Shown here: positions 1 through 64,000 of the stretch, one piece after another
Numbering within the stretch: the first letter of the stretch is position 1
Layout: the number at the start of each line of letters is the position of its first letter
Source: Armatimonadota bacterium
Lineage (GTDB): Bacteria > Armatimonadota > Fimbriimonadia > Fimbriimonadales > Fimbriimonadaceae
Assembly (NCBI GenBank): GCA_017303935.1
Contig: JAFLBD010000002.1
Location: 682,001-746,000, forward strand
Length of the DNA stretch: 64,000 bases
Reading direction: 5' to 3'
Made by a program: the position numbers and the translations under genes
Notes under the pieces: generated by a model
Database searches by the model: none
The model's input: the letters and a program-made list of their open reading frames with translations, nothing else
What the model was told of the DNA's origin: nothing

Positions 1-177
1 CTGATTATCGTCTTTATCTTAGGGCTTGCAGTGCTGGGTTGCCAGCCTGAACCGGAAGCCGCCGCGCCCTCAGCTCCTGCTGCTGGCGCATCGGAAAAGG
101 ACCAAAAGAACAGCAAAGCGGGCACATTGGCCCCGAATCCAGACTACAAAGATCAAAAGCCAGGCGGAAAACTGTAG
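1..177 (+). CDS. Partial lipoprotein (C-terminal part, 58 codons)
   Basis: An open frame runs from the first base of the window to a TAG at 175-177, and the start codon lies upstream of the window. The visible part begins with a hydrophobic stretch ending in V-L-G-C, a plausible lipobox. A short Pro/Ala-rich then Lys/Asp-rich tail follows. This fits a small lipid-anchored secreted protein with a lysine-rich soluble tail. No domain is recognisable, so no function is assigned. The call rests only on the signal-peptide-like pattern and the stop codon. Confidence 0.5.
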   Translation: MIIVFILGLAVLGCQPEPEAAAPSAPAAGASEKDQKNSKAGTLAPNPDYKDQKPGGKL

Positions 178-182
178 GATTT

Positions 183-213
183 TTGTTTCGATATCCGATT
201 GTGCCCGTATAAT
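183..213 (+). promoter_or_regulatory. Candidate promoter upstream of ftsK
   Basis: A perfect TATAAT lies at 208-213. A weak -35 (TTGTTT, 183-188) lies 19 nt upstream. The -10 sits inside a small inverted repeat, GCCC-N9-GGGC. The start codon of ftsK follows about 75 nt later, so this transcript would have a leader. The assignment is by motif only. Confidence 0.4.
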
Positions 214-288
214 ATGGGCAGTACAGTGTCGGGCGTTATGGATGATGCCCCGTTCGCGTACGCCAAATTCTAGAGCAGAACAAGCAGG

Positions 289-2502
289 ATGCCAACACCT
301 ACGCGCAAGGCGGTCAGCAACAAGGCCGTCGTCATGGAACAATCGCACCGAGCCATCGATATCGGCGGTGTGATTCTTGTGGCCACCGCCATCGTCATCA
401 CGATCGGACTGGCGATTGGCAATACCGGCGTGGTAGGCGAGGCTCTTAGTGGTACTTTCAAATCCCTTTTTGGTCGCGGCGCCTGGGCCGCACCAGTTCT
501 GGCTGGGGGCGTTGGGCTTTCGATGCTCTTAGGGCGCAAGCAGCTCGATCTTCCTCGATTGACTTGGGGCCTATCTCTGATCTTTTTGACGCTTGTTGGG
601 TTCATGGCGGCCAAGCCACGCGGCGACTACTTTGATCCTGAAGCGGCAAAGCTCTCTGGTGGCTATATCGGCGCAAGCGTAGCCTGGGGATTCGAGACCC
701 TGCTGGGTTCGGCGATGGCCGTCGGGCTGGGCGCGCTTGGAATGGTTGGATTGATTTTGTGTGTCAATGCACCGCTACACGTGCTCCTCTCGAATCTCGC
801 CGAACGGCGAAAACGCCCACCGCAGAAGGTGATTTTGGGAGGAAGCAACCGCGGTGACCGCGCGGCGGCCCTCGAAGAGCGCCCCGCCAGGTCGTTGCAA
901 AAGGAAGCAGTTGTCAACGGTACTCAGTTCGAAGAGGAGCCGCCTACTCGGGGACGCACTAGAACCGCGCCCGTGATTCGAACGGTGCAACCTGCGCCTG
1001 CAACGGAGATGGCTGCCAGCGCGCCCACCCCAAAGGAAGGCTATGTGCTTCCGCCGCTTTCTTTGCTCCAACAAGCTCCTGCCAAACCAAAGCGCACCGC
1101 CAGCGAGATGGAGCACAACATCGAAACGCTGGAACGCACTCTTGAAGAATTTGGGATCGACGCCAACGTTGTCGAAGTGGCTACCGGCCCGACGATCACT
1201 CGGTACGAAATTCAACTTGGACCCGGAATCAACGTCCGGCGCATTACTTCGCTAGGAGATAACCTGGCGATGAGTCTGGCTGCTCGCGACGTCCGCGTTG
1301 AGGCACCGATTCCAGGCAAGTCGGCGGTCGGCGTCGAAGTGCCGAACAACAGTCCGAGCATGGTGACCTTGCGCGATGTGTGCGAGACTAGCGAGTTCCG
1401 CGACCATTCGAGCAGACTCTGTGTGGCGCTGGGGCAGGACGTGAGTGGCATCAACCGCTATGCCGATTTGACAAAAATGCCGCACTTGCTGATCGGCGGT
1501 GCGACAAACAGCGGTAAGTCCATCGGGCTTGCCACCATTATCACTTCGCTGCTGATGCGCAACACGCCGAAGGATGTGCGCATGGTGATGATCGACCCAA
1601 AGCGGGTGGAACTCAGCCTGTTTGATGGCATCCCGCATCTGATGTGCCCGGTGGTGAAGGACGTTAAAGAAGCTCCTGGAGTGCTGCGGGCGGTCTGGCG
1701 AGAGATGGACTTGCGGTACGACAAACTGAGTGAGGCTGGCGTGCGCAACATTCAGGGCTGGAACGACAAGGCATCGTTCCAAGACAAGATGCCATACATC
1801 GTCGTGATCATCGACGAGTTGGCGGACCTCATGATTCAGGCAAGCGCTGAGGTCGAAACCAGCATTGTCCGTCTGGCACAACTCGCCCGAGCGGTCGGAA
1901 TTCACCTAGTCATCGCGACACAACGTCCATCGGTTGACGTTATCACCGGCACAATCAAAGCCAACATTCCTTCACGGTTGGCGTTCGCGGTGTCATCGCA
2001 GATCGATTCTCGGACCATCCTAGACCAAGCCGGGGCCGAGCGACTTGTGGGCAAAGGCGACCTCCTGTTCATGCCGATTGATGCGAGCAAGCCAACCCGT
2101 ATTCAGGGCTGCTATGTCAGTGAGAAAGAGATTGAAGACGTCACCAAGCATTGGAAAGACCAAGAAGCTCCTCACTACGTTTTGAACCCGATTGCTGTCG
2201 CTATCTCGACCAAAGAGCGCGAGATGAGCGAAGAAGAGTCAGATGAGCTTTGGGAAGAGGCGGTGACTTGGGTCGTGGATCGTGGGCAGGCATCAACTTC
2301 GATGCTTCAGCGCAAATTCAGCATTGGTTTCCAACGTGCTTCAAGAATGCTCGACTTGATGGAAGAGCGGGGAATCGTTGGGCCACGAGATGGACCACGC
2401 CCGCGCGAAGTGCTAGTGGACCCGATGCAAGCACAACAAATGCTTGGCAAGGGGTACACCGACATGCCGCATATCGACATCGACCCGTTCGAGAACGATT
2501 AG
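289..2502 (+). CDS. ftsK: DNA translocase FtsK/SpoIIIE family
   Basis: This is a hexameric, ATP-driven, double-stranded DNA pump at the division septum that clears chromosome ends and helps dimer resolution. Four hydrophobic segments lie in the first about 170 residues (membrane anchor), followed by a short Pro/Arg-rich linker. The motor follows, with Walker A GATNSGKS (residues about 404-411) and Walker B ending in D509-E510. The C-terminus (about 648-715) is a winged helix typical of the gamma domain that reads KOPS/SRS sequences. At 737 aa it is close to SpoIIIE length, with a much shorter linker than E. coli FtsK. An alternative ATG lies at 334. The 3' end overlaps the convergent neighbour by 4 nt. 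Confidence 0.93.
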   Translation: MPTPTRKAVSNKAVVMEQSHRAIDIGGVILVATAIVITIGLAIGNTGVVGEALSGTFKSLFGRGAWAAPVLAGGVGLSMLLGRKQLDLPRLTWGLSLIFLTLVGFMAAKPRGDYFDPEAAKLSGGYIGASVAWGFETLLGSAMAVGLGALGMVGLILCVNAPLHVLLSNLAERRKRPPQKVILGGSNRGDRAAALEERPARSLQKEAVVNGTQFEEEPPTRGRTRTAPVIRTVQPAPATEMAASAPTPKEGYVLPPLSLLQQAPAKPKRTASEMEHNIETLERTLEEFGIDANVVEVATGPTITRYEIQLGPGINVRRITSLGDNLAMSLAARDVRVEAPIPGKSAVGVEVPNNSPSMVTLRDVCETSEFRDHSSRLCVALGQDVSGINRYADLTKMPHLLIGGATNSGKSIGLATIITSLLMRNTPKDVRMVMIDPKRVELSLFDGIPHLMCPVVKDVKEAPGVLRAVWREMDLRYDKLSEAGVRNIQGWNDKASFQDKMPYIVVIIDELADLMIQASAEVETSIVRLAQLARAVGIHLVIATQRPSVDVITGTIKANIPSRLAFAVSSQIDSRTILDQAGAERLVGKGDLLFMPIDASKPTRIQGCYVSEKEIEDVTKHWKDQEAPHYVLNPIAVAISTKEREMSEEESDELWEEAVTWVVDRGQASTSMLQRKFSIGFQRASRMLDLMEERGIVGPRDGPRPREVLVDPMQAQQMLGKGYTDMPHIDIDPFEND

Positions 2503-3302
2503 TCTTTGCGCTTCAGCGAGATCGCAAATCCTCTGTTCTTTGGGGCACCGTGCTCGTCGAGGTAGTAAAACGCGCCATTGATCGCATCGGGACCTTTCAC
2601 GAGAAATTCGGATCGTTTGACTTCGATCTTCCAGAGGTCTTTGACTGCGGTGACTTTCGTAACAGGGTCTTTGTGATCGACCACAGCCGGTGCATCGGCA
2701 ATGAAGGTGTATTTCGATAGATCTGCGTTGGCGACCTTTGGCACCCAGAAAGTCATCGTCTCGTCATGAAGTTCGTAACTCGCCTGACGGGTGGATGGGT
2801 ACTTCGTCGGTGTTGTCGCCAAAATTGCCTGAAGCGCGCTGTAGTTTTCGGTACGAGTGGCGGCTTCATCCGTTCGCGGCAGACTGAGCGAGACGGTGGC
2901 GTCTGCGGGAAGGCAGGAATCTAGGCAGACCAACATCGCCACATCTCCGCGGATATTGACGTGGTGCTCGGAGATTTGTGCCGGAGGGGTGATCTGGGCG
3001 AGATACACGACTTCTTTCTCGTACCCGAAGGTGATTGTGCCATCAAGCAGAATCTTATGTGGTGCTGGGTATTTGAGCTCGCTGACTTTCCAGCCTTTTG
3101 GCAGCGCCCATTCGACCGTGGTGCCCAATCCAGAATCGCCAGGATTCTTGTAATAGGTGTGCCAGCCTTCCTCGATTTCTACCTTCACTCCAACCCAAAA
3201 CGGCTCACCAGCTTTGAAAGTGCTGACGCTCGACATGATTTGAACTTGGGTTGGGTTTGGCGGAGCGGAAAGAAGAAGGGCAGAAAGCGCAACACTGATC
3301 AT
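2499..3302 (-). CDS. Secreted DsbD N-terminal-domain-like protein
   Basis: The 267-aa protein has a short N-terminal signal peptide and then an immunoglobulin-like domain. This resembles the periplasmic N-terminal domain of the thiol-disulfide reductase DsbD (DsbD alpha), including the pattern G-W-H-T-Y-Y-x-N-P-G-D-S-G. A cysteine pair in CLDSC (C126, C130) matches the region where DsbD alpha carries its redox cysteines. The membrane and thioredoxin domains of full DsbD are absent, so it would have to receive electrons from another protein. I infer a role in periplasmic thiol or cytochrome maturation chemistry. It is transcribed toward ftsK and overlaps its stop. Confidence 0.7.
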   Translation of the reverse strand: MISVALSALLLSAPPNPTQVQIMSSVSTFKAGEPFWVGVKVEIEEGWHTYYKNPGDSGLGTTVEWALPKGWKVSELKYPAPHKILLDGTITFGYEKEVVYLAQITPPAQISEHHVNIRGDVAMLVCLDSCLPADATVSLSLPRTDEAATRTENYSALQAILATTPTKYPSTRQASYELHDETMTFWVPKVANADLSKYTFIADAPAVVDHKDPVTKVTAVKDLWKIEVKRSEFLVKGPDAINGAFYYLDEHGAPKNRGFAISLKRKD

Positions 3303-3337
3303 ACGTTCAGTATGTACGTTTTCTGCCCTATCGCTTG

Positions 3338-5167
3338 TTACACCAAGATTTCGCTGCGACGTTCTGAAACGCGTCGTTCCGAGTGGTCGAGAATCTTCTT
3401 GCGGAAGCGGAGCATCTTTGGAGTGACCTCGAGAAGTTCGTCATCGCGCAGCCACGAAAGCGCTTGTTCGAGCGAAAACTCTCGGTGAGAGTCTAGAACA
3501 GTAGTGGCGTCGGCACTTGCCGATCGCATGTTTGTCGCTGCCTTTTGGTCGACCGCGTTCACGACCATGTCTTCATCTCGCGAGCACGCACCGATGATCA
3601 TTCCGCCGTACACCTCGGTGCCGACTTCATAGAAGAACATGCCGCGTTCTTGAATCTTCTCGTAGGCGTATCGGGTGATCTTGCCCGGATCCTTTGCGAT
3701 CAACGCGCCTTGGCTTCGGCTTTCGACCGCGCCCTTGTATTCCTTGTACCCATCGAACAACGAAGCCATGAGTCCCAGTCCTCGAGTGAGGGTCAAGTAG
3801 TTCGACCGGAATCCGATGAGACCGCGTGTTGGGATCGAGTAGATCAAGCGGCGAGAATTCTCGGTGACTTGCATGTCGATCATCTCGCCTTTGCGACGGG
3901 ACATCTCTTCCATGACCGGACCTTGGGCGTCTTCGGGAAGCTCCAATGTCACCGTTTCGTACGGCTCGGTGACGGTGCCATTCTCGTCGCGAACATAGAT
4001 GACCTGAGGGCGGCTGATTTGCATTTCGTAGCCTTCGCGCCGCATCGTTTCGATGAGAATCGCGAGCTGCAATTCGCCTCGTGCCTTGACCTTTACCGCA
4101 TCTGCAGGAGAATCGTCGTCGATTTCGATGCTTACCGAGACCACTTCCTCCTTCTCAAGCCGTTCTTTGATCTTGTGGATCGTGAGGAACTTTCCGCCGT
4201 CCTTGCCAGCTAGTGGAGAGTTATTGGCATAGAAATTCATGCTGAGCGTTGATGGCTCGATCTTTATGACTGGCAACGCCGTGGTGTCGGGGACACCGAT
4301 CGTATCCGAAATGTGGACATGATCGAGTCCGCTCATCATCACGATTTCGCCGGCATTTGCCTGTTCGACTTCCTTGAGCTGAATGCCTTCGTAAACCCAG
4401 AGCTTGGTGACGTTAAAGCCTTCTTTCTTGTCTTTGCCTTCGCGGGATTTTTCAAGTCGATCTCCGACCTTTACCGTGCCACGCAAGATCTTTCCGCCGA
4501 ACATTCGTCCGAGATAATCCGAATAGTCGAGGTTATTGACTTGGAGCAGGAACGGACCTTCGCGTTCGACCTTCGGAGCGGGAATCTCGTTGACGATCAT
4601 CTCGAAGAGCTCGCGCATGTCAGTCTCGGTTCCGGCTGGATCGCGCCGTGCAAATCCACCGCCACCGGAAGTGTAAAGATGCGGGAAGAACAGGTCTTCT
4701 TCCTCCGCACCGAGATCGATAAAAAGGTCGATGGTCTTGTCGTAGGCTTCGATCGGGCGTGCGCCTTCGCGGTCAATCTTGTTAACACAGACGATCGGCT
4801 TTTTCTTATTTTCGAACGCCTTTCGAAGCACAAATCGGGTTTGCGGCATCGGGCCTTCGTTGGCATCAACGATGAGCAAAACGCCGTCAACCATGCTCAG
4901 AACGCGTTCAACTTCACCACCAAAATCGGCGTGACCTGGGGTGTCAACGATGTTGATCTTTGTTCCCTTGTATGTAACGCTGGCAACCTTGGAGAGAATC
5001 GTAATGCCCTTTTCTCGCTCCAGGTCGTTGCTGTCCATCACGCGGACGCCCATGTTTTGGTTCTCGCGGAACGTCCCCGCTTGCTTGAATAGGGCATCGA
5101 CCAGGGTGGTTTTGCCGTGGTCAACGTGCGCAATGATGCCTATCGTTCGTATCTGGGGGGAATCCAT
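3338..5167 (-). CDS. typA: Ribosome-associated GTPase TypA/BipA
   Basis: This translational GTPase of the EF-G family binds the ribosome and supports 50S assembly and growth under stress or cold. The G1 motif AHVDHGKT is at residues 13-20. The switch II D-T-P-G-H sequence and N-K-I-D follow in the expected order. Then come the beta-barrel domain and two EF-G-like domains, ending in the BipA-specific C-terminal domain with the [10 protein letters not shown] stretch. Length (609 aa) is normal for the family. It is a stand-alone gene divergent from the small DUF2892 protein gene. Confidence 0.95.
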
Positions 5168-5278
5168 CGAGCCTCAAGGATACCCTTTATGGTGTGGAAT
5201 CCGAAACATTTGCATCCTAGTTCGGGACCTGAACTTCCTCAAGAACGAAAAACTAGCAAAAAATTCGGAGAAAAAACT

Positions 5279-5470
5279 ATGACAATTGAACGCTCAATAC
5301 GGCTTCTTGCCGGACTGCTATCGCTCACTGGAATATTGCTTTCAATCGCTGTTGATCACCGCTGGTTGTTCCTCAGCGGGTTTGTTGCAGTGAACTTGAT
5401 TCAGTCCTCATTCACCGGGTTTTGCCCGGCAGAGAAGATTATGCTGAAGCTAGGTGTAGGCCGCCGTTGA
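5279..5470 (+). CDS. Small YgaP-like membrane protein (DUF2892)
   Basis: The 63-aa protein has two predicted membrane helices separated by a short turn. The pattern E-R-x-I-R-L-L-A-G near the N-terminus and S-x-F-T-G-F-C-P near the end is typical of DUF2892, the membrane domain of the sulfurtransferase YgaP and of stand-alone small proteins. I chose ATG 5279 because it is preceded by a GGAG-like Shine-Dalgarno (about 5267) and gives the family length. A longer in-frame reading starting at 5117 lies over the divergent typA gene and is not needed. No rhodanese domain is attached. Function is unknown. Confidence 0.8.
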   Translation: MTIERSIRLLAGLLSLTGILLSIAVDHRWLFLSGFVAVNLIQSSFTGFCPAEKIMLKLGVGRR

Positions 5471-5486
5471 GGCAGCCGACGTTGAA

Positions 5487-7463
5487 TCAAAGCGTGAACG
5501 GGTAGGTGACTTTTGCCGCGATACGTGCCCGGAAAGTGCGCGCGCGAGGGTCGCCGAAGATTACTGTGTACTCAGGGCCTTCCTTGCCGCCCATTCGGTA
5601 TGTCGCGAACCAGTTCAGATCGCCACGGTCGTCGATCAACTTTGCCGTGAGCGACTCAAATTTGTTCAGCTCGTATCGCCATGTGCTCGAGACGCGTCGA
5701 CTGTTTTCGCCTCTGTTGTAGTTGCTGATATTTAAGCTGCCATACAGGTCTTTGTAAGGCCGGAACGAAGCATAAACTCCTTGTGAATCAAAGTCCTCTC
5801 CTCCCGCGGTTCCCGTTCCGTAGCTGAATCCGTATTGGCGGTAAGGGTCATAAACGTTGAAGTTCGCGCCGACTTCCCACGAGTGGTCATTGAACTCTTC
5901 GAAATAGCCAAAGTTATGGTTCAGCGAAACGGACATGTTGTTGCGGAAGGTGAGATTCCCCCCCAACCAACTCTCGCTGCGATACTTATCGCCGGAATCC
6001 AATCGAGTGAGCTTTTCGGTGCCGAGCCAGATGTTCATCGCTGAGAATTGTCCTCCGCGATATTGCTTCCACGCCGACATGTTGAACCCGATGTCCTTGT
6101 AGTTCGTCTCTGGCGCATAGCCCATGCGTGGGAAATAGTCCTTTGTAGCCGTTTGGATGAATGCCTCGGCGTAGGTGTTCTGGTTGTTGTAAGAAACGCT
6201 TCCGCTGAACAGTTGGCCAGAGCCTCGGGCAGTGTCCCGAGTATGGGTGGTGTCGATGCCGATCGATAGATTAGGCGCGAATTGCTGTCGGACGCCAAGA
6301 CGGTAGGCGAGATTGTTCTTGCCATCTTCCGCGTGATCTGCGACGGCGGTTCCGATTGAAAACTTGTTAGACTTGGCGGTCGTCATGCTGAACACCGTGG
6401 TGCTCTCATTTCCGATGTCGTTCAGATGCATCAGTCCGAAAGTGGTGTCTTTGTCCAAGTTTCCGTAGTATTTGATGCCGGCCTCGGCACCTCGAATGCG
6501 GCGGCTGTTGAATACTCGGAAAGTGTTTTGGAAGAAGTTCTTGCCTTCAGCAAAGAACGGACGATTTTCGTCCGAGAGCCTCTCGAAGTAGCTGAAGCTC
6601 AAATCAGTAAAAGTGTTCTCGATGTTTCGGTCGTCAGGGTTTACCGTTCCAACGACGAACTTTGAGTCAGGCAGTTCGATCTTGAAATCGATCCCGCTGT
6701 CGATCCCGAGTTTTTCGCCGTGTCCAGCCGCAAAAACGGTGTAGGGGAGAAGTTTGACATCCGATTTGACGCGAATGACCGGAATTTGAACTTGTTGCCA
6801 CGTCGGGACATCGAGTGTGTTCGAAGAATCGAAGTGGAAGCCGCTTTCGCGCTTGAGATCCGCGCTGTAGTGACTGACATTGAACCGAAGATCACTGGGG
6901 CCAGAGGGGCGGCGGGTGATGAGCTCCCAAGGGATTCGTGCTTCGACGACCCACCCATCTGAAGTGAGGGCACCTCTGGATTCAAATTTACCGAGCCATT
7001 CGGTTTTGTTTGCGCGACCGCCTACGAGTTCTAGCGAATTGCCGGTGTTGGCGTTCATCGAGAACGAATCGAAGCTGCGTCCGATTCCGGTTGCGTCAAT
7101 CCCCAATGTGACCGTATCGTCGTTTGGGAATCCTGCGTTTTGCCGAGTCTGTTCACGACGGACCGTGGTTGGATCTTGAGTGACCTTAGCCGCGAAGTAA
7201 ATCGCCTTGTCATCGTAGGTCAACCAGAACGAAACTGGTACCGATGACGGCCTCTTGTCGCTGCTATCGATCAGGCCTGATTGCATGGCGGAATCGGGCC
7301 ATTCACCGACCTTGATTTCCCCATCGATGACAGGTGGAGTCGTTTGTTTGACGCTAGCGACGACGGGTGCCACGCCCGCGAATGCAGCGGTTGAGAATGC
7401 GCAAGCAAGAGAGAAAAAAGCCCCTCGATAAATCACACCTGAGTTACGAGGGGAAAATTCCAA
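5487..7463 (-). CDS. DUF5916 outer-membrane-barrel protein with N-terminal CBM9-like domain
   Basis: The 658-aa secreted protein has a signal peptide ending near A-F-A-G. A CBM9-like beta-sandwich covers roughly residues 40-230, with the opening pattern P-P-V-I-D-G-E-x-x-x-G-E-W typical of this fold. The remaining about 400 residues are rich in alternating aromatic and polar strands, as in DUF5916 proteins that form outer-membrane beta barrels. The family often sits near proteases and TonB-type genes, but its substrate is unknown. Here it is followed upstream by an S10 peptidase in the same orientation, only 12 nt apart, so co-transcription is likely. Confidence 0.75.
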   Translation of the reverse strand: MEFSPRNSGVIYRGAFFSLACAFSTAAFAGVAPVVASVKQTTPPVIDGEIKVGEWPDSAMQSGLIDSSDKRPSSVPVSFWLTYDDKAIYFAAKVTQDPTTVRREQTRQNAGFPNDDTVTLGIDATGIGRSFDSFSMNANTGNSLELVGGRANKTEWLGKFESRGALTSDGWVVEARIPWELITRRPSGPSDLRFNVSHYSADLKRESGFHFDSSNTLDVPTWQQVQIPVIRVKSDVKLLPYTVFAAGHGEKLGIDSGIDFKIELPDSKFVVGTVNPDDRNIENTFTDLSFSYFERLSDENRPFFAEGKNFFQNTFRVFNSRRIRGAEAGIKYYGNLDKDTTFGLMHLNDIGNESTTVFSMTTAKSNKFSIGTAVADHAEDGKNNLAYRLGVRQQFAPNLSIGIDTTHTRDTARGSGQLFSGSVSYNNQNTYAEAFIQTATKDYFPRMGYAPETNYKDIGFNMSAWKQYRGGQFSAMNIWLGTEKLTRLDSGDKYRSESWLGGNLTFRNNMSVSLNHNFGYFEEFNDHSWEVGANFNVYDPYRQYGFSYGTGTAGGEDFDSQGVYASFRPYKDLYGSLNISNYNRGENSRRVSSTWRYELNKFESLTAKLIDDRGDLNWFATYRMGGKEGPEYTVIFGDPRARTFRARIAAKVTYPFTL

Positions 7464-7475
7464 TAGTTCCTAGGC

Positions 7476-8921
7476 CTAGGACTTGATCCAGTCGTGAACT
7501 TCTTTTTGTAGTCTCGACAACGATTCCTCGTGGGTGTACATCATGTGCCCGGCCGGGTATTCGAAGGTCACAATGTTCTGGCGAATGTTGGGCGGCAAGC
7601 CCATGTGCGAGAGCGAATATTCCGTCGCGAAGTACGGAGTCGCGAGGTCATAGTATCCACTAGCGACGAAAACCTTCATGTACGGATTTCTTAACAGTGC
7701 ATCGCGCAAGGCGTGGCTCGTATCCGTGGGTTCGTCCTTTGGTAAATCCCACTTCCACGGCTTAGTGATGCCATAGAACACGTGGTACTGCAGATCGGTT
7801 TTGTATCCCAATTCCCGACTGACGTAATCGCTAAATGCCATGACGTATGGCGGGAAAAGTGCGCTCATCGCAGGGTCGTGTTCCAGTCCATATGTGGTTT
7901 GGTCGGCATCGTAACCGGTGATTCGCGAGTCAAGCCGCCCGACCGTGAGGCCTTTGTTGCGAAGGAGTTCCTTGCAGAAACCCATGATCTCGATGCGGAG
8001 TTTGCGCTTGAGCAGATAATCGGCACTCAGACCGGTGAACTTCGAGAGCTTTGTGGCGACTCGCTTCATCTCTACTGGCGAGGCGGTGTCGCCCTTTAAG
8101 AGCACTTGGAGATATTCTCCAGCCGCGAACTTTTCGACGCTCTTCAAGAACTTGGAAAGGTTCGGTGTTCTGCCTCTTCCTAGAGCGCCGTGGTACCAAG
8201 CCGTCGCGGCATAGGTGGGCAGAAATAGCACGTGTGGGAGGTCTGATGACTGCACGAAATCGAGAGTCAAGAAGCTCATTGCGCTGCTGACTAAAACTAC
8301 CCCGTTGAAAGCAACGCCACGCTCGACGAGGTACTTGCTGATTCCGGCGGCGCGGGTTGTGCCATAGCTTTCGCCCACCAGATAGAGTGGGGAACTATAG
8401 CGCTGGTTACGACTCAAATACAGTCGAATGAACTCGGACATGCTCTCGATATCGCCGCTCACCGACCAGAACTTTTCGGCGGTCGCCTCGTCCACGGCTT
8501 GCGAGAATCCGGTGCCAACTGGGTCGATGAAGACAAGATCTGTGAATTCGAGCCACGTCGCCGAATTCTCGATCAATGCGTAAGGAGGTTCGGGCTGTTC
8601 GCCGTCGTTCTTCATCGGGATTCGCTTCGGACCCAGCGCGCCGAGGTGCAGCCAAATAGACGGAGAACCTGGACCACCATTGAAGCTAAACATCAGCGGT
8701 CGGTCGCCGGGTTCTGCGCCATCCAGCGTGTACGCCATGAAGAAAATTTGTGCTTCGATCGTTCCAAATTGGTCCTTGATCGGGAGCCGACCGGTCGTCA
8801 CCGTGACATCGCGCAGTTTGCCGCCGATCATCACCTGTTGCTTCGTGACGACGGGCGTTTCTTCGGTGAACGTGAGTTTGGTCACCTTCTCGGGAGTTGT
8901 CGGCTTGACTTCTTCGGGCAT
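7476..8921 (-). CDS. Serine carboxypeptidase, peptidase family S10
   Basis: This alpha/beta-hydrolase peptidase removes C-terminal residues. Key motifs are N-G-G-P-G-S (81-86, oxyanion-hole region) and the nucleophile elbow G-E-S-Y-G (183-187, S185). The likely catalytic D425 (G-Y-Y-D-L-A-T-P) and H459 (P-A-G-H-M) are also present. Length (481 aa) is normal. I see no convincing signal peptide, which is unusual for the family, so it may be cytoplasmic. It is probably co-transcribed with the downstream DUF5916 gene, suggesting peptide use at the envelope. A TAGAAT hexamer 9 nt before the ATG could give a nearly leaderless transcript. Confidence 0.88.
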   Translation of the reverse strand: MPEEVKPTTPEKVTKLTFTEETPVVTKQQVMIGGKLRDVTVTTGRLPIKDQFGTIEAQIFFMAYTLDGAEPGDRPLMFSFNGGPGSPSIWLHLGALGPKRIPMKNDGEQPEPPYALIENSATWLEFTDLVFIDPVGTGFSQAVDEATAEKFWSVSGDIESMSEFIRLYLSRNQRYSSPLYLVGESYGTTRAAGISKYLVERGVAFNGVVLVSSAMSFLTLDFVQSSDLPHVLFLPTYAATAWYHGALGRGRTPNLSKFLKSVEKFAAGEYLQVLLKGDTASPVEMKRVATKLSKFTGLSADYLLKRKLRIEIMGFCKELLRNKGLTVGRLDSRITGYDADQTTYGLEHDPAMSALFPPYVMAFSDYVSRELGYKTDLQYHVFYGITKPWKWDLPKDEPTDTSHALRDALLRNPYMKVFVASGYYDLATPYFATEYSLSHMGLPPNIRQNIVTFEYPAGHMMYTHEESLSRLQKEVHDWIKS

Positions 8922-8958
8922 GATTCACTTATTCTACTGCCGCCATAATAGGGTGTTC

Positions 8959-9585
8959 ATGGATGGCGGGCATATTGGAGTGGATGAGAGTGGTAAAGGC
9001 GACTTTTTTGGGCCGTTAGTCGTTGCGGGATGCTATGTTTCGCCCGAAATGGAGCGCGACCTTCCGGATGTGCAGGATTGCAAGAAGATCTCTGACGCAA
9101 AAATCCACGCGGTTGCCGAGCAGATCAAGCGAACGTGCCCAAACACGGTCTTGGTCGTCATGCCCAAACGTTACAACGAGATTTATTCGGACCTTAAGAA
9201 TTTGAACACGCTGCTGGAGTGGGGGCACGCGAAGGTCATCGAAGAAGTGCTCAAGCTTCAACCCGCCAAACTCGCCATCAGCGACCAATTTGCCAAGCCT
9301 GCGGGCCTGCGGGAAAAGCTCAAACGAAAAGGGCTGGACATCGTTTTGCGGTCCGAAGTCCGGGCCGAGAGCGACATCGCAGTAGCAGCGGCGAGCGTTT
9401 TGGCACGAGCGGAATTCCTGAACCGGTTGGCCGAACTTAGCGATGAGTTCGGCATCAAACTCCCCAAAGGAGCAACCAACGTCATCGGCACGGGCAAGCA
9501 GTTCGTGCGCGATTTTGGCCCGGACAAGCTGGGCGAGATCGCGAAGCTACACTTCAAGACCACGCGGCAAGTTCTGAATTCATAA
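8959..9585 (+). CDS. rnhC: Ribonuclease HIII, short form
   Basis: The enzyme cuts the RNA strand of RNA-DNA hybrids. The signature V-D-E-S-G-K-G-D-F-F-G-P-L (residues 8-20) is specific for RNase HIII rather than HII. The catalytic acids are plausibly D9, E10, D109 and D139. Classical RNase HIII has about 300 residues with an N-terminal TBP-like substrate-binding domain. This protein, read from ATG 8959, is only 208 aa and consists of the catalytic core. The reading frame is open further upstream (to 8680), but that stretch lies over the divergent S10 gene and does not resemble the missing domain. CATAAT at 8944-8949 is a possible -10. Confidence 0.85.
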   Translation: MDGGHIGVDESGKGDFFGPLVVAGCYVSPEMERDLPDVQDCKKISDAKIHAVAEQIKRTCPNTVLVVMPKRYNEIYSDLKNLNTLLEWGHAKVIEEVLKLQPAKLAISDQFAKPAGLREKLKRKGLDIVLRSEVRAESDIAVAAASVLARAEFLNRLAELSDEFGIKLPKGATNVIGTGKQFVRDFGPDKLGEIAKLHFKTTRQVLNS

Positions 9586-9595
9586 TGAGCAAACT

Positions 9596-10729
9596 ATGAG
9601 CGCGCCGTTTGACCTAGGAATTTTGGGTGGAGGCCAGTTGGGCCGAATGACGATCCAGGCCGCTCAGCGAATGGGCTTGCGATGCCTCAGCTACGACCCG
9701 AGTCCCGAAGCTCCAGCTGGACAAATCGCTCCTTTGGTCAACGGTCCGTTTGATAACCCAGAACTCATGGCCCAGGTCTTCAGCCAGTGCGCCCGGGTGA
9801 CCATCGAAAACGAGTTCATTCCGGCATCTGCACTCAAAAAGGCGATTCAATTGGCGGGAAGAACGCCGGATTGCTTGGTTCCTGGTCTGGAGGCGATCGC
9901 GACTATACAAGACAAATTGCTCCAGCGCCAGAAGCTCATCGCCGCAGGCGTACCCTCGCCAGAGGCAGTACCACTCGATGGTGACGGGACGCTCGCCATC
10001 AGCAAGATCGGTTTTCCGATGGTACTCAAGTCCCGATTTGGCGGCTACGATGGCAAGGGAACACGGTTTGTCGAAGACACAGACGAGTTCGATCTCTACC
10101 GCAATCTTTGGCAATCGGGCGGTGGTTGGCTGGCTGAGCAGAAAGTGGATTTCAAACGCGAACTTGCCGTGATGGTTGTGGCCGCGCCAAATGGAATTTC
10201 GGTGTATCCGACGATGGAAACGCGGCAAGTCAATCACGTCTGCGATACGGTTTCTCCGGTGGATGCTGACGGCTCAGCGGTTGCGATTGCAGCAATCCGG
10301 GCGCTCGGCTGTATCGGGCTCTTTGGCGTCGAATTGTTCGAGACTCAATCCGGCGAAATCTTGGTCAACGAAATCGCGCCAAGACCGCACAATTCGGGCC
10401 ACTACACCTTGGATTGGGGCGGCGCGAGCCAGTTCGAACAGCATGTCCGAATCGCGCTAGGACTGCCTCCCGCGCCGATTGATGGTTATCCGACGAGCAT
10501 GGCAAATCTGCTTGGGCAAGAAACCCAGATCGACTACCGCGCCGGGCTTGGTGCAGCGTTGATCAAAGACCCAGGCTGCTTTGTGCATTGGTACGGAAAA
10601 TCGAATCGGCCAGGAAGAAAGGTCGGGCACATCAACGCATCGGGACTGGACTCCCTTAACCGAGTTATTGAGGCAAGAAACACTTTTTATTCGGCTTGGG
10701 CACCCAAAGATTCGACCCAAGATAGTTAA
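9596..10729 (+). CDS. purK: N5-carboxyaminoimidazole ribonucleotide synthetase PurK
   Basis: This ATP-grasp enzyme makes N5-CAIR from AIR, bicarbonate and ATP in purine biosynthesis. The N-terminus has the nucleotide-binding L-G-G-G-Q-L-G-R-M. The middle carries the ATP-grasp core (K-S-R-F-G-G-Y-D-G-K-G) and N-E-I-A-P-R-P-H-N-S-G-H, a hallmark of PurK. Length (377 aa) is normal. It follows rnhC by 10 nt, likely in one transcript. The partner purE is not in the window. Confidence 0.95.
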   Translation: MSAPFDLGILGGGQLGRMTIQAAQRMGLRCLSYDPSPEAPAGQIAPLVNGPFDNPELMAQVFSQCARVTIENEFIPASALKKAIQLAGRTPDCLVPGLEAIATIQDKLLQRQKLIAAGVPSPEAVPLDGDGTLAISKIGFPMVLKSRFGGYDGKGTRFVEDTDEFDLYRNLWQSGGGWLAEQKVDFKRELAVMVVAAPNGISVYPTMETRQVNHVCDTVSPVDADGSAVAIAAIRALGCIGLFGVELFETQSGEILVNEIAPRPHNSGHYTLDWGGASQFEQHVRIALGLPPAPIDGYPTSMANLLGQETQIDYRAGLGAALIKDPGCFVHWYGKSNRPGRKVGHINASGLDSLNRVIEARNTFYSAWAPKDSTQDS

Positions 10730-10735
10730 ACTATC
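10721..10735. promoter_or_regulatory. 15-bp perfect palindrome spanning the purK stop codon
   Basis: GATAGT-TAA-ACTATC has 6-bp arms around the purK stop codon and ends 7 nt before the ATG of the HMA-domain protein. No T-run follows, so it is not a terminator. It could be a metal-sensor operator or chance. Confidence 0.3.
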
Positions 10736-10742
10736 ATTAACC

Positions 10743-10970
10743 ATGAAAACGGTTGAATTGAAGATTGTTGGAATGTCGTGCAACGGCTGTGTGAAGCATG
10801 CCACCGAGGCGCTCAACGGGGTTGATGGCGTGATCAGCGCGCGAGTTTCGCTTCCAAACAAGGGCGTGGTTTCGATGAACGACGATACAGCGCTGGAAGC
10901 GATCATCGAAGCGCTCATCGAAGCGCTCGATCAAGAGGGCTACACCGCCACCCCAGCAGAAGCCAGCTAA
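10743..10970 (+). CDS. Heavy-metal-associated (HMA) domain protein, CopZ-like
   Basis: The 75-aa cytoplasmic protein is a single ferredoxin-like HMA domain with the metal-binding loop G-M-S-C-N-G-C (C13, C16). Such proteins bind Cu(I) and pass it to P-type ATPases or act as buffers. A short acidic, repeated stretch (I-I-E-A-L-I-E-A-L) precedes the end of the fold. No copper ATPase or CsoR regulator is nearby. The gene follows purK by 13 nt and its stop overlaps the convergent hypothetical gene by 4 nt. Confidence 0.85.
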   Translation: MKTVELKIVGMSCNGCVKHATEALNGVDGVISARVSLPNKGVVSMNDDTALEAIIEALIEALDQEGYTATPAEAS

Positions 10971-11302
10971 TCGAGGCGCGCCATCAGCGGGTCGAGCACC
11001 GAATCCAGTAGCACCAGACACTCGATGTTGTGGTCGCGCACGATTGCGTTTTCGATGGCGAAATTTAGCGGGAGGAGCCGGGGCAACAAGCCTTCGACAT
11101 CTTGAAACCACTCGCCATATTCCGCTGCGTGTTCGCTTTGGCTGAACACGGCAAGGCCGGCGAGCTTCCACTCGGGGACGTAATAGCAAGCCTGACGACC
11201 ATCGGGCGCCTCTAGCACCCAGATCGGATCAGGGAACCCTGCCGCCTCGGGACAAGGCAGCAACCCCCGTGCGATAGACGGACTGCAAAGCCCACCGCTC
11301 AT
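10967..11302 (-). CDS. Hypothetical protein (111 aa)
   Basis: This is an uninterrupted 111-aa frame with ordinary codon use. It is acidic and rich in aromatic residues (W-V-L-E-A-P-D-G-R-Q-A-C-Y-Y-V-P-E-W), with no signal peptide or membrane segment. I do not recognise a family. The 4-nt tail-to-tail overlap with the HMA gene is like other gene junctions here, which supports it being real. The start at 11302 gives the longest frame. Confidence 0.5.
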   Translation of the reverse strand: MSGGLCSPSIARGLLPCPEAAGFPDPIWVLEAPDGRQACYYVPEWKLAGLAVFSQSEHAAEYGEWFQDVEGLLPRLLPLNFAIENAIVRDHNIECLVLLDSVLDPLMARLD

Positions 11303-11373
11303 GAACCAAGGGACGTTTGAACTGTCCCAAAAGGTTTGGGACCATTGGAACGGGGCGCAATCAGGCGGTGTTG

Positions 11374-11379
11374 TATACT
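11374..11379 (+). promoter_or_regulatory. -10 box of the tmRNA gene
   Basis: TATACT lies 14 nt before the 5' end of mature tmRNA, leaving room for a short precursor leader removed by RNase P. No convincing -35 element was found at normal spacing. Confidence 0.5.
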
Positions 11380-11393
11380 AGTGAAGACAATTT

Positions 11394-11746
11394 GGGGGCG
11401 AACGGGTTCGACAGGGCTGGTTCGACTTAGAGTTGCGAGCCGAGGCGCCGCTGGCCTCGTAAAAAGCGGCAAAAAAATAACTGCAAACAACAACTTTGCA
11501 TACGCTGCTTAATTAAGCACGTCATCGAGCTGACGCCAGCCGTAAGCGTTAGAATCCGGTGTGATCAAATACGGATCGTTTCGTGAGCTTCTGTTCGTAG
11601 CAAGCGCGACTAAATAAACCGAACTGGGCAAGAAGTCAGCCGGCCCCTGGAGAGACTTCTGCCGAGACCAAGTAACGGGGAGACGCTCGTGGTAATTTTG
11701 AGGGCGACAGTTTTGGAACGGGGTTCAATTCCCCGCGCCTCCACCA
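11394..11746 (+). ncRNA. ssrA: Transfer-messenger RNA (tmRNA), one-piece
   Basis: tmRNA rescues stalled ribosomes and tags the unfinished protein for proteolysis. The 5' GGGGGCG (11394-11400) pairs with CGCCTCC (11736-11742), followed by discriminator A and an encoded CCA (11744-11746). The tRNA-like domain has the expected T-arm GGTTCAATTCC. The tag frame starts at GCA 11483 and ends at TAA 11510-11512, encoding ANNNFAYAA, preceded by the alanine brought by tmRNA itself. The hydrophobic -A-A ending is the usual protease signal. The total is 353 nt, a normal size. Confidence 0.95.
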
Positions 11747-11816
11747 AATTTTTCCTTTGTTGATTTTTCGCCAGCCAAGGTTTTCTGCCTTTTCCCGCAT
11801 TTCGGCACAAAATTTG

Positions 11817-11845
11817 TTGCGTGACTGACAGATTCGTCTTATACT
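11817..11845 (+). promoter_or_regulatory. Sigma-70-like promoter of the GH5 operon
   Basis: TTGCGT (11817-11822) and TATACT (11840-11845) are separated by 17 nt. An AGAGG ribosome-binding site then lies about 8 nt before ATG 11864. Both elements and the spacing are close to consensus. Confidence 0.6.
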
Positions 11846-11863
11846 GGGAACAGAGGCAATGTA

Positions 11864-13552
11864 ATGAATTCGTTCAAATCACTCTCACTTTTGGCATCAG
11901 CCATGTTCTTCAGTTCGTTGGCATCTGTTTCGTATGGGCAAGGTAATCCTCCGGGCGACCCACCGGGTGAAACTGAGTTGAATGAGCTAAGTTGCACTGA
12001 TCCCATACCAAAGTACTTACGCTATGGCGTAAATCTTGACGGCGTGTATCAGGCAGATTGGGCATACATGCTTGGGCGACCTTGCTACGACGAGCGCCGA
12101 CTAGATGACTTACTCATAGAGGCAGACTTTGTCAAGCTCCGTCTTGCTGGTTTTGAGCATGTTCGGATTCCGATTTCACCAGTGGCTTTCGGAGTCCATG
12201 ACCAAACGGGCAAAGTCGAGCCAAGTTTCATATTTAAGAGAGAGGCTTCCGATCCATCCTTTAGCCCCGGTAATTGGCCAGTTGGATATCATATCAATGC
12301 CCAAGAGAATTTCGAGGCTCTTGCCGCCGACATCATTGCGGCACAAGCCCAAGGACTAGATGTCATTTTGGATTGCCATCCTTGGCTTGTGTCTCAAGCG
12401 CACTACGATTATGAGTGGAAAGGCGGTGCTGGAACAACGAAGCCACCATCGGGGACTTTCTTAGAAAATTTCTGCACCGATGGCCCCATGCCAATTCCGA
12501 TCACTCAAAATCATCCACTACCAAAGTTTTGGTCCTCATTTTTGGCGGAACTTAGAATTCATCTAGACGTTCTTGAAAATCCGCTCTGCGGAGGAAATGT
12601 GTTTCAGGGCATTCACTTTGAAGTTTTGAATGAACCGATGGTGAATTTTTGGGGGCAAATAAGTGAAACGCAGTATGGTCCGCGATACTCCGAGGGTGCG
12701 TCGAATACATCTCTGGATCCTGCGATTGATCGACAGTGGAAGTTCGATCAACTGGCCAACTGGAAAGCAATCCAAGCCCAAGCAATAAAGGCTATTTACA
12801 CTGAGGTCGATCCGGAAGGCAACCGGATTATTGTGTCGACTCTCACGAATCTTGTTGATAGTTTTGGCGAGCAAAAGCGGCAACCACTTGTCCCTGGAAC
12901 GCCAACTTACCAATTCACACCGTACAGCCCCAGCGAAATGACGGCGATTGGGTGTCCAGAAAGTTACAGCCGGCGACTGATTTATGCCTATCATCCGTAT
13001 TTGCCATTCAAGTACACGCACAAAGAACCGATAGGCGGAATCGCACCAGAGTATCTAAAAAAGCGAGATTACGGCGACAATTTTGTTGCTCCCCATACCT
13101 CATTTTTCTATCGCGATAATATCCTGGAAAGTGAGAACTCCAGCACAAGAACGAAGGCGATGCCCTACATGTTTGATTGGGTCGGCTCCTACGATAACCC
13201 CGCAATTATTGCAACGGAATTTGGCGTCATAAAGCGTGATGGAGACCCATACGCGGAACCGGACCCTGTACCCACAAATCCTACTACGCTGGACGTAGAC
13301 GACTGGCAACGATACAAATGGCACTATGACTTGCGCACTCTAATGGAGGCTCACAACTCTGCATGGACAGTCTTTGGATATACCAGTACTTGGGGCGTGA
13401 CTGGCAGGTTTGTCTATCTTGAGCGGTTTAAACTCAACGAAAACCCAATATATCACCGAAGTATAACCCGAAATGGCGGGGGAGTGATTCATCCGATGAT
13501 GATCCAGGCTCTCTTCAGTGATACCAGACCAAGTGACGGTAATGATGACTAA
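11864..13552 (+). CDS. Secreted glycoside hydrolase family 5 (cellulase-like)
   Basis: The 562-aa protein has a signal peptide ending around S-Y-G-Q and a Gly/Pro-rich linker, followed by a (beta/alpha)8 barrel. The GH5 acid/base lies in L-N-E-P (E257) and the nucleophile in A-T-E-F-G (E452). The upstream R-I-P-I-S and the D-C-H-P-W strands also fit clan GH-A retaining enzymes. Likely substrates are beta-glucans or mannans, but the subfamily cannot be set by eye. The next gene overlaps by 8 nt and encodes a PEP-CTERM protein, so the two are one operon. Base composition is slightly more AT-rich than in the neighbouring housekeeping genes. Confidence 0.85.
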   Translation: MNSFKSLSLLASAMFFSSLASVSYGQGNPPGDPPGETELNELSCTDPIPKYLRYGVNLDGVYQADWAYMLGRPCYDERRLDDLLIEADFVKLRLAGFEHVRIPISPVAFGVHDQTGKVEPSFIFKREASDPSFSPGNWPVGYHINAQENFEALAADIIAAQAQGLDVILDCHPWLVSQAHYDYEWKGGAGTTKPPSGTFLENFCTDGPMPIPITQNHPLPKFWSSFLAELRIHLDVLENPLCGGNVFQGIHFEVLNEPMVNFWGQISETQYGPRYSEGASNTSLDPAIDRQWKFDQLANWKAIQAQAIKAIYTEVDPEGNRIIVSTLTNLVDSFGEQKRQPLVPGTPTYQFTPYSPSEMTAIGCPESYSRRLIYAYHPYLPFKYTHKEPIGGIAPEYLKKRDYGDNFVAPHTSFFYRDNILESENSSTRTKAMPYMFDWVGSYDNPAIIATEFGVIKRDGDPYAEPDPVPTNPTTLDVDDWQRYKWHYDLRTLMEAHNSAWTVFGYTSTWGVTGRFVYLERFKLNENPIYHRSITRNGGGVIHPMMIQALFSDTRPSDGNDD

Positions 13553-14657
13553 TCGAATTCTGTCCTTGGGGCTTGTTCTTGCATCAAGTTTCTCTCATGC
13601 ATTGACTTGGTCAATGCGTGAAGTCAACGTGCCGGGACAAACCAATCTCAGGATCACCGGAATCAATAACTCTGGACAGATGTCTGCCCAGAGTAGCGAT
13701 GTAAACTTTACAACTTCCAGCATTCACCGGATAAATATCAATGGGCAAGTCGAGTCCGCAACTGCCGGAAGTCTCCAGTATTTTGCTGTTCGCTCGGGCG
13801 GGATCAGTGAGGCAGGTGAAGTTGTGATCAACGGTGCGCCGCGTGCAGGAACAGGTGTAAAGCCAGTCGGTTATTGGACGCCAGGCGTAGGAGCAACAAG
13901 CCTAGTTTCTGTTGAGCCAGCTTTCTATAGTATCGGAACTTTCAATATGAACAGTTCCCATGTTGCAGTGGGCTGGGCGCAGTACACCGGACCTGACAGT
14001 TCAGTTCCCTCCGGTATGGCGATGGCGTTCTCTCCTACCAGCGGCGGTACGCTGAACCCAGGCTATTGGGACGGCGACAACATGGCCAGAGACATCGATG
14101 AAGCCGGAAACATTGTCGGATGTGTAAACCTAAATCCGATAATGTGGCGACCAGATGGAAGTTATGTTTCACTGGCCCAGCCGAACACGTATGGGTCGGC
14201 ATGCAGCATCAATTCCAGCGGTCTCATTAGCGGCACACTGAACGATTCGGCCGGCAAACACCTTGCAATCTGGAATACATCTGGTCAGTTGCTCCACAAA
14301 ATCTACATCGGCGATAAAGATTCAACGCCTAATCCACAGTCTGAGCAAATGTATATGAACGAGAACGGTGATGTGGTGGTAACTGTGCTCAAGAATGGTG
14401 CATTGCGCCACTGTTTTTGGTCGGAGTCAACAGGACTCCTTGACATCACCACGTCTTTCACCAACACCAGCGGTGGACGACTGAACATCATGGGGATCAA
14501 CAACCGCAGGGAGATGATCGCTGGAGGCTATTTTGGAAACGCCTACAAGCAAAACCTCCTCCTCACCCCAGTGCCAGAGCCATCTGAGCTGATCGTTCTC
14601 GGGGTTGGGCTGGTGGGCGTCGTTCTCCGGCGACGCAAGAGAAAAGCAACCCGTTAG
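13545..14657 (+). CDS. PEP-CTERM protein with HAF-like repeats
   Basis: The protein of about 370 aa has a signal peptide and a C-terminal sorting signal: V-P-E-P, a hydrophobic helix, then an R-R-R-K-R-K cluster. Exosortase would cut near the PEP motif and link it to the surface or matrix. The middle has repeated units of the type I-N-N/S-x-G-x-I/M-x-G followed by a Trp/aromatic strand, like the extracellular HAF repeats. I chose ATG 13545 (13542 is equally possible), which gives a clean signal peptide and overlaps the GH5 stop. Co-expression suggests a carbohydrate-related surface role. Exosortase is not in the window. Confidence 0.75.
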   Translation: MTNRILSLGLVLASSFSHALTWSMREVNVPGQTNLRITGINNSGQMSAQSSDVNFTTSSIHRININGQVESATAGSLQYFAVRSGGISEAGEVVINGAPRAGTGVKPVGYWTPGVGATSLVSVEPAFYSIGTFNMNSSHVAVGWAQYTGPDSSVPSGMAMAFSPTSGGTLNPGYWDGDNMARDIDEAGNIVGCVNLNPIMWRPDGSYVSLAQPNTYGSACSINSSGLISGTLNDSAGKHLAIWNTSGQLLHKIYIGDKDSTPNPQSEQMYMNENGDVVVTVLKNGALRHCFWSESTGLLDITTSFTNTSGGRLNIMGINNRREMIAGGYFGNAYKQNLLLTPVPEPSELIVLGVGLVGVVLRRRKRKATR

Positions 14658-15067
14658 TTAGGGTCGCCGAGCTGACCGACGAGCACGACGTAGCCATCCG
14701 GATCCATGGCGCGAAGCTCGCCCGCAGGCATGTGGTGAGGGTGTGAAATGCCGAGCACGCATCCGTGACCAGCAAAATCGGCTTCCGACTCCGACAAGCC
14801 CGCGTCCACCAAATGCGCACGAAACGCCTTGACATCGGGGGCGTAGGTGTAGAACAAAACGGCCTGGATCGTGTGGTCAACCGGCCCGGAAGCCCGCGCC
14901 AGCATCAGCTTCTGGCCGCCGACTTCCATCATCGCCCAGAACGGATCATCGGCTGGCCCGTACACCGAAACGCAACTCATCCCCAGAATTTCGTAGAAGC
15001 GAATGGAGTTCTTCACGCTTGCGACGTGAGCATAGGGCGCAATCCCGGTGATCATCTTGTGGGTCAT
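14654..15067 (-). CDS. VOC (glyoxalase/bleomycin-resistance) superfamily protein
   Basis: The 137-aa protein has two beta-alpha-beta-beta-beta units. It starts with the typical V-A-S-V-K-N-S-I-R-F-Y-E-I-L-G-M and ends with E-L-R-A-M-D-P-D-G-Y-V-V, the usual last strand carrying a metal-ligand glutamate. These folds make divalent-metal enzymes or binding proteins, and the substrate here is unknown. It overlaps the convergent PEP-CTERM gene by 4 nt. Confidence 0.8.
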   Translation of the reverse strand: MTHKMITGIAPYAHVASVKNSIRFYEILGMSCVSVYGPADDPFWAMMEVGGQKLMLARASGPVDHTIQAVLFYTYAPDVKAFRAHLVDAGLSESEADFAGHGCVLGISHPHHMPAGELRAMDPDGYVVLVGQLGDPN

Positions 15068-15124
15068 TCTACCCAGATTCTCAGCGGGTATCCTATGATT
15101 TCGAACTCAGAGGATTGAAAAACG

Positions 15125-15373
15125 ATGCCTTACGTTGTCACAGAAGCTTGTATTGGAGTCAAGGACAAATCTTGCATGACCGTCTGCCCGGTGGATTGCA
15201 TCTACGAAGGCGATGACATGGTGTTCATCCATCCTGACGAGTGCATCGACTGCGGACTGTGCGAACCTGAGTGCCCGGTCACCGCGATCTACGTTGATAC
15301 CGACGTTCCTCCGAATTTCAAGAGCTATGTCGAGAAGAACGCGGTTGAAGCAGAGAAGCTCCGCAGCAAGTAA
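15125..15373 (+). CDS. Seven-iron ferredoxin
   Basis: This 82-aa electron carrier has the order C9-x7-C17-x3-C21-P-x2-C25 and C40-x2-C43-x2-C46-x3-C50-P. By comparison with the Thermus and Azotobacter 7Fe ferredoxins, C9, C17 and C50 would hold a [3Fe-4S] cluster, and C21, C40, C43 and C46 a [4Fe-4S] cluster, with C25 spare. Start ATG 15125 has an AGAGGA-like ribosome-binding site. It stands alone, so its redox partner cannot be inferred. Confidence 0.9.
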
Positions 15374-15379
15374 TTCGGA

Positions 15380-15988
15380 TTAGGCGGATTCGCGGCGGCT
15401 GACCAATGAATTGAATTGGTTGAGCCATTTTCCGGTGGTGATCCGGTCGTTTTGCCCGAGTTTGATTCCGATGCGATAGGAACCCATGCCGTCTTGCATC
15501 TCGCGGCAGTATTGCACCGTGCCATGAACTTGGAGCGTGCTACCTGGGCCTTTGATTTCCATTCGAACCACTGATCGCACTGTCACGCTGCGGCTCACGG
15601 CGATCGAAACTCCCGCCTTTGAGATATCCAGCACCATGCCCTTGAGCGGGCCATCCATATCCTGCATGTTGGCCAAGAACAACTCGGTGGCGATGCGCGC
15701 AGGCTCGGTGCAGTTGACAAATCGAAAATCGCCGTTGTTGCGGCAATGAGTTCCCAAAGCGTTGGTGGTAGACACCGTGCCCGAACCTAAAATTCGCTTA
15801 TCGGGGCCGTGAATCTCGAAGATGACTGGCTCGTTGTCGCCGATGGTGGCGGGCACGTTGAGCAAAAACAACGAGTCTTCGGCGTCGATTGTCTTCACAA
15901 CGGCGCTTAGAATTTTTCCGGTTGACAGCACCGTGATTCGTACACGCGTGCCTGCGACCTTGGCGAGCTCTTCTTGAGTCGTTGCCAT
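15380..15988 (-). CDS. PilZ-domain protein
   Basis: The 202-aa cytoplasmic protein has a YcgR-N-like beta domain in the first half (G-T-R-V-R-I-T-V-L-S-T-G-K). A PilZ-type barrel forms the second half (D-I-S-K-A-G-V-S-I-A near residue 120). PilZ domains bind cyclic di-GMP. The usual upstream R-x3-R is represented only loosely by R...R in the F-R-F-V-N-C-T-E-P-A-R-I region, so ligand binding is uncertain. A role in motility or matrix control is an inference from the fold. Confidence 0.65.
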   Translation of the reverse strand: MATTQEELAKVAGTRVRITVLSTGKILSAVVKTIDAEDSLFLLNVPATIGDNEPVIFEIHGPDKRILGSGTVSTTNALGTHCRNNGDFRFVNCTEPARIATELFLANMQDMDGPLKGMVLDISKAGVSIAVSRSVTVRSVVRMEIKGPGSTLQVHGTVQYCREMQDGMGSYRIGIKLGQNDRITTGKWLNQFNSLVSRRESA

Positions 15989-16041
15989 CCCAAATAGGTT
16001 ATATGGTCGAATTGAGGCTGATCTTTACTAAAACTGGTGTT

Positions 16042-16071
16042 TTGACCTGCCTTGCTGGGAGGGTCTAAACT
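16042..16071 (+). promoter_or_regulatory. Promoter of the GbsR-like regulator gene
   Basis: TTGACC (16042-16047) and TAAACT (16066-16071) lie 18 nt apart. The GTG start follows 21 nt downstream of the -10. Confidence 0.5.
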
Positions 16072-16092
16072 GGGTTATCCTGTGGGTTAGAA

Positions 16093-16638
16093 GTGAACAA
16101 CTACGAAGAGTTTTCTCGCGAAGAGCGCGCCGTTTACGATGTCCAAGAAAAATTCATCATGGAATGGGGGCGGATGAGCTCGAGCTGGGGCATCAATCGC
16201 ACCATGGCGCAGATTCACGCGCTGCTCTTTATCACTGGCCGGCCGCACAATGTTGAGGAGATCATGGATCGGCTGAGCATCAGCCGCGGAAACGCCAGCA
16301 TGAATCTGCGCGACTTGATGGATTGGGGCATCATCCGGCGGTTCCGGCGCAAAGGCGATCGAAAGGATATGTATCTGACCGATTCTGAGCCTTGGCAGAT
16401 GGTCGCTCGGGTGGTGCGCGAACGCAAGCGCCGTGAGCTTGATCCGACGTCGAAAGTGCTTCAGGAATGCCTGGAGAACATCCCGCCGAATTCTCCAATG
16501 GATGAAGCTGAGCAGTTGCGCCATCGACTCGCAGGATTGTTGGAACTGTTCGCTTTGGTGGATTCGCTGTACGAACAGGTCTTTCGCAGCGATGAGACCT
16601 TCCGGCAAACGCTCAAGCTATTCGGCGCCAAAGAGTGA
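16093..16638 (+). CDS. GbsR/MarR-type transcriptional regulator
   Basis: The 181-aa protein starts with GTG. It has a winged-helix domain at about residues 25-105, with the recognition segment L-S-I-S-R-G-N-A-S-M-N-L-R-D-L. It resembles GbsR, the choline/glycine-betaine repressor family, including the W-G-I-N-R-T-M-A-Q-I-H-A-L-L-F opening. A helical C-terminal dimerisation region follows. The ligand is unknown and no betaine genes are nearby. lon begins 46 nt downstream with its own ribosome-binding site, so co-transcription is possible. Confidence 0.8.
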   Translation: MNNYEEFSREERAVYDVQEKFIMEWGRMSSSWGINRTMAQIHALLFITGRPHNVEEIMDRLSISRGNASMNLRDLMDWGIIRRFRRKGDRKDMYLTDSEPWQMVARVVRERKRRELDPTSKVLQECLENIPPNSPMDEAEQLRHRLAGLLELFALVDSLYEQVFRSDETFRQTLKLFGAKE

Positions 16639-16684
16639 AGATTGAGGCCAAATGCGCCGAAAATTCACTCAAAGGTGAACCAAT

Positions 16685-19009
16685 TTGGGCGTCCGCCAAA
16701 AGTCTTTTGCGTCTCAATCTGCTCCTGTTTTGCCCGTTCGCGATAACGTGCATTTCCCCCAGCTGATCAGCACATTGCTGGTCGGTCGCGAGATGAGTGC
16801 GCGCGCGGTCCATGCCGCATTGGGTGGTAACCAGCATGTTGTGGTGGTGGGGCAGCATGATTCTCTGGTCGAAAAGCCGAAGCCTGAAGACCTCTTTTCG
16901 ATTGGAACCTTGAGCGAAGTGGTCCAGGTGATGCCAATGCCCGACGGCACTCAGCGCGTTGTATTGCGCGGCCTAAGCCGGGTGCGCTTGGACAAGCACG
17001 AGATGCACGATGGGCACTACTTTGCGTCGTTCGAAGTGCTGCTCGAAACGGATCGTGATGAACCGAAGGATGAAGCTCTTCGCCGGTCAGCCGTCGAGGA
17101 AATTATATCGATCGCCAACGCGGGCCGCGCGATTCCGTACGAAGCGCTGGAGCAGCTTCCCGAGATTCGATCCAACTGCTTGCTGGCGGATACCATTGCC
17201 GATTTGATGCCGATTTCAACGGCGCAAAAACAACAGATTTTGGAAGAGCTCGATAGCAGCGTCCGCATCGAAAAATTGGTCCAGCTGCTTGTGAGCGAAC
17301 GTCAGCTGCTGGATATCCAAAGCGAAATTCGCGCTCGGGTAGAAGCTGAGCTCGGTAACACGCAGCGCGAATATTTCCTTCGCGAGCAGTTACGGGTCAT
17401 TCAACAGCAACTCGGAGACGAAGCTGTCCTGAGCTCTGATAACGAGGGGCTTTGGGATCAGCTGGTGGCGAGCGGTTTGCCGGAAGAACAGCTTGCGAGA
17501 GCTCGTCAAGAGATTTTGCGGTTAGAGAGGCTCCCGTCGCAATCCCAAGAAGGCGGCGTTATTCGAAGTTATCTCGAATGCTTGGCGGACTTGCCTTGGC
17601 AAAAAGCCAGCACGTCAGAAATTAGTGTTAAAAATGCGGAAAAAATCTTGAATTCGCATCACTTTGGGCTTGATCAGATTAAGACTCGAATTTTGGACTT
17701 TTTAGCGGTGCGGCAATTGAACCCATCCATTCCTGGGCCGATACTGTGCTTCTCGGGGCCGCCTGGTGTTGGAAAGACGAGCTTGGCGAGGTCGATCGCG
17801 GAGGCTCTGGGTAGGAAATTCATCCGAATTTCTGTGGGCGGCGTTCGTGATGAGGCGGAGATCCGTGGCCATCGCCGAACTTATATTGGAGCCATGCCGG
17901 GGAGGATTATGCAGGGGATTCGGCAGTGTGGCGAGCGCAATCCCGTGATTTTGTTGGACGAGGTGGATAAGATCGCATTGGATTTGCGTGGCGATCCTAC
18001 CAGCGCGCTGCTCGAAGCGCTCGATCCGGAGCAGAATTCTGCATTCAGCGATCACTACATCGAAGCACCGTTTGATCTGAGCCAAGTTTTCTTCATTTGC
18101 ACCGCCAACGTACCGGAGCAGATTCCTGCCGCACTGCGGGATCGGATGGAGTTTATTGAGTTCAGGAGCTATACCGAAAGCGAAAAGCTACAGATTTCTG
18201 AGGATTTTCTCATCCCTCGTGCGAGGGACTCACACGGGCTCAAGAAAAATCAACTTAAAATCAGCAAAAAATCCTTGCAGTCGATTGTCCGGTTGTACAC
18301 GCGAGAATCCGGAGTGAGGCAGTTGGAGCGGTGCATTGCGACCATTGCGAGAAAAAATGCTCGAAAAATAGCTGAAAATGCAGAGGCTACTTCCATTTCG
18401 AACGACGAGTTGTTGCAACATGCATTAGGTAAGCCGGTCTTTTCATACGGGAAAAAGTCTAAAGCGGACGAAATTGGTTCGGTGACCGGATTAGCTTATA
18501 CACCGTTTGGAGGGGACATTCTGCCAATTGATGTTAATCTAATGCCAGTGAGTGGTGCACAACCAGAGATTCTTTTGACGGGTTATCTCGGAGAAGTGAT
18601 GAAGGAGTCTGCGATGGCGGCAGTGACCTATCTTCGCTCGACCCAACTTCACCCGAAAGATGAAGAATTTAGGTTCGACGTCCATCTTCACGTTCCAGAT
18701 GGTGCGATCCCAAAGGATGGGCCGAGCGCGGGGGTTTCGATTGCTACAGCACTTGCTTCAGCACACCTCAAGCGACCGGTCAAGGCAGACGTTGCCATGA
18801 CTGGCGAGATCACTTTGCGTGGCAAAATCTTGGCCGTGGGCGGTATCCGAGAGAAGGTTATCGCGGCGCATCGGTCAGGGATACGAACAATTCTATTGCC
18901 GAAAGATAACGAGCGAGACCTCGATGAAATTCCGGCAGAAATTGCAAAAGAAATCCAGGTGCATCTAGTGACACACCTGGACGAAGTATTCGCTTTGGCT
19001 CTGGCTTAG
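16685..19009 (+). CDS. lon: ATP-dependent protease Lon
   Basis: This AAA+ serine protease degrades damaged and regulatory proteins. The N-terminal substrate-binding domain covers about residues 15-205. Walker A G-P-P-G-V-G-K-T has K364 and Walker B ends in L-L-D-E. The protease domain has the catalytic dyad S681 (P-K-D-G-P-S-A-G) and K724. Translation likely starts at TTG 16685, preceded by AAAGGTGA. The 774-aa length is normal for LonA. The 3' end overlaps the convergent acs gene by 4 nt. Confidence 0.95.
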   Translation: MGVRQKSFASQSAPVLPVRDNVHFPQLISTLLVGREMSARAVHAALGGNQHVVVVGQHDSLVEKPKPEDLFSIGTLSEVVQVMPMPDGTQRVVLRGLSRVRLDKHEMHDGHYFASFEVLLETDRDEPKDEALRRSAVEEIISIANAGRAIPYEALEQLPEIRSNCLLADTIADLMPISTAQKQQILEELDSSVRIEKLVQLLVSERQLLDIQSEIRARVEAELGNTQREYFLREQLRVIQQQLGDEAVLSSDNEGLWDQLVASGLPEEQLARARQEILRLERLPSQSQEGGVIRSYLECLADLPWQKASTSEISVKNAEKILNSHHFGLDQIKTRILDFLAVRQLNPSIPGPILCFSGPPGVGKTSLARSIAEALGRKFIRISVGGVRDEAEIRGHRRTYIGAMPGRIMQGIRQCGERNPVILLDEVDKIALDLRGDPTSALLEALDPEQNSAFSDHYIEAPFDLSQVFFICTANVPEQIPAALRDRMEFIEFRSYTESEKLQISEDFLIPRARDSHGLKKNQLKISKKSLQSIVRLYTRESGVRQLERCIATIARKNARKIAENAEATSISNDELLQHALGKPVFSYGKKSKADEIGSVTGLAYTPFGGDILPIDVNLMPVSGAQPEILLTGYLGEVMKESAMAAVTYLRSTQLHPKDEEFRFDVHLHVPDGAIPKDGPSAGVSIATALASAHLKRPVKADVAMTGEITLRGKILAVGGIREKVIAAHRSGIRTILLPKDNERDLDEIPAEIAKEIQVHLVTHLDEVFALALA

Positions 19010-21024
19010 CCCTCGGACGATTCGTACTTTTGCTTCAACGCCGCGACCACGGTGGGGTCGTTCAATGTCGTTGTATCTCCTAGTTCTCGACCCTCGGCAA
19101 CATCTCGAAGCAGTCGCCGCATGATTTTGCCACTTCGAGTTTTCGGAAGCTCGGAGGTGATAATGATGTCGTCCGGCCTCGCCACCGGGCCGATCTTGTG
19201 TGCGACGTGTGTCTTGAGATCGTTTACCGTTCGGTCATCCACGAGATAGGTCGACTTGATCACAACAAAGGCACAGATTGCCTGACCTTTGAGTTCGTGA
19301 GTTTTGCCGATGACGGCCGCTTCAGCCACGCCCGGATGGTCAACCAATGCGGATTCGACTTCCATGGTGCTGATGTTGTGCCCAGCGACGAGCATGATGT
19401 CATCGACTCGACCGAGCAGGAACAAGTAACCATCTTCATCAAGCTTGACGCCATCACCAGGGAAGTACTTGCCTGGGAATCGCTCCCAATAGGTCTTCTT
19501 AAAGCGGTCTGGATCGCCCCAAATTCCGCGAAGCATTCCGGGCCATGGGTGAGTCAATGCAAGAATTCCGCCGATCGCGTGCTCAGGCTTTTCAACATGA
19601 CCGCTGATCTCGGTGAGCACTTTACCGTCCTCATCGACAATCGTCGCGAAGATTCCAGGCAACGGACGGCACGCAGAACCCGGCTTGGTGGTAGTAATCC
19701 CCGGCAATGGCGAAATCATGATGTTCCCGGTTTCCGTTTGCCACCAGGTATCCACGATGGGGCACTTTCGCCAACCAATCCACTTGTGGTACCAGACCCA
19801 GGCCTCGGGGTTAATCGGCTCGCCGACGGAACCAAGGAGCCTGAGACTGCTGAGATCGCAATTCTCGGGATAGTGGGTGCCCCACTTCATAAAGGTCCGA
19901 ATCGCAGTTGGAGCGGTGTAGAACACGGTGACCTTGTGCTTCTCGATCAGCTTCCAGAATCGGTCCTTGTCTGGCGTGTCTGGTGCGCCTTCGTAAACGA
20001 CGACGGTCGCGGCATTTGACATCGGGCCATAGACAACGTAGCTGTGGCCAGTGACCCAGCCGCAATCTGCGCTGCACCAGTAGATGTCGAATGGCTTCAG
20101 GTCAAACACCCATCGGCTGGTGGCATTGACGCCGGTCATATAGCCGCCGGTAGTGTGCATGATGCCTTTTGGCTTGCCGGTCGAGCCACTGGTGTATAGA
20201 ATAAACAGCAGGTCTTCGCTATCCATCGACTCGCAAGGGCAGTCTGTGGACTGTTGTGGAACGAGGTCGTGCCAGTAGAAATCTCGGCCAGCCACCATTG
20301 TTCCCGCGTTGAAGGTGCCGTCGCCAATTCTGCGAAGAACGAGCGATTTTTCAATGGTTGGACAGCCCAGTGCTAGGGCGTCATCCACAGTCTTTTTGAG
20401 CTCGACAACCTTGCCGCGTCGCCATCCACCATCTGCAGTGATGATGACCTTTGCACCAGCGTCATTGACGCGCTCGTGAATCGAATCCGCGCTAAACCCA
20501 CCAAAGATCACACTGTGCGCCGCACCAATCCTCGCGCAGGCGAGCATTGCAAAACAGAGTTCAGCGACCATTGGCATGTAAATGCACACGCGGTCCCCTT
20601 TTTGCACGCCAAGAGATTTTAGGGCGTTGGCCAGGCGTTGAACTTCGGCTAGCGACTCTGCGTACGAGTAGTGGCGAACATCGCCCGGTTCGCCTTCAAA
20701 AATGATGGCGGTTTTGTCGCCCAGTCCTGCTTCGACGTGGCGATCCAGACAGTTGTAGCAAGCGTTGAGCTTTCCTCCGATAAACCACTTGGCATCAGGA
20801 AGGTCCCATTGCATCGGCTCGGTCCACTTTTCGAACCAGTCGAGTTGTTCGGCTTGCTCTTCCCAGAAGGCTACTGGGTTCGCGGCAGCGCGGGCGTACA
20901 GCGACGCATCCTTGACGTTTGCCTGGTGCCGGAAAGCTGCTGGCGGTGCGTAGAGGCGAGATTCTTCAAGAAGTGTATTGATTGTTTGGTGATCAGTAGG
21001 ATTTGACAACAGCGTCTCCCTCAT
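19006..21024 (-). CDS. acsA: Acetyl-coenzyme A synthetase
   Basis: This AMP-forming ligase turns acetate, ATP and CoA into acetyl-CoA. Motifs include Y-T-S-G-S-T-G-K-P-K-G (phosphate loop), D-T-W-W-Q-T-E-T-G (adenine/acetate pocket) and P-K-T-R-S-G-K-I-M-R-R near the C-terminus. The last motif contains the lysine normally acetylated for control. I place the start at ATG 21024 (672 aa). A longer frame to 21102 would run into the divergent gene and adds 26 unrelated residues. The two genes share a 54-nt divergent promoter region. Confidence 0.93.
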   Translation of the reverse strand: MRETLLSNPTDHQTINTLLEESRLYAPPAAFRHQANVKDASLYARAAANPVAFWEEQAEQLDWFEKWTEPMQWDLPDAKWFIGGKLNACYNCLDRHVEAGLGDKTAIIFEGEPGDVRHYSYAESLAEVQRLANALKSLGVQKGDRVCIYMPMVAELCFAMLACARIGAAHSVIFGGFSADSIHERVNDAGAKVIITADGGWRRGKVVELKKTVDDALALGCPTIEKSLVLRRIGDGTFNAGTMVAGRDFYWHDLVPQQSTDCPCESMDSEDLLFILYTSGSTGKPKGIMHTTGGYMTGVNATSRWVFDLKPFDIYWCSADCGWVTGHSYVVYGPMSNAATVVVYEGAPDTPDKDRFWKLIEKHKVTVFYTAPTAIRTFMKWGTHYPENCDLSSLRLLGSVGEPINPEAWVWYHKWIGWRKCPIVDTWWQTETGNIMISPLPGITTTKPGSACRPLPGIFATIVDEDGKVLTEISGHVEKPEHAIGGILALTHPWPGMLRGIWGDPDRFKKTYWERFPGKYFPGDGVKLDEDGYLFLLGRVDDIMLVAGHNISTMEVESALVDHPGVAEAAVIGKTHELKGQAICAFVVIKSTYLVDDRTVNDLKTHVAHKIGPVARPDDIIITSELPKTRSGKIMRRLLRDVAEGRELGDTTTLNDPTVVAALKQKYESSEG

Positions 21025-21078
21025 TCGTGACAAGATAATGAGTACATCCCATTTTAACCAGGGAAAGGCTCTAGAAAC

Positions 21079-21570
21079 ATGATCCTCCGCGTAGACAAGC
21101 AAAACTTCGCCGATGAAGTGAAATCGAGACTGGCCGTAAACGAGGTTTACGTACAGCCTCGTGGACGACGAACCGAGGTCACGGCGTCCAAGCCTGGCGC
21201 AGGATTGGTGATCGCCTCTAAATTCCCAGAGTCGGTGACGCTGGCAACGCGAACTCTGGAAGAAGCGGGATTCGTCGTTCGGGAAGGGCTGTGGGCGGAT
21301 TCGATCGAGGACCTAGAGCACGACGAGCGCACGCCGTTCGTGCTGGCAGTGGCCTACAAGAGTGAGAACGGGGCGCCTGGAATCTGGGTCGATGCGGACC
21401 ATTACGAACGATCGCATGGAGAAGTTCTCCGTAGGATGTTTGAAGAGTTCGTGGAGAATGGGGAAGTGAAGGAGACCACCTTCGACGAGTTTGTGAATGC
21501 GATTTCTGCGAACGTGGTGGTGCTCAGTCCACACGAGATCGAGTCGTTTGCCGAGAGAAACCTTTGCTAA
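21079..21570 (+). CDS. Hypothetical protein (163 aa)
   Basis: The 163-aa acidic cytoplasmic protein begins at an ATG with a GGGAAAGG-like ribosome-binding site. The first half is basic with mixed strands and the second half is strongly acidic (E/D-rich helices). No signal peptide or membrane segment is seen, and I do not recognise a family. It is divergent from acsA, with which it might share control. Confidence 0.65.
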   Translation: MILRVDKQNFADEVKSRLAVNEVYVQPRGRRTEVTASKPGAGLVIASKFPESVTLATRTLEEAGFVVREGLWADSIEDLEHDERTPFVLAVAYKSENGAPGIWVDADHYERSHGEVLRRMFEEFVENGEVKETTFDEFVNAISANVVVLSPHEIESFAERNLC

Positions 21571-21653
21571 AGTTGCAAGAAAATCGCAAAATATTCAACA
21601 AATATTCCTAAAGATTCCCCTATAATATCGGTTAGGAGCGTGGTTCTTCGCCA

Positions 21654-22049
21654 ATGTCTACCGGATTCACTCAATTTGTTGGCATCGATAACTTAACGCC
21701 TGGCACTCAGGAGGCGCGGCATATCCCTCCTATCACCAATGTCGCCGTCGGAAGCCCTCGGCCCCGGGCTGTGGTGCTCGTTGATGAGCCGGTGAAGCGT
21801 CATTGCATCGTTCGGCGGTACATGGCGCAAGGCTACCGAGTGGTGTCGGGATCGATCAAGGACTTATGGCTTTACCGCCAGGTGTTTCCCAGGGCGACTT
21901 TTGTGTTTTCCGAAATGCACCCGCTTTGCTCGGCGATGGTTGAGTCTTCACAAACAAAATGCCACCTCGTGACGGAGTCAATCGAGGTGGCAGAGCTCGC
22001 TTATGCGATGGGTGCTCAGGCCGTTATCGGCCCAATCCACCCTGACTAA
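21654..22049 (+). CDS. Hypothetical protein (131 aa)
   Basis: The 131-aa soluble protein is preceded by a good -10 (TATAAT in the 21620s) and GGTTAGGAG. The second half alternates short hydrophobic strands and helices (A-V-V-L-V-D-E-P, A-T-F-V-F-S-E-M), reminiscent of a small Rossmann-like or receiver-like fold, but no family is recognised. Its 3' end overlaps the convergent GYF-domain gene by 26 nt, an unusually long tail overlap. Confidence 0.6.
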   Translation: MSTGFTQFVGIDNLTPGTQEARHIPPITNVAVGSPRPRAVVLVDEPVKRHCIVRRYMAQGYRVVSGSIKDLWLYRQVFPRATFVFSEMHPLCSAMVESSQTKCHLVTESIEVAELAYAMGAQAVIGPIHPD

Positions 22050-22557
22050 AGCGCATGGCCACGTTTACGACGGATAAGAGCGCTGAAATCACCGTCACCA
22101 CAATCGCGACTGTTTTCAAGGTGCTTCCGGAAGGATTTCCACGTGCGATTTCTTTATCTGCACCTTTGATCGCCAAGTAGCCGAAGATTGGCCAGCAGCA
22201 GCACAAGGTCAGTACGATGAACGCGTAAACCTTGTTCGTCTCGGATGGCGAATTATCTATTGGTCCACCCATTGGACCTCGTGGATATGGTGCGCCTCCA
22301 CCTGATGGTTGATTGGAGAATGCGCCTGGTGCCGACGGTGCTTGATAGGATGGTGGGTTGCTCGGCATTTGAGTTACCGGCTTGGGAACATTTAGTCCTG
22401 GCACATCCGCACCCATTACGCGCGCACCGGTGGCCGCGTCTTCGAGCTGGGTCTGAGCGGTCACGCGCCCTTCCAACGCCCACTGATTCAACGTCGCCAA
22501 GTCGGCTGGGCCATATTTTTGCCCTGTCGCCATATCCACAACAAAATACTGATTCAT
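22024..22557 (-). CDS. GYF_2-domain membrane protein (DUF4339/CD225-like)
   Basis: The 177-aa protein has an N-terminal GYF_2 domain (Y-F-V-V-D-x-x-x-G-x-x-Y-G-P-A-D-L-A-T-L-x-x-W, residues 4-25). A Pro/Gly/Gln-rich linker follows, then two membrane helices with a C-C-C-W-P-I-F-G-Y-L motif as in CD225/dispanin-type proteins. I chose ATG 22557 because GAGGGGAC lies just upstream and because the longer frame (to 22695) runs into the palindromic repeat. Such proteins are common but of unknown function, possibly membrane scaffolds. Confidence 0.75.
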   Translation of the reverse strand: MNQYFVVDMATGQKYGPADLATLNQWALEGRVTAQTQLEDAATGARVMGADVPGLNVPKPVTQMPSNPPSYQAPSAPGAFSNQPSGGGAPYPRGPMGGPIDNSPSETNKVYAFIVLTLCCCWPIFGYLAIKGADKEIARGNPSGSTLKTVAIVVTVISALLSVVNVAMRFSQGGLGR

Positions 22558-22641
22558 GTTTTGAGTCCCCTCTGGGTTCAAGACGCAACAACACTCAAGT
22601 TGGATGCACGCCGACTCGATGCTTGGGAATTGGGCGAGATT

Positions 22642-22714
22642 CTGACCGCACCTCCCCGAGGCCACGCCCTCGTGGGATTCGCTCCGCTCCCCCACTCCGC
22701 CTCGGTGCGGTCAG
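22642..22714. repeat. 73-nt palindromic repeat, copy 1
   Basis: This is an imperfect hairpin with outer arms CTGACCGCA / TGCGGTCAG, a second stem CCGAGG / CCTCGG and an inner stem GTGGG / CCCAC. An element of identical length and layout lies at 54025-54097. The conserved core (CACCTCCCCGAGGCCACGC) is identical, while the stem bases differ in a paired way. It lies between the GYF_2 gene start and the HEPN-like gene end. The rest of the 22558-22846 gap shows nothing else clear. Confidence 0.85.
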
Positions 22715-22846
22715 CGTGGCTAGGCAATGTGAGTTCTTGGCGAAAATCAGTAGGTGATCGGCTATCATGCGGTTCTGTATGGGGAAAGAATTTGCAAGTA
22801 CTTCTGAATCCTCCCCGGCAAAAACAGAATTGAATTCTTATGAGAC

Positions 22847-23719
22847 CTACATTGCGGTTTTGCTTGGCGTCGAAGTCAATTCACTCCATCGCTGGTCCGC
22901 AAAATTCGCAAATCTGAGGAGGAGAATCAGAGCAGTAAATGCCTCGTCCTCTGACAAGGCGGTGTTGGCACCATGTGCTGACTCGTCTCGCCAATAGTGG
23001 AGCAGGCCAGTGTAGTTCGCAAGACTGCTGGTTACAACACCATTTTGATTTGCAAGTATGATTCGTTCGATTTTGCTTCTCCCGCTTCCAGTTCGATATT
23101 GCTTTAGGACTTCTTCTTCGTTTCCAAGTCTCGCAATGGCAAGAGCAAGCAGGATAGATTCCGTCGCCGCTCCACACATTGCGCAACATGCAAAGTAAAT
23201 TCTCGCCTGATAGCATGCCAGGGCCTCCTTGCTTCTCGTGAAAAACCCACTTCCAAATCTGGTTGAGTGAGAATAGAGCAATTGTGAGAATCTACTATGT
23301 TCATTGGGTAAACACTCATGCAAATTAGTTTCAGATAACCATTTGCGACCAAACTCCGTGATCGAGAAGTCTGCCCCGATTGTGCGTGTTGAAACTTGTC
23401 CGTTGTCCTGCATTGGATAACTTGGATTCGGACTTAGCACGCCGCGAAGTACAAGGTGCCAGGCTGCGGCATAAAGTGGTTCTGAGTTTTTCTTTAAATC
23501 GGTTCGTGCTGAGAACATTCCTTGACCCGAGTGCTCCTTTCGAAGCCTCTCGAATTGCTCATCGCACAATAGTTTTACAACTTCTGGAATATACAGGTCG
23601 GCAGATGATGAAAAACGCGAATTGGTCCCAACTTGAAGGCATCGACTTCGAAGAAATGTTATTACATGGACCAGGGCACATTCTTCGGAGAGTTCCGGCA
23701 AATGAATTGTCAAGTGCAT
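22847..23719 (-). CDS. HEPN-like protein of unknown function
   Basis: The 290-aa protein has a possible winged-helix wing at about residues 118-130 (F-S-I-T-E-F-G-R-K-W-L). A helical C-terminal region carries R244-D-E-S-A-H249, matching the R-x4-H motif of HEPN ribonucleases. The paired long helices before it (residues about 166-198 and 232-275) suit a HEPN/DUF4145-like fold. The gene is more AT-rich than its surroundings and sits between a palindromic repeat and tRNA-Ser, so it may be a transferred accessory (defence or toxin) gene. Family membership is inferred from the motif and helix pattern only. TAAAAT lies 6 nt before the ATG. Confidence 0.55.
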   Translation of the reverse strand: MHLTIHLPELSEECALVHVITFLRSRCLQVGTNSRFSSSADLYIPEVVKLLCDEQFERLRKEHSGQGMFSARTDLKKNSEPLYAAAWHLVLRGVLSPNPSYPMQDNGQVSTRTIGADFSITEFGRKWLSETNLHECLPNEHSRFSQLLYSHSTRFGSGFFTRSKEALACYQARIYFACCAMCGAATESILLALAIARLGNEEEVLKQYRTGSGRSKIERIILANQNGVVTSSLANYTGLLHYWRDESAHGANTALSEDEAFTALILLLRFANFADQRWSELTSTPSKTAM

Positions 23720-23939
23720 TGAGTGATTTTAACAAATGGAACTGATGTGAAAGTGGAAAAACTAACAACAGGATCGATTGTTTTTGAATTTGAGAAGAAC
23801 TCTGTTCTGCAAATTCGATTAATGTAACATTCGATGTTACTCTCCAATCACCAGCTGATTACTGCTCCTTGTGATAGCCATCCGATATGGGAAAAATGCC
23901 CATACGTCCCCGTTTCGGAAAGCGTTCTAGGCGGGAAAA

Positions 23940-24027
<88 letters not shown>

Positions 24028-24089
24028 GGGCCGGGCAAATTATATCCAAAAATAGGCGGATTCTGCCAAGGCAAGCATCGACCGCGCGT

Positions 24090-26150
24090 CTAGCGTACGG
24101 TCATCGCGGCTTGCTCAACGCTATCAGTATCGGTTCTTTCCCCGTTTTTGTACACCGAAAAAATCGGGCCGGGTTCGGTAGGGCGAGGAACGACCAGTGC
24201 GGCTGGTGCGCGTTCAAAAATCGCTTCTGAGTTCGCCAATGCGTTTGGACCACGGCAAATCACGACGCGGCCCTCGCGGGTCGAGTATCCGGCGGCGAAT
24301 ACGCCAGAACAGCGACGCTGAGTTTCATTGGCGATCAAGGCAAAATTGCCCACGCCGCCGCGGGCGAACTCGATGAGCTCTTGACCCGCCTTTTGCTCGG
24401 CTTCACCTTCAAACGTGGAGAGGATCAGACCGTAATCGTTGGCGAGATCGATGGCTTTCGCGGACGTGCTCATGCTCAGCCGGTCGACCAGTTCAGGAAT
24501 GGATTGCCCGCCTGGAAGTACGTCCGAACGTTGCGGACTGTTGTTGATCAGAACCCCTTGGCGGCGAGTCGCAAACAACTCAATGGCCCTGCGCAGAACC
24601 TTTAATCCATCCGAAAAGTCGTCGGACGATCCGGTCAACAAGAACTGTTGCAGCGCGGCGTCGGCGTAGGCGAGATAGTCGCCAAGATAGGCCGGCTCGG
24701 CCGAAGCCTCACCCGCTTGGCGTAAGACGTCGTTGTATCCCGATCGAAACGTGGCGAGATTCTTGAACAGCGTTGCAGCTTCTCGGATATAGGTGCGGTT
24801 ATCCATCAGACGCGCAGTTTCGATCAATCGCGCGACGACTGTCGAATTGACGTCGTTGACGTAGAGCCCAGATCGCTTGACATCAAGAGTCTTTGGACGC
24901 TGCCGGAGCGATTCTAGCATCGCCAAGATTTGGTCCTTGTATGATTCAAAATTTGCAATCGAGACCATGCGCGGGTGCATCTCTGGATTGCGGTTCGCGT
25001 TGAGGTCCAAGTACCAATCCAAGTTCAATTGCTCTTCGATAGAGAAGTTTTCTGCAAGAAATCGAACGGAAAAGCTACTGGCTTGGCTGCGGTTCATTCC
25101 GACCGCGTCGCTCTTTTCGTAAGCGTCGTAATAGGGCAATGCCGCACGTTCGCGCTGGAACATTTTCAGAGTCAACTCGGCGGCTTCCCGGTAGATCGTT
25201 TTGCCTGTGATTCGATAAGCCTTGGCACATATCAAGGCCATTTCGGCATTCAGAACGGCGTACTTTTCGTAGTCGACACCGGTCCAACCTTTCCCGCGCG
25301 CTTGATAGAAAAACCCACCGCGAATCCAGTCTACGATGCCCGAGCAAATGACAGGTTCGAGTGATGCCGAAAGGAGGTCTACGTCACCCACCCGGATCAG
25401 AAAATCGTACGCTTGCGGATTTAATCGATAGAGAGTTCGTACAGGCCATCCGCCAGAATTCTTGTCCAGATTGTCTGCGAGCCACTGGCGATGTTGATCG
25501 GTGTCCAGCGTCTGGTACGAGCCCGAATCCAGGAGTGTGTTGGCCTGCGTGGCTTGACTGGCTCCGGGCGCTGCACCGGTGTAGTTTGGGTTCTGAATCT
25601 GACGGAACGCGTTCAGTTGAAATCGCAGGCTCTCGGCCGCTCGCCGGATGTTCTGTGTCGGATCAGAATCGAAGAGGAGTCTGTTGCCGAACACCTTGGC
25701 ATCCGGTGTCAAGTACCAGATTTGGAAGCTAGGGTCCCAGCCGTCGCGTGCGCGATAAATAGGATCGAATAGGCTGGCGAGATACGGCTGAAGCGTCGCG
25801 TCAACTCGAATGCAGACGAAATTGCGGCGATAAATCTCGGCGAACTCTGGATCTTTGAAGACCGAGTCCTCATAAACTTTTCCAGCTCGACTACTGGCAT
25901 CGCCGACGACGAATAGAATCGGCTTGTCTTCACGTTTAGCCTGGGCCAGGGATTCGACTGAGAGCTTTTGCCACGGAATCTCTTGCTGGGTGCCCTGCTG
26001 GAAGAAAGGTGGATCGGTGGTATCGACATTCTGAGAACCGGGTGGCGGCACAAAGCGTCGCAAAGACTCTGCTACGGCTCCCGAAAATGCGATGAGGAGA
26101 ACCGTCAAGGTGACCGCTGGGTAAAAAGTCTTTTCTTTTGAGCGACGCAT
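24090..26150 (-). CDS. YyaL/DUF255-like protein without the cysteine motif
   Basis: The 686-aa protein has an N-terminal membrane helix or signal anchor (V-T-L-T-V-L-L-I-A-F-S-G). A thioredoxin-like domain at about residues 55-170 has the pattern W-x-x-x-S-x-x-x-L-A-Q-A-K-R-E-D-K-P-I-L-F-V-V, as in YyaL/spermatogenesis-associated 20 proteins. An alpha/alpha-barrel follows. In the family a C-x-x-C-H sits after the strand. Here the equivalent stretch reads G-D-A-S-S-R-A-G-K-V-Y-E, so redox cysteines are absent. I infer a non-redox, perhaps structural or glycan-binding role in the envelope. Confidence 0.7.
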   Translation of the reverse strand: MRRSKEKTFYPAVTLTVLLIAFSGAVAESLRRFVPPPGSQNVDTTDPPFFQQGTQQEIPWQKLSVESLAQAKREDKPILFVVGDASSRAGKVYEDSVFKDPEFAEIYRRNFVCIRVDATLQPYLASLFDPIYRARDGWDPSFQIWYLTPDAKVFGNRLLFDSDPTQNIRRAAESLRFQLNAFRQIQNPNYTGAAPGASQATQANTLLDSGSYQTLDTDQHRQWLADNLDKNSGGWPVRTLYRLNPQAYDFLIRVGDVDLLSASLEPVICSGIVDWIRGGFFYQARGKGWTGVDYEKYAVLNAEMALICAKAYRITGKTIYREAAELTLKMFQRERAALPYYDAYEKSDAVGMNRSQASSFSVRFLAENFSIEEQLNLDWYLDLNANRNPEMHPRMVSIANFESYKDQILAMLESLRQRPKTLDVKRSGLYVNDVNSTVVARLIETARLMDNRTYIREAATLFKNLATFRSGYNDVLRQAGEASAEPAYLGDYLAYADAALQQFLLTGSSDDFSDGLKVLRRAIELFATRRQGVLINNSPQRSDVLPGGQSIPELVDRLSMSTSAKAIDLANDYGLILSTFEGEAEQKAGQELIEFARGGVGNFALIANETQRRCSGVFAAGYSTREGRVVICRGPNALANSEAIFERAPAALVVPRPTEPGPIFSVYKNGERTDTDSVEQAAMTVR

Positions 26151-26196
26151 GACTCGGTATCTATTGTGGGACGTTTTGAAAATGGATGAGAGAGGT

Positions 26197-26202
26197 TATA
26201 AT
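26197..26202 (+). promoter_or_regulatory. -10 box of gatC, nearly leaderless
   Basis: A perfect TATAAT is followed by only 8 nt before ATG 26211, with TTTTGA (26174-26179) at 17-nt spacing as a weak -35. Transcription would start at or just before the start codon. Confidence 0.55.
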
Positions 26203-26210
26203 CTAGGGCA

Positions 26211-26501
26211 ATGAGCATTTCGCTCGATGAAGTCAAGCATATTGCAAAGCTGGCCCGGTTGGAACTTACCGCCGAAGAGCTTTCTGCGTTCCAGGGTGAG
26301 CTGAATGCGCTCCTGGGGCACTTTCAAGACGTCAACCTTGTTGACGTGACGGGCTTTTTACCAAAGCCTCATGCTGTCGCGCTCCAAAACATCATGTCCA
26401 TGGATGTTGTCCGCCATGGATTGCGCCGAGAAGACGCACTTCGCAATGCGCCAACGAGCAAAGCTGGGCTGTTTGTGGTTCCCACCATCATCGAGGACTA
26501 A
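26211..26501 (+). CDS. gatC: Asp/Glu-tRNA amidotransferase subunit C
   Basis: This is the small stabilising subunit of the GatCAB complex that converts mischarged Glu-tRNA(Gln) or Asp-tRNA(Asn) to the amide form. It has the typical opening (S-L-D-E-V-K-H-I-A-K-L-A-R-L-E-L) and the C-terminal R-x-D residues that thread over GatA. Length (96 aa) is normal. It is first in the operon and gatA starts 6 nt after its stop. gatB is not in the window. Confidence 0.93.
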   Translation: MSISLDEVKHIAKLARLELTAEELSAFQGELNALLGHFQDVNLVDVTGFLPKPHAVALQNIMSMDVVRHGLRREDALRNAPTSKAGLFVVPTIIED

Positions 26502-26507
26502 ACCGAG

Positions 26508-27959
26508 ATGCTGAATAAACTTTCTGCAACGTCCCTTGCGGCGAAACTCTCCGCACGTGAACTGACGGTTTCCGATGTCGTTCAGGAGCATCTTGCGGCC
26601 ATCGACGCGAACGATTCCAAGCTTGGAACATTTCTCACTCGAGCGGATGAGGGGCAGATCGAAGCTCAAGTCAGTGCTGCCCAAGCCATGGTTGACGCTG
26701 GCACGGCAGGACCGCTCACCGGAATTCCAGTCGCGATCAAAGACAACATCTCGACTGAAGGATTGCGGACGACATGCGCAAGCAAAATCCTAGAGAATTA
26801 CATCCCGCCGTTTGATGCGACTGTCATCAAAAAGCTGAAATCTGCGGGTGCGATCATCGTTGGGAAAACCAATCTCGATGAGTTTGCGATGGGCGGCTCC
26901 AACGAGCACTCCGCCTTCTTCCCGGCCCGAAACCCTTGGGACACAACACGATCCCCTGGCGGTTCATCCGGTGGTTCGGCTGCTGCTGTCGCAGGGCGAT
27001 TAACCCCAATATCTCTGGGATCCGACACGGGTGGATCAATCCGGCAACCCGCCTCTTTGACTGGAATTGTCGGCTATAAGCCGACTTACGGAATGGTGTC
27101 GCGATATGGTTTGGTCGCATTCGGCTCTTCGCTCGATCAAATCGGACCCTTCGCCCGAACAGTCGAAGATGCGGCGGCACTCGCAACTGTAATTTCTGGG
27201 CATTGTGAATTGGATTCGACCTCGCTTCCTGGAAATGGCCTCGACTTTTCAACCCTGAAATCAGGAAGCTTGAAGGGTGTTCGATTCGCGGCTCCAAAAG
27301 AGTTCTTTGGTGAGGCACTTGATGCTGGAGTTGCCGCGAAGGTCCAAGAAGTGATCGAACTCTTGCGGCGGGAAGGTGCGGTCGTCGACGAAGTTTCCGT
27401 TCCAGAAATCGCTCAGGGCGTAACGACTTATTACATCATCGCTCCGGCCGAAGCCAGTAGCAATCTGGCACGGTTCGATGGCGTGCGTTATGGGCCGCGG
27501 GAAATGCCGACCGCAACGCACGACCTCACAGAAGTCACCCGAGGGCGACTCTTCGGTCACGAAGTTAAGGCGCGAATCATGATGGGCACCTACGTTCTGA
27601 GCGCGGGCTATTACGATGCGTATTACTTGCGCGCCCAGCAGGTCCGTGGAAAGATGGTGGCTTCATTCGAGGCGCTGTACCAAAATTACGATTTTGTGAT
27701 TGGTCCGACATCACCGATTCCAGCGTTCAAGATTGGCGAACTGCAAAACGATCCGATGGCGGAAAAGCTAGTCGACCTTTGCACCATTCCGGCGAATATG
27801 GGTGGATTCCCGGCGGTTTCGTTGCCTTGCGGGCTCTCGAACGGACTGCCAGTCGGTGTGCAACTGATGGGCAAAGTGTGCGATGATGCGCGCATGATGA
27901 GCATTGCGTTCGCCCTCGAAAGCGCACTAGCATTCAGCGACGAACCCAACCTAAACTAG
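26508..27959 (+). CDS. gatA: Asp/Glu-tRNA amidotransferase subunit A
   Basis: This amidase-signature enzyme releases ammonia from glutamine for the GatB reaction. The catalytic Lys-cisSer-Ser triad is visible as K78 (P-V-A-I-K-D-N), S153 (S-P-G-G-S-S-G-G-S) and S177 (D-T-G-G-S-I-R), matching the spacing in characterised GatA. Length (483 aa) is normal. It is followed 16 nt later by a membrane protein gene in the same operon. Confidence 0.95.
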   Translation: MLNKLSATSLAAKLSARELTVSDVVQEHLAAIDANDSKLGTFLTRADEGQIEAQVSAAQAMVDAGTAGPLTGIPVAIKDNISTEGLRTTCASKILENYIPPFDATVIKKLKSAGAIIVGKTNLDEFAMGGSNEHSAFFPARNPWDTTRSPGGSSGGSAAAVAGRLTPISLGSDTGGSIRQPASLTGIVGYKPTYGMVSRYGLVAFGSSLDQIGPFARTVEDAAALATVISGHCELDSTSLPGNGLDFSTLKSGSLKGVRFAAPKEFFGEALDAGVAAKVQEVIELLRREGAVVDEVSVPEIAQGVTTYYIIAPAEASSNLARFDGVRYGPREMPTATHDLTEVTRGRLFGHEVKARIMMGTYVLSAGYYDAYYLRAQQVRGKMVASFEALYQNYDFVIGPTSPIPAFKIGELQNDPMAEKLVDLCTIPANMGGFPAVSLPCGLSNGLPVGVQLMGKVCDDARMMSIAFALESALAFSDEPNLN

Positions 27960-27975
27960 TTTCGTACAAAGGACC

Positions 27976-28851
27976 ATGAACGCAGAGCAGCGTCATCGCA
28001 GGGAGATTGTTCTAAAAGGGATAAAGAGCCCTTTGAGGATCGCATGCGCTACCGCTGCTGGTCTCGGTCTGCTGTCGATTTTTCTTCCAATATCAACTGG
28101 ATATCACGTTGCCGGCGCGATGCTGATGTTGGCGACGGGTGGGCTCTGGTACAGCAATTGGGTCGAAGATCGTAAGCGTCCGCTTTTCAAATATCACCCC
28201 TATGTTGCGCTTTGGAAGACGGTGGTTGACCGGCTAGAGCGATTTGAGAAGGCGTATGCAGGTGTGCATGGCACGCTTGATGAAGAACTCCCCATTCTGA
28301 AGAAGAAGGTTTTGGACACCGCGGACACGGTTTTTGGAGCGCTATTGCGCGCCGACGTCATGCGGATTGAGCTTGAAAAGAGCGAGGGACCCAATGCGGG
28401 AGCCTTCCTCGCTGCGCCGGATATGAGCCGCCCAGCCAACGATGCCAAGGTTCAAGAGCTGTATCAACTCGCAGACCGAAACATGGCTGAATATCGCCAG
28501 CGGTTAGGCGCGGTCACCTCGGGAATTCATCGCTGCGAAGCGCAGACGACTGTGTTCGTGACCACCCTCGATAACCTTAGAATGCGGTTGCTTGGATACA
28601 GATTGATCGGTAAATCGCCGGAGATCGAGCACCAGCAGTTCTTGGATTCAATTGGATCGGCAAAGGCCGAACTGGATGCAGTCGACAAGGCGCTTGAAGA
28701 GCTTAGCTTTGATCGACTCGTGGCGCAGTCTGAGCTCGAAATGGCGGTGGCTCCCGTGGAACTGTCGCCAACGCTTGAGGATCGATTGAATCAAGTGACC
28801 GCACCTCCACCGTTGCCGGTTGACGCCAAAATCGAGGATCGACCTGAATGA
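27976..28851 (+). CDS. Hypothetical membrane protein with long helices
   Basis: The 291-aa protein has two adjacent hydrophobic segments (about residues 22-62) followed by about 200 residues of charged helices, probably coiled coil (E-L-E-K-S, A-K-A-E-L-D-A-V-D-K-A-L-E-E-L). It ends in a Pro-rich tail. The helical part probably faces the cytoplasm. I recognise no family. It overlaps ispE by 4 nt (ATGA) and is tightly embedded in the gat-isp operon, which argues for a real and constitutively expressed gene. Confidence 0.7.
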   Translation: MNAEQRHRREIVLKGIKSPLRIACATAAGLGLLSIFLPISTGYHVAGAMLMLATGGLWYSNWVEDRKRPLFKYHPYVALWKTVVDRLERFEKAYAGVHGTLDEELPILKKKVLDTADTVFGALLRADVMRIELEKSEGPNAGAFLAAPDMSRPANDAKVQELYQLADRNMAEYRQRLGAVTSGIHRCEAQTTVFVTTLDNLRMRLLGYRLIGKSPEIEHQQFLDSIGSAKAELDAVDKALEELSFDRLVAQSELEMAVAPVELSPTLEDRLNQVTAPPPLPVDAKIEDRPE

Positions 28852-29672
28852 AAATTCGGGCGACGTGCCACGCGAAGATCAACCTTTTTTTGAGTGTCGG
28901 CGCGCCGGAGCCCAGTGGTTACCACCCCATTCGAACCGTGTTTCAATCCATCGCATTAGGCGATGAAATGACAGTCGAAACCGCTGATTCTGAAACCGTT
29001 ATTTTCTCCGGAGCCGAAGTTCCTTCCGAAAACACCGTATCGAAAACCTTGCGGTTGCTCAGGGAAATCCACAACATTCCGCCACTTAAAATCCAGATCG
29101 AAAAGTTGGTTCCACCAGAGTCTGGGCTTGGCGGAGGTAGCGCAAATGCTGGGAAGCTGATGTTGATCGTTTCTCGGATTATCGGACGCCCGGTGGATGA
29201 TTTCTTCGGAGATGTGGCAAGCGTAGTCGGTGCAGATGTCCCCTTCTTTTTGACCGGTGGGACCGCACTGGGCGAAGGTTATGGAGACCGGTTGACCGCA
29301 GAGGATGATATTCCGGAAAAGGCTGTGGTCATCGTCCGGCCGAATGAGGGGATATCGACTGGAGCGGCGTATGCGGCTTTGGATCGAACACCACGGCCTT
29401 TCTTAGATTTCCCGACCGAGCTTCCGCCGAGGTCACCCTACAACGACTTTGAGCGTGTCGCGCCGTGCGTCTGCGGTGAGATCGCCGAGCGGTTGCAAGC
29501 ATTAGGTTCTGAATTTGCAATGCTCTCTGGCTCAGGAAGTGCTGTTTTTGGGCTCTTTTCGGACAACGAGTTAGCGCAGAAAGCTGCGTCAAATCTGCAG
29601 GAGTTTGGGAAGGTGATCGTCACACGCACCGCAACCCGTGCAGAATCACTACAGGTGGAGCAGATTTCATGA
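28848..29672 (+). CDS. ispE: 4-diphosphocytidyl-2-C-methyl-D-erythritol kinase
   Basis: This GHMP kinase of the MEP isoprenoid pathway phosphorylates CDP-ME. The N-terminus has A-K-I-N-L-F-L-S-V-G. The ATP-binding G-L-G-G-G-S-A-N-A sits at about residues 87-95 and the third motif S-G-S-G-S-A-V-F-G lies near the C-terminus. Length (274 aa) is normal. It overlaps both neighbours by 4 nt, so translational coupling is likely. Confidence 0.92.
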   Translation: MKIRATCHAKINLFLSVGAPEPSGYHPIRTVFQSIALGDEMTVETADSETVIFSGAEVPSENTVSKTLRLLREIHNIPPLKIQIEKLVPPESGLGGGSANAGKLMLIVSRIIGRPVDDFFGDVASVVGADVPFFLTGGTALGEGYGDRLTAEDDIPEKAVVIVRPNEGISTGAAYAALDRTPRPFLDFPTELPPRSPYNDFERVAPCVCGEIAERLQALGSEFAMLSGSGSAVFGLFSDNELAQKAASNLQEFGKVIVTRTATRAESLQVEQIS

Positions 29673-30388
29673 AGGCTATCGTGATGGCGGGGGCAAAACT
29701 GCGCGAACCTGATGCCAGCGAGCTCGGGCTGGTTTGGCGGTGCGAAGTGCCGGTCAAAGGGCGCCCGATGGTTGACCATGTTCTCGATGCGCTCAAGCCA
29801 AATTTTGAACCAATTGTCATCGGAGGGCCAGAACGGCACGATGTTTGCTGGATAGAAGGTGGACACACGCTCCTTGAAAATTTTAAGAAAGGGCTGGACG
29901 CAACCGATGAGCAACGGTTGATGGTGGTGGGGTCAGATATCCCATTCATCCAGCCAGAAGACCTTCAGCGATTCTACGATCATGCCGATCCGTTAGCAGC
30001 GATTAACTATCCGATTGTAGAAACGAGCGAGATCGACCGTGCGTTTCCGGGCATGAAGCGCACGGTACTTTCTCTGAAAGAAGGCACTTTTACGGGTGGG
30101 AACGCCTTCGTCGTCGACCGATTCTTAATGAACCGGATTCTGCCGACGATCGAAAAGACTTTCGAAGCGCGAAAGAGTCCGATAAAACTCGGTCAGGTGC
30201 TGGGGATGAGAACGCTGATGCTGGTTCTCAAAACGCAGTTCTTCAAGGGTTCAGTATCGATTTCTGAACTCGAAAGCCAGGTTGGCAAGTCGCTTGGAGC
30301 GAAGGTGAAAGCGATCACCGGGCAAGCCCCAGCAATTGCAGCAGATATTGACACAACTGAGCATTTTGCCTGGGTCCGAACTCTCTAG
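29669..30388 (+). CDS. MobA-like nucleotidyltransferase
   Basis: The 239-aa protein has a Rossmann-like nucleotidyltransferase fold: N-terminal A-I-V-M-A-G-A-K, K-G-R-P-M-V-D-H-V-L-D-A-L, and the metal-binding V-V-G-S-D-I-P-F. The usual glycine-rich G-G-x-G-x-R loop is degenerate (A-G-A-K-L-R-E-P-D). The gene is coupled to ispE, and IspD belongs to the same superfamily. However, the sequence does not carry the IspD signature, so I do not call it ispD. Cofactor or sugar-nucleotide synthesis is possible. Confidence 0.65.
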   Translation: MKAIVMAGAKLREPDASELGLVWRCEVPVKGRPMVDHVLDALKPNFEPIVIGGPERHDVCWIEGGHTLLENFKKGLDATDEQRLMVVGSDIPFIQPEDLQRFYDHADPLAAINYPIVETSEIDRAFPGMKRTVLSLKEGTFTGGNAFVVDRFLMNRILPTIEKTFEARKSPIKLGQVLGMRTLMLVLKTQFFKGSVSISELESQVGKSLGAKVKAITGQAPAIAADIDTTEHFAWVRTL

Positions 30389-30409
30389 AAATGGCAATAA
30401 ACAGCCGAC

Positions 30410-30667
30410 ATGTATTCCATGGCTGTTACAACGTCCATGCCCAAGATGATCGATCCGAAGCTCACGGAATCGTATCTCATGAATCTAGTCGGAGTAGTTG
30501 ATGCTTCAGTCTGGTGGCAAGATGGCGACTTAAACGCCTACGTCACCGTGCTCGACGAGAGTCCGTTCTCGCAGAGCGACTACAAGCGATGCTGTGTACA
30601 GGATCTTGGCCTGCACCAAACGCCGCGAAACATCACGATCGAGCAACGCCGCCTTCGAGTAGCGTAA
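30410..30667 (+). CDS. Hypothetical small protein (85 aa or shorter)
   Basis: This small soluble protein is the last frame before the terminator. ATGs at 30410, 30419 and 30437 are all possible. The middle (V-V-D-A-S-V-W-W-Q-D-G-D-L-N-A-Y-V-T-V) suggests a short beta-rich fold, and two adjacent cysteines (R-C-C-V-Q-D-L-G-L) follow. I do not recognise a family. Confidence 0.5.
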   Translation: MYSMAVTTSMPKMIDPKLTESYLMNLVGVVDASVWWQDGDLNAYVTVLDESPFSQSDYKRCCVQDLGLHQTPRNITIEQRRLRVA

Positions 30668-30698
30668 GCCCGATCTAACTTTACTTCAATGTCTGCAG

Positions 30699-30730
30699 AG
30701 CCCCACGCCGAGAGGCTGTGGGGCTTTGTT
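30699..30730 (+). terminator. Rho-independent terminator of the gat-isp operon
   Basis: AGCCCCAC pairs with GTGGGGCT, with an additional inner GCC/GGC stem and a GAGA tetraloop. TTGTT follows. Its place between two same-strand operons fits. Confidence 0.8.
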
Positions 30731-30755
30731 CTAACTGATGCCCGAATTTGCACTA

Positions 30756-30785
30756 TTGCGTATAGATTTACGTATCTAATAAAAT
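30756..30785 (+). promoter_or_regulatory. suf operon promoter with internal inverted repeat
   Basis: TTGCGT (30756-30761) and TAAAAT (30780-30785) are 18 nt apart, and the ATG of sufS follows after 6 nt. The spacer holds TAGAT-N6-ATCTA (30763-30778), a candidate site for the Rrf2 regulator encoded in the operon. Confidence 0.5.
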
Positions 30786-30791
30786 AGAACT

Positions 30792-32045
30792 ATGGCCACA
30801 ACCTCCCAGCAAGCGCTGGTGAATCAAATCCGCGCCGAATTCCCGATCCTAGGGAGATCGGTGAGAGGCAAACGACTGGCCTATCTCGACAACGCTGCGA
30901 CCACCCAAAAACCCCAGTCGGTGATCGACGCGACCGCAAAATTTTATTCCGATCAGAACGCGAATATCCACCGGGCCGTTCATGAGCTTAGCGAGATTTC
31001 GACTCAAATCTACGACACAGTTCGGGCCGAGTTTGCTCGTTTCGTATGCGCTCCAGACGCGGACTCGGTGATTTACACCAAGGGGTGTACTGAGTCGATA
31101 AATCTGGTGGCAAGCAGTTGGGCGGAGCCCAACCTTGAACCCGGAGACGTGATTCTGGTCTCGCACATGGAGCACCATGCAAACATCGTGCCCTGGCAAG
31201 TCGCGGCCGAGCGGAAGGGCGCCACAGTTGTGCCGATTGCGATCACCGATTCGGGCGAAATTGATCTCGAGGATCTTCAGTCCAAACTTAAGGAACACCG
31301 AGTACGACTGGTCGCGGTCAAGCATGTTTGCAACACCTTGGGCACGGTCAATCCCGTTCGCCAGATCGTTGAAATGGCGCACTCCTCGGGAGCATTGGTG
31401 TTGGTGGATGGCGCGCAAGCATTAGCGCATGAAGAGATCGATCTGACTGAGCTTGATGCTGACTTCTATACTTTCAGTTCGCACAAGGCGTACGGCCCAA
31501 CCGGGCTAGGATTCCTTTATGGTCGGAAGTCGCTTCTGAAGCAGATGCGGCCCTACCAAGTCGGCGGGGATAACATCAAAATCGTCAGTTTTGAAAAGAC
31601 TTCGTTCGCCGATCTGCCCAACAAATTTGAGCCTGGCACTCCAAACATTGCGGGCATTGCGGGTTTTGCTGCGGCTCTAGAGTTCTTGCAGCGGATCGAA
31701 GTTTCGAATTCAAATTCAGCCGCCCGAGTGCACGAACAGAAGCTGCTCGAACTCGCGACAGCTGGGTTATTAGAGATTCCCGGCGTCCGGATTATCGGGA
31801 GTGCGCCGAACAAGGCTCCTGTGATCAGTTTCGTTTGTGAATGGGGCCACCCGCATGATGTCGGGACGATCCTAGATCAGCACGGAGTGGCAGTGCGCAC
31901 GGGCCACCACTGTTGTATGCCACTTATGAAGCGTATGGCAGTTCCGGCGACAACTCGGGCGAGTTTTGCCGTGTACAACGACGAAGAGGATGTCGAGCAA
32001 CTCCTCGTAGCGGTCAGGTCGGCAAGGAATCTACTTTGGAATTAA
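30792..32045 (+). CDS. sufS: Cysteine desulfurase SufS
   Basis: This PLP enzyme takes sulfur from cysteine for Fe-S cluster assembly. The PLP lysine is K232 in S-S-H-K-A-Y-G-P-T-G and the persulfide cysteine is C374 or C375 in R-T-G-H-H-C-C-M-P. Length (417 aa) and the N-terminal Y-L-D-N-A-A-T-T-Q-K-P fit group II (SufS/CsdA). It overlaps sufU by 10 nt, and the SufS-SufU pair is the Gram-positive-type system in which SufU accepts the sulfur through zinc-ligand swapping. Confidence 0.94.
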   Translation: MATTSQQALVNQIRAEFPILGRSVRGKRLAYLDNAATTQKPQSVIDATAKFYSDQNANIHRAVHELSEISTQIYDTVRAEFARFVCAPDADSVIYTKGCTESINLVASSWAEPNLEPGDVILVSHMEHHANIVPWQVAAERKGATVVPIAITDSGEIDLEDLQSKLKEHRVRLVAVKHVCNTLGTVNPVRQIVEMAHSSGALVLVDGAQALAHEEIDLTELDADFYTFSSHKAYGPTGLGFLYGRKSLLKQMRPYQVGGDNIKIVSFEKTSFADLPNKFEPGTPNIAGIAGFAAALEFLQRIEVSNSNSAARVHEQKLLELATAGLLEIPGVRIIGSAPNKAPVISFVCEWGHPHDVGTILDQHGVAVRTGHHCCMPLMKRMAVPATTRASFAVYNDEEDVEQLLVAVRSARNLLWN

Positions 32046-32449
32046 ACGAGCTTTATCAAGAAGTGTTGTTGGATCACAACAAGCGGCCCAGAAACTATGG
32101 GTCACTGCCGGAAGCCACTCACAATGCCGATGCCGTCAATCCGCTCTGCGGGGACGAGGTGCACCTGCACCTCGTTGTGGATGGGGACACCGTCAGCGAC
32201 GTTCGGTTCGAAGGGAGCGGCTGCGCGATCAGCGTGGCAAGCGCGAGCATGCTCACCGAAGCCATCAAGGGAATGAAGGTGGAAGAGGTGCGCGATTTGG
32301 CGAAGCGATTCCGCGACGTTCTGGTCGAAAAGAAGCAGGATGATCTCGGAGATTTGGAAGTTTTTACGGGAGTGCAGAATTTCCCGATGCGAGTGAAATG
32401 CGCCACGATGGCCTGGCACACGGCCGTCGAAGCGCTTGAAGGAGTTTGA
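32036..32449 (+). CDS. sufU: Fe-S assembly sulfur acceptor SufU
   Basis: The 137-aa protein is related to IscU. The zinc/persulfide ligands are C38, D40 (L-C-G-D), C63 (G-S-G-C-A-I-S) and C122 (V-K-C-A-T-M-A-W). The insert between the second and third ligands is typical of SufU rather than IscU. I start it at TTG 32036 because AAGGA lies just upstream and the homology begins at L-E-L-N-E-L-Y. A longer frame to 31913 lies inside sufS and is not used. Confidence 0.9.
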   Translation: MELNELYQEVLLDHNKRPRNYGSLPEATHNADAVNPLCGDEVHLHLVVDGDTVSDVRFEGSGCAISVASASMLTEAIKGMKVEEVRDLAKRFRDVLVEKKQDDLGDLEVFTGVQNFPMRVKCATMAWHTAVEALEGV

Positions 32450-32451
32450 CC

Positions 32452-32814
32452 ATGCCAGAACCTATTGACACCACAACAATCCAGGAGAGAACCCTGAATA
32501 CCATCCAGAAGAGCTTGCTGGAAAACGATGTGGTGGAAGCCCTTCGCGAAATCTATGACCCAGAACTTCCGGTCAACATCTACGACCTTGGCTTGATTTA
32601 CGACATCGACGTTGCGGACAACGCTGACGTGTTGGTCACCATGACTCTGACCTCACCCGCCTGTCCTGTCGCAGAGTCATTGCCCGGGGAAGTGCAGGAC
32701 GCGGTCAATCAAGTTGCGGGAGTCAGGGACGGCCGAGTGAATTTGGTTTGGGACCCCCCATATAGCCTCGATCGGATGCCTGAGCACATTCAACTTGAAT
32801 TAGGCTTGATGTAA
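32452..32814 (+). CDS. SufT-like MIP18/DUF59 Fe-S maturation factor
   Basis: The 120-aa protein has the DUF59 pattern D-P-E-L-P-V-N-I-Y-D-L-G-L-I-Y and T-L-T-S-P-A-C-P-V-A, whose cysteine is conserved in SufT, PaaD and MIP18. These factors help deliver or repair Fe-S clusters. Start ATG 32452 follows GAAGGAG at good spacing, and a TTG 6 nt upstream is less likely. It follows the sufU stop by 2 nt, so the two are coupled. Confidence 0.88.
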   Translation: MPEPIDTTTIQERTLNTIQKSLLENDVVEALREIYDPELPVNIYDLGLIYDIDVADNADVLVTMTLTSPACPVAESLPGEVQDAVNQVAGVRDGRVNLVWDPPYSLDRMPEHIQLELGLM

Positions 32815-32845
32815 AATCAATCATATATAGTAAAGTAAAGAAAAC

Positions 32846-33313
32846 ATGAAGGTTTCTGCGCAAAAAGAATATGGGCTAAGGTGCCTGCTGGCAATTGCCA
32901 ACAAGGGCGCTGGTGCGACTATGACCATTCCGGAACTGAGTGAGGCTGAAGGAATGAGCCAGCCCTATGTGGGGAAGCTGATGTCGATCTTGAGAAAGGG
33001 AGGCTATGTGACCAGTACTCGCGGGCAGATTGGTGGATATTGCTTGGCGAGCCCAGCGAGCGAAATCAAGCTATCGGCGGTTTTGGCTGAACTTGGAGGA
33101 CGACTCTTCTCGGAAGACTTTTGTGATCGGCATCCTGGGATTCAAGAGCAGTGCGCGCACCTTCACGACTGCGCGTTGAACGGACTTTGGGCAAAGGTGC
33201 AAGCCGTGGTTGACGAGGTTCTTTCCCAAGCGACGCTACAAGATTTGGTAGACCGCAAGTTCGACGTCTTCTCCAATGTCGATCGAGAAAGCACCATACC
33301 TGTAATGCAGTGA
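32846..33313 (+). CDS. Rrf2-family Fe-S-sensing regulator
   Basis: The 155-aa winged-helix protein (recognition region M-S-Q-P-Y-V-G-K-L-M, residues 37-46) is followed by three cysteines, C93, C103 and C109. This is near the [2Fe-2S] ligand pattern of IscR (C92, C98, C104) but with a wider first gap. It probably senses cluster supply and controls the suf operon. It ends in a 4-nt overlap with the A-type carrier gene. Confidence 0.85.
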   Translation: MKVSAQKEYGLRCLLAIANKGAGATMTIPELSEAEGMSQPYVGKLMSILRKGGYVTSTRGQIGGYCLASPASEIKLSAVLAELGGRLFSEDFCDRHPGIQEQCAHLHDCALNGLWAKVQAVVDEVLSQATLQDLVDRKFDVFSNVDRESTIPVMQ

Positions 33314-33651
33314 GCGAATTTCCTATTCAAATCGAACCTAGCGCGTTGGATTACCTAGCAAAAATGCTGGCACGCAAAGGCCAGCCGGGCGATTTCATTC
33401 GAGTCGGAGTCAATGGTGGCGGATGCTCCGGGTTTGAATATCTCATCAAGATCGAGTCGGTCCAGCGAGAAAGTGATCTCGAACTGATGATCGGTGAAGT
33501 GAAGTTCGTGTGTGACCCAAAGAGCGCAAAGTTTCTTTCTGGAGCATTGCTCAAATCCTCTGGGAACTTGATCGGTGGTGGCTTGACTTTTGAAAATCCG
33601 AATGCCGAAAGAAGCTGTGGCTGCGGCACTAGCTTCACCCCGAAGTCCTGA
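33310..33651 (+). CDS. A-type Fe-S carrier (IscA/ErpA/HesB family)
   Basis: The 113-aa protein carries the three cysteines of A-type carriers: C39 in G-G-G-C-S-G-F and C103/C105 in S-C-G-C-G-T-S-F. These proteins receive clusters or iron and hand them to target enzymes. It starts with GTG inside the stop of the Rrf2 gene (GTGA overlap). It cannot be separated into IscA, SufA or ErpA by eye. Confidence 0.9.
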   Translation: MSEFPIQIEPSALDYLAKMLARKGQPGDFIRVGVNGGGCSGFEYLIKIESVQRESDLELMIGEVKFVCDPKSAKFLSGALLKSSGNLIGGGLTFENPNAERSCGCGTSFTPKS

Positions 33652-34148
33652 TGCCGCTACTTTCAGTTGGTTACGGCAAAGACAATTTTGATGCGCTCAT
33701 CGAGCGTTTGGCACCGTTCAGAATCAGCCATCTCGCCGACGTGCGAACCAATCCTTATTCACGGTATCAAACCGATTTCAGAGGTAAGGAGTTCGAAGAC
33801 GCGGTCAACAAATCCGGCATCAAGTACGTGTTCTTGGGTGACCGGCTTGGAGGCAAACCGAGCGATCCAGAAGTGATGACCGATGGTGAAATCGACTGGC
33901 AGAAAGTACGCCACTCGGTTTGGTATGTCGAGGCTTTGGACAAGCTTGTGGAAGCGGCAGAAAACGATAAAAATCGAATCTGCCTGATGTGTGGATGCGG
34001 AATGCCAGGGGAGTGCCACCGTGGAACAAAGCTGTGCGAATACCTTCTGGAGCGCGGCCTCGATACCCTGCACATCCTGCCAAACGGGGAAACGATTCTC
34101 CAAAGCGAATTGCGCTTACAGTGGCTCTCGCAACCGGCTTTGTTCTAA
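33651..34148 (+). CDS. DUF488 family protein
   Basis: The 165-aa protein has the DUF488 marks: L-A-D-V-R-T-N-P-Y-S near residue 30, and C-G-C-G-M-P-G-E-C-H-R-G (about 120), a cysteine/histidine cluster likely to bind metal. The function of the family is not settled. Its position as the last gene of the Fe-S operon (1-nt overlap with the A-type carrier) suggests a client or accessory of Fe-S assembly. Its stop overlaps the convergent uvrC stop by 4 nt. Confidence 0.82.
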   Translation: MPLLSVGYGKDNFDALIERLAPFRISHLADVRTNPYSRYQTDFRGKEFEDAVNKSGIKYVFLGDRLGGKPSDPEVMTDGEIDWQKVRHSVWYVEALDKLVEAAENDKNRICLMCGCGMPGECHRGTKLCEYLLERGLDTLHILPNGETILQSELRLQWLSQPALF

Positions 34149-36070
34149 GGCTCGTTCAGAAAATCGTGGATCTTCTTTGCGAGCACTAAGGTGATCGTGG
34201 GCACGGCGGCGATCTCTTCGACAGTCGCGCGCCGGATCGCTTCTGATGACCCAAAGGTTCGCAAAAGCAATCGCCTCCTTCTCGGTCCGATCCCTGGAAT
34301 CTCGTCCAGCACGCTCCCATGAGCACGCTTTTCTCTCAACTTGCGATGGAACGAAAGCGCGAAACGGTGGGCCTCATCTCTCAGCTTTCGTAACATCAGC
34401 AGCCCGGGCGACATCATCGGCAGTTCAAGGTCGTTGTATGCGTAGCCTGCCTCTTGCCCTTCGTCATAGACATAACTGCCGCGACGGAGCTTTTCTTGTG
34501 GCGAGAGTTCGACATCCTTGACTTTGGTTGGCACCACGATGAGCTCTTGCTTTTTCGCGAGCCCAACCATCGGAACGCTGAGGTTAAGCTGATCTCGCGC
34601 CTTGAGAGCCGCCGCCAGCTGACCTCGGCCCCCGTCAATCATGATGAGTTCGGGGAGCTTGCTGAACTTGGGATCGCCATCCAGATAGGCGCGCAAACGC
34701 CTGGTGATCACTTCGTGCATCATCGCGAAGTCGTTGGGGCTTTCGGGGTGAAAACGCACTTTGAACCGCCGATATTCGCTTGGCATTGCTTGACCATTTT
34801 CGACCACCACCATCGACCCCACCGGCGCAGTGCCTTGAATGTTGGAGATGTCGTAACCTTCGATCCGCATTGGCAGCTCTGGCAGGCCGATCGATTCGTA
34901 TAACTGCTGCATCGCTTCTTCGGCCCAAGCTTCTTTGGCGTCGATTTCCCGCTTGAATGCTTCAAGTGCTTGTTCGGCGTTTTGGGCGGCGAGATCGACC
35001 AAACGAGCCTTCTCACCCGTGCGTGGCACGTCGATGCTCACTGCCGCGCCACGCTTTTGCCGGAGCCATTGCTGCACGATGTTGCGCTCTTCGATTTCCA
35101 CTGGCAAAAGGATTTCCCGCGGTACTTCGGCGGCGTCGGAATAATATTGTTTAACGAACTCTTGCACGGCCTCGACCGGGTTAGCCTCGGCTGCGCCATC
35201 CAGCATGAACTGACGTTGCCCGACGAGCTTTCCGTGCCGGATGTAGAGCATTTGTACCGCGGCACCACGATCATCTTTGACCACCGCCACGACATCCCGA
35301 TCTTCTTCGTCGGTGCTGAGGACACGCTGACGTTCTTGGATTCGACTAAGCGCGGTGATCTGGTCCCGTAGTTGGGCCGCCCGCTCAAAATCCAGTTCTT
35401 CGGCCGCCGCAGACATTTCTTCCTGCAGGTTGTCCAGAATTCCTTCGTCTTTGCCTTGGAGGAAATCCTGCACCTTGCCGACGACCACGGCATACTCTGC
35501 TGGGTCCGCCATTCCGGCGCACGGTGCGAGGCATTGCCCCATGTGATAGTAGAGGCAAGGCCGCTGTTCAGCTCGCCCGCTCCAAGATTTCCCGCAGGGA
35601 ATCAGTGGGAACGATTTGTGAAGCAGCTTGATCGTGTCTCGAACAGCGTACGATGAAGTGTACGGGCCGAAGTACTTTCCTCCACCCTTTTTGACTTGGC
35701 GGGTGAAGATCACCCTCGGGAATTTCTCTTTGGTGAGGAGGATGTAAGGGTAGCTCTTGTCATCACGAAGCCGAACGTTATATGGCGGGCGATGCTGTTT
35801 GATGAGATTGCACTCGAGAACGAGCGCCTCAACTTCGGACTCAACAACAATCCACTCGATGTCCGCGATCTTGAAGACCAACCGCTCGATACGAGAACTA
35901 TGCCGAGTGGACTTTTGAAAATACGACCGGACCCGAGATTTGAGTGAGATCGCCTTTCCGACGTACAAAACCGATCCTTCGGCGTCACGATAGATGTAAC
36001 ACCCAGGTTGGGCTGGAAGCAGTTTCAGCCGCTCGTCAATGTGGGCTTTGTTCTTGTTGGAGGCGGGCAT
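34145..36070 (-). CDS. uvrC: Excinuclease ABC subunit C
   Basis: This nuclease makes the dual incisions in nucleotide excision repair. It has an N-terminal GIY-YIG domain (G-C-Y-I-Y-R-D, L-Y-V-G-K-A), a UVR motif for UvrB binding in the middle, the RNase H-like second nuclease domain (Y-D-I-S-N-I-Q-G, M-I-D-G-G-R-G-Q), and two C-terminal helix-hairpin-helix units (I-P-G-I-G-P-R-R-R). Length (641 aa) is normal. TAGAAT lies 9 nt before the ATG. Confidence 0.95.
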   Translation of the reverse strand: MPASNKNKAHIDERLKLLPAQPGCYIYRDAEGSVLYVGKAISLKSRVRSYFQKSTRHSSRIERLVFKIADIEWIVVESEVEALVLECNLIKQHRPPYNVRLRDDKSYPYILLTKEKFPRVIFTRQVKKGGGKYFGPYTSSYAVRDTIKLLHKSFPLIPCGKSWSGRAEQRPCLYYHMGQCLAPCAGMADPAEYAVVVGKVQDFLQGKDEGILDNLQEEMSAAAEELDFERAAQLRDQITALSRIQERQRVLSTDEEDRDVVAVVKDDRGAAVQMLYIRHGKLVGQRQFMLDGAAEANPVEAVQEFVKQYYSDAAEVPREILLPVEIEERNIVQQWLRQKRGAAVSIDVPRTGEKARLVDLAAQNAEQALEAFKREIDAKEAWAEEAMQQLYESIGLPELPMRIEGYDISNIQGTAPVGSMVVVENGQAMPSEYRRFKVRFHPESPNDFAMMHEVITRRLRAYLDGDPKFSKLPELIMIDGGRGQLAAALKARDQLNLSVPMVGLAKKQELIVVPTKVKDVELSPQEKLRRGSYVYDEGQEAGYAYNDLELPMMSPGLLMLRKLRDEAHRFALSFHRKLREKRAHGSVLDEIPGIGPRRRRLLLRTFGSSEAIRRATVEEIAAVPTITLVLAKKIHDFLNEP

Positions 36071-36106
36071 CGGCGGCGATCTATTCTACGCAGAAATTCT
36101 GCGCGA

Positions 36107-36472
36107 TCACACCCAGCCGCTGGCTTGCCGGAAGAATCGGTCGGTGATCGGACGCCGAACCATGGCGAATAGGAAGTTGGGATAACCGACCATGGAGTCC
36201 AATTCGTAATCTGCAGGCGGCGCAAACACAACGAGCGGAGTCCCGCATGACTTTTCATGAGACATTTTTGCCTCCGCGAAATCTTCGTAACCTTTGATCT
36301 TTCCAGGTTCGGTGAGGGTGGCGATGAGATCGACGAACATCAAATCCGCATCGGATGCATCCTCTAGCGCCGGCCCCCAATGGTCATGGACTTTCAGTTG
36401 ATAGTGCGTCCCGTAAGCCTTCTCAGCAGCCAAAATGATCTCCTTCTCTTTCGTGACCAGAACAAATTTCAT
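36107..36472 (-). CDS. Hypothetical receiver-like protein (121 aa)
   Basis: The 121-aa protein has an alternating strand-helix pattern. Strand one is F-V-L-V-T-K and a central strand reads D-A-D-L-M-F-V-D-L, placing an aspartate where response-regulator receivers are phosphorylated. The later strand T-P-L-V-V-F-A-P also fits. The acidic pair of strand one is missing, so it may be a degenerate receiver. This is fold inference only. It lies just upstream of uvrC on the same strand. Confidence 0.5.
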   Translation of the reverse strand: MKFVLVTKEKEIILAAEKAYGTHYQLKVHDHWGPALEDASDADLMFVDLIATLTEPGKIKGYEDFAEAKMSHEKSCGTPLVVFAPPADYELDSMVGYPNFLFAMVRRPITDRFFRQASGWV

Positions 36473-36562
36473 GATAAAACCAATATGATGGTGCTTGCAC
36501 CTGAGGTACAGACGTTCATGATTAACAAAAAATTGTCAGGAACCATTCCTGGATTAGTTGCG

Positions 36563-36593
36563 TTGTAAACTACAGCGATAGCGAATCTATACT
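36563..36593 (+). promoter_or_regulatory. Promoter of the ECF sigma gene with upstream palindrome
   Basis: TTGTAA (36563-36568) and TATACT (36588-36593) are separated by 19 nt, followed by an AGGAG ribosome-binding site. A 15-bp palindrome, CAGGAA-CCA-TTCCTG (36537-36551), lies just upstream of the -35. Confidence 0.45.
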
Positions 36594-36605
36594 TAGGAGT
36601 CAACA

Positions 36606-37205
36606 ATGGAGATGGTTACAGAAATTTCAGAAGATCGGCTACCCCTTTTAGCGCCATCCGATGAGTTCGAACGTCGAATGAAAGAAACTCGTCGCCGAGC
36701 CTACTCAATGGCACTCCAATTGACTCGAAATCCGAACGATGCCGAAGATTTGGTACAAGAAACCTACGTCAAGGCATGGCGCCGATACGACACTTATGTC
36801 GATGGCCGACCGTTTTTGAACTGGCTGTTGCGCATCATGCAGCGCGCCTACCTTGATAATCGTCGGCGCGATAACCCGATCCGGAAGGCAGAGAGCTTAA
36901 ATCAGGCGTTTGTTGCTCCAGACGGTTCGCCGCAAGAAGTCAATATTCCTGACGGCAAGATTGACCTGCAGAAGGATCTGGAATCGCTGGATTTCGCGGG
37001 CGAAGTTCACGATGCCCTGACCGAGCTCCCCGAGATTTATCGAGACGCGATTTACCTTTGCGATATCGAGCAGTTGAGCTATCACGAGATTGCCGAGGCG
37101 CAGAGCACGACGATTGGCACTGTTCGAAGCCGAATTCACCGTGGTCGCCGGTTGCTCAAAGAAGTCATTCTTCGACGAGGCCGGTTAAATCACCTGGAAT
37201 TCTAA
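36606..37205 (+). CDS. ECF-type RNA polymerase sigma factor
   Basis: The 199-aa sigma-70 family protein has region 2 at about residues 28-95 (N-D-A-E-D-L-V-Q-E-T-Y-V-K-A-W). Region 4 helix-turn-helix is near the C-terminus (I-E-Q-L-S-Y-H-E-I-A-E-A-Q-S-T-T-I-G-T-V-R-S-R). A linker of about 45 residues joins them. No anti-sigma factor gene follows; the next gene is a small YjfB-like protein. Its targets are unknown. Confidence 0.9.
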   Translation: MEMVTEISEDRLPLLAPSDEFERRMKETRRRAYSMALQLTRNPNDAEDLVQETYVKAWRRYDTYVDGRPFLNWLLRIMQRAYLDNRRRDNPIRKAESLNQAFVAPDGSPQEVNIPDGKIDLQKDLESLDFAGEVHDALTELPEIYRDAIYLCDIEQLSYHEIAEAQSTTIGTVRSRIHRGRRLLKEVILRRGRLNHLEF

Positions 37206-37242
37206 AGTTCTCCCCCGCCCTGCCCGACAATCTCAATTGGGC

Positions 37243-37434
37243 ATGAACGTATCGAATAGCCAGAATATCGCCGCGACGCTTAAGGCGTTGGATGTGGACG
37301 CCGCTAAGGAAGCGACGACCACGCGATTGCAGGTCTCCATGCTCAAGAAAATGCTCGAAACCCAGAAAGAGCAAGCTGCCCAGTTGACCCAACTTGTTGA
37401 AGGCAAGGGGCAAATCATTGACATTCGGGCCTAA
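37243..37434 (+). CDS. YjfB-like putative motility protein
   Basis: The 63-aa protein has a central Q-V-S-M-L-K-K-M-L-E-T-Q-K-E-Q-A-A-Q-L and terminal G-x-I-I-D-I-R. This matches the pattern of the small YjfB family, annotated as putative motility proteins. It is one amphipathic helix plus ends. Start ATG 37243 is preferred over the TTG 6 nt upstream. It follows the ECF sigma gene by 37 nt. The family link is by eye and function is unproven. Confidence 0.55.
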   Translation: MNVSNSQNIAATLKALDVDAAKEATTTRLQVSMLKKMLETQKEQAAQLTQLVEGKGQIIDIRA

Positions 37435-37461
37435 AATCGTCGAATTTTGAAGCTATTCGGG

Positions 37462-37467
37462 TACAAT
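37462..37467 (+). promoter_or_regulatory. -10 box, leaderless, before the small membrane protein gene
   Basis: TACAAT is followed by 8 nt and then GTG 37476. No ribosome-binding site is visible, which fits a leaderless start. Confidence 0.4.
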
Positions 37468-37475
37468 CCCGGGTC

Positions 37476-37829
37476 GTGAGCAAGAAGTCCGTTCCCGTGC
37501 CGCGTTGGTGGAAGAACACATATTTTTGGATCGCCGGGATCTTATTGCTTGTTGGGATTATCGGATTCATTGCCGGACAAGATATCATCCGGGATCCAGG
37601 GCAGACGGACGAGAACTTTTTGCCCCTAATCTATTTGGCTGGCGCAGTCGTGATGTTCGTCAACGGCGTCATGAGCCACAAGAACACTGAAATGCTCTAT
37701 AACGAACAGGTTTCGGGAGCTCCGTTATCGGCTGATGCCATGGAAGAGACTTCGCTACTGAAGAAGCTCCAAGCAGAGGCAGGCGACGCGACAGAGAATT
37801 CAACTCAAGAAGAAAACAACAATGGTTAA
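37476..37829 (+). CDS. Small two-helix membrane protein
   Basis: The 117-aa protein starts with GTG. It has two membrane segments (W-I-A-G-I-L-L-L-V-G-I-I-G-F-I-A-G and L-I-Y-L-A-G-A-V-V-M-F-V) with a short acidic loop and a soluble, Glu-rich C-terminal tail of about 50 residues. I do not recognise a family. It overlaps the following zinc-ribbon-like gene by 8 nt, so the two are probably co-translated. Confidence 0.65.
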   Translation: MSKKSVPVPRWWKNTYFWIAGILLLVGIIGFIAGQDIIRDPGQTDENFLPLIYLAGAVVMFVNGVMSHKNTEMLYNEQVSGAPLSADAMEETSLLKKLQAEAGDATENSTQEENNNG

Positions 37830-38031
37830 ATGTAGCTGCGGAAAAGCAATCGAAAAGGTGCCGGCTTGGTTGGAATCGGTCACCGTTGAATTCGTGTGTA
37901 CCAACTGCCCATCGCGACAGGTGAAGACGATCGCCCAGTTGCACGCCGAGCAATCTGCGAGCCGAGCGGAAGAAGCCAAGATCGAAGATCCGATGGCTGA
38001 AGAGGACGACGAAGAACCTGAACTCGACTAA
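37822..38031 (+). CDS. Small zinc-ribbon-like protein
   Basis: The 69-aa protein has C-S-C (C4, C6) and C-T-N-C (C26, C29) as a likely zinc-binding ribbon, followed by a very acidic tail (E-E-D-D-E-E-P-E-L-D). The tail could mimic nucleic acid or mediate contacts. There is no named family. It overlaps the upstream membrane protein gene and is followed by a strong terminator. Confidence 0.6.
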   Translation: MVKCSCGKAIEKVPAWLESVTVEFVCTNCPSRQVKTIAQLHAEQSASRAEEAKIEDPMAEEDDEEPELD

Positions 38032-38050
38032 TCCAGTCGATTGACGCAAA

Positions 38051-38088
38051 AAACAGTCCCCGCTGAATTCAGCGGGGACTGTTTGTTT
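38051..38088. terminator. Bidirectional terminator, perfect palindrome
   Basis: Two perfectly complementary 17-nt arms (AAACAGTCCCCGCTGAA and its complement, 38051-38084) are flanked by A- and T-rich ends. It lies between two convergent genes and would stop transcription from both sides. Confidence 0.85.
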
Positions 38089-38102
38089 CTGGACCTATCT
38101 TC

Positions 38103-38669
38103 TTAGTTGACCTTGACTCGGTCGCGATCTCTCGCAGGGACGACCGCCGAGTCCGGAGCCATCGTTGGACGAATCTCCGCCTTGCCTCGATCGATCGTGT
38201 TCATGACCTTGCTCACCACCGATTCCAGTTGGGTGAGTACTTGGAAGCTGTAATCTTCCGATCCTCTGCGCAACAGGCTGGCGTCTCGATCGGCTGACGA
38301 TCGAATCTCATCTGCCTGCGCCTTGGCCAGCTTGAGGATTTCGTTCTCGGCGAGCATTCGCTCTTGAGCAACTTGCGATTCCTTGGTGATTCGGTCAGCT
38401 TCGGCTTTGGCTTCTGCGATCATGCGCTCGGCTTCTCGCTTGGCACCTTCCTGAATCTTGTCCGCTTCTTCGCGCGCAGCGACAACATGGCGCTCAGCTT
38501 CGCGAGTGAGAATTTGTGCTTGCTTGACTTCGCCAGGGAGCGAGGCCCGCACCTTCGAGATTTGCATCTGAATTTCGTCGCGATTAAGCCCCCACGCTAT
38601 GGGGCCGAACGACTTTGGCCGTTCTACGGCCAGTTCTTCAAGGTCTTCAAGCAATCTCAAAATGTCCAA
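38103..38669 (-). CDS. DivIVA/SepIVA-like coiled-coil protein
   Basis: The 188-aa protein consists mainly of a long charged coiled coil (about residues 45-145, rich in A-E-A-x-R-I). A short conserved-looking head (M-D-I-L-R-L-L-E-D-L-E-E-L) precedes it and a disordered tail follows. Similar proteins next to coaD are annotated as DivIVA-like or ATP synthase B-like. A role in septum or pole organisation is an inference. Translation begins at TTG 38669 with AAGGAG upstream. Confidence 0.6.
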   Translation of the reverse strand: MDILRLLEDLEELAVERPKSFGPIAWGLNRDEIQMQISKVRASLPGEVKQAQILTREAERHVVAAREEADKIQEGAKREAERMIAEAKAEADRITKESQVAQERMLAENEILKLAKAQADEIRSSADRDASLLRRGSEDYSFQVLTQLESVVSKVMNTIDRGKAEIRPTMAPDSAVVPARDRDRVKVN

Positions 38670-38748
38670 CTTTCAAAAATCTCCTTACCGATATGGACGG
38701 CATTCATCTACATTGTGGCACTTCGAAATCGACTACTGCCAGATTTTT

Positions 38749-39237
38749 CTAGGACCTTAACTTGGCTTCGATGATTTCCGACACTTTTCCCGGTACAAAT
38801 TGCTGGTATTCGCCACCAAGACGAGCGACTTCTCGAACTACGCTAGAGGAGATAAACGAGTAATCCCACTTAGTCATGAACATCACCGTTTCGATTTCTG
38901 GCGCGAGCTTTCGATTCGCGGTGGAGATTTGGAACTCGTAGTCGAAGTCCGAGATTGCGCGCAAACCTCGAATAATCGCGTTGGCCCCGTTCTCTCGGCA
39001 AAAGTCCACCAACAACCCTTGAAAAATCTGCACTTCGACTTTGGGCCGACCCTCTAGGCAGGCTTCGAGCGCACGTTTGCGCTCCTCATATTCCAAGAAC
39101 ATCCGCTTGTTTGAGTTGACGCCGATTCCGACGATTAGTCGATCAAACAATCTTTCGCCTCGCTCTATGATGTCGAGGTGACCAAGTGTGGGCGGGTCAA
39201 ACGAGCCAGGGTAGACGGCTACGCGCATGTGGACCAT
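38749..39237 (-). CDS. coaD: Phosphopantetheine adenylyltransferase
   Basis: This enzyme makes dephospho-CoA from phosphopantetheine and ATP. It has the nucleotidyltransferase signature G-S-F-D-P-P-T-L-G-H near the start and W-D-Y-S-F-I-S-S-S-V-V-R-E near the end. The frame begins at 39237, overlapping the kinase stop (TAATG). ATG 39228, giving the classical M-R-V-A-V-Y-P-G start (159 aa), is an equally good choice. Confidence 0.95.
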   Translation of the reverse strand: MVHMRVAVYPGSFDPPTLGHLDIIERGERLFDRLIVGIGVNSNKRMFLEYEERKRALEACLEGRPKVEVQIFQGLLVDFCRENGANAIIRGLRAISDFDYEFQISTANRKLAPEIETVMFMTKWDYSFISSSVVREVARLGGEYQQFVPGKVSEIIEAKLRS

Positions 39238-40895
39238 TATCCCCCGTTTTCGAGTTCTTTGAGACGTTCGATCACAACCGAATCCAATTCCGATCCGGTG
39301 GTCGTTAAGTCTCGCGCCTTATAGAGTGCATTGCGTGCTCCCCTGCTGTCCCCAGAGGCTTGGAATTCTTGGCTTGCATTGATATAGGCGATCGCCCCAC
39401 TTTCATGCCACTCCCGAGAGTCTGAACCTTCGCGCTCGCCGAGTTTCGCCGCTTTGCTGTACCATTCGCCGCATCGTTGCCATAGCTCAAGTCGGTCAGT
39501 CGAATTCGAAGCCCGCTCGGCCTGAAGCTGGAACAAAAATCCGAGATCAGAGGCGTAAGCTGGATTCGTCGGGTCCAGTCGGACCGCTTCAAGGTAGTTC
39601 TCTTCGGCGCGCTTGTAATCCCCCGCTTGTTGAGCTGAACGAGCCTGCTCTTCGTAGGTGATCGCGAGATCCCTCGTCTGCGCGCTTGATTGTTGTGGCC
39701 GGACTTGTTGCTTTTTGTCGTACGCCTTCGCGAGGCCCTGAATCGACACCACCACCAGCCCCAAAAACAGTCCAGACGTGATGAGAATGACAAAGAATCG
39801 CTTGATCGATTGGATGGTTTCCGGTTGGAAAAGCGGCACCTTTGGCGCAGGAACGTAGATCGGTAACGGATGCCCGCTCATTCCTGGATAGCCTGTCGTG
39901 TTGGACGGCACCGAGCCGTAGGTATAAGGCTGTTGGTGATAGGGCGCAGGTGTTCCGTATGGCGCAGGTGTTCCGTAGGACGCGGGTGTCCCTTGGATCG
40001 GTGGCGGAGTTGGTGAAACATGACCGCCGTAACTTTGGTGACCGAGTTGGGGCTGGACCACTCCTCCAGATCGTAGAAATTCGAGCGCAGCATTGAGTCT
40101 TTCAATAAACTGGGCAGCGCTCGACATCCGCATCGACGGAGTTTTGTCTAGAGCAGCGACCAGAATCTGCTGGAGGACGTGGGGAAGATGGGCTGGATAA
40201 TCCGGGCTCTTGCTGGTGATCGCCATACTGATCGCCACGACATTATCTCCCTGGAACGCCTTGTAGCCAGCGAGCATCTCAAAGAGCACTGAACCAACGC
40301 TGAACAGGTCGGACCTTGCATCGATCTCCTTGCCGACGACCTGTTCTGGCGACATGTAGCTCGGCGTACCAAAAACCTGTCCATCCATCGTGATGTTCGG
40401 TTCAAACGTCAGCCGGGCGATTCCAAAGTCAGTGAGCTTAACCCTGCCGTCAGACAAGAGCTGGATGTTCTCGGGCTTGACGTCTCGGTGGACAACCCCA
40501 TTTTGGTGCGCAAAGGACAAGGCGCCAAGCACGTCGATGATGATCTCGATCGCGCGAATCGGCTCCAGAACACCGCACGATTCTAGTTCGTTGCGCAAGG
40601 TCCGACCGTCCAGGTACTCCATCGCCATGAAGTGCCTTCCCGAGTCAACTCCGACCTCGAAAATTGTGACAATCCCAGGATGCGACAATGACCCTGCGGC
40701 TTTGACTTCGCGCTCGAATCGGCGCACGCGGTCTTCGGTCTGTTGGGGAGTGCTAGAACTCGGGATATTGAGTTCCTTGATCGCCACGCGCCGATTCATG
40801 ATCGGGTCGTAACCCTCATACACGATGTCGTTCGAGCGCGCGATTTCTCGAATGATTTGATATTTTCCGAGATGTGTGTTGGGGCTCGCGCTCAT
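39237..40895 (-). CDS. Serine/threonine protein kinase with TPR-like extracytoplasmic part
   Basis: The 552-aa protein has a Hanks-type kinase domain at about residues 12-270: K40 (V-A-I-K), H-R-D (136-138) and D-F-G (156-158). The glycine-rich loop is degenerate (E-I-A-R-S-N-D-I-V-Y-E-G). A Pro/Gly/Tyr-rich linker with repeated G-T-P-A-P/S-Y units follows, then one membrane helix (about 368-390) and a C-terminal region with TPR-type repeats (A-G-D-Y-K-R-A-E-E-N-Y-L-E-A-V). The signal sensed is unknown. The gene overlaps coaD by 1 nt. Confidence 0.88.
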   Translation of the reverse strand: MSASPNTHLGKYQIIREIARSNDIVYEGYDPIMNRRVAIKELNIPSSSTPQQTEDRVRRFEREVKAAGSLSHPGIVTIFEVGVDSGRHFMAMEYLDGRTLRNELESCGVLEPIRAIEIIIDVLGALSFAHQNGVVHRDVKPENIQLLSDGRVKLTDFGIARLTFEPNITMDGQVFGTPSYMSPEQVVGKEIDARSDLFSVGSVLFEMLAGYKAFQGDNVVAISMAITSKSPDYPAHLPHVLQQILVAALDKTPSMRMSSAAQFIERLNAALEFLRSGGVVQPQLGHQSYGGHVSPTPPPIQGTPASYGTPAPYGTPAPYHQQPYTYGSVPSNTTGYPGMSGHPLPIYVPAPKVPLFQPETIQSIKRFFVILITSGLFLGLVVVSIQGLAKAYDKKQQVRPQQSSAQTRDLAITYEEQARSAQQAGDYKRAEENYLEAVRLDPTNPAYASDLGFLFQLQAERASNSTDRLELWQRCGEWYSKAAKLGEREGSDSREWHESGAIAYINASQEFQASGDSRGARNALYKARDLTTTGSELDSVVIERLKELENGG

Positions 40896-40965
40896 GACAA
40901 AACCTTGTAGGAATTAGACGCAATTCCCATCTAAATTTTCGGAAAAAACTCTCCTTACAAGAGAA

Positions 40966-41400
40966 TTACTGTGGCCCGTCTGGAAGTGTTTCAGGAGTAT
41001 TTGGGGCGGGATCAGGGTCGGTGCTTGGTTCGCGAGTGGTTCCTTCACCCTCTGCTGGAGCACCTTCGGTCGGTGTGGTCTCCGTTTCACCGTTATTTTC
41101 AGTGACCGCAGGCTCATTTTCCTCGGTAGTCCTTTTCGCGGATTTCTCATCGACTTTGCGGCCGTTCACGTGGGTGACTTCAGTCGTAACGGATGGCTTT
41201 TCGAAGTTCTGCTCATTGCCAGAAGGCTTCACGTCGCTGGTTGCGGCGGCTTCTGGAGCGCTACCCGAGACCTTGTCTTGAAGAGCCTTTAGCGCGGCTG
41301 GAGTTGGCTGTCCGATGTGCGGGCCGATAAATACGTAGCCGACCATAGCAAACGCCAAAGGGACGACGAGCCATTTGAAAAGTAGCGTCAAGACCTTCAT
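40966..41400 (-). CDS. Membrane-anchored low-complexity protein
   Basis: The 144-aa protein has one N-terminal membrane helix (W-L-V-V-P-L-A-F-A-M-V-G-Y-V-F) and a long disordered tail rich in Thr, Glu and Pro. I chose ATG 41400 (M-K-V-L-T-L-L-F-K-W), because the longer frame to 41505 gives no signal and overlaps the divergent gene. No family is recognised. It could be a spacer or cell-surface anchor. Confidence 0.55.
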   Translation of the reverse strand: MKVLTLLFKWLVVPLAFAMVGYVFIGPHIGQPTPAALKALQDKVSGSAPEAAATSDVKPSGNEQNFEKPSVTTEVTHVNGRKVDEKSAKRTTEENEPAVTENNGETETTPTEGAPAEGEGTTREPSTDPDPAPNTPETLPDGPQ

Positions 41401-41479
41401 TCGATTTCTCTTCAAGAAGTATAACGCGCTCGGCCGACGAAAGGGTCCTTTGACCTGCAGGTACCCTTGCAAGATCACG

Positions 41480-43150
41480 ATGCCTTGCGAACTGATCCAC
41501 GACACTTTGACAATAGAGATTGGGATTCTTGAAGCCAGTTTTGGGTCGGAATGGCGTTGCTACCCGTTGCCATCGCTTCGAATCACCGGGCAAACGGACA
41601 CCGTCGAATTTCGAACGATCGTCTTATCAAATGAATATCTTGAAGCCACTTTTTGCCTTGACCTCGGCGGAAGACTGATTCGGCTGTTTGACAAGCGATC
41701 AGGTGCGGCAGCCATAGAGCTCCCCGGAACACTGGTTCCTAGAGAAGATGAATTTCGTGGTGCTCGACTGGACGCAGGGGTCGAATTCGCAGCAATCCAA
41801 AATGGGCTCGCACCGGTCTTCTTTGACGAAATTGAGCCTGAAAATGAGTCCGACCCTGTCGAATTGAGGCTCTTCTCCATCAATCCCTGGAATGGTACGG
41901 ATGCAGGAATTCGGGTGCGGTTGTCCCCAGGAGAGCCTTTCTTGACCGTTGAAACTTGTATCAACAACCGAGAAGTTCGGTCGATAAGTTTGGAAGCTGG
42001 AGTGCGATTCTCCGGAGCCAGCATGAGGCATAGCAGTGATCAAGTTGCACTCATTTCCAATGGCAGAGGTGTCGCCATAGAGTTTGAAAAAGGCACTTTT
42101 GATGCAGTCGAACCGGGCCTTGCTTCACGCAGAACAGAGCTTGCCGGAATCTCCAGAGACCGATTCGTCAATCGAATCCACCCGATTTCGACCCTTGGCA
42201 ATTCACCTTTGATGCAAGGTGGGATTCAGTGCGGCGTCCGAGATTCTGAATTTCGTTGGATGTCGGCAAGCGATCTGGGTTCGGCGAAGGTGCTGGCTGG
42301 GCTGGCTGATGGCCGCACCGTGGAGAGCCAAATCAACTTATGCAGCTCAGAGGTCGGCGCGATAAATCTCGAAGGTTTGGGAAGCACCGTCGTCCGAGTT
42401 GTCATTCGATCTGAGTCCGGTGCGATTTTGCTCGAAGGGGACCTCACCGAACAGCCAGCCGAAGCGAAGGTGCTGCGCCCAAATCCAATGGGTCCGTTGC
42501 CTGGCCATGCACTCTGGTTGACGAGAGAGTCATCAAATCGAGCAGCCGCCCACTTTTGCCTCTCTCGCGAGAAGGCGGTGAGTGAGGACTGGCAGCAGGC
42601 CGACTTTCACTTGGAGGATGCTCTCAATTACGCCGGAGATCATCCGCTGATCTGGTGGGCGAAGGCTGCCGTTCGTCGGCAAGTGTCCGAAGGAGATGAG
42701 GAGCGACCAGAGCTCATGAACGCGCATTTCATCTCGCCGCTTGAACCGCTTCTTAGAGCAGAGGCGTTCTTGGCAAATCCTACTGTTTCTGCCGAGCCGT
42801 CACCCTTGATGTCGGTCATAGCGGCTGACCCGATGATCGCGCTTGAAGTCGTTTGCCGCTACGCCAGCGCAGGATTTACGCGAGATGCGATCCGACTGCT
42901 AGACGAACTTGCCAGGCACAAATCTGTACCGTTGCTCGGATATGTTCACGCCTATCTGATGTCCAATCAAGGAAAAATGGACGTCGATGTCGCTCAAGTG
43001 GTAAACCAATTCGAAGCGACGCCGATTGAGCCGCCATATCCCTATCGCGAATTAGAAATCTCTGCGGTGACACACCTTGCCGAGAAATTTGTCAATTCAG
43101 AAAGATTGCAGAAACTGACAAAGATTTTGCGCGATAGAATGGGTGAATGA
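41480..43150 (+). CDS. DUF5107-domain protein
   Basis: The 556-aa protein has the DUF5107 pattern at its N-terminal part: V-L-S-N-E-Y-L-E-A-T-F, D-L-G-G-R-L-I-R-L-F-D-K, then a long beta-sandwich region. This resembles galactose-mutarotase-like folds found in carbohydrate-handling proteins. The C-terminal third is helical. I begin it at ATG 41480, as the extra 35 residues upstream are not conserved in style and overlap the divergent gene. No signal peptide is seen. It overlaps the M60 peptidase gene by 4 nt, so the pair is coupled. Confidence 0.7.
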   Translation: MPCELIHDTLTIEIGILEASFGSEWRCYPLPSLRITGQTDTVEFRTIVLSNEYLEATFCLDLGGRLIRLFDKRSGAAAIELPGTLVPREDEFRGARLDAGVEFAAIQNGLAPVFFDEIEPENESDPVELRLFSINPWNGTDAGIRVRLSPGEPFLTVETCINNREVRSISLEAGVRFSGASMRHSSDQVALISNGRGVAIEFEKGTFDAVEPGLASRRTELAGISRDRFVNRIHPISTLGNSPLMQGGIQCGVRDSEFRWMSASDLGSAKVLAGLADGRTVESQINLCSSEVGAINLEGLGSTVVRVVIRSESGAILLEGDLTEQPAEAKVLRPNPMGPLPGHALWLTRESSNRAAAHFCLSREKAVSEDWQQADFHLEDALNYAGDHPLIWWAKAAVRRQVSEGDEERPELMNAHFISPLEPLLRAEAFLANPTVSAEPSPLMSVIAADPMIALEVVCRYASAGFTRDAIRLLDELARHKSVPLLGYVHAYLMSNQGKMDVDVAQVVNQFEATPIEPPYPYRELEISAVTHLAEKFVNSERLQKLTKILRDRMGE

Positions 43151-45234
43151 TCCCCGCGATCTTATCGGCATTAGTCTCGGCTCCGAGTCCAATCATTTCG
43201 GCTCCACTCAGCTTTCCCGTCACTGGCTCGCCCGGGAATGTGGTGGTTTGGTCAGAATCTGGGTTTGTGATCGGCGCGGACAAGTCGGGCATCGCGGTGG
43301 CGGCGGCAGTTGATGGGCCGGCCAGGATTTTGGCGCTAGGGCACAACGGCTACTTTTCAACTTGGAATCAACTCCAGGCTAAGGATTTCTTCAGCAAAGG
43401 AGTGCGTTGGTGCGCAAGGTCTGAAGATCCCACAGTGTTCATTGTAGGCAATCTCGCGATCGGTAAAGACCTCGCCTTTGCGGGATTTTCGGTTCAAACC
43501 CAGTCGGCGTGGAAGGCGGTGCCGGGTGCAGTCACGATCGTCGACGCACACGATATCACCGCGCAGGACATCCCGAAGATTCGGCAGTATTTGGCTGGCG
43601 GTGGCGGGCTTGTCACTGCCGCGACGGGATGGGGATGGCAGATGCTGAACCCAGCTAAGCGACTAACCGAGTTCAACGGAAATCTGGTTTTGCGTCCATA
43701 CGGGATCGGATTCGGAGGGAACTTCTGCGAGCCGGAAGCTGGCAACAAGTTTACGTTTCTCCCCACCGATATCGCAGCGGCCAATTCTGGTTTTGCCTGG
43801 CGGAAGTTGATGCAAAAGCAGCAAGTCTCGCCGAGCGAAGGCAATGCCGCGTTAGCTCTACTTTCTGCCCTGCCAAGCACCGATCCATACCTCAAGCCGA
43901 AAATCGCGGCCCTTGGCGATCCGAAGGGCATCCAGATTACTGAAGCGAGCCCGCTCACGAGCAAGATGGCTCGCGAAAGAACGTTGGTGGCGGTACACCA
44001 CCAGCAAATCGTGGCCGGCGACATGACGGGTGCATCACCTTTTGCGGCATCTTTCCCTGGATCGGTGGATCGAACGATCGAAAGAATTTCAAAAACCGTC
44101 GTCCTTGACGAAACAAACCAGCGATGGCAGAGCACTGGATTGTACGCGGCTCCGGGCGAAGTGATCACGATTCAGACCAGCTCTAAACTAGCTGATGGCA
44201 AGTCCCTAGCGATTCAGATTGGTTGTCACACCGACGCTCTTTGGGGACTCAACAAATGGACCCGCTTCCCAGAAGTCTCTCAGAACACTCCGGTGAACGC
44301 TCCAAACATGAAGATTTCCAGCCCGTTCGGCGGCTTGATCTACGTCGATGTCAAGAAACCGCTTGGCACGAGTGGGCAGACCGTTCGAATCACCGGTGGT
44401 GTGGAGGCTCTGCATTACGTTCTAGGCAAGACCAGCTACACCGATTGGGAGCAGAAGCGAGTTCGCGCCAAGGCTCCTTGGGCCGAGATCGAAACTCGTC
44501 GGATGGTGATCACCGTGCCGGTGGAATCGGCCCGAAATGTCGCCGACCCACGTCCGGTTGCCCTGTTTTGGGACCGAGTCGCGGATGCCACTGCCGATCT
44601 CGCGACGATCAACAAGAACCGAGGATTCAAGGAGCGGTATGTCGCCGATCGCCAGATTAGCGCGGGGTACATGCACAGCGGTTATCCGATCATGACTTGG
44701 CTGGATGTCCGGGATATGGTCGTGGACGCCAGGAAGCTCCAAGCGGAAGGAAGTTGGGGGCATTTCCACGAAATCGGCCACAACCATCAAAATGGCGACT
44801 GGACTTTTGAAGGAACTGGCGAGGTGACCGTCAACCTGTTCACGTTGTACAGCTTCGATACTGTCGTCGGCAAGCGACCTTCGGACAGAACTTTCGATCC
44901 AGAAAGTTGCTTGAAGGTTTATCGCGCGTTTGCCAATGGAGGCACTTTCGAGAAATGGAAGGATGACCCGTTCCTTGCTTTTACGATGTATGCCCAACTT
45001 CAAAACGAGTTCGGCTGGGAAGCGTACAAGGCGGTGTTTGCCGAGTACCTGACCATGCCCAAAGAGCGGCGTCCGAAGACAGACCAGGACAAGCGAGACT
45101 TGTGGCTGGTCACATTCAGCCAATATGTCGGACTAAATCTTCGACCATTCTTTGAAGCCTGGAAGGTCCCAACGCGCAAAGAAACGCTCCAAGAGATCGG
45201 AAAACTGCCAGTTTGGATGCCGAAAGGGATGTAA
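43147..45234 (+). CDS. M60 (enhancin-like) zinc metallopeptidase
   Basis: The 695-aa secreted protein has a short signal peptide. A ThuA/glutamine-amidotransferase-like stretch (V-D-A-H-D-I-T-A-Q-D-I-P-K-I-R-Q-Y-L-A-G-G-G-G) lies in the first 200 residues. The M60 catalytic region has H541-E-I-G-H545-N-H-Q followed by G-E-V-T-V-N. M60 enzymes cut O-glycosylated (mucin-like) proteins. This is consistent with the coupled DUF5107 gene, a possible sugar-binding partner. Length is within the family's range. Confidence 0.85.
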   Translation: MIPAILSALVSAPSPIISAPLSFPVTGSPGNVVVWSESGFVIGADKSGIAVAAAVDGPARILALGHNGYFSTWNQLQAKDFFSKGVRWCARSEDPTVFIVGNLAIGKDLAFAGFSVQTQSAWKAVPGAVTIVDAHDITAQDIPKIRQYLAGGGGLVTAATGWGWQMLNPAKRLTEFNGNLVLRPYGIGFGGNFCEPEAGNKFTFLPTDIAAANSGFAWRKLMQKQQVSPSEGNAALALLSALPSTDPYLKPKIAALGDPKGIQITEASPLTSKMARERTLVAVHHQQIVAGDMTGASPFAASFPGSVDRTIERISKTVVLDETNQRWQSTGLYAAPGEVITIQTSSKLADGKSLAIQIGCHTDALWGLNKWTRFPEVSQNTPVNAPNMKISSPFGGLIYVDVKKPLGTSGQTVRITGGVEALHYVLGKTSYTDWEQKRVRAKAPWAEIETRRMVITVPVESARNVADPRPVALFWDRVADATADLATINKNRGFKERYVADRQISAGYMHSGYPIMTWLDVRDMVVDARKLQAEGSWGHFHEIGHNHQNGDWTFEGTGEVTVNLFTLYSFDTVVGKRPSDRTFDPESCLKVYRAFANGGTFEKWKDDPFLAFTMYAQLQNEFGWEAYKAVFAEYLTMPKERRPKTDQDKRDLWLVTFSQYVGLNLRPFFEAWKVPTRKETLQEIGKLPVWMPKGM

Positions 45235-45238
45235 TTGC

Positions 45239-45278
45239 GTGAACTTTCAAACAAGAGTGAAAGTTCACACTGTATAAT
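45239..45278 (+). promoter_or_regulatory. Operator-like inverted repeat and -10 box before mqnE
   Basis: Perfect arms GTGAACTTTC (45239-45248) and GAAAGTTCAC (45259-45268) have centres 20 bp apart. TATAAT follows at 45273-45278 and GTG 45285 lies 6 nt later. No -35 consensus exists at the usual place, because the repeat occupies it. No T-run follows, so it is not a terminator. Confidence 0.6.
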
Positions 45279-45284
45279 AGGGGT

Positions 45285-46448
45285 GTGGCGATTGCACCCG
45301 AAAAGATCGTAAGTCCGGACCTAATGGACATCTACCGAAAGGTGGACGCCGGCCAGCGCCTCAGCAAAGAGGATGGAATGCGGCTGTTCCACACACCGGA
45401 TTTGACCGGTCTGGGATACATGGCGAACCTTGTTCGTGAGCGACGCCACGGCGCAAAGACGTTTTATGTGCGCAACCAGCACATCAATTACACCAATATC
45501 TGCAACAAATTCTGCAAGTTCTGCAGTTTCTATGCAAAAAAAGGTGGTCCAGCTCCATATGAAATGGACATGGCGGAAGTCCAACGACGATTGGACTGGC
45601 ACAAAGATACTCCACTGACCGAAATTCACATGGTCGGTGGGATTAATCCTCGCCTGAAGTACGATTATTATCTCGATCTTGTCCGATTGGTGGCCAATTC
45701 TCGCCCCGAAGGTGTACACGTCAAGGCTTTCACTGCCGTTGAGATCGTTCAAATCGCACAAATTGGCAAAGTTTCGATAGAGCAAGCCCTTCGAGACCTC
45801 ATGGATGCGGGTTTGCAATCTCTTCCCGGTGGTGGGATCGAAATTCTGAGCGACCGGGTGCACTCAGAGCTGTTTGGCAAGAAGTTAAATGGCGAAGAGT
45901 GGAAGGATGTTGCTCGAGTTGCAGCGAAGCTCGGCCTCCCGCAATACGCCACGATGCTCTACGGCATGGTGGAAACCCTCGAAGAGCGCGTGGACCACAT
46001 GATCCAGCTCCGCGAATTGCAGGATGAAACCGGTCACTTCCTGACCATGACTCCGCTTAGCTTCCATCCGGAAGCCACAGAATTGGAGCACATCAAGCCG
46101 ATGACTGGCGACACCGATTTGCGAAACATCGCACTCTGCCGATTGATGCTCGACAACTTTGATCACATCAAGAGTTTCTGGATCATGAACTCGGTGCCGA
46201 TCACCCAGATGGCGCTTTGGTACGGCGCGGACGATGCCGATGGAATGGTCCACGAGTACGAGATTACGTACGAACCAGGCAAGTTTGGCCACAAGTCGCA
46301 AGTTCTCACTCACGAGAACATGAAGCGGATGATCGAAGAAGTGGGGCGAATCCCAGTTGAACGTGACTCGCTGTACAATGAGATCATTCGGGATGAGCCG
46401 GTCCAGGAATCTGGACCTAGGCACTTGAGGCCGTTAGCCGTTCGCTAA
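45285..46448 (+). CDS. mqnE: Aminodeoxyfutalosine synthase
   Basis: This radical-SAM enzyme joins SAM and the chorismate-derived precursor in the futalosine route to menaquinone. The cluster motif is C73-x3-C77-x2-C80 (N-I-C-N-K-F-C-K-F-C-S-F-Y). The M-V-G-G-I-N-P and P-G-G-G-I-E-I-L-S motifs match MqnE rather than MqnC. Length (387 aa) is normal. It starts with GTG and appears to be leaderless. Other mqn genes are not in the window. Confidence 0.9.
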   Translation: MAIAPEKIVSPDLMDIYRKVDAGQRLSKEDGMRLFHTPDLTGLGYMANLVRERRHGAKTFYVRNQHINYTNICNKFCKFCSFYAKKGGPAPYEMDMAEVQRRLDWHKDTPLTEIHMVGGINPRLKYDYYLDLVRLVANSRPEGVHVKAFTAVEIVQIAQIGKVSIEQALRDLMDAGLQSLPGGGIEILSDRVHSELFGKKLNGEEWKDVARVAAKLGLPQYATMLYGMVETLEERVDHMIQLRELQDETGHFLTMTPLSFHPEATELEHIKPMTGDTDLRNIALCRLMLDNFDHIKSFWIMNSVPITQMALWYGADDADGMVHEYEITYEPGKFGHKSQVLTHENMKRMIEEVGRIPVERDSLYNEIIRDEPVQESGPRHLRPLAVR

Positions 46449-46478
46449 ACACGTGGGAAGGTAAACTTTCTCCTTCCC

Positions 46479-49235
46479 ATGGACCTAAAAAGTACGCTAA
46501 ATCTCCCTAATCCGGACTTCACAATCCCAATGAAGGCCGATCTCGCCAAGCGCGAGCCAGAGATTTTGGCGTCCTGGGATCTCGCCGAAATCTACAACGC
46601 GATTCAAAAAGCTCGCGCGGATGCACCGGTTTTCGTCTTCCACGACGGCCCACCCTATACCAACGGACCTATCCACGTCGGAACCGGAATGAACAAGATT
46701 CTCAAAGATTTTGTGTTCAAGAGCCGGACAATGATGGGTTATCGCGTCCCGTTAGTGCCCGGATTTGACAACCACGGCCTGCCGATTGAGCAAGCCGTGA
46801 TGAAGGCTTTTCACGAGAAGAAGATCACGCCAGATTTGCCAACTCTGCGTCAAGCCTGCAGAGATCATGCTGCCAAATACATCGAATTGCAGACGCAGCA
46901 ATTCAAGAGATTGGGCACTTTTGCGATGTGGGACAAGCCGTATCGAACAATGGACTTTCGGTTCGAAGCGGCAATCGTTCGTGTTTTCAAGCGGTTGGTG
47001 GAAGCGAATCAAGTCTATCGCGGACTGAAGCCAGTGATGTGGTCGCCAACAAGCAGGACCGCCTTGGCCGACACCGAAATTGTTTATCAAGACCACACGA
47101 GCAAGTCGATCTTCGTTCGATTCCCCCTGCGAGAAGATAAGAATGGTTGGTCCGAAGGACTTGAAAATGTTTTTTGCATCATCTGGACGACCACGCCATG
47201 GACGATCCCGGCCAATCTCGGCGTGGCGTTCCACCCAAGCCTTGAGTACGTGATCTTCAAATCTGGAGACGCGCACTACGTCGTGCAAAAGGACCTTTAC
47301 GAATCCGTCACCACCCAGCTCGGCATGCAGGATGCCGAGATTGTTCGGACCTTGCTCGGGGCATCGTTTGAGTACTCCACGTTCAAGCATCCGATCTTTG
47401 ATCGCGACTCGCTAGCGATGATGGCGATGTACGTCACGACCGAAGATGGAACTGGCGTCGTTCACACCGCTCCTGGTCACGGCCGCGAGGACTTCATCAC
47501 TGGCGCAAAGTACGGACTGCCTGTGCTCTGTCCGGTGGATGAGCGCGGGGTTCTCACTAGCGAAGCGGGCGAGTTTGAAGGCGTGAGCTACAAAGATTGC
47601 GATAAGGTGGTCGTCGATCGGCTTGCCGAAGTTGGAAATCTGCTCAAATCCGATGACTATTCGCACAGCTATCCGCACGCCGAGCGGGATGGTAAGCCCG
47701 TGATCTTCCGCGCAACCGAGCAATGGTTTGTTAGCATGGAAGACAACGATCTTCGGAAGAAGATGATGGAGCAGATCGACTCCGTCGATTGGCATCCAGA
47801 TTCGGCAAAGGGCCGGATCAGCGCGATGATCGGCGGTCGACCGGATTGGTGCATCAGCCGCCAAAGGCCTTGGGGCGTAGGCATACCGGTTTTCTACGGC
47901 GCAGAATCTGGCGCACCTGTTTTGGACCCAGCAGCGATCGAAGCGGTGGCTAAACTCGTCGAGTCGAAAGGTTCGGATGCCTGGTACACCACCCCACCAT
48001 CCGAGATCTTGCCTCAAGGGTACAAGCATCCTGTGACTGGCGAAACCGAATTCCGAAAGGAAGTGGACGTTTTTGACGTTTGGTTCGACAGTGGATCATC
48101 AAGTCTTGCTGTCTTGGAAGGTGACGTCTATCCTGAATGGAAGGAGCGATGGCCCGCCGACCTGTATCTGGAAGGCAGCGATCAGCACCGCGGTTGGTTC
48201 AACGTCAGCATGATCATCGGCACCGCTCTGAAGGGCGAAGCGCCGTACCGCGAAGTCGTGACGCACGGCTTTGTAAACGATGAAAAGGGCCAAAAAATGA
48301 GCAAACGACTCGGAAACGTCATCGATCCGGTCGAAGTTTGCGATTCATTGGGCGCCGACGTACTCCGGTACTGGGTGGCCAGCGTTGATTACACAGAAGA
48401 TGTCGGTTGCGGTCCAACTTTGCTCGCGGCGGCAGGAGAGGGCTATCGGTCGATCCGAAACACGCTAAGGTTCCTTCTAGGCAATCTGTATGACTTTGAT
48501 CCGACTAACGCGCCCGAGTTGCTTGAGCTCGATGAATGGATCATCGAACAGACCGAATTGCTGGCTGTAGATGTCGTGGAATCGTACAAGTCCTACGAGT
48601 TCCGAAAGGCGCTGACGGCCATCGCCGACTTCTGTGCGAAGAAGATCTCCGCGTTCTACCTGGATGCGATCAAAGACCGGATGTATTGCGACGCGGCGGA
48701 TTCAGCAACGCGGCGTAGCGGTCAATGGGCGTGCTATCAGGTACTTCGAAAGTTGATCTTGTTGGCTGCGCCAATCTTGCCATTCACGAGTGAAGAAACC
48801 TTTTTGCGGCTTCCAGGCGCAAAGCTGGATTCGGTCCATGTCGATCTTTTTGAACTGCCATCCGAAGAGCGATTGGCTCAGATCGAGGCTTCCGATCTGC
48901 AAGTTCGATACGCTCGACTGATCGAATATCGCGCATCTGTGTTCGCTCTTTACGAAGAGTGGAAAAAGTCGAGCGAGATCAAGAACAACCAGCAAGTTCT
49001 GGTCGACATCACGGATTCCGAGGAGAATATTGCCTTCCTGCGCAGTTTTGACCCGAGCGAGCTTGCCAACCTGTTCAAGTTCAGCTGGTTGCAGCTTCAT
49101 GTGGGCAATCAGTCGTTTGCGTTTAGCGCCTCGCCTTATGCGCAGTGCGAGCGGTGCAAGCTCTATCGACCTGACGTTGCAGAGGTGAACGGTCACCTGC
49201 TGTCGGCGCGAGATCGCGCGGTGGTGGGATGGTAG
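46479..49235 (+). CDS. ileS: Isoleucyl-tRNA synthetase
   Basis: This class I synthetase charges tRNA-Ile. The HIGH-type motif is H-V-G-T (G-P-I-H-V-G-T-G-M-N, residues 64-73) and KMSKS is K606-M-S-K-R. An editing domain (T-T-P-W-T-I-P-A-N) is present. The C-terminal zinc finger keeps only one C-x2-C (C-E-R-C); the second pair normally seen in bacterial IleS is missing. Length (918 aa) is normal. It overlaps lspA by 7 nt, a widespread gene order. Confidence 0.95.
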   Translation: MDLKSTLNLPNPDFTIPMKADLAKREPEILASWDLAEIYNAIQKARADAPVFVFHDGPPYTNGPIHVGTGMNKILKDFVFKSRTMMGYRVPLVPGFDNHGLPIEQAVMKAFHEKKITPDLPTLRQACRDHAAKYIELQTQQFKRLGTFAMWDKPYRTMDFRFEAAIVRVFKRLVEANQVYRGLKPVMWSPTSRTALADTEIVYQDHTSKSIFVRFPLREDKNGWSEGLENVFCIIWTTTPWTIPANLGVAFHPSLEYVIFKSGDAHYVVQKDLYESVTTQLGMQDAEIVRTLLGASFEYSTFKHPIFDRDSLAMMAMYVTTEDGTGVVHTAPGHGREDFITGAKYGLPVLCPVDERGVLTSEAGEFEGVSYKDCDKVVVDRLAEVGNLLKSDDYSHSYPHAERDGKPVIFRATEQWFVSMEDNDLRKKMMEQIDSVDWHPDSAKGRISAMIGGRPDWCISRQRPWGVGIPVFYGAESGAPVLDPAAIEAVAKLVESKGSDAWYTTPPSEILPQGYKHPVTGETEFRKEVDVFDVWFDSGSSSLAVLEGDVYPEWKERWPADLYLEGSDQHRGWFNVSMIIGTALKGEAPYREVVTHGFVNDEKGQKMSKRLGNVIDPVEVCDSLGADVLRYWVASVDYTEDVGCGPTLLAAAGEGYRSIRNTLRFLLGNLYDFDPTNAPELLELDEWIIEQTELLAVDVVESYKSYEFRKALTAIADFCAKKISAFYLDAIKDRMYCDAADSATRRSGQWACYQVLRKLILLAAPILPFTSEETFLRLPGAKLDSVHVDLFELPSEERLAQIEASDLQVRYARLIEYRASVFALYEEWKKSSEIKNNQQVLVDITDSEENIAFLRSFDPSELANLFKFSWLQLHVGNQSFAFSASPYAQCERCKLYRPDVAEVNGHLLSARDRAVVGW

Positions 49236-49750
49236 GTTCGCGCCGCTTCCCGACGGTCTTTCTCTCCGTATTCGTCGGATTTGTCGTGTTAGATCAGCTC
49301 ATCAAGGCGTGGTCGCGCAACACTGCGTTCGGCGAAGGGCACGTGTTCAACGCGCTCTGGCCAAACGTTTTTGAACTCAAACTGGCCTATAACCACGGAA
49401 TCGCGTTTGGTTTGTTCCAAGGCTTCGGAGTGGTGTTTGCACCGATTGCGATTTTGATCGCGGGCTATGCGGCATGGCATGCATCTCGGATTGACCCGAG
49501 CAAGAAGCTGATGCATTTCACAATTGGGATGCTCGCAGCTGGAGCAGTGGGGAACCTCATCGACCGAGTTTGGATGGGCAAAGTCACCGACATGTTCTGG
49601 TTTCGGCTAATCAATTTCCCTGTATTCAATCTCGCAGATGCCTGCATCACGGTGAGCGCCGTTCTTCTTGCGGTCTTGAGTATTCGCGAGAACGAGGCGC
49701 GGCGACCCGAGTCCCAGGTCCCTCAAACAGATTCGATTCCTCCGGCGTAA
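49229..49750 (+). CDS. lspA: Lipoprotein signal peptidase
   Basis: This membrane aspartic protease cuts signal peptides of lipoproteins after lipid attachment. Four membrane helices are evident. The catalytic aspartates are D112 (G-N-L-I-D-R-V) and D137 (F-N-L-A-D-A-C-I). Length (173 aa) is normal. Clients in this window include the lipoproteins at 1-177 and 52625-53221. Confidence 0.94.
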   Translation: MVGSRRFPTVFLSVFVGFVVLDQLIKAWSRNTAFGEGHVFNALWPNVFELKLAYNHGIAFGLFQGFGVVFAPIAILIAGYAAWHASRIDPSKKLMHFTIGMLAAGAVGNLIDRVWMGKVTDMFWFRLINFPVFNLADACITVSAVLLAVLSIRENEARRPESQVPQTDSIPPA

Positions 49751-49760
49751 ATCCGGATTG

Positions 49761-49862
49761 ATGAAAAATCGAAAACTGATTCTGCAATTGGCGCTCGTAT
49801 TGGCTCCGGTCGTTGTGGATTGGGTCCGAAAGCGCGTTGCCCGTAAGAAAGCCGGGATTTGA
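49761..49862 (+). CDS. Possible 33-aa membrane-associated peptide
   Basis: This short frame starts 10 nt after the lspA stop. It has a basic N-terminus (M-K-N-R-K), a hydrophobic core (L-I-L-Q-L-A-L-V-L-A-P-V-V-V) and a basic tail (R-K-R-V-A-R-K-K). It has the character of a small membrane protein but no visible ribosome-binding site other than weak purines. It may be a chance frame. Confidence 0.3.
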   Translation: MKNRKLILQLALVLAPVVVDWVRKRVARKKAGI

Positions 49863-49910
49863 CCGCCATTTCATTCCATTCCGCGAGTTCCTGCTGTACA
49901 TTAATGTGCA

Positions 49911-50681
49911 ATGAACAAGGGAATTTGGACTTTAGCTGCATTGGGACTGGCGGCGATCAGTGGCGCCTCGCCCTTCGCATTCGTTGCTAAGGCGACCTGG
50001 ACCATCGACAACGTGGACGTGGCCACTAACGCTGAACTGCCATTTTCAACCACTCCGTTCCCGCCGTACAGTCTGGCGATCACGCCAACCAACAAGCTGA
50101 TTGCGGCCGACCCGACTGGAAACCTTTGGAATGTGACCGGACCGCCGATTCCGATGGGTTCGACTGGATTTACTCAAATCGGCGACCTCGATTACGGAGT
50201 GGGTGGTCTGTTTGGTTTTAGCAACGCGAACCAAACGCTATTCTTCTTTGATTTGAGTTCAAGTTCAATCACCGCTTCGTGGGTGTTTCCGGCATTGGCT
50301 GCTCTCAGTATTGAAGGCGTAGCCTACCGCCCGACCGATGGCGCAGTGTTCCTTTCGGGGCACAATGGGCTGAACAACGACAAGCTGATTCAGGTGGATA
50401 CCACCCTCAGCACTGCGAGCTTGATCGGGAATGTCACCATTTCGGACGCGTTTAGCTATGTTTCAGACATCGACTTTGATGCGAGCGGAAATCTGATCGC
50501 GATGAGCTGGTTCCACAGGGATTTCTACACCGTGAACACCACTACTGCGGCAACAACATTAATCAGCTCGGGACCGCACCGCGACGCGAACGCGATGGCG
50601 ATACAGTCGGTACCAGAACCTGGCACGATTGGCGCAATTGCTCTTGGTATCGTCGGGTTGTTGAAGCGACGAAAGCGCTAG
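49911..50681 (+). CDS. PEP-CTERM protein (256 aa)
   Basis: This secreted protein has a signal peptide, a beta-propeller-like middle (repeated G-N-L, D-Y-G-V-G-G-L-F-G-F, D-I-D-F-D-A-S-G-N-L-I-A) and a C-terminal V-P-E-P-G-T, hydrophobic helix and R-R-K-R tail. It would be sorted by an exosortase. The middle repeats resemble proteins that are read as DUF4394 or NHL-like propellers, at low confidence. It overlaps the convergent glycosyltransferase gene by 4 nt. Confidence 0.75.
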   Translation: MNKGIWTLAALGLAAISGASPFAFVAKATWTIDNVDVATNAELPFSTTPFPPYSLAITPTNKLIAADPTGNLWNVTGPPIPMGSTGFTQIGDLDYGVGGLFGFSNANQTLFFFDLSSSSITASWVFPALAALSIEGVAYRPTDGAVFLSGHNGLNNDKLIQVDTTLSTASLIGNVTISDAFSYVSDIDFDASGNLIAMSWFHRDFYTVNTTTAATTLISSGPHRDANAMAIQSVPEPGTIGAIALGIVGLLKRRKR

Positions 50682-51739
50682 GAATAGGTACGACCTTTCC
50701 ATTGAATGCGTCCGGAACGCTTCCAACTTAGTGACCGGAAGCAGGTGTAGCCAGCCATGAGGAGAGTCAGTGGCATCAATGGCGCCGTCCAAAGTGGGCT
50801 GCGACCCACTCGGTCGACCGCGAGCTTGCTGATCACCAAAAGAGAATAGGGAAGCCACGCCATCGAGCCCGCCAAAAGCCATGCGAGCGACAGCCCAAAG
50901 AAGAATAAGCCTAGTAAGGCGGTTCCTATGTCGCTACCGGTGATAAAGCATGTGTTCTTGCTCATGCCATCGACCGCTTCTTTTAGGTTGGCGTACATCT
51001 TCACACCAAGAATCGAAGAGAGATTGGCGACCTCGACTCGGATTCCCTGCTTTGCTAGCAATCGACCGATGAGGACGTCTTCGAGCACGGCGTCCTTGAG
51101 CGTTTCATGCGGCATCACTTCAAAGTAGGTGCTCGTTTTCCAGACTTGAATCTGGCCGTTGGTGAATCTGCCGTGGCCTTTTCCCGTGAGCCTCACAATG
51201 AAAAACGGGTTGCTTGAGGCAAGAATCCACGGCACCCATCCTAGATACACTGGCTCTAGACCGTAACCTGGAAGCATGTGCGGGAAACCGGTCGTTACTG
51301 GCGCACGGCCAGCGCGAACGACGGCACCCAAGCGGTTCAAGAAATCCTTGGCGGGATAGGTATCCGCATCCAAGAAGACCATGTACTCGCCTCGGAAGTC
51401 CTCGGCGACCACTTTTGCAAGTTCGTGGCATGCGCGATTCTTTCCGGTCCATCCTGAGGGCAATGGCTCCGAAGCACGGATGACAATCGCGCCTGCTTTT
51501 GCTGCTGCAGTGGCGGTTTGATCGGTGCTTTCGTCATCGAAAACGTAGACGCGCGCCCCTTGCTGTACAAGAACGGGGACCAGCCGGGCGAGGTTTTCTT
51601 CCTCGTTGCGCGCTGGAATGCAGACAGCAGCTTCGAATGGTTGCTCACAGATGCTGGGCGGCCGCCGAAGACCAATAGCATTGCAGATGGCAATCAGCAA
51701 GAAGAAGCCGTACAGGCAGGTGAGCGCGATGACCATCAA
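50678..51739 (-). CDS. Membrane glycosyltransferase family 2 (CrtQ-like)
   Basis: The 353-aa protein has an N-terminal membrane helix, then a GT-A fold (C-I-P-A-R-N-E-E-E-N-L, D-D-E-S-T-D-Q-T, and the D-A-D metal site in V-F-L-D-A-D-T-Y-P). Two or three membrane helices lie at the C-terminus. The layout resembles carotenoid or hopanoid glycosyltransferases such as CrtQ. The acceptor is unknown. It stands 3 nt downstream of the YCII-like gene on the same strand. Confidence 0.8.
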   Translation of the reverse strand: MMVIALTCLYGFFLLIAICNAIGLRRPPSICEQPFEAAVCIPARNEEENLARLVPVLVQQGARVYVFDDESTDQTATAAAKAGAIVIRASEPLPSGWTGKNRACHELAKVVAEDFRGEYMVFLDADTYPAKDFLNRLGAVVRAGRAPVTTGFPHMLPGYGLEPVYLGWVPWILASSNPFFIVRLTGKGHGRFTNGQIQVWKTSTYFEVMPHETLKDAVLEDVLIGRLLAKQGIRVEVANLSSILGVKMYANLKEAVDGMSKNTCFITGSDIGTALLGLFFFGLSLAWLLAGSMAWLPYSLLVISKLAVDRVGRSPLWTAPLMPLTLLMAGYTCFRSLSWKRSGRIQWKGRTYS

Positions 51740-51742
51740 CCG

Positions 51743-52429
51743 CTATTTTGGAACAATGAAGGTGCCCTTAGCTGTGTACCAACGGTACAGCGTGAGCTTG
51801 AGCACGCCCTTACTGATCGTCGGATCTTGCGCGGTCTCCTTGAGTACGGTTTCTTGGTCGCAGTTAAAGACAAAAACGCCTCGGAGCTTGCCTTCGCTCA
51901 CGAAAGGCCCAGCGATCTTGAGAATCCCCATATCAGCCATCCGATTGATGTTCGCCATGTGCCCCGTTCCCAAGGCATCTGACTCCTCTTTGCTCATCTG
52001 AAACGTGGTGTACGTTCGGCTCAGAAGACCAAACCACAGCGGTTCGAGGTCCAGAAACTTGGGGCCCTTTGCGAAGTAATTGGCCGCGGCGTACCACCGG
52101 AGTACGACCGGTTTGAGCCTGCCCGCCTTGATCGTAGGCTCGTTCGCAAGGATCGATTTTGCTTTATCAGGCGTGCCTACGTCCATGATCACGATTCCGG
52201 CAACCTTCTTGTCTTCCAGCGGACCGACGGCCAGGGCCCTCCTTGTTTGATACAGATTTTCAAGAAAACCAAGATGCTCCTTTTGGAGTTGTCCTGCTGC
52301 ATCTGGCGACATTGGCGCCAGGTTCGACGGTCGTTCTAGCAACACGAGCTGGAGTTCCTTCATCTCGATTGGAGGGGCTGCTGGTTTTTGCTGTGTCAAA
52401 AGGACAGCGGCGGAAATTGCTGTAATCAT
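51743..52429 (-). CDS. Secreted tandem YCII-like protein
   Basis: The 228-aa protein has a short signal peptide and two YCII-like ferredoxin-fold units. The first (about residues 25-110) has L-V-L-L-E-R-P and K-P-V-V-L-R-W-Y. The second (about 135-228) has T-Y-T-T-F-Q-M and L-K-L-T-L-Y-R-W-Y. YCII domains are usually cytoplasmic and of unclear function, so a secreted double copy is less common. Confidence 0.65.
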   Translation of the reverse strand: MITAISAAVLLTQQKPAAPPIEMKELQLVLLERPSNLAPMSPDAAGQLQKEHLGFLENLYQTRRALAVGPLEDKKVAGIVIMDVGTPDKAKSILANEPTIKAGRLKPVVLRWYAAANYFAKGPKFLDLEPLWFGLLSRTYTTFQMSKEESDALGTGHMANINRMADMGILKIAGPFVSEGKLRGVFVFNCDQETVLKETAQDPTISKGVLKLTLYRWYTAKGTFIVPK

Positions 52430-52462
52430 ACGGTTATGCTAGCACGACGTCTTCAAAATTGG

Positions 52463-52468
52463 TATAAT
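52463..52468 (+). promoter_or_regulatory. -10 box of tRNA-Val
   Basis: A perfect TATAAT lies 11 nt before the first tRNA base. No clear -35. Confidence 0.5.
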
Positions 52469-52479
52469 CAGGTTCCTTT

Positions 52480-52554
52480 GGTCGATTAGCTCAGTGGTAG
52501 AGCACTACAATGACACTGTAGGGGTCACAGGTTCAAGTCCTGTATCGACCACCA
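52480..52554 (+). tRNA. tRNA-Val (anticodon GAC)
   Basis: The acceptor GGTCGAT (52480-52486) pairs with ATCGACC. The anticodon stem CTACA/TGTAG encloses loop ATGACAC (anticodon GAC). The T-arm has GGTTCAAGTCC. Discriminator A and CCA (52552-52554) are encoded. Size 75 nt. Confidence 0.95.
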
Positions 52555-52624
52555 TTCTTTCTTCAAAGCCTTTGGTGCAGCCAATACGACTCTCATTCAC
52601 TGTCAATTGGTAAGCCAGGCTGGT

Positions 52625-53221
52625 TCAATTTTTATCAATGGAATCGTATGGTGCCACGTAGGGCTTGAACACATAGTCCTGTGATTTGACTTTATCGTGG
52701 CAGTTGATACAAGTTTTCGAATTAGATTTTTGGAAAGACCTATCGGCGTTCGTGATGTGGTAACTCCAAGTGCCTTGGTTCTTGACCATTACGGTCATCA
52801 GGATCGGAGTTGCTGTTCTGATCGCTTCAGCAGCAGAACCTTGCACGGAATTGACATTATTTTGTAAGGAGCTTCGATCGAACTTCTCCTTAACGATGAT
52901 CGTTCCGTCTGGGAATTCCACTGGCTGTTTTGACAACATTGCCTGGGTGCCAATTGGATTGACGAATACGCGGAAAACCTTTGGAAGATGTGGGTTATCG
53001 CCAAGTTGCGCTGAATCCGGACCTTTGCATAGCATGGCGACTGCAGGCGACATATCTTGCGGCACTTTGGTCACTAGAGTCCATTCCCGATAACCTTCAA
53101 TTTGGTTGAGATGCTTTGGCGCTGATACCGAACCGGAACTGGTACGCACTGCTATGCAGCCCGCCAATGCCAGAGGTGCCGTAAGCACCAGCAATCTCCA
53201 CAAAAAAAGTTTCTGAGTCAT
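52625..53221 (-). CDS. Cytochrome P460-like lipoprotein
   Basis: The 198-aa protein has a signal peptide with lipobox L-A-G-C (C22). The middle carries the P460-family pattern F-P-D-G-T-I-I-V-K-E-K, and the C-terminus has C171-I-N-C174-H175, a c-type heme-binding motif, followed by D-Y-V-F. P460 cytochromes oxidise hydroxylamine or bind NO in other bacteria. The cross-linking lysine cannot be placed by eye. It would be anchored to a membrane and exposed outside the cytoplasm. It stands alone. Confidence 0.78.
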   Translation of the reverse strand: MTQKLFLWRLLVLTAPLALAGCIAVRTSSGSVSAPKHLNQIEGYREWTLVTKVPQDMSPAVAMLCKGPDSAQLGDNPHLPKVFRVFVNPIGTQAMLSKQPVEFPDGTIIVKEKFDRSSLQNNVNSVQGSAAEAIRTATPILMTVMVKNQGTWSYHITNADRSFQKSNSKTCINCHDKVKSQDYVFKPYVAPYDSIDKN

Positions 53222-53356
53222 TTCTGAATTGCTTCGAATGAACCGATGCTAAGACCGGGTTCACTTGCAGTGTACGATTGCACTTGCCATGCTGTTACTC
53301 GAAATTGCAGAATTGGGCTAGAAACCGTCCTGGTTTGTGGTCGTCATAATGAAACG

Positions 53357-54007
53357 ATGCTCACCACACTTCTTCTTGGAGCCGTTGATAACACCGAAGT
53401 CCGAACCCTCAAAGTCAACGGAATTCTCGATACCCAAGGCACCACAACCATTACTCGCACGATTAAGCCTTATGGCGAAATGAGCTATGTGATCCATGAC
53501 AATTGGGGGAAGAACGACACCTGGACAGAAACGCTGGTACAAAGCGATGCTTCGGTGTTGTTGCAGCACTCGTTCAAGTGGGTCAAGCCCAAGGGTAACA
53601 ACTCTCTGTGGAGCACAAAGATTGTCGATGGAGTGGCACAGTGGCGCGCGGAAGAATACGAGGGCGAGGCCATTGAGGGTGGGTGGCGCGCGACAAAACT
53701 GTCGGCTGGCGCCGTCGGAGATGCTTCCCTGTGGTGGTGGAGCTTGGTTGCTCCGAAAACAGGCGATAAGGTCGAGCGCAATCGGTTCGTCCCAATGTTT
53801 GGCTATGAATCGGAGGTCGTCACCTATCTGGGAGATAGCGAACTGACCTTTGGTGCCACTTCGGTCAACACGCACAAAGTCCAGCGGAGCTCACCCACTC
53901 TGACCTTGATCGTATGGTTGGATGATGTGGGCATGCCGCTCCGGAGAGAATTCTATCGATCGGGGAGCTCTTCCATTCATCGCGCAGATGTCTGGGTTCA
54001 AAAGTAA
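53357..54007 (+). CDS. Hypothetical beta-rich protein (216 aa)
   Basis: The protein has alternating short strands rich in Trp, Thr and Gly (W-W-W-S-L-V-A-P, L-T-L-I-V-W-L-D-D-V-G-M-P-L-R-R-E), consistent with a beta barrel or lipid-binding type fold. I chose ATG 53357 because CATAAT lies 6 nt before it. A longer frame from 53246 has a Cys-rich, non-homologous-looking extension. No family is recognised. Confidence 0.55.
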   Translation: MLTTLLLGAVDNTEVRTLKVNGILDTQGTTTITRTIKPYGEMSYVIHDNWGKNDTWTETLVQSDASVLLQHSFKWVKPKGNNSLWSTKIVDGVAQWRAEEYEGEAIEGGWRATKLSAGAVGDASLWWWSLVAPKTGDKVERNRFVPMFGYESEVVTYLGDSELTFGATSVNTHKVQRSSPTLTLIVWLDDVGMPLRREFYRSGSSSIHRADVWVQK

Positions 54008-54024
54008 CATTTTTTGAAATGTTT

Positions 54025-54097
54025 CTCGACGCACCTCCCCGAGGCCACGCCCTCGCGGAGGTCGCTTCGCTCCTCCGCTCCGCCTCGGTGCGTCGAG
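54025..54097. repeat. 73-nt palindromic repeat, copy 2
   Basis: Outer arms are CTCGACGCA / TGCGTCGAG, the second stem is CCGAGG / CCTCGG and the inner stem is GCGGAG / CTCCGC. Copy 1 is at 22642-22714. The element opens a 350-nt gene-free stretch (54008-54357) whose only other content I can name is the promoter of the arsR gene. A short frame across it (54014-54268) is not a gene. Confidence 0.85.
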
Positions 54098-54313
54098 TCT
54101 GGGGTGGTTGGGGGGCGGTCGGTGCTACTGGTGGCAGTTCGTATAGACGGCATTGCGGATTGTAGGTGCGTCAAGTTCTGGGATTTTCAAGCAGCGGGTG
54201 TTGGATCTCAGATCTTCATCAAACTTTTGATTCCAATGGAATCCGGTCGCGTCCCGATTTTCGATTAGTTTGAACCTGAAATTTCATTTTTTCATCAAAA
54301 TCCATCTTGCAGC

Positions 54314-54345
54314 TTGACAAAAGAATACTAAATAGTTATATAATC
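54314..54345 (+). promoter_or_regulatory. arsR-1 promoter with 11-nt shared element
   Basis: A perfect TTGACA (54314-54319) and TATAAT (54339-54344) are separated by 19 nt. The -10 is part of GTTATATAATC (54335-54345), identical to the half-site of the inverted repeat before the second arsR gene. ATG 54358 follows 13 nt after the -10. Confidence 0.6.
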
Positions 54346-54357
54346 AAATGGTAATCT

Positions 54358-54693
54358 ATGGCATCCGACAAACTGAGCCTCATCTTCTCGGCGTTGGCCG
54401 ATCCGACTCGGCGAGCGATCTTGGCTGCGTTGGCCCTCGGTCCGCTTCCTGTGGGCGAGATCGCCAAGCCGTTTGACATCACGGAACCGGCGGTGATCAA
54501 GCATCTCAAGGTGCTGGAGCGGGCTGGGCTTGTGGAGACTGACCGGAAAGGTCAGACTAGGCCACGCCAGCTCAACGCTGCGCCTCTGGCCGAAGCGAAT
54601 AGCTGGGTCGAACAGTATCGGCAGTATTGGGAAGCGAGCTTCGACCGCTTGGATGCCTATCTCGATTCAATTCAATCTGGAGAACAATCATGA
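54358..54693 (+). CDS. ArsR-family transcriptional regulator (module 1)
   Basis: The 111-aa winged-helix protein has the recognition region I-T-E-P-A-V-I-K-H-L-K-V-L-E-R-A-G-L-V. The opening A-L-A-D-P-T-R-R-A-I-L-A-A-L is the mark of ArsR repressors paired with SRPBCC proteins. The cysteines of metal-sensing ArsR proteins are absent, so the signal is likely not a metal. It overlaps the following SRPBCC gene by 4 nt (ATGA). Confidence 0.9.
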   Translation: MASDKLSLIFSALADPTRRAILAALALGPLPVGEIAKPFDITEPAVIKHLKVLERAGLVETDRKGQTRPRQLNAAPLAEANSWVEQYRQYWEASFDRLDAYLDSIQSGEQS

Positions 54694-55190
54694 AATACGA
54701 ACCGTTTGTGCTCGAACGCACATTTAAAGCACCTCTGTCCCTCGTTTGGGCCGCATTGACTCAGGCTGATCATCTGGCCAAGTGGTTTGCACCGCAAGGA
54801 ATCACGCCTGGTCGAAACACGATGGACTTTCGCGAAGGTGGATTCTATCATTACGAACTGTTGACGCCGGATGGGGGAGCATTTTGGGGCCGATGGATAT
54901 TCAGAGAGATCGAAGATCAAAAGCGGATTGTGAATCACGTTTCGTTCTCGGACGAAGGTTGCGGGATTGTTGTGCATCCGATGGCTCCAGATTGGCCGCT
55001 CGAAACTCTCTCCAAGACCTCATTTACGGAAGTAGATGGAGGCACTCGGGTTCGAATTGAATGGTCGGCTATCGGCTCAAATCCGGTCGCGCTCAAAACG
55101 TTTGATGATGGCCGAGAGAGTATGACTCAAGGCTGGGGTGGCACTATGGACAAGTTCGATGCTTACCTTCAGAGCATCCAAGCGTCGTGA
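54690..55190 (+). CDS. SRPBCC (AHSA1-type) protein (module 1)
   Basis: The 166-aa START-like protein has F-K-A-P-L-S-L-V-W-A-A-L-T near the start, W-F-A-P, G-G-x-F-x-Y-x-x, and a C-terminal W-G-G-T-M-D-K-F-D-A-Y-L. The fold has a large ligand pocket, and the ligand is unknown. Start ATG 54690 overlaps the arsR stop; the longer frame lies in arsR. ArsR plus AHSA1 is a common pair in bacteria. Confidence 0.88.
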   Translation: MKYEPFVLERTFKAPLSLVWAALTQADHLAKWFAPQGITPGRNTMDFREGGFYHYELLTPDGGAFWGRWIFREIEDQKRIVNHVSFSDEGCGIVVHPMAPDWPLETLSKTSFTEVDGGTRVRIEWSAIGSNPVALKTFDDGRESMTQGWGGTMDKFDAYLQSIQAS

Positions 55191-55191
55191 T

Positions 55192-55677
55192 CTAGAATCC
55201 CATGTGCCAGTCGTGATCGCCAAAAATCGTCTGGATATATTCGATTTGGCTGACGTGACCTGTAGTGTGAAGGTGCGGGGCGTCTAGGAACGCCCTCGCC
55301 GGCACATCTCCGAGCCCGAAAGGCAGAGCCACGATCTTGTCGAGCTCAGACTCAGTAACGCAGGCATAGTAATCGAGAATTGCTTGCCGTGCACTCAAGA
55401 GGTCACTGACCGCTTGCTCACGTGATAGTGTCGTACGGTTGTTCACCCGAAAAACGGCGTCCGCCTCTTTGCTCGTTGGGATGTGGAATGGCGTCCCTTT
55501 CATCTGCGAGAGAATATTGACCATCGCCTCGCTACAATGCGCGACGATCTCCAAAATCGACCGCGAAGTCTCGCTAGGGCGAAATGTGAGCCGGTCATCT
55601 GGCGTCCTCTCAAGTAAGTTTAATAGCCGATCGGTGACCTGGATCAGTTGAGCGGAGGCGGATTCGGGGCTGGACAT
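55192..55677 (-). CDS. DinB-family protein (first)
   Basis: The 161-aa four-helix-bundle protein has D-R-L-L-N-L-L near the start, S-I-L-E-I-V-A-H-C-S-E-A in the middle and H-T-T-G-H-V-S-Q-I-E-Y-I near the end. The histidines at helices 2 and 4 fit a DinB/YfiT metal site. Such proteins are thiol or metal-dependent transferases. It lies tail-to-tail 1 nt from the SRPBCC gene. Confidence 0.83.
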   Translation of the reverse strand: MSSPESASAQLIQVTDRLLNLLERTPDDRLTFRPSETSRSILEIVAHCSEAMVNILSQMKGTPFHIPTSKEADAVFRVNNRTTLSREQAVSDLLSARQAILDYYACVTESELDKIVALPFGLGDVPARAFLDAPHLHTTGHVSQIEYIQTIFGDHDWHMGF

Positions 55678-55701
55678 TTGCCGAGTTTAGCTGAATCGAA
55701 A

Positions 55702-56166
55702 TTAGTTGTCGTTGGTTTCGTGTCCCATCAGATGTCGCGCCGAGTACATCTGACCGGTGTGATAAGCCACGTGGAATGCCATGTACTCCAGCATTCCGCC
55801 CCATGTCCAATCTTCTCGAATCGGCATGACGGCGGAGAGTTCTGGACGTGATTCAAGGATGTGCGCCTTGCACGCTTCGTGGACGCGTTTGACTTCAGCA
55901 TAGAGTTCGGTGGCGGTCAATTCAAGCTGTATCGGCTTTTCGACTGAGTAGAAGTAATACGCAAAGGCGTCGGAGTTCAGTGGGCTCTCGAAGCTGGGGA
56001 GCATCCATCGAATTTCGCCATACGCGACGTGTGCGGCTAGCTCGCCGACGCTGAGGAGCCGGGGGTGCGGGCGAGTCCATAGGTCTTGATCCTGCAATCC
56101 GTCGAACGCCTCACTCATCTCCCAGATCGCCGTGTCGATAGGCTTGATGGCCTCTTCATGAGTCAT
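55702..56166 (-). CDS. DinB-family protein (second)
   Basis: The 154-aa protein is a four-helix bundle similar in layout to the neighbouring DinB protein. It has V-G-E-L-A-A-H-V-A-Y-G-E-I-R-W in the middle and F-H-V-A-Y-H-T-G-Q-M-Y-S-A-R near the end, supplying the usual histidines. It precedes the first DinB gene on the same strand by 24 nt, probably as one operon divergent from the second ArsR module. Confidence 0.83.
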   Translation of the reverse strand: MTHEEAIKPIDTAIWEMSEAFDGLQDQDLWTRPHPRLLSVGELAAHVAYGEIRWMLPSFESPLNSDAFAYYFYSVEKPIQLELTATELYAEVKRVHEACKAHILESRPELSAVMPIREDWTWGGMLEYMAFHVAYHTGQMYSARHLMGHETNDN

Positions 56167-56225
56167 GGGAGAAATCTACCAGACTCAAGTTGCCGAGAAA
56201 ATCCAGAAAAACTATTTAACAACTT

Positions 56226-56253
56226 GATTATATAACAGTTGTGTTATATAATC
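56226..56253 (+). promoter_or_regulatory. Operator: perfect 11-bp-arm inverted repeat over the arsR-2 -10 box
   Basis: GATTATATAAC (56226-56236), a 6-nt spacer (AGTTGT) and GTTATATAATC (56243-56253) form a perfect dyad. The right arm contains TATAAT (56247-56252), and ATG 56260 lies 7 nt later. Binding there would block the promoter, as expected for ArsR autorepression. Confidence 0.7.
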
Positions 56254-56259
56254 ATATGC

Positions 56260-56589
56260 ATGCAGACGATTGACCTCGATGCACCCTTTGCGGCACTGGC
56301 AGATCCCACGCGTCGCGCAATTTTGGCGCGATTGTGTTCGGGCGAAGCGAGTGTCATGGAGCTGGCGGCGCCGTTCAAACTCAGCCAGCCTGCGATTTCT
56401 CGGCATCTCAAAGTGCTGGAATCAGCTGGACTGATTGCGCGTCGGGTGGATAAGACCCGGCGACCGTGCCGCGTTGTTCCCGATGCGGTGGATGAGTTGA
56501 CCACCTGGTTGACTCAGCTGCGGATATCGCTCGAGGCTAACTATGCACGATTGGACCAACTATTGGCCCAAGAGGATGAAATCAATTAG
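56260..56589 (+). CDS. ArsR-family transcriptional regulator (module 2)
   Basis: The 109-aa winged-helix protein is a paralogue of the module 1 regulator, with A-L-A-D-P-T-R-R-A-I-L-A-R-L and L-S-Q-P-A-I-S-R-H-L-K-V-L-E-S-A-G-L. No metal-sensing cysteine pair is seen. I place the start at ATG 56260, since a frame to 56239 would run through the operator. The next gene begins 2 nt after its stop. Confidence 0.9.
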   Translation: MQTIDLDAPFAALADPTRRAILARLCSGEASVMELAAPFKLSQPAISRHLKVLESAGLIARRVDKTRRPCRVVPDAVDELTTWLTQLRISLEANYARLDQLLAQEDEIN

Positions 56590-56591
56590 AA

Positions 56592-57059
56592 ATGGAACCA
56601 TTAAAGATACGTTTAGAAGGGGACACCCAAGTTGTTGTCACTCGTCGATTCGCGGCGAAGCCTGAGGCCGTTTTCAGGGCACATACCGAAGCGGAATTGA
56701 TCAAGCAGTGGATGCTGGGCCCAGACGGTTGGACGATGCCCGAATGCATCAGCGAACCGTTCCCGGGAGGCAAAACAAAGTTTGTGTGGGCCAATGATTC
56801 CGGGGAAAGTTTCTCGCTAACCGCAGAAACGATCTCAATCGATCCACCCCACAGGATTGAGCACGTTGAACGGATGCACTTGCCAGATCCGACGCCAGAC
56901 AACCACGTTGTGACGACTTTTGAAGCCGATGGCGATGGCACTTTGATGACAATGGTGATGACCTTGCCGAATTCCGAAGTCCGCGAGATGATGCTCTCGA
57001 CCGGCATGGATCAAGGGATGGAAATCAGCTATCAGCGAATGGAACGCGTCGTTCTTTGA
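56592..57059 (+). CDS. SRPBCC (AHSA1-type) protein (module 2)
   Basis: The 155-aa START-like protein has R-R-F-A-A-K-P-E-A-V-F-R-A-H-T, W-M-L-G-P-D-G-W and P-P-H-R-I-E-H-V-E-R. The C-terminal pattern differs from module 1 (E-M-M-L-S-T-G-M-D-Q-G-M-E-I-S-Y), as in the AHSA1 subtype in which the protein ends shortly after. It is coupled to arsR-2. The ligand is unknown. Confidence 0.88.
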   Translation: MEPLKIRLEGDTQVVVTRRFAAKPEAVFRAHTEAELIKQWMLGPDGWTMPECISEPFPGGKTKFVWANDSGESFSLTAETISIDPPHRIEHVERMHLPDPTPDNHVVTTFEADGDGTLMTMVMTLPNSEVREMMLSTGMDQGMEISYQRMERVVL

Positions 57060-57137
57060 ATTCTGACGGTGCCCACTGCATGTGAATGTGGTGGGCACGA
57101 CGTTCCTGTCCAGAATCTGGCATCATTTAAGTTATCC

Positions 57138-59030
57138 ATGCCAGAAATCAACAGTGCTTGGTTTGCTGGACCAAAAGCCGAAAACGCCGATTGGTTCACC
57201 GATCTGTTACAAAAAGTAGCTTGGGATTACTATTTTTGGCGTCGTAACTATTTCCCAGGCGATGGCGCCGTCATCGGCTCAAGCGATCGTCGTCCGCAAG
57301 AAGATTTCCGCGACAATTTTGAAGACCGGCTGTTCGAACTTCTCGGCAAACTGAAGGGCGACTGTCCGTTTCATAGCCCGAGATATGCCGGGCACATGAT
57401 CGCAGAACAAACTCTCCCCAGCATCGCGGGTTACTTTGCCGCAATGCTCTATAACCCGAACAATGTCACGAGTGAATCGGCTCCGGTGACCGTTCAAATG
57501 GAGCTTGAAGCGGCACAAATCATCGCTTCAATGCTAGGGCACGGGCCAGATGGGTGGGCGCATCTGTGTGGCGGTGGGACTGCGGCCAACATTGAGGCGC
57601 TTTGGGTGGCCCGGACAATGTTGTACTTGCCATATCTTGTCGCGGATTTGAAGAAGCATCTCGGCCAATCGGACCAACCAAATCTTCATCAAAACCCCCA
57701 GGATTGCCTTCTTGAACTGGAGAACATCTTTCTAAACAGTGGTACTCCCGAAGCCACGATTCGTCAGTGGATTGCGAAATCTCCTGCGAATATCGCTCAG
57801 TTCGGGTTCTCGGCGGTAGAAAGGTATTTCAATCTTCGCCCCGTTTTGATCGTGCCTGAATCGCACCATTACTGCTTCGATAAAGCCATGGACTTGCTCG
57901 GCCTAGGTCGGGAATCGCTAATTCGGGTTCGGGTTAATGCTGACTTTCGGATGGATGTGTCCCACTTGGCAGAGATTTTGGAGCAATGTGAAGCGGTAAA
58001 TCGCTCTGTTCTTGCGGTCGTGGCAGTGATGGGCACCACAGAAGAAGGCGCGATCGACCCGCTGGAGAAGATTGTTGAACTTCGGAAGAGTCGTGAAATT
58101 AGCGGAAAGAGATCGTTCTGGTTGCACGCAGATGCGGCTTACGGTGGCTATCTGCGGAGCATGATCCTTCCGGAGCGTATCGGGCTCGGGCATTCTGACG
58201 TGACAACACAAATCAATGGTCTTCCAGAGAATATTCAGCTTCAATTGCCCGAAGGGACTGCCTGTGATTCACTCGCTGCGATGGGAGATTGCGATTCGAT
58301 CACGATCGATCCGCACAAGCTCGGCTACGTGCCTTATCCCGGCGGCGCGATCAGTTACAAGTCGGCACGTGTAAAGCCGATAGTAAAGCAAACCGCCCCA
58401 TATCTTGAAGATAATCGTGCCTCGTATAGCGCGGACATCACAAGTGGTCAGATCGGGATGTTTTCGCTCGAAGGGAGTCGCCCGGGGGCAATGGCGGCAG
58501 GAGTCTGGCTGAGCCACAAGTCGATCCCACTGAACACGAGTGGTCATGGCATTTTGATGCGCGAAACCATCCGAAATGCGTGTCTGTTGCATGCGTTGCT
58601 TTGCGCAAAAAAGTCTAAATCGGTGGAAGCTGTGCCCCTTTGCACGCCTGGTTCTAACATCGTCTGCTATGCGTTCCGAGCGAACGGATCGATGGATCTG
58701 AAGTCTATCAATCGCTTGAATCACGCGATCTATGAACGAATGAGTATTAACTCTGCGGATCAAGAGAGCATTCATTCAAAGTCATTTTTCGTGAGCCGAA
58801 CGACGCTAGCGCCAAATCAATATAGTGTGGAGGCCACTCGCGAATTCCTATCAAAATTGGGCGTAACCGAGGCAGAATTTGCTGAATCCGGGGTCTTTTT
58901 GCTAAGAAGTGTGCTGATGAACCCCTGGTATGAACTAGCCGCACAGAAGGGGAATGCTGTTTTGGAACAACTGGTGGACTATCTGTTCGAAAAGGCCGAA
59001 ACTCTACTGGAACCAATGCGGGCGAAATGA
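57138..59030 (+). CDS. PLP-dependent group II decarboxylase-like protein
   Basis: The 630-aa protein has the aspartate-aminotransferase fold. The PLP lysine is K394 in D-P-H-K-L-G-Y-V-P-Y-P-G-G. The cofactor aspartate lies in H-A-D-A-A-Y-G-G-Y, and G-G-G-T-A-A-N-I-E-A-L-W also matches the group II decarboxylases of aromatic or acidic amino acids. Family members are usually 450-550 aa, so this is somewhat long. Start ATG 57138 matches the fold start. Substrate cannot be assigned. Confidence 0.83.
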   Translation: MPEINSAWFAGPKAENADWFTDLLQKVAWDYYFWRRNYFPGDGAVIGSSDRRPQEDFRDNFEDRLFELLGKLKGDCPFHSPRYAGHMIAEQTLPSIAGYFAAMLYNPNNVTSESAPVTVQMELEAAQIIASMLGHGPDGWAHLCGGGTAANIEALWVARTMLYLPYLVADLKKHLGQSDQPNLHQNPQDCLLELENIFLNSGTPEATIRQWIAKSPANIAQFGFSAVERYFNLRPVLIVPESHHYCFDKAMDLLGLGRESLIRVRVNADFRMDVSHLAEILEQCEAVNRSVLAVVAVMGTTEEGAIDPLEKIVELRKSREISGKRSFWLHADAAYGGYLRSMILPERIGLGHSDVTTQINGLPENIQLQLPEGTACDSLAAMGDCDSITIDPHKLGYVPYPGGAISYKSARVKPIVKQTAPYLEDNRASYSADITSGQIGMFSLEGSRPGAMAAGVWLSHKSIPLNTSGHGILMRETIRNACLLHALLCAKKSKSVEAVPLCTPGSNIVCYAFRANGSMDLKSINRLNHAIYERMSINSADQESIHSKSFFVSRTTLAPNQYSVEATREFLSKLGVTEAEFAESGVFLLRSVLMNPWYELAAQKGNAVLEQLVDYLFEKAETLLEPMRAK

Positions 59031-59050
59031 ATGTCATGATGGAATAGAGC

Positions 59051-59464
59051 ATGTGGTCGCGTAGAACTTGGATAGCGATCTTTTGCACCGTAGCACTGAT
59101 CTTGCAGGCCACGGTGGGATTTGCTCTGTCAATCCAGTGCCTCGTCGATTGCTCGCGCCCCGCACCCGTTCCGACTACTGGCTGCTGCCAGAAAAAGCAA
59201 AAATTGCCTTCTCCGGAGGGCAAGCACCATAGTGATTGCAAAGGGTGCTGTGGAGAAGTCTCTGGTGCCAAGTCACCCGTTTCGGTAGGGCTTCCGCAGT
59301 TTGTTGGCTTTAGCCTACTGAAACTCGCTCCGGTCTCGACGCCGGTGATCGCTCTCAATTTTGATCAAATAGATGCACAAAAGCACCTATTTGCCGGCGA
59401 TTCTAGTCCGCCGACGAGTAGCCCACCGGACCGGATTTCTGGCCGTGCCCCTCCTGTGAACTAA
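59051..59464 (+). CDS. Secreted Cys-rich protein, DUF2946-like
   Basis: The 137-aa protein has a signal peptide (I-A-I-F-C-T-V-A-L-I-L-Q-A) and cysteine clusters C-L-V-D-C, G-C-C-Q and H-H-S-D-C-K-G-C-C. The C-terminal P-P-D-R-I-S-G-R-A-P-P resembles DUF2946 proteins, which often sit in copper-related loci. Metal binding is inferred from composition. It is the first gene of the candidate metal-handling cluster. Confidence 0.6.
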   Translation: MWSRRTWIAIFCTVALILQATVGFALSIQCLVDCSRPAPVPTTGCCQKKQKLPSPEGKHHSDCKGCCGEVSGAKSPVSVGLPQFVGFSLLKLAPVSTPVIALNFDQIDAQKHLFAGDSSPPTSSPPDRISGRAPPVN

Positions 59465-59516
59465 TCGATAACACCCTCTTTTCGTTTAGGACTTTTCACA
59501 TTCACAGGAGAATAAA

Positions 59517-60716
59517 TTGAACCAAATCAAAGCTTTGTCACTGGCGTCGGCCATTTGTGCCGCGTCGTTTTCATCAGCTGTCATGCCTTTGCCAGCATTT
59601 CTGGGCGCACCCGCTCAAACTCAAGTCACTGAAGTCAAGCATCAAAAGTATCGCATCGAGTTGCTTGTCCCTGAAGAAGGAGTATTCGCTGGCGAAGAAA
59701 TTGACATCGAATTTAGAATCACTGACACCACTCAGAAGGATGAGCTGCAAGAAGATCTCGGGATTGCAAACGTCGAGTCATCCGCGGTGGTCACCATGCC
59801 AAGCATGGCGGGGATGCCAGCCCAGATTCCAGAGATTCACCGAGAAGGGATTCCAGGCTATTACGGCATGCCGCTGTTCTTTCCGCATGGCGGCGACTAT
59901 CAGATCAGTCTCAAGCTGAAATTGCCTACAGGCGAGATGATCAACGCAATCTTTCTGATTCTCGTTCAAGATGAAAGGCCCGCCGGAAGCCAGCCCACTC
60001 CTAAGCCGTTTTGGCTGAAGGTACTCGGTTTTCCGGCTAATGCGGCAGCTGGACAGCCGGTCGACTTGAAACTCCGGGTGATCGACCATAAGACAGGATT
60101 TGTCCAAAAGGACTTTCAGACCGTACATGAGCAGAAATTCCATCTCTTGATTGCGAGCGAGGACCTCGGATGGTTTGCCCATGAGCACCCAACGATGGCA
60201 CCGGACGGGACATGGACCTACCGAGCGACCTTTCCCGCGAATGGGAAGTACTTCATTTACGGCGACGTCGCTCCGACCGGTAAGGGGTCGCAAATCTTGG
60301 TTTCCCATGTGAATATCGCCAAGGGACCGAAGCCGAACTGGAATACAAAGTGGAAGGCGAACTTGGGGCCAGTCTTGGTCCAGGGCGTAAACGCGAAAAT
60401 GAGACCGATTGATCTGCCCGTCCCAATCGGCAAGGGAACCGTAGTCGAGATTGCACTAACTGACACCAAGGGGAAAGCGGTTCTGGATACAGTTCCGTGG
60501 CTCGGAGCTGCGGGGCACCTGATGATCTTGCATCGCGACGGCCGTACTGTTGTTCACAGCCATCCCAAGGAAGATGAAGAAGCCACGCGCTTGGCACGAT
60601 TGGGCAAATTTAGATTCACCGCCAGATTTCCGAAAGCTGGGCTCTACCGAGCATACGCCCAATTCAGCCATCATGGAAAAATCAAAACCTTCGGGTTCGG
60701 GATAGACGTTAGGTAA
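59517..60716 (+). CDS. Secreted YtkA-like protein
   Basis: The 399-aa protein starts with TTG preceded by CAGGAG. It has a signal peptide and two or more Ig-like beta domains. Features such as E-H-P-T-M-A-P-D-G-T-W-T-Y and F-P-K-A-G-L-Y-R-A-Y-A-Q-F-S-H-H-G resemble YtkA-like copper-locus domains. Histidine and methionine residues are frequent (M-P-S-M-A-G-M-P, H-S-H-P, S-H-H), which suits copper binding. It is the second gene of the cluster. Confidence 0.6.
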   Translation: MNQIKALSLASAICAASFSSAVMPLPAFLGAPAQTQVTEVKHQKYRIELLVPEEGVFAGEEIDIEFRITDTTQKDELQEDLGIANVESSAVVTMPSMAGMPAQIPEIHREGIPGYYGMPLFFPHGGDYQISLKLKLPTGEMINAIFLILVQDERPAGSQPTPKPFWLKVLGFPANAAAGQPVDLKLRVIDHKTGFVQKDFQTVHEQKFHLLIASEDLGWFAHEHPTMAPDGTWTYRATFPANGKYFIYGDVAPTGKGSQILVSHVNIAKGPKPNWNTKWKANLGPVLVQGVNAKMRPIDLPVPIGKGTVVEIALTDTKGKAVLDTVPWLGAAGHLMILHRDGRTVVHSHPKEDEEATRLARLGKFRFTARFPKAGLYRAYAQFSHHGKIKTFGFGIDVR

Positions 60717-60727
60717 GGAGGACGACC

Positions 60728-61201
60728 ATGAAATTAGTAAAAATTGGGGCAGTTATTGCATTAGTGGCGGCGATTTTGTTCAGCTCGCAACCAGGGCAAG
60801 CCCACGAGGCCGATTGCCCTTACTGCAAAATCAAACTAGTTCAGAATACGAAAGATTCGGACAACGAAGTGGTCGTCAGGTTTGGGAACAAGAGAATCGA
60901 GTACCGGTGCATTTATTGCGTGATCGCGGATCAAGATCGAGTGAAGTCTGATCTGATCGTTTACGCTCCGAGTGAAATCGTCGGGAAGCCTGTTCTGCTC
61001 CGCCGAATCGCTGGCGAATGGACGGGCCCTGAAGGAGCGGTTTACTTGAATCTCCTCAAGGGGCACGAACAGTGCGCAGTTACAGCGCGCGCGTTCACCA
61101 CGAAAGAAGCGTTTGAAAAATACGTCTCGCTCCATAAGCTGGACGGTGCGAAGCCATTGACTCTCAAAGAGTTCGTCGAGGCTGTGAGCAAGAAGGGTTA
61201 A
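60728..61201 (+). CDS. Secreted NosL-like small protein with two CxxC pairs
   Basis: The 157-aa protein has a signal peptide (A-V-I-A-L-V-A-A-I-L-F) and then C30-P-Y-C33 and C61-I-Y-C64. The second half has V-Y-L-N-L-L-K-G-H-E-Q-C, R-A-F-T-T-K-E-A-F and A-K-P-L-T-L-K-E-F. It resembles NosL, the copper-delivery lipoprotein of nitrous oxide reductase, in fold style only. The same double-CxxC unit and the same tail pattern recur at the end of the next gene. Start ATG 60728 has AGGAGG upstream. Confidence 0.6.
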   Translation: MKLVKIGAVIALVAAILFSSQPGQAHEADCPYCKIKLVQNTKDSDNEVVVRFGNKRIEYRCIYCVIADQDRVKSDLIVYAPSEIVGKPVLLRRIAGEWTGPEGAVYLNLLKGHEQCAVTARAFTTKEAFEKYVSLHKLDGAKPLTLKEFVEAVSKKG

Positions 61202-61204
61202 CCC

Positions 61205-62713
61205 ATGAGAAAACTCATTGCAAACAAGCTTCTGGTGATGGCAGGAGTGGCTTGCCTTGCCGCAGTTGGTCTTGCAGAAACAGGTGAGCAGGGCGCGCCT
61301 CCCGCGTGGATGTCGAGTCCTTACTCGGATCACCTTTTCTACAACCGCGGACCTTACAACTTTGCGATTCGAAAATTGCCCAAGTTTGCTGCCGACATGT
61401 ATGGCACTGGGGTCGGTCATGCCATGGCCTATGAAGCCCTAGTCACCGGGCGAGAGCAGCAGCTGGAAAGCCGAGTTTTCGAACAAATCACGAAGGCTCT
61501 GAAGGCACCACCCACGTTGCCGGTGGACGAATCGACAATCCAGCCAACGTTTGCCAAGCGCTATGGTGCGCTCGAAAAGGTCTTCGATTGGGCGCATTTG
61601 CTCCACTTCCAAACTCTGGATGTACTCACATACCGGGGTTGGAACGATGCGCAGAAAGAAGCGGAGCTAGACCGGCTGTGGAAGTTCTACAGCGCGCAAC
61701 CGTTTGCGATTACAGGGCTTCCGATGAACATGGAAGTTCAGGATGGCCAATCCTATTCTGGTGCCTTCCGAAAGAAGTATCCGAAGGTCAATGGTCTCTT
61801 TTGGGGATATCACTGGCTACAGTCGTCGGGTTACGACATGCTGTATCGAACGCCAATGAATTCGCACGCGCCTCAGTATGAAGTGGTTGGCGACGCTTAT
61901 CGACAGACGGAGTTGTTCAAGACCGACCGTGAATTCATGCCGATGATGGGCGAGCTGAGCCCAAGATTCTCCGCGCGGTTCCCCGAGATAGCAAACTCGT
62001 TCGACAACTTGCACATGTTGCATGACAACGTCAACGACATTTTGGCTACGCCAGGGCTGAATCTTGCCGAGCAAAAGCGGCTGATCGATGAGGCAATTTG
62101 GCGCGTTTTGCAATCCACGCATGCTGGGGAAATTTCAGGAGACGGATTGCCCAATTCGCTCCATGATCACCGGGCGGTTCCAGGAATGCCGGGCATGGGA
62201 TGGATGAAGGGCACGACCGACGACGCCATGTATATGGCTGGCATGGGCTGGATGAACATGGAGCAGTGTGGGCATTGCTCGATGAATCTGCCGTCTGGTC
62301 CAGTTTGGGGAGCGACAGTCTCGGCAAACGGATGGACGATGCGTGTTCGATGCTTGCTGTGCGCTCGTGATATGGCGTCAGAGACGTTGGGACGGGCGAT
62401 TATTCGTGCTGCCACCGAAGATCCAGACCAGACTTTGGTGCTGATCTCAGACGAAGAAGGGAACTGGACAACAAGCAATCCGAACGTTGTGTTTCTGGAG
62501 GAAATGGGCGAGCATCCTTCTTGTCAGAAATGGTCGCGGGCGTTCACCAGCGTCACTGCGTTCAGAGCGTTCGTGGCGGACAATCCAGAGTATTCGAACG
62601 CCAAGCCGCTTTCGCTCGCCGAATGGCAGCTATTGAGCGAAGGCAAGACTCCAGATACTTATGAGCGGATCGACAAACCGAGCCCCTATGGCACACGCGG
62701 GGGGACAAATTGA
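61205..62713 (+). CDS. Large secreted protein with C-terminal NosL-like domain
   Basis: The 502-aa protein has a signal peptide. A helical N-terminal part of about 320 residues of unknown type is rich in aromatics (H-L-L-H-F-Q-T-L-D-V-L-T-Y-R-G-W), with a His/Met/Gly-rich hinge around 315-350. The C-terminal domain has C355-G-H-C358 and C383-L-L-C386, then R-A-F-T-S-V-T-A-F and A-K-P-L-S-L-A-E-W. That C-terminal unit is homologous to the whole preceding protein. The start follows the NosL-like stop by 3 nt. Confidence 0.6.
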   Translation: MRKLIANKLLVMAGVACLAAVGLAETGEQGAPPAWMSSPYSDHLFYNRGPYNFAIRKLPKFAADMYGTGVGHAMAYEALVTGREQQLESRVFEQITKALKAPPTLPVDESTIQPTFAKRYGALEKVFDWAHLLHFQTLDVLTYRGWNDAQKEAELDRLWKFYSAQPFAITGLPMNMEVQDGQSYSGAFRKKYPKVNGLFWGYHWLQSSGYDMLYRTPMNSHAPQYEVVGDAYRQTELFKTDREFMPMMGELSPRFSARFPEIANSFDNLHMLHDNVNDILATPGLNLAEQKRLIDEAIWRVLQSTHAGEISGDGLPNSLHDHRAVPGMPGMGWMKGTTDDAMYMAGMGWMNMEQCGHCSMNLPSGPVWGATVSANGWTMRVRCLLCARDMASETLGRAIIRAATEDPDQTLVLISDEEGNWTTSNPNVVFLEEMGEHPSCQKWSRAFTSVTAFRAFVADNPEYSNAKPLSLAEWQLLSEGKTPDTYERIDKPSPYGTRGGTN

Positions 62714-63429
62714 CGCGAATCGCCCTCGTTTTGAGCTTGTGCATGATCGTTACAACCACGTTTGCCAGCGATCATAACAACCTCGATAGCGGCCGGCCTC
62801 TGAGTTTTGATGACGCAAAGACGTTGGCTTATGGAGAGCGCGCGATCGAATTTGGCACCGTTTGGAATCTTCGTGAAGATCGTAGACCACACCTTTCGCT
62901 GATGACGGAGTTCAAGTACGGCATTGCGATGAACGCCGAGATCGGTGTTGGGCTCGCGACACATGAGGACTACGCGCACATCTCGTACTTGCGGCAACTT
63001 CGCCGTGAAACCGATGCTGGCCCTGCACAAGCGTTCAAAATCGAACTCGCATTTCCGAGTACGGCAGAAGGTTCGGGAGTGCAAATGCACCTTCGCTGGA
63101 TCGCGAGTCGCATGGTTGGTGCTTACGACACCATTCACCTCAATTTGGACATGGAAGCCGATTCGATTCACCGCTCTGGCGAATCGAAATTGCGGTTTGG
63201 AGCGACGCTTGGATACCAACGTCCGCTGGGTGCGCCAACTCAATTCCACCGAACTCTCGTGGGAGAAATTGGTTTAGAACCACTGCCGCGGTCTGGTTGG
63301 ACGCCCAATTATGGAGTCGGAATGCGCGAGTTAATCTCTCCTCGGGAAGTAGTCGACTTTGGGATTCAGGCCAGGAATAGGCGAGGATTCGGAGCGACGA
63401 TCACAGCTGGGTACTCGCTATCCTTCTGA
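62710..63429 (+). CDS. Secreted barrel-like protein
   Basis: The 239-aa protein starts with TTG and overlaps the previous stop. It has a signal peptide and then repeated amphipathic strands (E-I-G-V-G-L-A, F-G-A-T-L-G-Y, I-T-A-G-Y-S-L-S-F) ending in an aromatic residue (F239), typical of outer-membrane barrels. It could be the outer-membrane component of the cluster. No family is recognised. Confidence 0.55.
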   Translation: MTRIALVLSLCMIVTTTFASDHNNLDSGRPLSFDDAKTLAYGERAIEFGTVWNLREDRRPHLSLMTEFKYGIAMNAEIGVGLATHEDYAHISYLRQLRRETDAGPAQAFKIELAFPSTAEGSGVQMHLRWIASRMVGAYDTIHLNLDMEADSIHRSGESKLRFGATLGYQRPLGAPTQFHRTLVGEIGLEPLPRSGWTPNYGVGMRELISPREVVDFGIQARNRRGFGATITAGYSLSF

Positions 63430-63435
63430 AAAAGC

Positions 63436-63464
63436 GGTTGCTTGGGGTTAGTCCCCAAGCAACC
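63436..63464. terminator. Terminator between the metal cluster and the ABC permease
   Basis: GGTTGCTTGGGG (63436-63447) and CCCCAAGCAACC (63453-63464) form a perfect hairpin with a 5-nt loop. On the minus strand it is followed by a T-run. The stop codon of the convergent permease gene lies in the loop region (63448-63450). Confidence 0.75.
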
Positions 63465-64000
63465 GGCGAGGCAGTATCAGTTTGACGGCGTAGATCATTG
63501 AACCCAGGCAACCAAAGACAACCACGATCGCGGGGCCGGTGGGCCAGTCGCGGGTGTAGCTCATCCACAATCCGCCAAGATTCCCGAGGATGACCACGGG
63601 GAGGCAGATCAGAAGCGATGGCTCGAATTTGGACACCAAAAGGAAAGCACAAACCGGAGGCATCACGAGCCAAGTGAACACTACGAGAACTCCGGCCACC
63701 TTTACGGATGAAGCGACCACAAATGCAAGTAAGGCATAGAACAGAAAGTCTAACGCGACTCGCTTGATGCCAGTAGGGGCAGCGGATTCACCCGTGGAGA
63801 TCGCGGCATTCGCCCGCCACGTCAACATGGCGATCACCACAAGAATTGAATACACCAAAGCAGTGTGATTCACCGACCCCGAATCGACGAGGAGCAGACT
63901 TCCGGAGAGGATGTCCTTAAGCTCTTCAACTCCGTGTTCGGTGTTTTCTAGCACGATGATTCCAAGCGCGGAGGCCACAACGAACACGATTCCGATGATT
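63448..64000 (-). CDS. Metal ABC transporter permease, ABC-3 family (partial)
   Basis: This is a partial, multi-helix membrane protein whose 5' end lies beyond the window. The pattern (L-L-V-D-S-G-S-V, A-F-V-V-A-S-S-V-K-V-A-G-V-L-V-V, M-P-P-V-C-A-F-L-L) fits permeases of the zinc/manganese ABC-3 family. A GTG at 63987 is internal to the open frame, not a certain start. It converges on the candidate metal-handling cluster, supporting a metal theme for the region. Confidence 0.7.
   Translation of the reverse strand, partial: IIGIVFVVASALGIIVLENTEHGVEELKDILSGSLLLVDSGSVNHTALVYSILVVIAMLTWRANAAISTGESAAPTGIKRVALDFLFYALLAFVVASSVKVAGVLVVFTWLVMPPVCAFLLVSKFEPSLLICLPVVILGNLGGLWMSYTRDWPTGPAIVVVFGCLGSMIYAVKLILPRRLLGD

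Follow-up and report, generated by a model that had tools for sequence, protein, structure and literature searches.

Two copies of a 73-nt palindromic element in an Armatimonadota genome have stems that differ in sequence yet remain perfectly paired, which raises the question of whether such paired changes are maintained by an RNA, by a folded DNA, or by the way in which the DNA itself is copied. We addressed this question in a 64,000-nt stretch (the window), G000:C2:682001-746000, of a source genome (G000) of 2,557,500 bases in 4 contigs. A sequence-only reading had located the element at 22642-22714 and 54025-54097, and both coordinates were borne out by the sequence; a direct-repeat scan of the window returned no family of 30 nt or longer other than these two copies. 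On the forward strand, copy 1 consists of the left arm of an outer stem (CTGACCGCACC, 22642-22652), a conserved core CCCGAGGCCACGCCC (22655-22669, with R at 22658), an inner hairpin GTGGG...CCCAC (22672-22695), a conserved YGCC (22698-22701), whose Y at 22698 pairs with the R at 22658 according to their covariation, and the right arm of the outer stem (GGTGCGGTCAG, 22704-22714). Likewise, copy 2 has the left arm CTCGACGCACC (54025-54035), the core CCCGAGGCCACGCCC (54038-54052, with R at 54041), an inner hairpin GCGGAGG...CCTCCGC (54055-54078), YGCC (54081-54084, with Y at 54081 pairing with R at 54041) and the right arm GGTGCGTCGAG (54087-54097). The core positions are invariant or near-invariant columns in the alignments A2 and A3 described below, and in copy 2 they are also matched by the covariance model R2. 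The paired stem differences noted earlier are real, as 11 of 11 positions in each outer stem form Watson-Crick pairs. The paired change of the inner stems also stands, except that the stem in copy 2 has 7 bp and not 6 (GCGGAGG/CCTCCGC, 54055-54061/54072-54078); the loops, which had been called identical, are not fully so (TCGCTCCGCTC versus TCGCTTCGCTC), although the conserved core is common to both copies. Each copy folds better than its dinucleotide shuffles on both strands (z of -2.2 to -3.0).

Copy 1 is flanked by bottom-strand ORFs at 22253-22594 (no match) and 22847-23719 (a weak DUF4145 match), and copy 2 lies 17 bases past the stop of the ORF at 53246-54007 (no Pfam match), with an ArsR-type regulator downstream (54358-54693). 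The window also encodes a tmRNA (11394-11746) and two tRNA genes (23943-24027 and 52480-52551). When the window was searched with R2, a covariance model built from 40 elements, all from other genomes, exactly these two copies were matched (E-values 1.1e-9 and 4.4e-8), and nothing else was found up to an E-value of 5. The presence of only two copies in the window could suggest chance palindromes or a simple recent duplication, but this explanation is refuted by the stem test on pattern-selected matches given below, and the independent R2 model and the differing stems also speak against it; we give it practically no weight.

A pattern search allowing at most 3 mismatches identified 5 copies in the 2.56-Mb source genome, in agreement with blastn, which returned beyond these a single 16-nt chance match. 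All five (G000:C2 160531, 614831, 704649, 736032 and 922329) lie on the single 951-kb contig C2 of the 2.56-Mb genome, an arrangement with a chance probability of about 0.7%. Searching with a 24-base core and at most 3 mismatches, we found matches in 8 of 151 genomes, including 54 sites in one relative, G005; the structure is absent in two of the eight, G012 and G094. A 19-base core recovered 57 stretches in named records, namely, Fimbriimonadaceae Prado032 (46), UBA2017 (4), SZAS-2 (3), bin.224 (2), UBA2391 (1) and a Sumerlaeota MAG (1); judging by identical sequences, Prado032, UBA2017, bin.224, SZAS-2 and UBA2391 appear to be our G005, G006, G002, G029 and G059, respectively. At least 9 of 378 genomes were matched by another model, R1, with 12 candidates scored per genome, and this model found one copy in the Sumerlaeota genome. 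This MAG from a different phylum harbors a single full element (L058:7872-7970 / L163:1501-1599), beside a gene that we take to encode acetate kinase, and the copy may have arrived by horizontal transfer or by mis-binning.

A looser exact pattern matched 53 of 397 genomes, including 19 of the 85 Fimbriimonadaceae, and stem-bearing copies are present in 13 of these 19, and hence in 13 of the 85. Among the remaining six, G012, G034, G035, G040 and G055 fail the stem test, and G018 has the stem without CCC. Outside Fimbriimonadaceae the looser matches are mostly single and on par with the reversed-pattern control, and there were no matches in g20, the largest sister genus sampled. For the pattern GCCAMNCCCTCG-N-CTCYGCC, the outer stem score was at least 6 in 63 of the 74 Fimbriimonadaceae matches among the loci examined; none of the 11 matches belonging to other orders or phyla and none of the 111 on viral contigs reached it. 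We rejected a viral origin, as the 19-base core has 0 stretches in IMG/VR and none of those 111 looser viral matches has the stem; R2 applied to 41 of 120 viral stretches gave E-values of 0.13 or worse only. A plasmid origin was also rejected, since the plasmid search returned one half match, in Kitasatospora. The elements form a dispersed repeat family that, the Sumerlaeota copy aside, belongs to a little-studied bacterial family and is apparently undescribed. We found no description of it in the PMC open-access literature, whose silence is not proof; the terms "Armatimon" and "Fimbriimonas" are absent from the available portion of the RepRanger text (PMC12306157), as are "Armatimon", "Chthonomonas" and "Fimbriimonas" from that of PMC3733652.

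The elements of this family share the order of a variable outer stem (6-21 bp), the conserved CCCRANGCCAMNCCC, a variable inner hairpin and the conserved YGCC. More specifically, from the core outwards they read CCC-R-AN-GCCA-MN-CCC(TC), then an inner hairpin that in most cases is closed by G-C, and (TC)-Y-GCC, all enclosed within the outer stem. In type 1, which includes the window copies and most of those in G005, the core is separated from the stem on either side by TC or similar bases; in type 2 the outer stem abuts the core directly, and more subtypes are present in G005. Several element subtypes recur in similar order in intergenic mosaics of G005 (L039, L050, L064 and L065), and in G029 a second, unrelated repeat (TGTCCCCGAGTTTGTCAGCG...GTGCTATGGGGCA) both interrupts an element and adjoins it (L159:2828-2961). 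Outer arms are highly diverse, with 63 distinct ones among 81 elements.

To quantify the pairing we used two alignments, A2 with 40 elements and A3 with 40 type-2 elements. Both sides change in 10 of the 11 outer-stem pairs of A2, where 94.5% of the cells are paired versus 38-46% in the slid control, and 109 cells are changed on both sides versus 29 after shuffling. In A3, 87.6% of the cells are paired versus 37-48% when slid, a figure that for the outer stem is partly so by construction because the rows were chosen for an outer-stem score of at least 8; the inner hairpin and the R-Y pair played no part in this choice. Double-sided changes occur in 275 cells of A3 versus 98.5 in shuffles. Two further measures are unexceptional, with 77 of 500 shuffles equally high in pairs showing any double change and 82 of 500 in further pair types; these shuffle tests are inflated by the relatedness of the rows, from which the slid control is free. 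RNAalifold recovered the same structure from A3 unprompted, including the R-Y pair. Among the 81 stem-selected elements this pair is G-C in 51 and A-T in 28, with 2 exceptions, and among the 74 pattern-selected matches, 67 have CCC in place, giving G-C 50, A-T 16 and G-T 1 (66 of 67 Watson-Crick). An inner pairing GAGGC/GCCTC suggested by A2 was rejected as it fits type 1 only; it is the R-Y pair that covaries across types. Positions 4-9 of the stem are 91-96% paired in the 81 stem-selected elements, yet arm identity is as low as 35-54% within groups, of which seven are single genomes (one being G005) and one pools the genus g30. In the outer stem, the R-Y pair and the inner hairpin alike, the two sides thus vary jointly to an extent far above the controls.

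The sequence-only reading took such covariation to indicate selection on the folded form, as RNA or as single-stranded DNA. A structured RNA, be it a 3' UTR element, a small RNA or a ribozyme, would covary since it must fold, and a conserved internal loop with covarying stems and an R-Y pair is typical of structured RNAs. However, helices maintained as RNA pass through G·U, and the internal stem cells of A3 comprise 445 Watson-Crick pairs, 3 G·T, 11 A·C and 13 others, compared with 232 Watson-Crick, 18 G·T and 1 A·C in the acceptor and T stems of 21 distinct tRNAs from the same loci. The G·U share is thus 3/448 in the element stems versus 18/250 in the tRNAs, and wobble is far rarer than in tRNAs whichever strand is read (p = 2.6e-6 for the top, 0.0045 for the bottom), with the proviso that the element stems were partly picked by a mismatch-penalising scorer and the tRNA stems were taken at fixed positions. 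This near absence of G·U argues against selection on an RNA, less strongly for the bottom strand. On the other hand, A·C outnumbers G·T on the top strand; this imbalance, though mild (11 to 3, p = 0.057), corresponds to G·U on the opposite strand and leaves room for a bottom-strand RNA, so that any such RNA would more likely read GGCRGAG-hairpin-GAGGGNKTGGC. The retention of the element at orthologous loci while the flanks diverge (see below) also favors an RNA. Against it, the Rfam models did not match the element in any of five loci up to an E-value of 5, nor at gathering score within the window; the copies adjoin unrelated genes; and for a housekeeping RNA, the patchy distribution and the 54 sites in one genome would be odd. 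We therefore consider a structured RNA unlikely, though it deserves to be kept in view. Of the earlier claim, then, the RNA part has lost ground, and a single-stranded or cruciform DNA form is still compatible with the data.

Orthologous loci provide a more direct view of how the stems may arise. At two loci of genus g30, X and Y, the element is present in three of eight genomes (G066, G068 and G072) and absent from G033, G051, G061, G064 and G070. At locus X it follows a gene presumed to encode superoxide dismutase, and at locus Y it precedes a gene that we read as ychF. The outer stem and the core are kept among the locus X orthologs although the non-coding flanks hardly align, and the inner helix there has undergone four double changes, from CCGATCC to GGGATTT with a matching 3' side. 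This retention of the core at X and Y, while the neighboring non-coding DNA has changed, is more suggestive of a host function than of a dead selfish copy. The left arm at locus X in G072, ATTTTTTGTT, directly follows a terminator hairpin and acts as its T-tract; the element-free G061 has GGGATTTTTTGTTTTTTG in its place, that is, the same T-tract after the terminator, and the right arm in G072, AACAAAAAAT, is an inverted copy of the left one. The arm thus seems to derive from the target flank, which is suggestive rather than proof because this is one locus with a low-complexity T-tract; at locus Y neither arm was assignable. No empty site could be recognized for window copy 2 in congeners, where the flanks were too diverged and the element alone matched. 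The core is inverted between the same arms in the G005 composites L105 and L127. In addition, four left-arm-plus-core units stand in tandem in G005 (L034-L036, G005:C7 ~37.1-37.3 kb) with a period of about 54 nt, and only the last of the four carries the 3' (right) outer arm. Possible signs of template switching are one target-derived arm, two core inversions and the double changes at one ortholog, with the tandem array as a further hint of fold-back.

These observations are best explained, with roughly an even chance of being right, by a family of non-autonomous DNA hairpins, dispersed yet lineage-restricted, with a REP-like lifestyle, whose core is recognized and whose stems are kept by fold-back copying. 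In this model, extrusion of the element as a hairpin, on the lagging strand or in a cruciform, would lay the core open on one strand, and a host or mobile-element protein would recognize it and thereby keep it conserved. Fold-back copying, i.e., template switching during replication, would make the stems and keep them perfect at the DNA level by copying flanking DNA into the opposite arm. Each site would then obtain its own outer stem, and double changes would appear without G·U intermediates. Travel between loci could involve a transposase, copying set off by a nuclease, or nothing more than template switching. Since the core is conserved amid rewritten DNA, recognition or function is required, and since the stems are perfect without G·U, so is a maintenance mechanism; a template-switching DNA hairpin accounts for both. 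The stems are rewritten yet perfectly paired probably because the DNA folds back and copies itself. Selection on RNA is not needed, as fold-back copying itself makes double changes, in keeping with the few G·U pairs, the target-derived arm and the inverted cores. A bolder version, which we consider a long shot, is a transposase-free DNA hairpin parasite, in which the core at a stalled fork, typically past a terminator, folds back and the polymerase reverse-copies the adjacent host DNA. If this is true, each new copy builds its outer stem from its landing site, and this is a mobile element spread by template switching, with RNA-like covariation as a by-product. A functional RNA is usually considered proven by paired stem changes; in this family, for which both filled and empty orthologous sites are at hand, nature provides an example of such changes that look DNA-made, and a lack of G·U can be used to tell this kind of covariation apart. 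It also points to a hairpin-binding protein in Fimbriimonadaceae.

Many copies lie beside transcription terminators, and some loci are filled where the orthologous loci of sister species are empty. Terminator-like hairpins occur within 87 nt on the left of 24 of 119 elements and, on the other strand, on the right of 17 of 119, compared with 27 of 556 control windows, and a T-run stands to the left of 26 of 121 elements and to the right of 3 of 121. In a list of 144 entries, 46 of them unusable, some elements listed twice and the gene calls crude, 93 placed entries are convergent (24), codirectional (56) or divergent (13), and 5 more lie inside called ORFs; we therefore rejected a strong orientation to genes, the bias being mild only. 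This enrichment downstream of genes and terminators might indicate a transcript-end structure, either a terminator or an mRNA 3' stabilizer, as the sequence-only reading had also proposed. However, the T-runs precede the element rather than follow it, unlike in an intrinsic terminator, whose GC hairpin has a T-run after it on the transcribed strand; the terminator scan found none at copy 2; and orthologous genes manage without the element. The proposal is weakened to the point of being improbable, as the elements tend to sit just downstream of terminators and not to form them.

As for mobility, a REP or REPIN of the GTAG/CGTC type moved by a RAYT would likewise be intergenic, palindromic and dispersed. 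However, there is no terminal tag, as the flanking 15 bases on each side of 71 elements carry -0.02 to 0.09 bits, and no Y1 transposase (PF01797) was found in G000, in the carriers G002, G005, G006, G029 and G059, or in G012, so that a RAYT was rejected as the mobilizer and this explanation is very improbable. The initial impression that the element matches no known REP type is thereby confirmed. PF01797 is present in 3 of 9 genomes searched, G001, G003 and G004, which are congeners of the window genome without the element. Nor did the gene families recurring near elements, which we take to be pilin-like proteins, oxidoreductases and PstB-like ABC proteins, offer a candidate for a linked mobilizer. 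Alternatively, the element might be a MITE or an IS derivative moved by a conventional, unidentified transposase, since 29 matches of a ~240-nt composite with the core in its middle (e.g., L104, L107 and L113) occur in the 54-copy genome, G005, placed 3' of genes and ending in the terminal inverted repeats GGGGCTGTCTCAAAAG/CTTTTGAGACAGCCCC, which resemble IS1182-type termini. But the core family occurs in other genera without these ends, the core element is variable at its outermost bases, unlike the terminal inverted repeats to which a transposase binds, and adjacent repeats of at least 4 nt, as expected of target-site duplications, flank 2 of 71 elements versus 0.7 expected by chance. Composites without the core were sought in G005, with no clean case and one reduced core (L130), and no transposition was observed. 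We hold this alternative to be doubtful.

The hairpin family is therefore REP-like in lifestyle and unrelated to REPs in sequence, with a conserved core between varying, almost perfectly paired stems, in dispersed copies. Among other fold-back DNAs, integron attC sites are recognized as folded single-stranded DNA, with free stem sequence and conserved pairing. Their outer core sites are constant and the inside varies, the reverse of the situation here. TMECO, an intrastrand triplex motif of E. coli, is also a short, conserved, intergenic fold-back DNA according to PMC4666352, but its consensus given there, CCCTCNCCC-N-GGGNGAGGG-N-GGGNGAGGG, is not seen by eye in the hairpin core. Template switching, known as quasipalindrome correction, is an established source of perfect stems and double changes: PMC8794818 and PMC8604942 describe how it can create or repair perfectly matched inverted repeats, change several bases on both sides at once and invert loops. 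It is, however, a mutational process that does not form a dispersed family and leaves the conserved core unexplained. The REPs and REPINs of the GTAG superfamily, with their RAYT/TnpA-REP, share the habit, being short, intergenic, dispersed palindromes able to form single-strand hairpins, and compensatory changes are on record for REPIN spacers in PMC3116915. However, REPs keep their ends and the GTAG tag constant, according to PMC8266576, whereas in the hairpin family the palindrome sequence is not conserved between copies, with constancy inside and variation at the ends, and there is neither a tag nor, in the carriers, a Y1 transposase; it is the REP architecture turned inside out. The CGTC-tagged REPs resemble it in that no dedicated transposase is known, but their stems measure 8-9 bp and carry a CGTC-type tag at the end. 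According to PMC3733652, some REP dimers are enclosed by palindromes for which no empty version was found, and outer stems built by fold-back copying may explain such cases as well.

Follow-up and report, generated by a model that had tools for sequence, protein, structure and literature searches.

An undescribed operon of exported proteins in Armatimonadota, probably for copper handling, with a probable CutF/CruR-type leader and a six-histidine domain

Five closely packed genes, here called A–E, are supported as an undescribed, conserved operon for exported copper-handling proteins in an Armatimonadota genome. We read it as copper-responsive, with gene A as a copper-sensing leader and B–E as envelope proteins that bind and transfer copper, and give this reading a probability of about 0.7. 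The operon would be of a known kind, a copper operon under CutF-type control. What is new is the putative metal-site domain that it carries. A preliminary description of the DNA had proposed an undescribed metal-handling operon of secreted proteins, and this proposal is supported by gene order, the context of a paralogous copy, a YtkA profile match and a NosL/MerB fold, with two corrections, on gene A and on the label 'NosL-like'.

The genes lie in a 64,000-nt stretch of DNA (the window), all on the forward strand and in the order first given: A at 59051–59464, B at 59517–60716, C at 60728–61201, D at 61205–62713 and E at 62710–63429. Spacing runs from 52 nt (A–B) through 11 nt (B–C) and 3 nt (C–D) to −4 nt (D–E). 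A metal ABC-3 permease gene at 63448 converges on gene E, as described (PF00950, E = 7.7e-23), with a 13-bp terminator-like stem between gene E and the end of the permease gene. The permease is part of a separate convergent operon and not of A–E. That operon also encodes a zinc/manganese-type binding protein and is headed by an RSPP-type leader with an HHHDH motif. The window copy of A–E has a zinc-type ABC operon beside it and no adjoining copper gene.

Gene A encodes 137 residues. Its N-terminus looks signal-like by eye, with a hydrophobic segment after RR (residues 8–26), and its cysteines follow the pattern C30xxxC34, C45C46 and C63xxC66C67, two Cys regions being conserved. The protein ends in G-R-A-P-P-V-N. 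It has a Pro-Pro motif in the final 15 residues and fewer than 150 residues, as sought for CutF-like leaders. The RAPP motif occurs at 20 of 24 A–B junctions, and it and the Cys motifs are the sole conserved features of A proteins that share 18–25% identity overall. When the RAPP codons (CGT GCC CCT CCT, 59444–59455) were compared across loci, Pro-Pro was written CCTCCT in 14 of 21, while CCT makes up 17% of Pro codons in the B and D genes. A scan of the window for further RAPP leaders returned gene A alone.

Gene A has no Pfam match. The DUF2946 profile (PF11162) matched none of 13 A proteins at E ≤ 1, and its best score in this genome (13.3 bits) lies elsewhere than gene A. The earlier view of A as a Cys-rich, DUF2946-like metal-binding protein was right about the cysteines but not about the family, and a leader explains the gene better. 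Because it combines RAPP, a Cys motif and a covarying helix that masks a Shine–Dalgarno (SD) sequence, gene A is, on these sequence features, most likely a copper-sensing leader of the CutF/CruR type rather than a structural metal-binding member. Counting against this reading, two loci (L052, L053) have none directly upstream and two others (L047, L048) have a B start without a recognisable SD.

The predicted helix lies at the A–B junction, where the gap is 52 nt, and shields the SD of gene B, the next gene on the same strand. Its anti-SD arm, CTCCTGTGAA (59451–59460), overlaps the Pro-Pro-Val-Asn codons of A, and the SD arm of B, TTCACAGGAG (59501–59510), is the exact complement. Folding z-scores are −3.06 for the window junction and −2.91 for the paralogous one; the leader helix of one related locus (L005) is weak (z = −1.55). 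No known RNA family in Rfam matches the junction. Aligning the whole A–B junction with MAFFT left the loop poorly aligned, so the arms were instead compared by swapping them and by aligning them without gaps. Own arms gave −16.65 kcal/mol against −11.18 kcal/mol for swapped arms (z = −8.3; 0 of 100,000 permutations). Compensatory changes filled 13 double-change cells, where shuffling gave 4.6 (0 of 500 shuffles), and the covariation score was 0.294, compared with 0.107 for shuffled and at most 0.060 for slid arms. By these comparisons, the Pro-Pro codons of the RAPP motif form the anti-SD of gene B in a predicted helix that co-evolves.

Gene B starts at TTG and encodes an exported 399-aa protein with His-rich C-terminal domains. 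Residues 40–132 match YtkA (PF13115, E = 7.5e-10, 39.8 bits against a cut-off of 25.9), so the YtkA-like label stands and a metal-related family is present. YtkA/CtaK domains deliver copper (PMC13344008); B differs from them in some 230 additional residues, which include conserved His-rich motifs. The B2 protein of the paralogous operon has two additional YHS domains. Of the other families named beforehand, NosL (PF05573) and DUF2946 fell below cut-off in the profile searches. Because no profile passes its cut-off for them, these two labels are resemblances and not memberships.

Gene C encodes a small exported protein with a CxxC...CxxC...C pattern, placed in the NosL/MerB superfamily by its homology to the C-terminus of D (tblastn E = 8e-5); weak, sub-threshold MerB matches were seen in 9 of 21 orthologues. 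Gene D encodes an exported two-domain protein of 502 aa. Its C-terminal domain (residues ~343–480, 62231–62644) has the putative ligands C355xxC358, C383xxC386 and H437xxC440. In VIA fold comparison, the best match of this domain was the organomercurial lyase MerB (3f0o; Z = 11.4, rmsd 3.4, 127 aligned), and NosL of the NosDFYL system (7og7) scored Z = 8.7 (rmsd 3.6, 117 aligned). The NosL profile had no match above cut-off among the locus proteins and no member in the genome. The CxM motif of NosL (PMC6530538) is not conserved: the window copy of D reads CSM, most of its orthologues read CSI, and C reads CKx. D further departs from NosL in its two CxxC pairs and additional Cys and in its fusion to a six-His domain, and no nos genes were found. 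The MerB profile (PF03243) had no match in this genome and none above cut-off in 41 genomes, the best relative scoring 25.5 bits against a curated cut-off of 27. Sequence searches of the PDB with C, D and the N-terminal domain of D found no relatives. The label 'NosL-like', given earlier to C and the end of D, is therefore true of the modelled fold only, and the two form a separate sequence family that appears slightly nearer to MerB. Mercury resistance was considered and rejected, given the MerB result and the copper genes, not mercury genes, beside the paralogue.

The N-terminal domain of D (residues ~31–303, 61295–62113) is a duplicated helical domain with six invariant histidines (72, 131, 134, 203, 270 and 273). 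It belongs to no Pfam family. Folded alone (pLDDT 89.7), it gave no convincing PDB match in Foldseek (best E = 0.75), and its best VIA hits, to GPCRs (Z = 4.9), were read as chance helical matches; this absence of fold relatives is no proof of a new fold. The domain is the most unusual part of the locus and went unmentioned in the preliminary description. Gene E encodes a predicted outer-membrane beta-barrel that ends in GYSLSF. It has no Pfam match, and the C-terminal Phe is present in 18 of 20 orthologues. The six-His domain and a similar barrel are also adjacent on Gemmatirosa and Methylobacterium plasmids, where the domain lacks the NosL-type partner and its neighbours include no obvious copper genes. 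We tentatively suggest that the domain may be a new fold whose six histidines, three per duplicated half, hold a copper centre, and that it may work with a dedicated outer-membrane barrel in three or more phyla. Armatimonadota might make it only when a leader whose arrest codons are the anti-SD senses copper.

The order B-C-D-E is kept in all 24 related loci from Armatimonadota, and an arrangement peculiar to this genome can be rejected. Full-length CopA, the copper ATPase, is encoded in the examined flanks of 13 of the 24, usually with CsoR. The same genome has a paralogous operon (C2:817–829 kb) with CsoR, a P1B-type CopA, a Csp-type (copper-storage-like) protein, YHS, DUF305 and a cupredoxin-like gene; this CsoR has the C-H-C motif, and RicR is its best match. 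The earlier statement that no copper ATPase is present holds for the A–E locus but not for the genome. Because the paralogue adjoins CsoR, CopA and a Csp-like protein, copper is much the best-supported metal for the operon.

The working principle of CutF is an exported leader with an SD-shielding stem-loop (PMC9973294). Like the CutF-CutO-CutG operon of Rhodobacter capsulatus (PMC9973294, PMC8456105), A–E is headed by a short, putatively exported leader with a Cys motif and a Pro-rich C-terminus, has a stem-loop over the SD of the second gene and has copper-related targets, here predicted. It differs in that the Pro-Pro codons themselves are the anti-SD arm, the motif is RAPP, the targets are YtkA, NosL/MerB-fold, six-His and barrel proteins rather than a multicopper oxidase, and the host is an armatimonadote. 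By analogy, A would be exported cotranslationally, copper would meet the exposed Cys motif of the nascent chain, and the ribosome would pause on RAPP. There it would occupy the anti-SD strand and free the SD of B, and B-C-D-E would be translated across their short gaps. B, C and the tail of D may carry or ligate Cu(I). The six-His domain may bind copper or serve as a redox centre, and E may be an outer-membrane barrel that partners D. Most likely the operon deals with surplus copper in the envelope, by sequestering or oxidising it and disposing of it, alongside the CopA encoded elsewhere in the genome. What we infer in this scheme is that copper is bound, that the ribosome pauses and which way expression is regulated.

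The direction could be the reverse. CruR (bp2923, DUF2946) of Bordetella pertussis is also the first gene of a copper operon and has a Cys motif and a near-C-terminal RAPP identical to that of A, but copper switches its operon off (PMC9426467). On this model, A would pause on RAPP without copper and be released by it, and B–E would serve copper acquisition or cuproenzyme loading, being made at copper scarcity and delivering to oxidases. YtkA-domain proteins do help to assemble the CuA centre of oxidases when copper is limiting (PMC13344008), and a metal-uptake ABC operon lies near the window copy. However, A has a short gap and an SD-masking helix, as CutF does, where CruR has a 162-nt gap and Rho-dependent termination; 65 residues lie between C66 and R132, against a CxxC–RAPP spacing of 45 ± 2 in CruR (PMC9426467); and A lacks the DUF2946 profile match. 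With CopA, usually joined by CsoR, beside the paralogue and 13 of 24 relatives, we consider copper acquisition unlikely. Translational coupling helices are common, and this one might simply block independent initiation at B, with A an ordinary Cys-rich metal-binding protein and no metal sensing. The conservation of the Cys and RAPP motifs alone, the strong CCTCCT preference and the CutF-like build of A make this very unlikely.

The window copy might instead now serve zinc or another metal, leaving the copper role to the CopA-linked copy, as its convergent permease, the zinc/manganese-type binding protein and the HHHDH leader would suggest. The permease operon is separate and behind its terminator-like stem, however, D keeps the same ligands in both copies, and the window copy's three closest relatives (L034–L036) all adjoin CsoR/CopA, so such a change of metal seems quite unlikely. 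The fold of the D tail would suit a nitrous oxide reductase accessory set with the classical NosL role. This we reject as hardly credible in a genome that has no PF05573 member and in a family whose CxM is not conserved. A search for the NosZ propeller found no match but is uninformative, because its control also matched nothing.

If A–E is copper-responsive as proposed, copper-sensing leader control would extend to Armatimonadota, for which our literature searches found no copper-regulation studies. Co-evolution is clear at the A–B junction, where Pro-Pro codons would double as a regulatory RNA strand. The conserved six-His domain, which has no family, assigned function or convincing structural relative, is a candidate for a new module that binds copper or does redox chemistry, beside a predicted outer-membrane barrel.

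The operon comprises five closely packed genes on the (+) strand (A-E, 59051-63429), as the preliminary description had it, with gaps A-B, B-C, C-D and D-E of 52, 11, 3 and -4 nt. Its gene order is conserved: B-C-D-E recurs in 24/24 loci of other genomes, although the effective number of loci is below 24 because some are near-identical (L040/L043, L041/L051 and L052/L053). The window is positions 682001-746000 of contig C2 of a genome that, going by the organisms of its relatives, falls in Armatimonadota near Fimbriimonadaceae. Of 291 genomes in the phylum Armatimonadota, about 40 carry gene D; the D profile matches 46, a few through C-like or partial hits only. The metal ABC-3 permease said to converge on the operon is there on the opposite strand (PF00950 match). 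It is part of another operon, which also encodes a zinc/manganese-type binding protein; between that operon and A-E is a 13-bp terminator-like stem.

A second copy of the operon in the same genome, about 80 kb away, has a gene content that points to copper as by far the likeliest metal. In order, this copy encodes a DUF305 protein, an A-like leader, a YHS-YHS-YtkA protein (B2), a DUF2231 protein, a cupredoxin-like protein, another DUF305 protein, a Csp1/DUF326-type Cys-rich protein, C2, D2, E2, a CsoR-family repressor with a C-H-C motif and a P1B-type CopA. Three matches genome-wide pass the copper-ATPase cut-off, and this CopA is the best. In other genomes, full-length CopA is found in the examined flanks of 13/24 loci; the three loci nearest to the window copy (L034-L036) all adjoin CsoR and CopA. 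A CusA-type RND gene and a ZntA-like P-type ATPase gene (L006:45-4882) converge on the second copy from its CopA side.

Gene A, previously called DUF2946-like, has no Pfam match; its sequence features make it most likely a leader. Orthologues share just 18-25% identity, with two Cys regions and a C-terminal (G)RAPP nearly invariant. RAPP is present in 20/24 junctions examined (18/22 from other genomes plus both copies in this genome). The L037 junction has LAPP, and the L039 leader is frameshifted, with RAPP in another frame; at L039:4173-4870 the frameshift has left both the RAPP codons and the SD-pairing helix unharmed. A leader was looked for directly upstream in L052/L053 and none was there. 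The Cys regions and C-terminal RAPP-type features are shared with CutF-like and CruR leaders, which sense copper while they are nascent exported chains (PMC9973294, PMC9426467).

Within the Pro-Pro-Val-Asn codons of A, CTCCTGTGAA (59451-59460) is exactly complementary to TTCACAGGAG (59501-59510), the Shine-Dalgarno (SD) of gene B. Fold z is -3.06 in the window and -2.91 in the paralogue, and pairing energy at A-B is -17.1 kcal/mol versus -6.6 to -11.1 at the remaining three junctions. RAPP motifs are encoded with CCTCCT in 14/21 cases, against a CCT share of 17% among the proline codons of B and D. An accidental helix would let arms taken from two loci pair no worse than the two arms of one locus. 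Across 18 loci they pair less well (own pairs mean -16.65, permuted pairs -11.18; z -8.3, 0/100,000), which argues against an accident. Both sides changed in 13 cells versus 4.6 in shuffles (0/500; 14 distinct arm pairs), and the covariation signal is lost when the partner arm is slid. Because the loci are related, none of these counts stands for independent events. L047/L048 have no recognisable SD. As judged from these tests, the SD-masking helix co-evolves.

C is homologous to the last ~140 residues of D. In the AlphaFold model of D (mean pLDDT 83.4), residues ~343-480 superpose on MerB with Z 11.4 (rmsd 3.4, 127 aligned) and on NosL 7og7 with Z 8.7 (rmsd 3.6, 117 aligned), both exceeding every unrelated row; Foldseek E-values by themselves are weak (best 0.049). 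MerB and NosL have a single common fold, from duplicated treble clefs (PMC4999995). The proposed NosL likeness thus holds for the fold of the D end but not for NosL membership, since there is no profile match and CxM is not conserved.

The N-terminal domain of D (residues ~31-303; pLDDT 89.7 folded alone) is an internal duplication (self-alignment score 74-110 versus about 26 +/- 4-5 in shuffles). Each half carries one His on its first helix and HxxH on its second. These six His, which may form a metal site, are invariant in 22 Armatimonadota sequences and kept in Gemmatirosa and Methylobacterium plasmid homologues (L058, L059 and L060) at 25-36% identity. There a Met/His-rich tail replaces the NosL-like tail, and an E-like barrel gene adjoins as a two-gene pair; in Gemmatirosa a small CxxC protein with C-terminal PPPPRA lies upstream. 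None of the solved structures compared was convincingly similar to the six-His domain.

A pyridoxal-dependent (tyrosine-type) decarboxylase gene (57069-59030) ends just 20 nt upstream of A. With no promoter-like site seen between the two genes, A may be on the decarboxylase transcript. By eye, 54358-57059 holds two adjacent pairs of an apparent ArsR-type regulator and an AHSA1/SRPBCC-like protein, with DinB-like genes in between. A second leader-like ORF (HHHDHAGTPCSVC..., C-terminal SRSPPTLS; L005:3448-3825 (-), contig C2 of the genome at about 748.4-748.8 kb) is the first gene of a porin-like, ZnuA-like, ZnuB-like operon convergent with A-E. Weak pairing is possible between the stop region of this ORF and AGGAG of the following gene (z -1.55).

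This leader type is known mainly from Proteobacteria and Bacteroidota (PMC9973294). The literature searched yielded neither the operon combination, nor Pro-Pro codons doubling as anti-SD strand (the strand pairing with the SD), nor the six-His domain. The doubling may have a counterpart in cutF-cutO, depending on where the cutO anti-SD lies relative to the cutF stop codon. What the sequences show is an operon kept across relatives, a first gene with leader features, a co-evolving SD-masking helix, the NosL/MerB fold, invariant ligands and copper genes around related loci. Beyond this, the mode of action is a probable one. Nascent A would bind copper, and a ribosome pause on RAPP would free the SD of B. 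The least secure step is which way the response runs, since CruR carries the identical RAPP but acts in the opposite direction. B, C and D would bind envelope copper, E would be an outer-membrane protein, and the operon overall would serve to handle excess copper.
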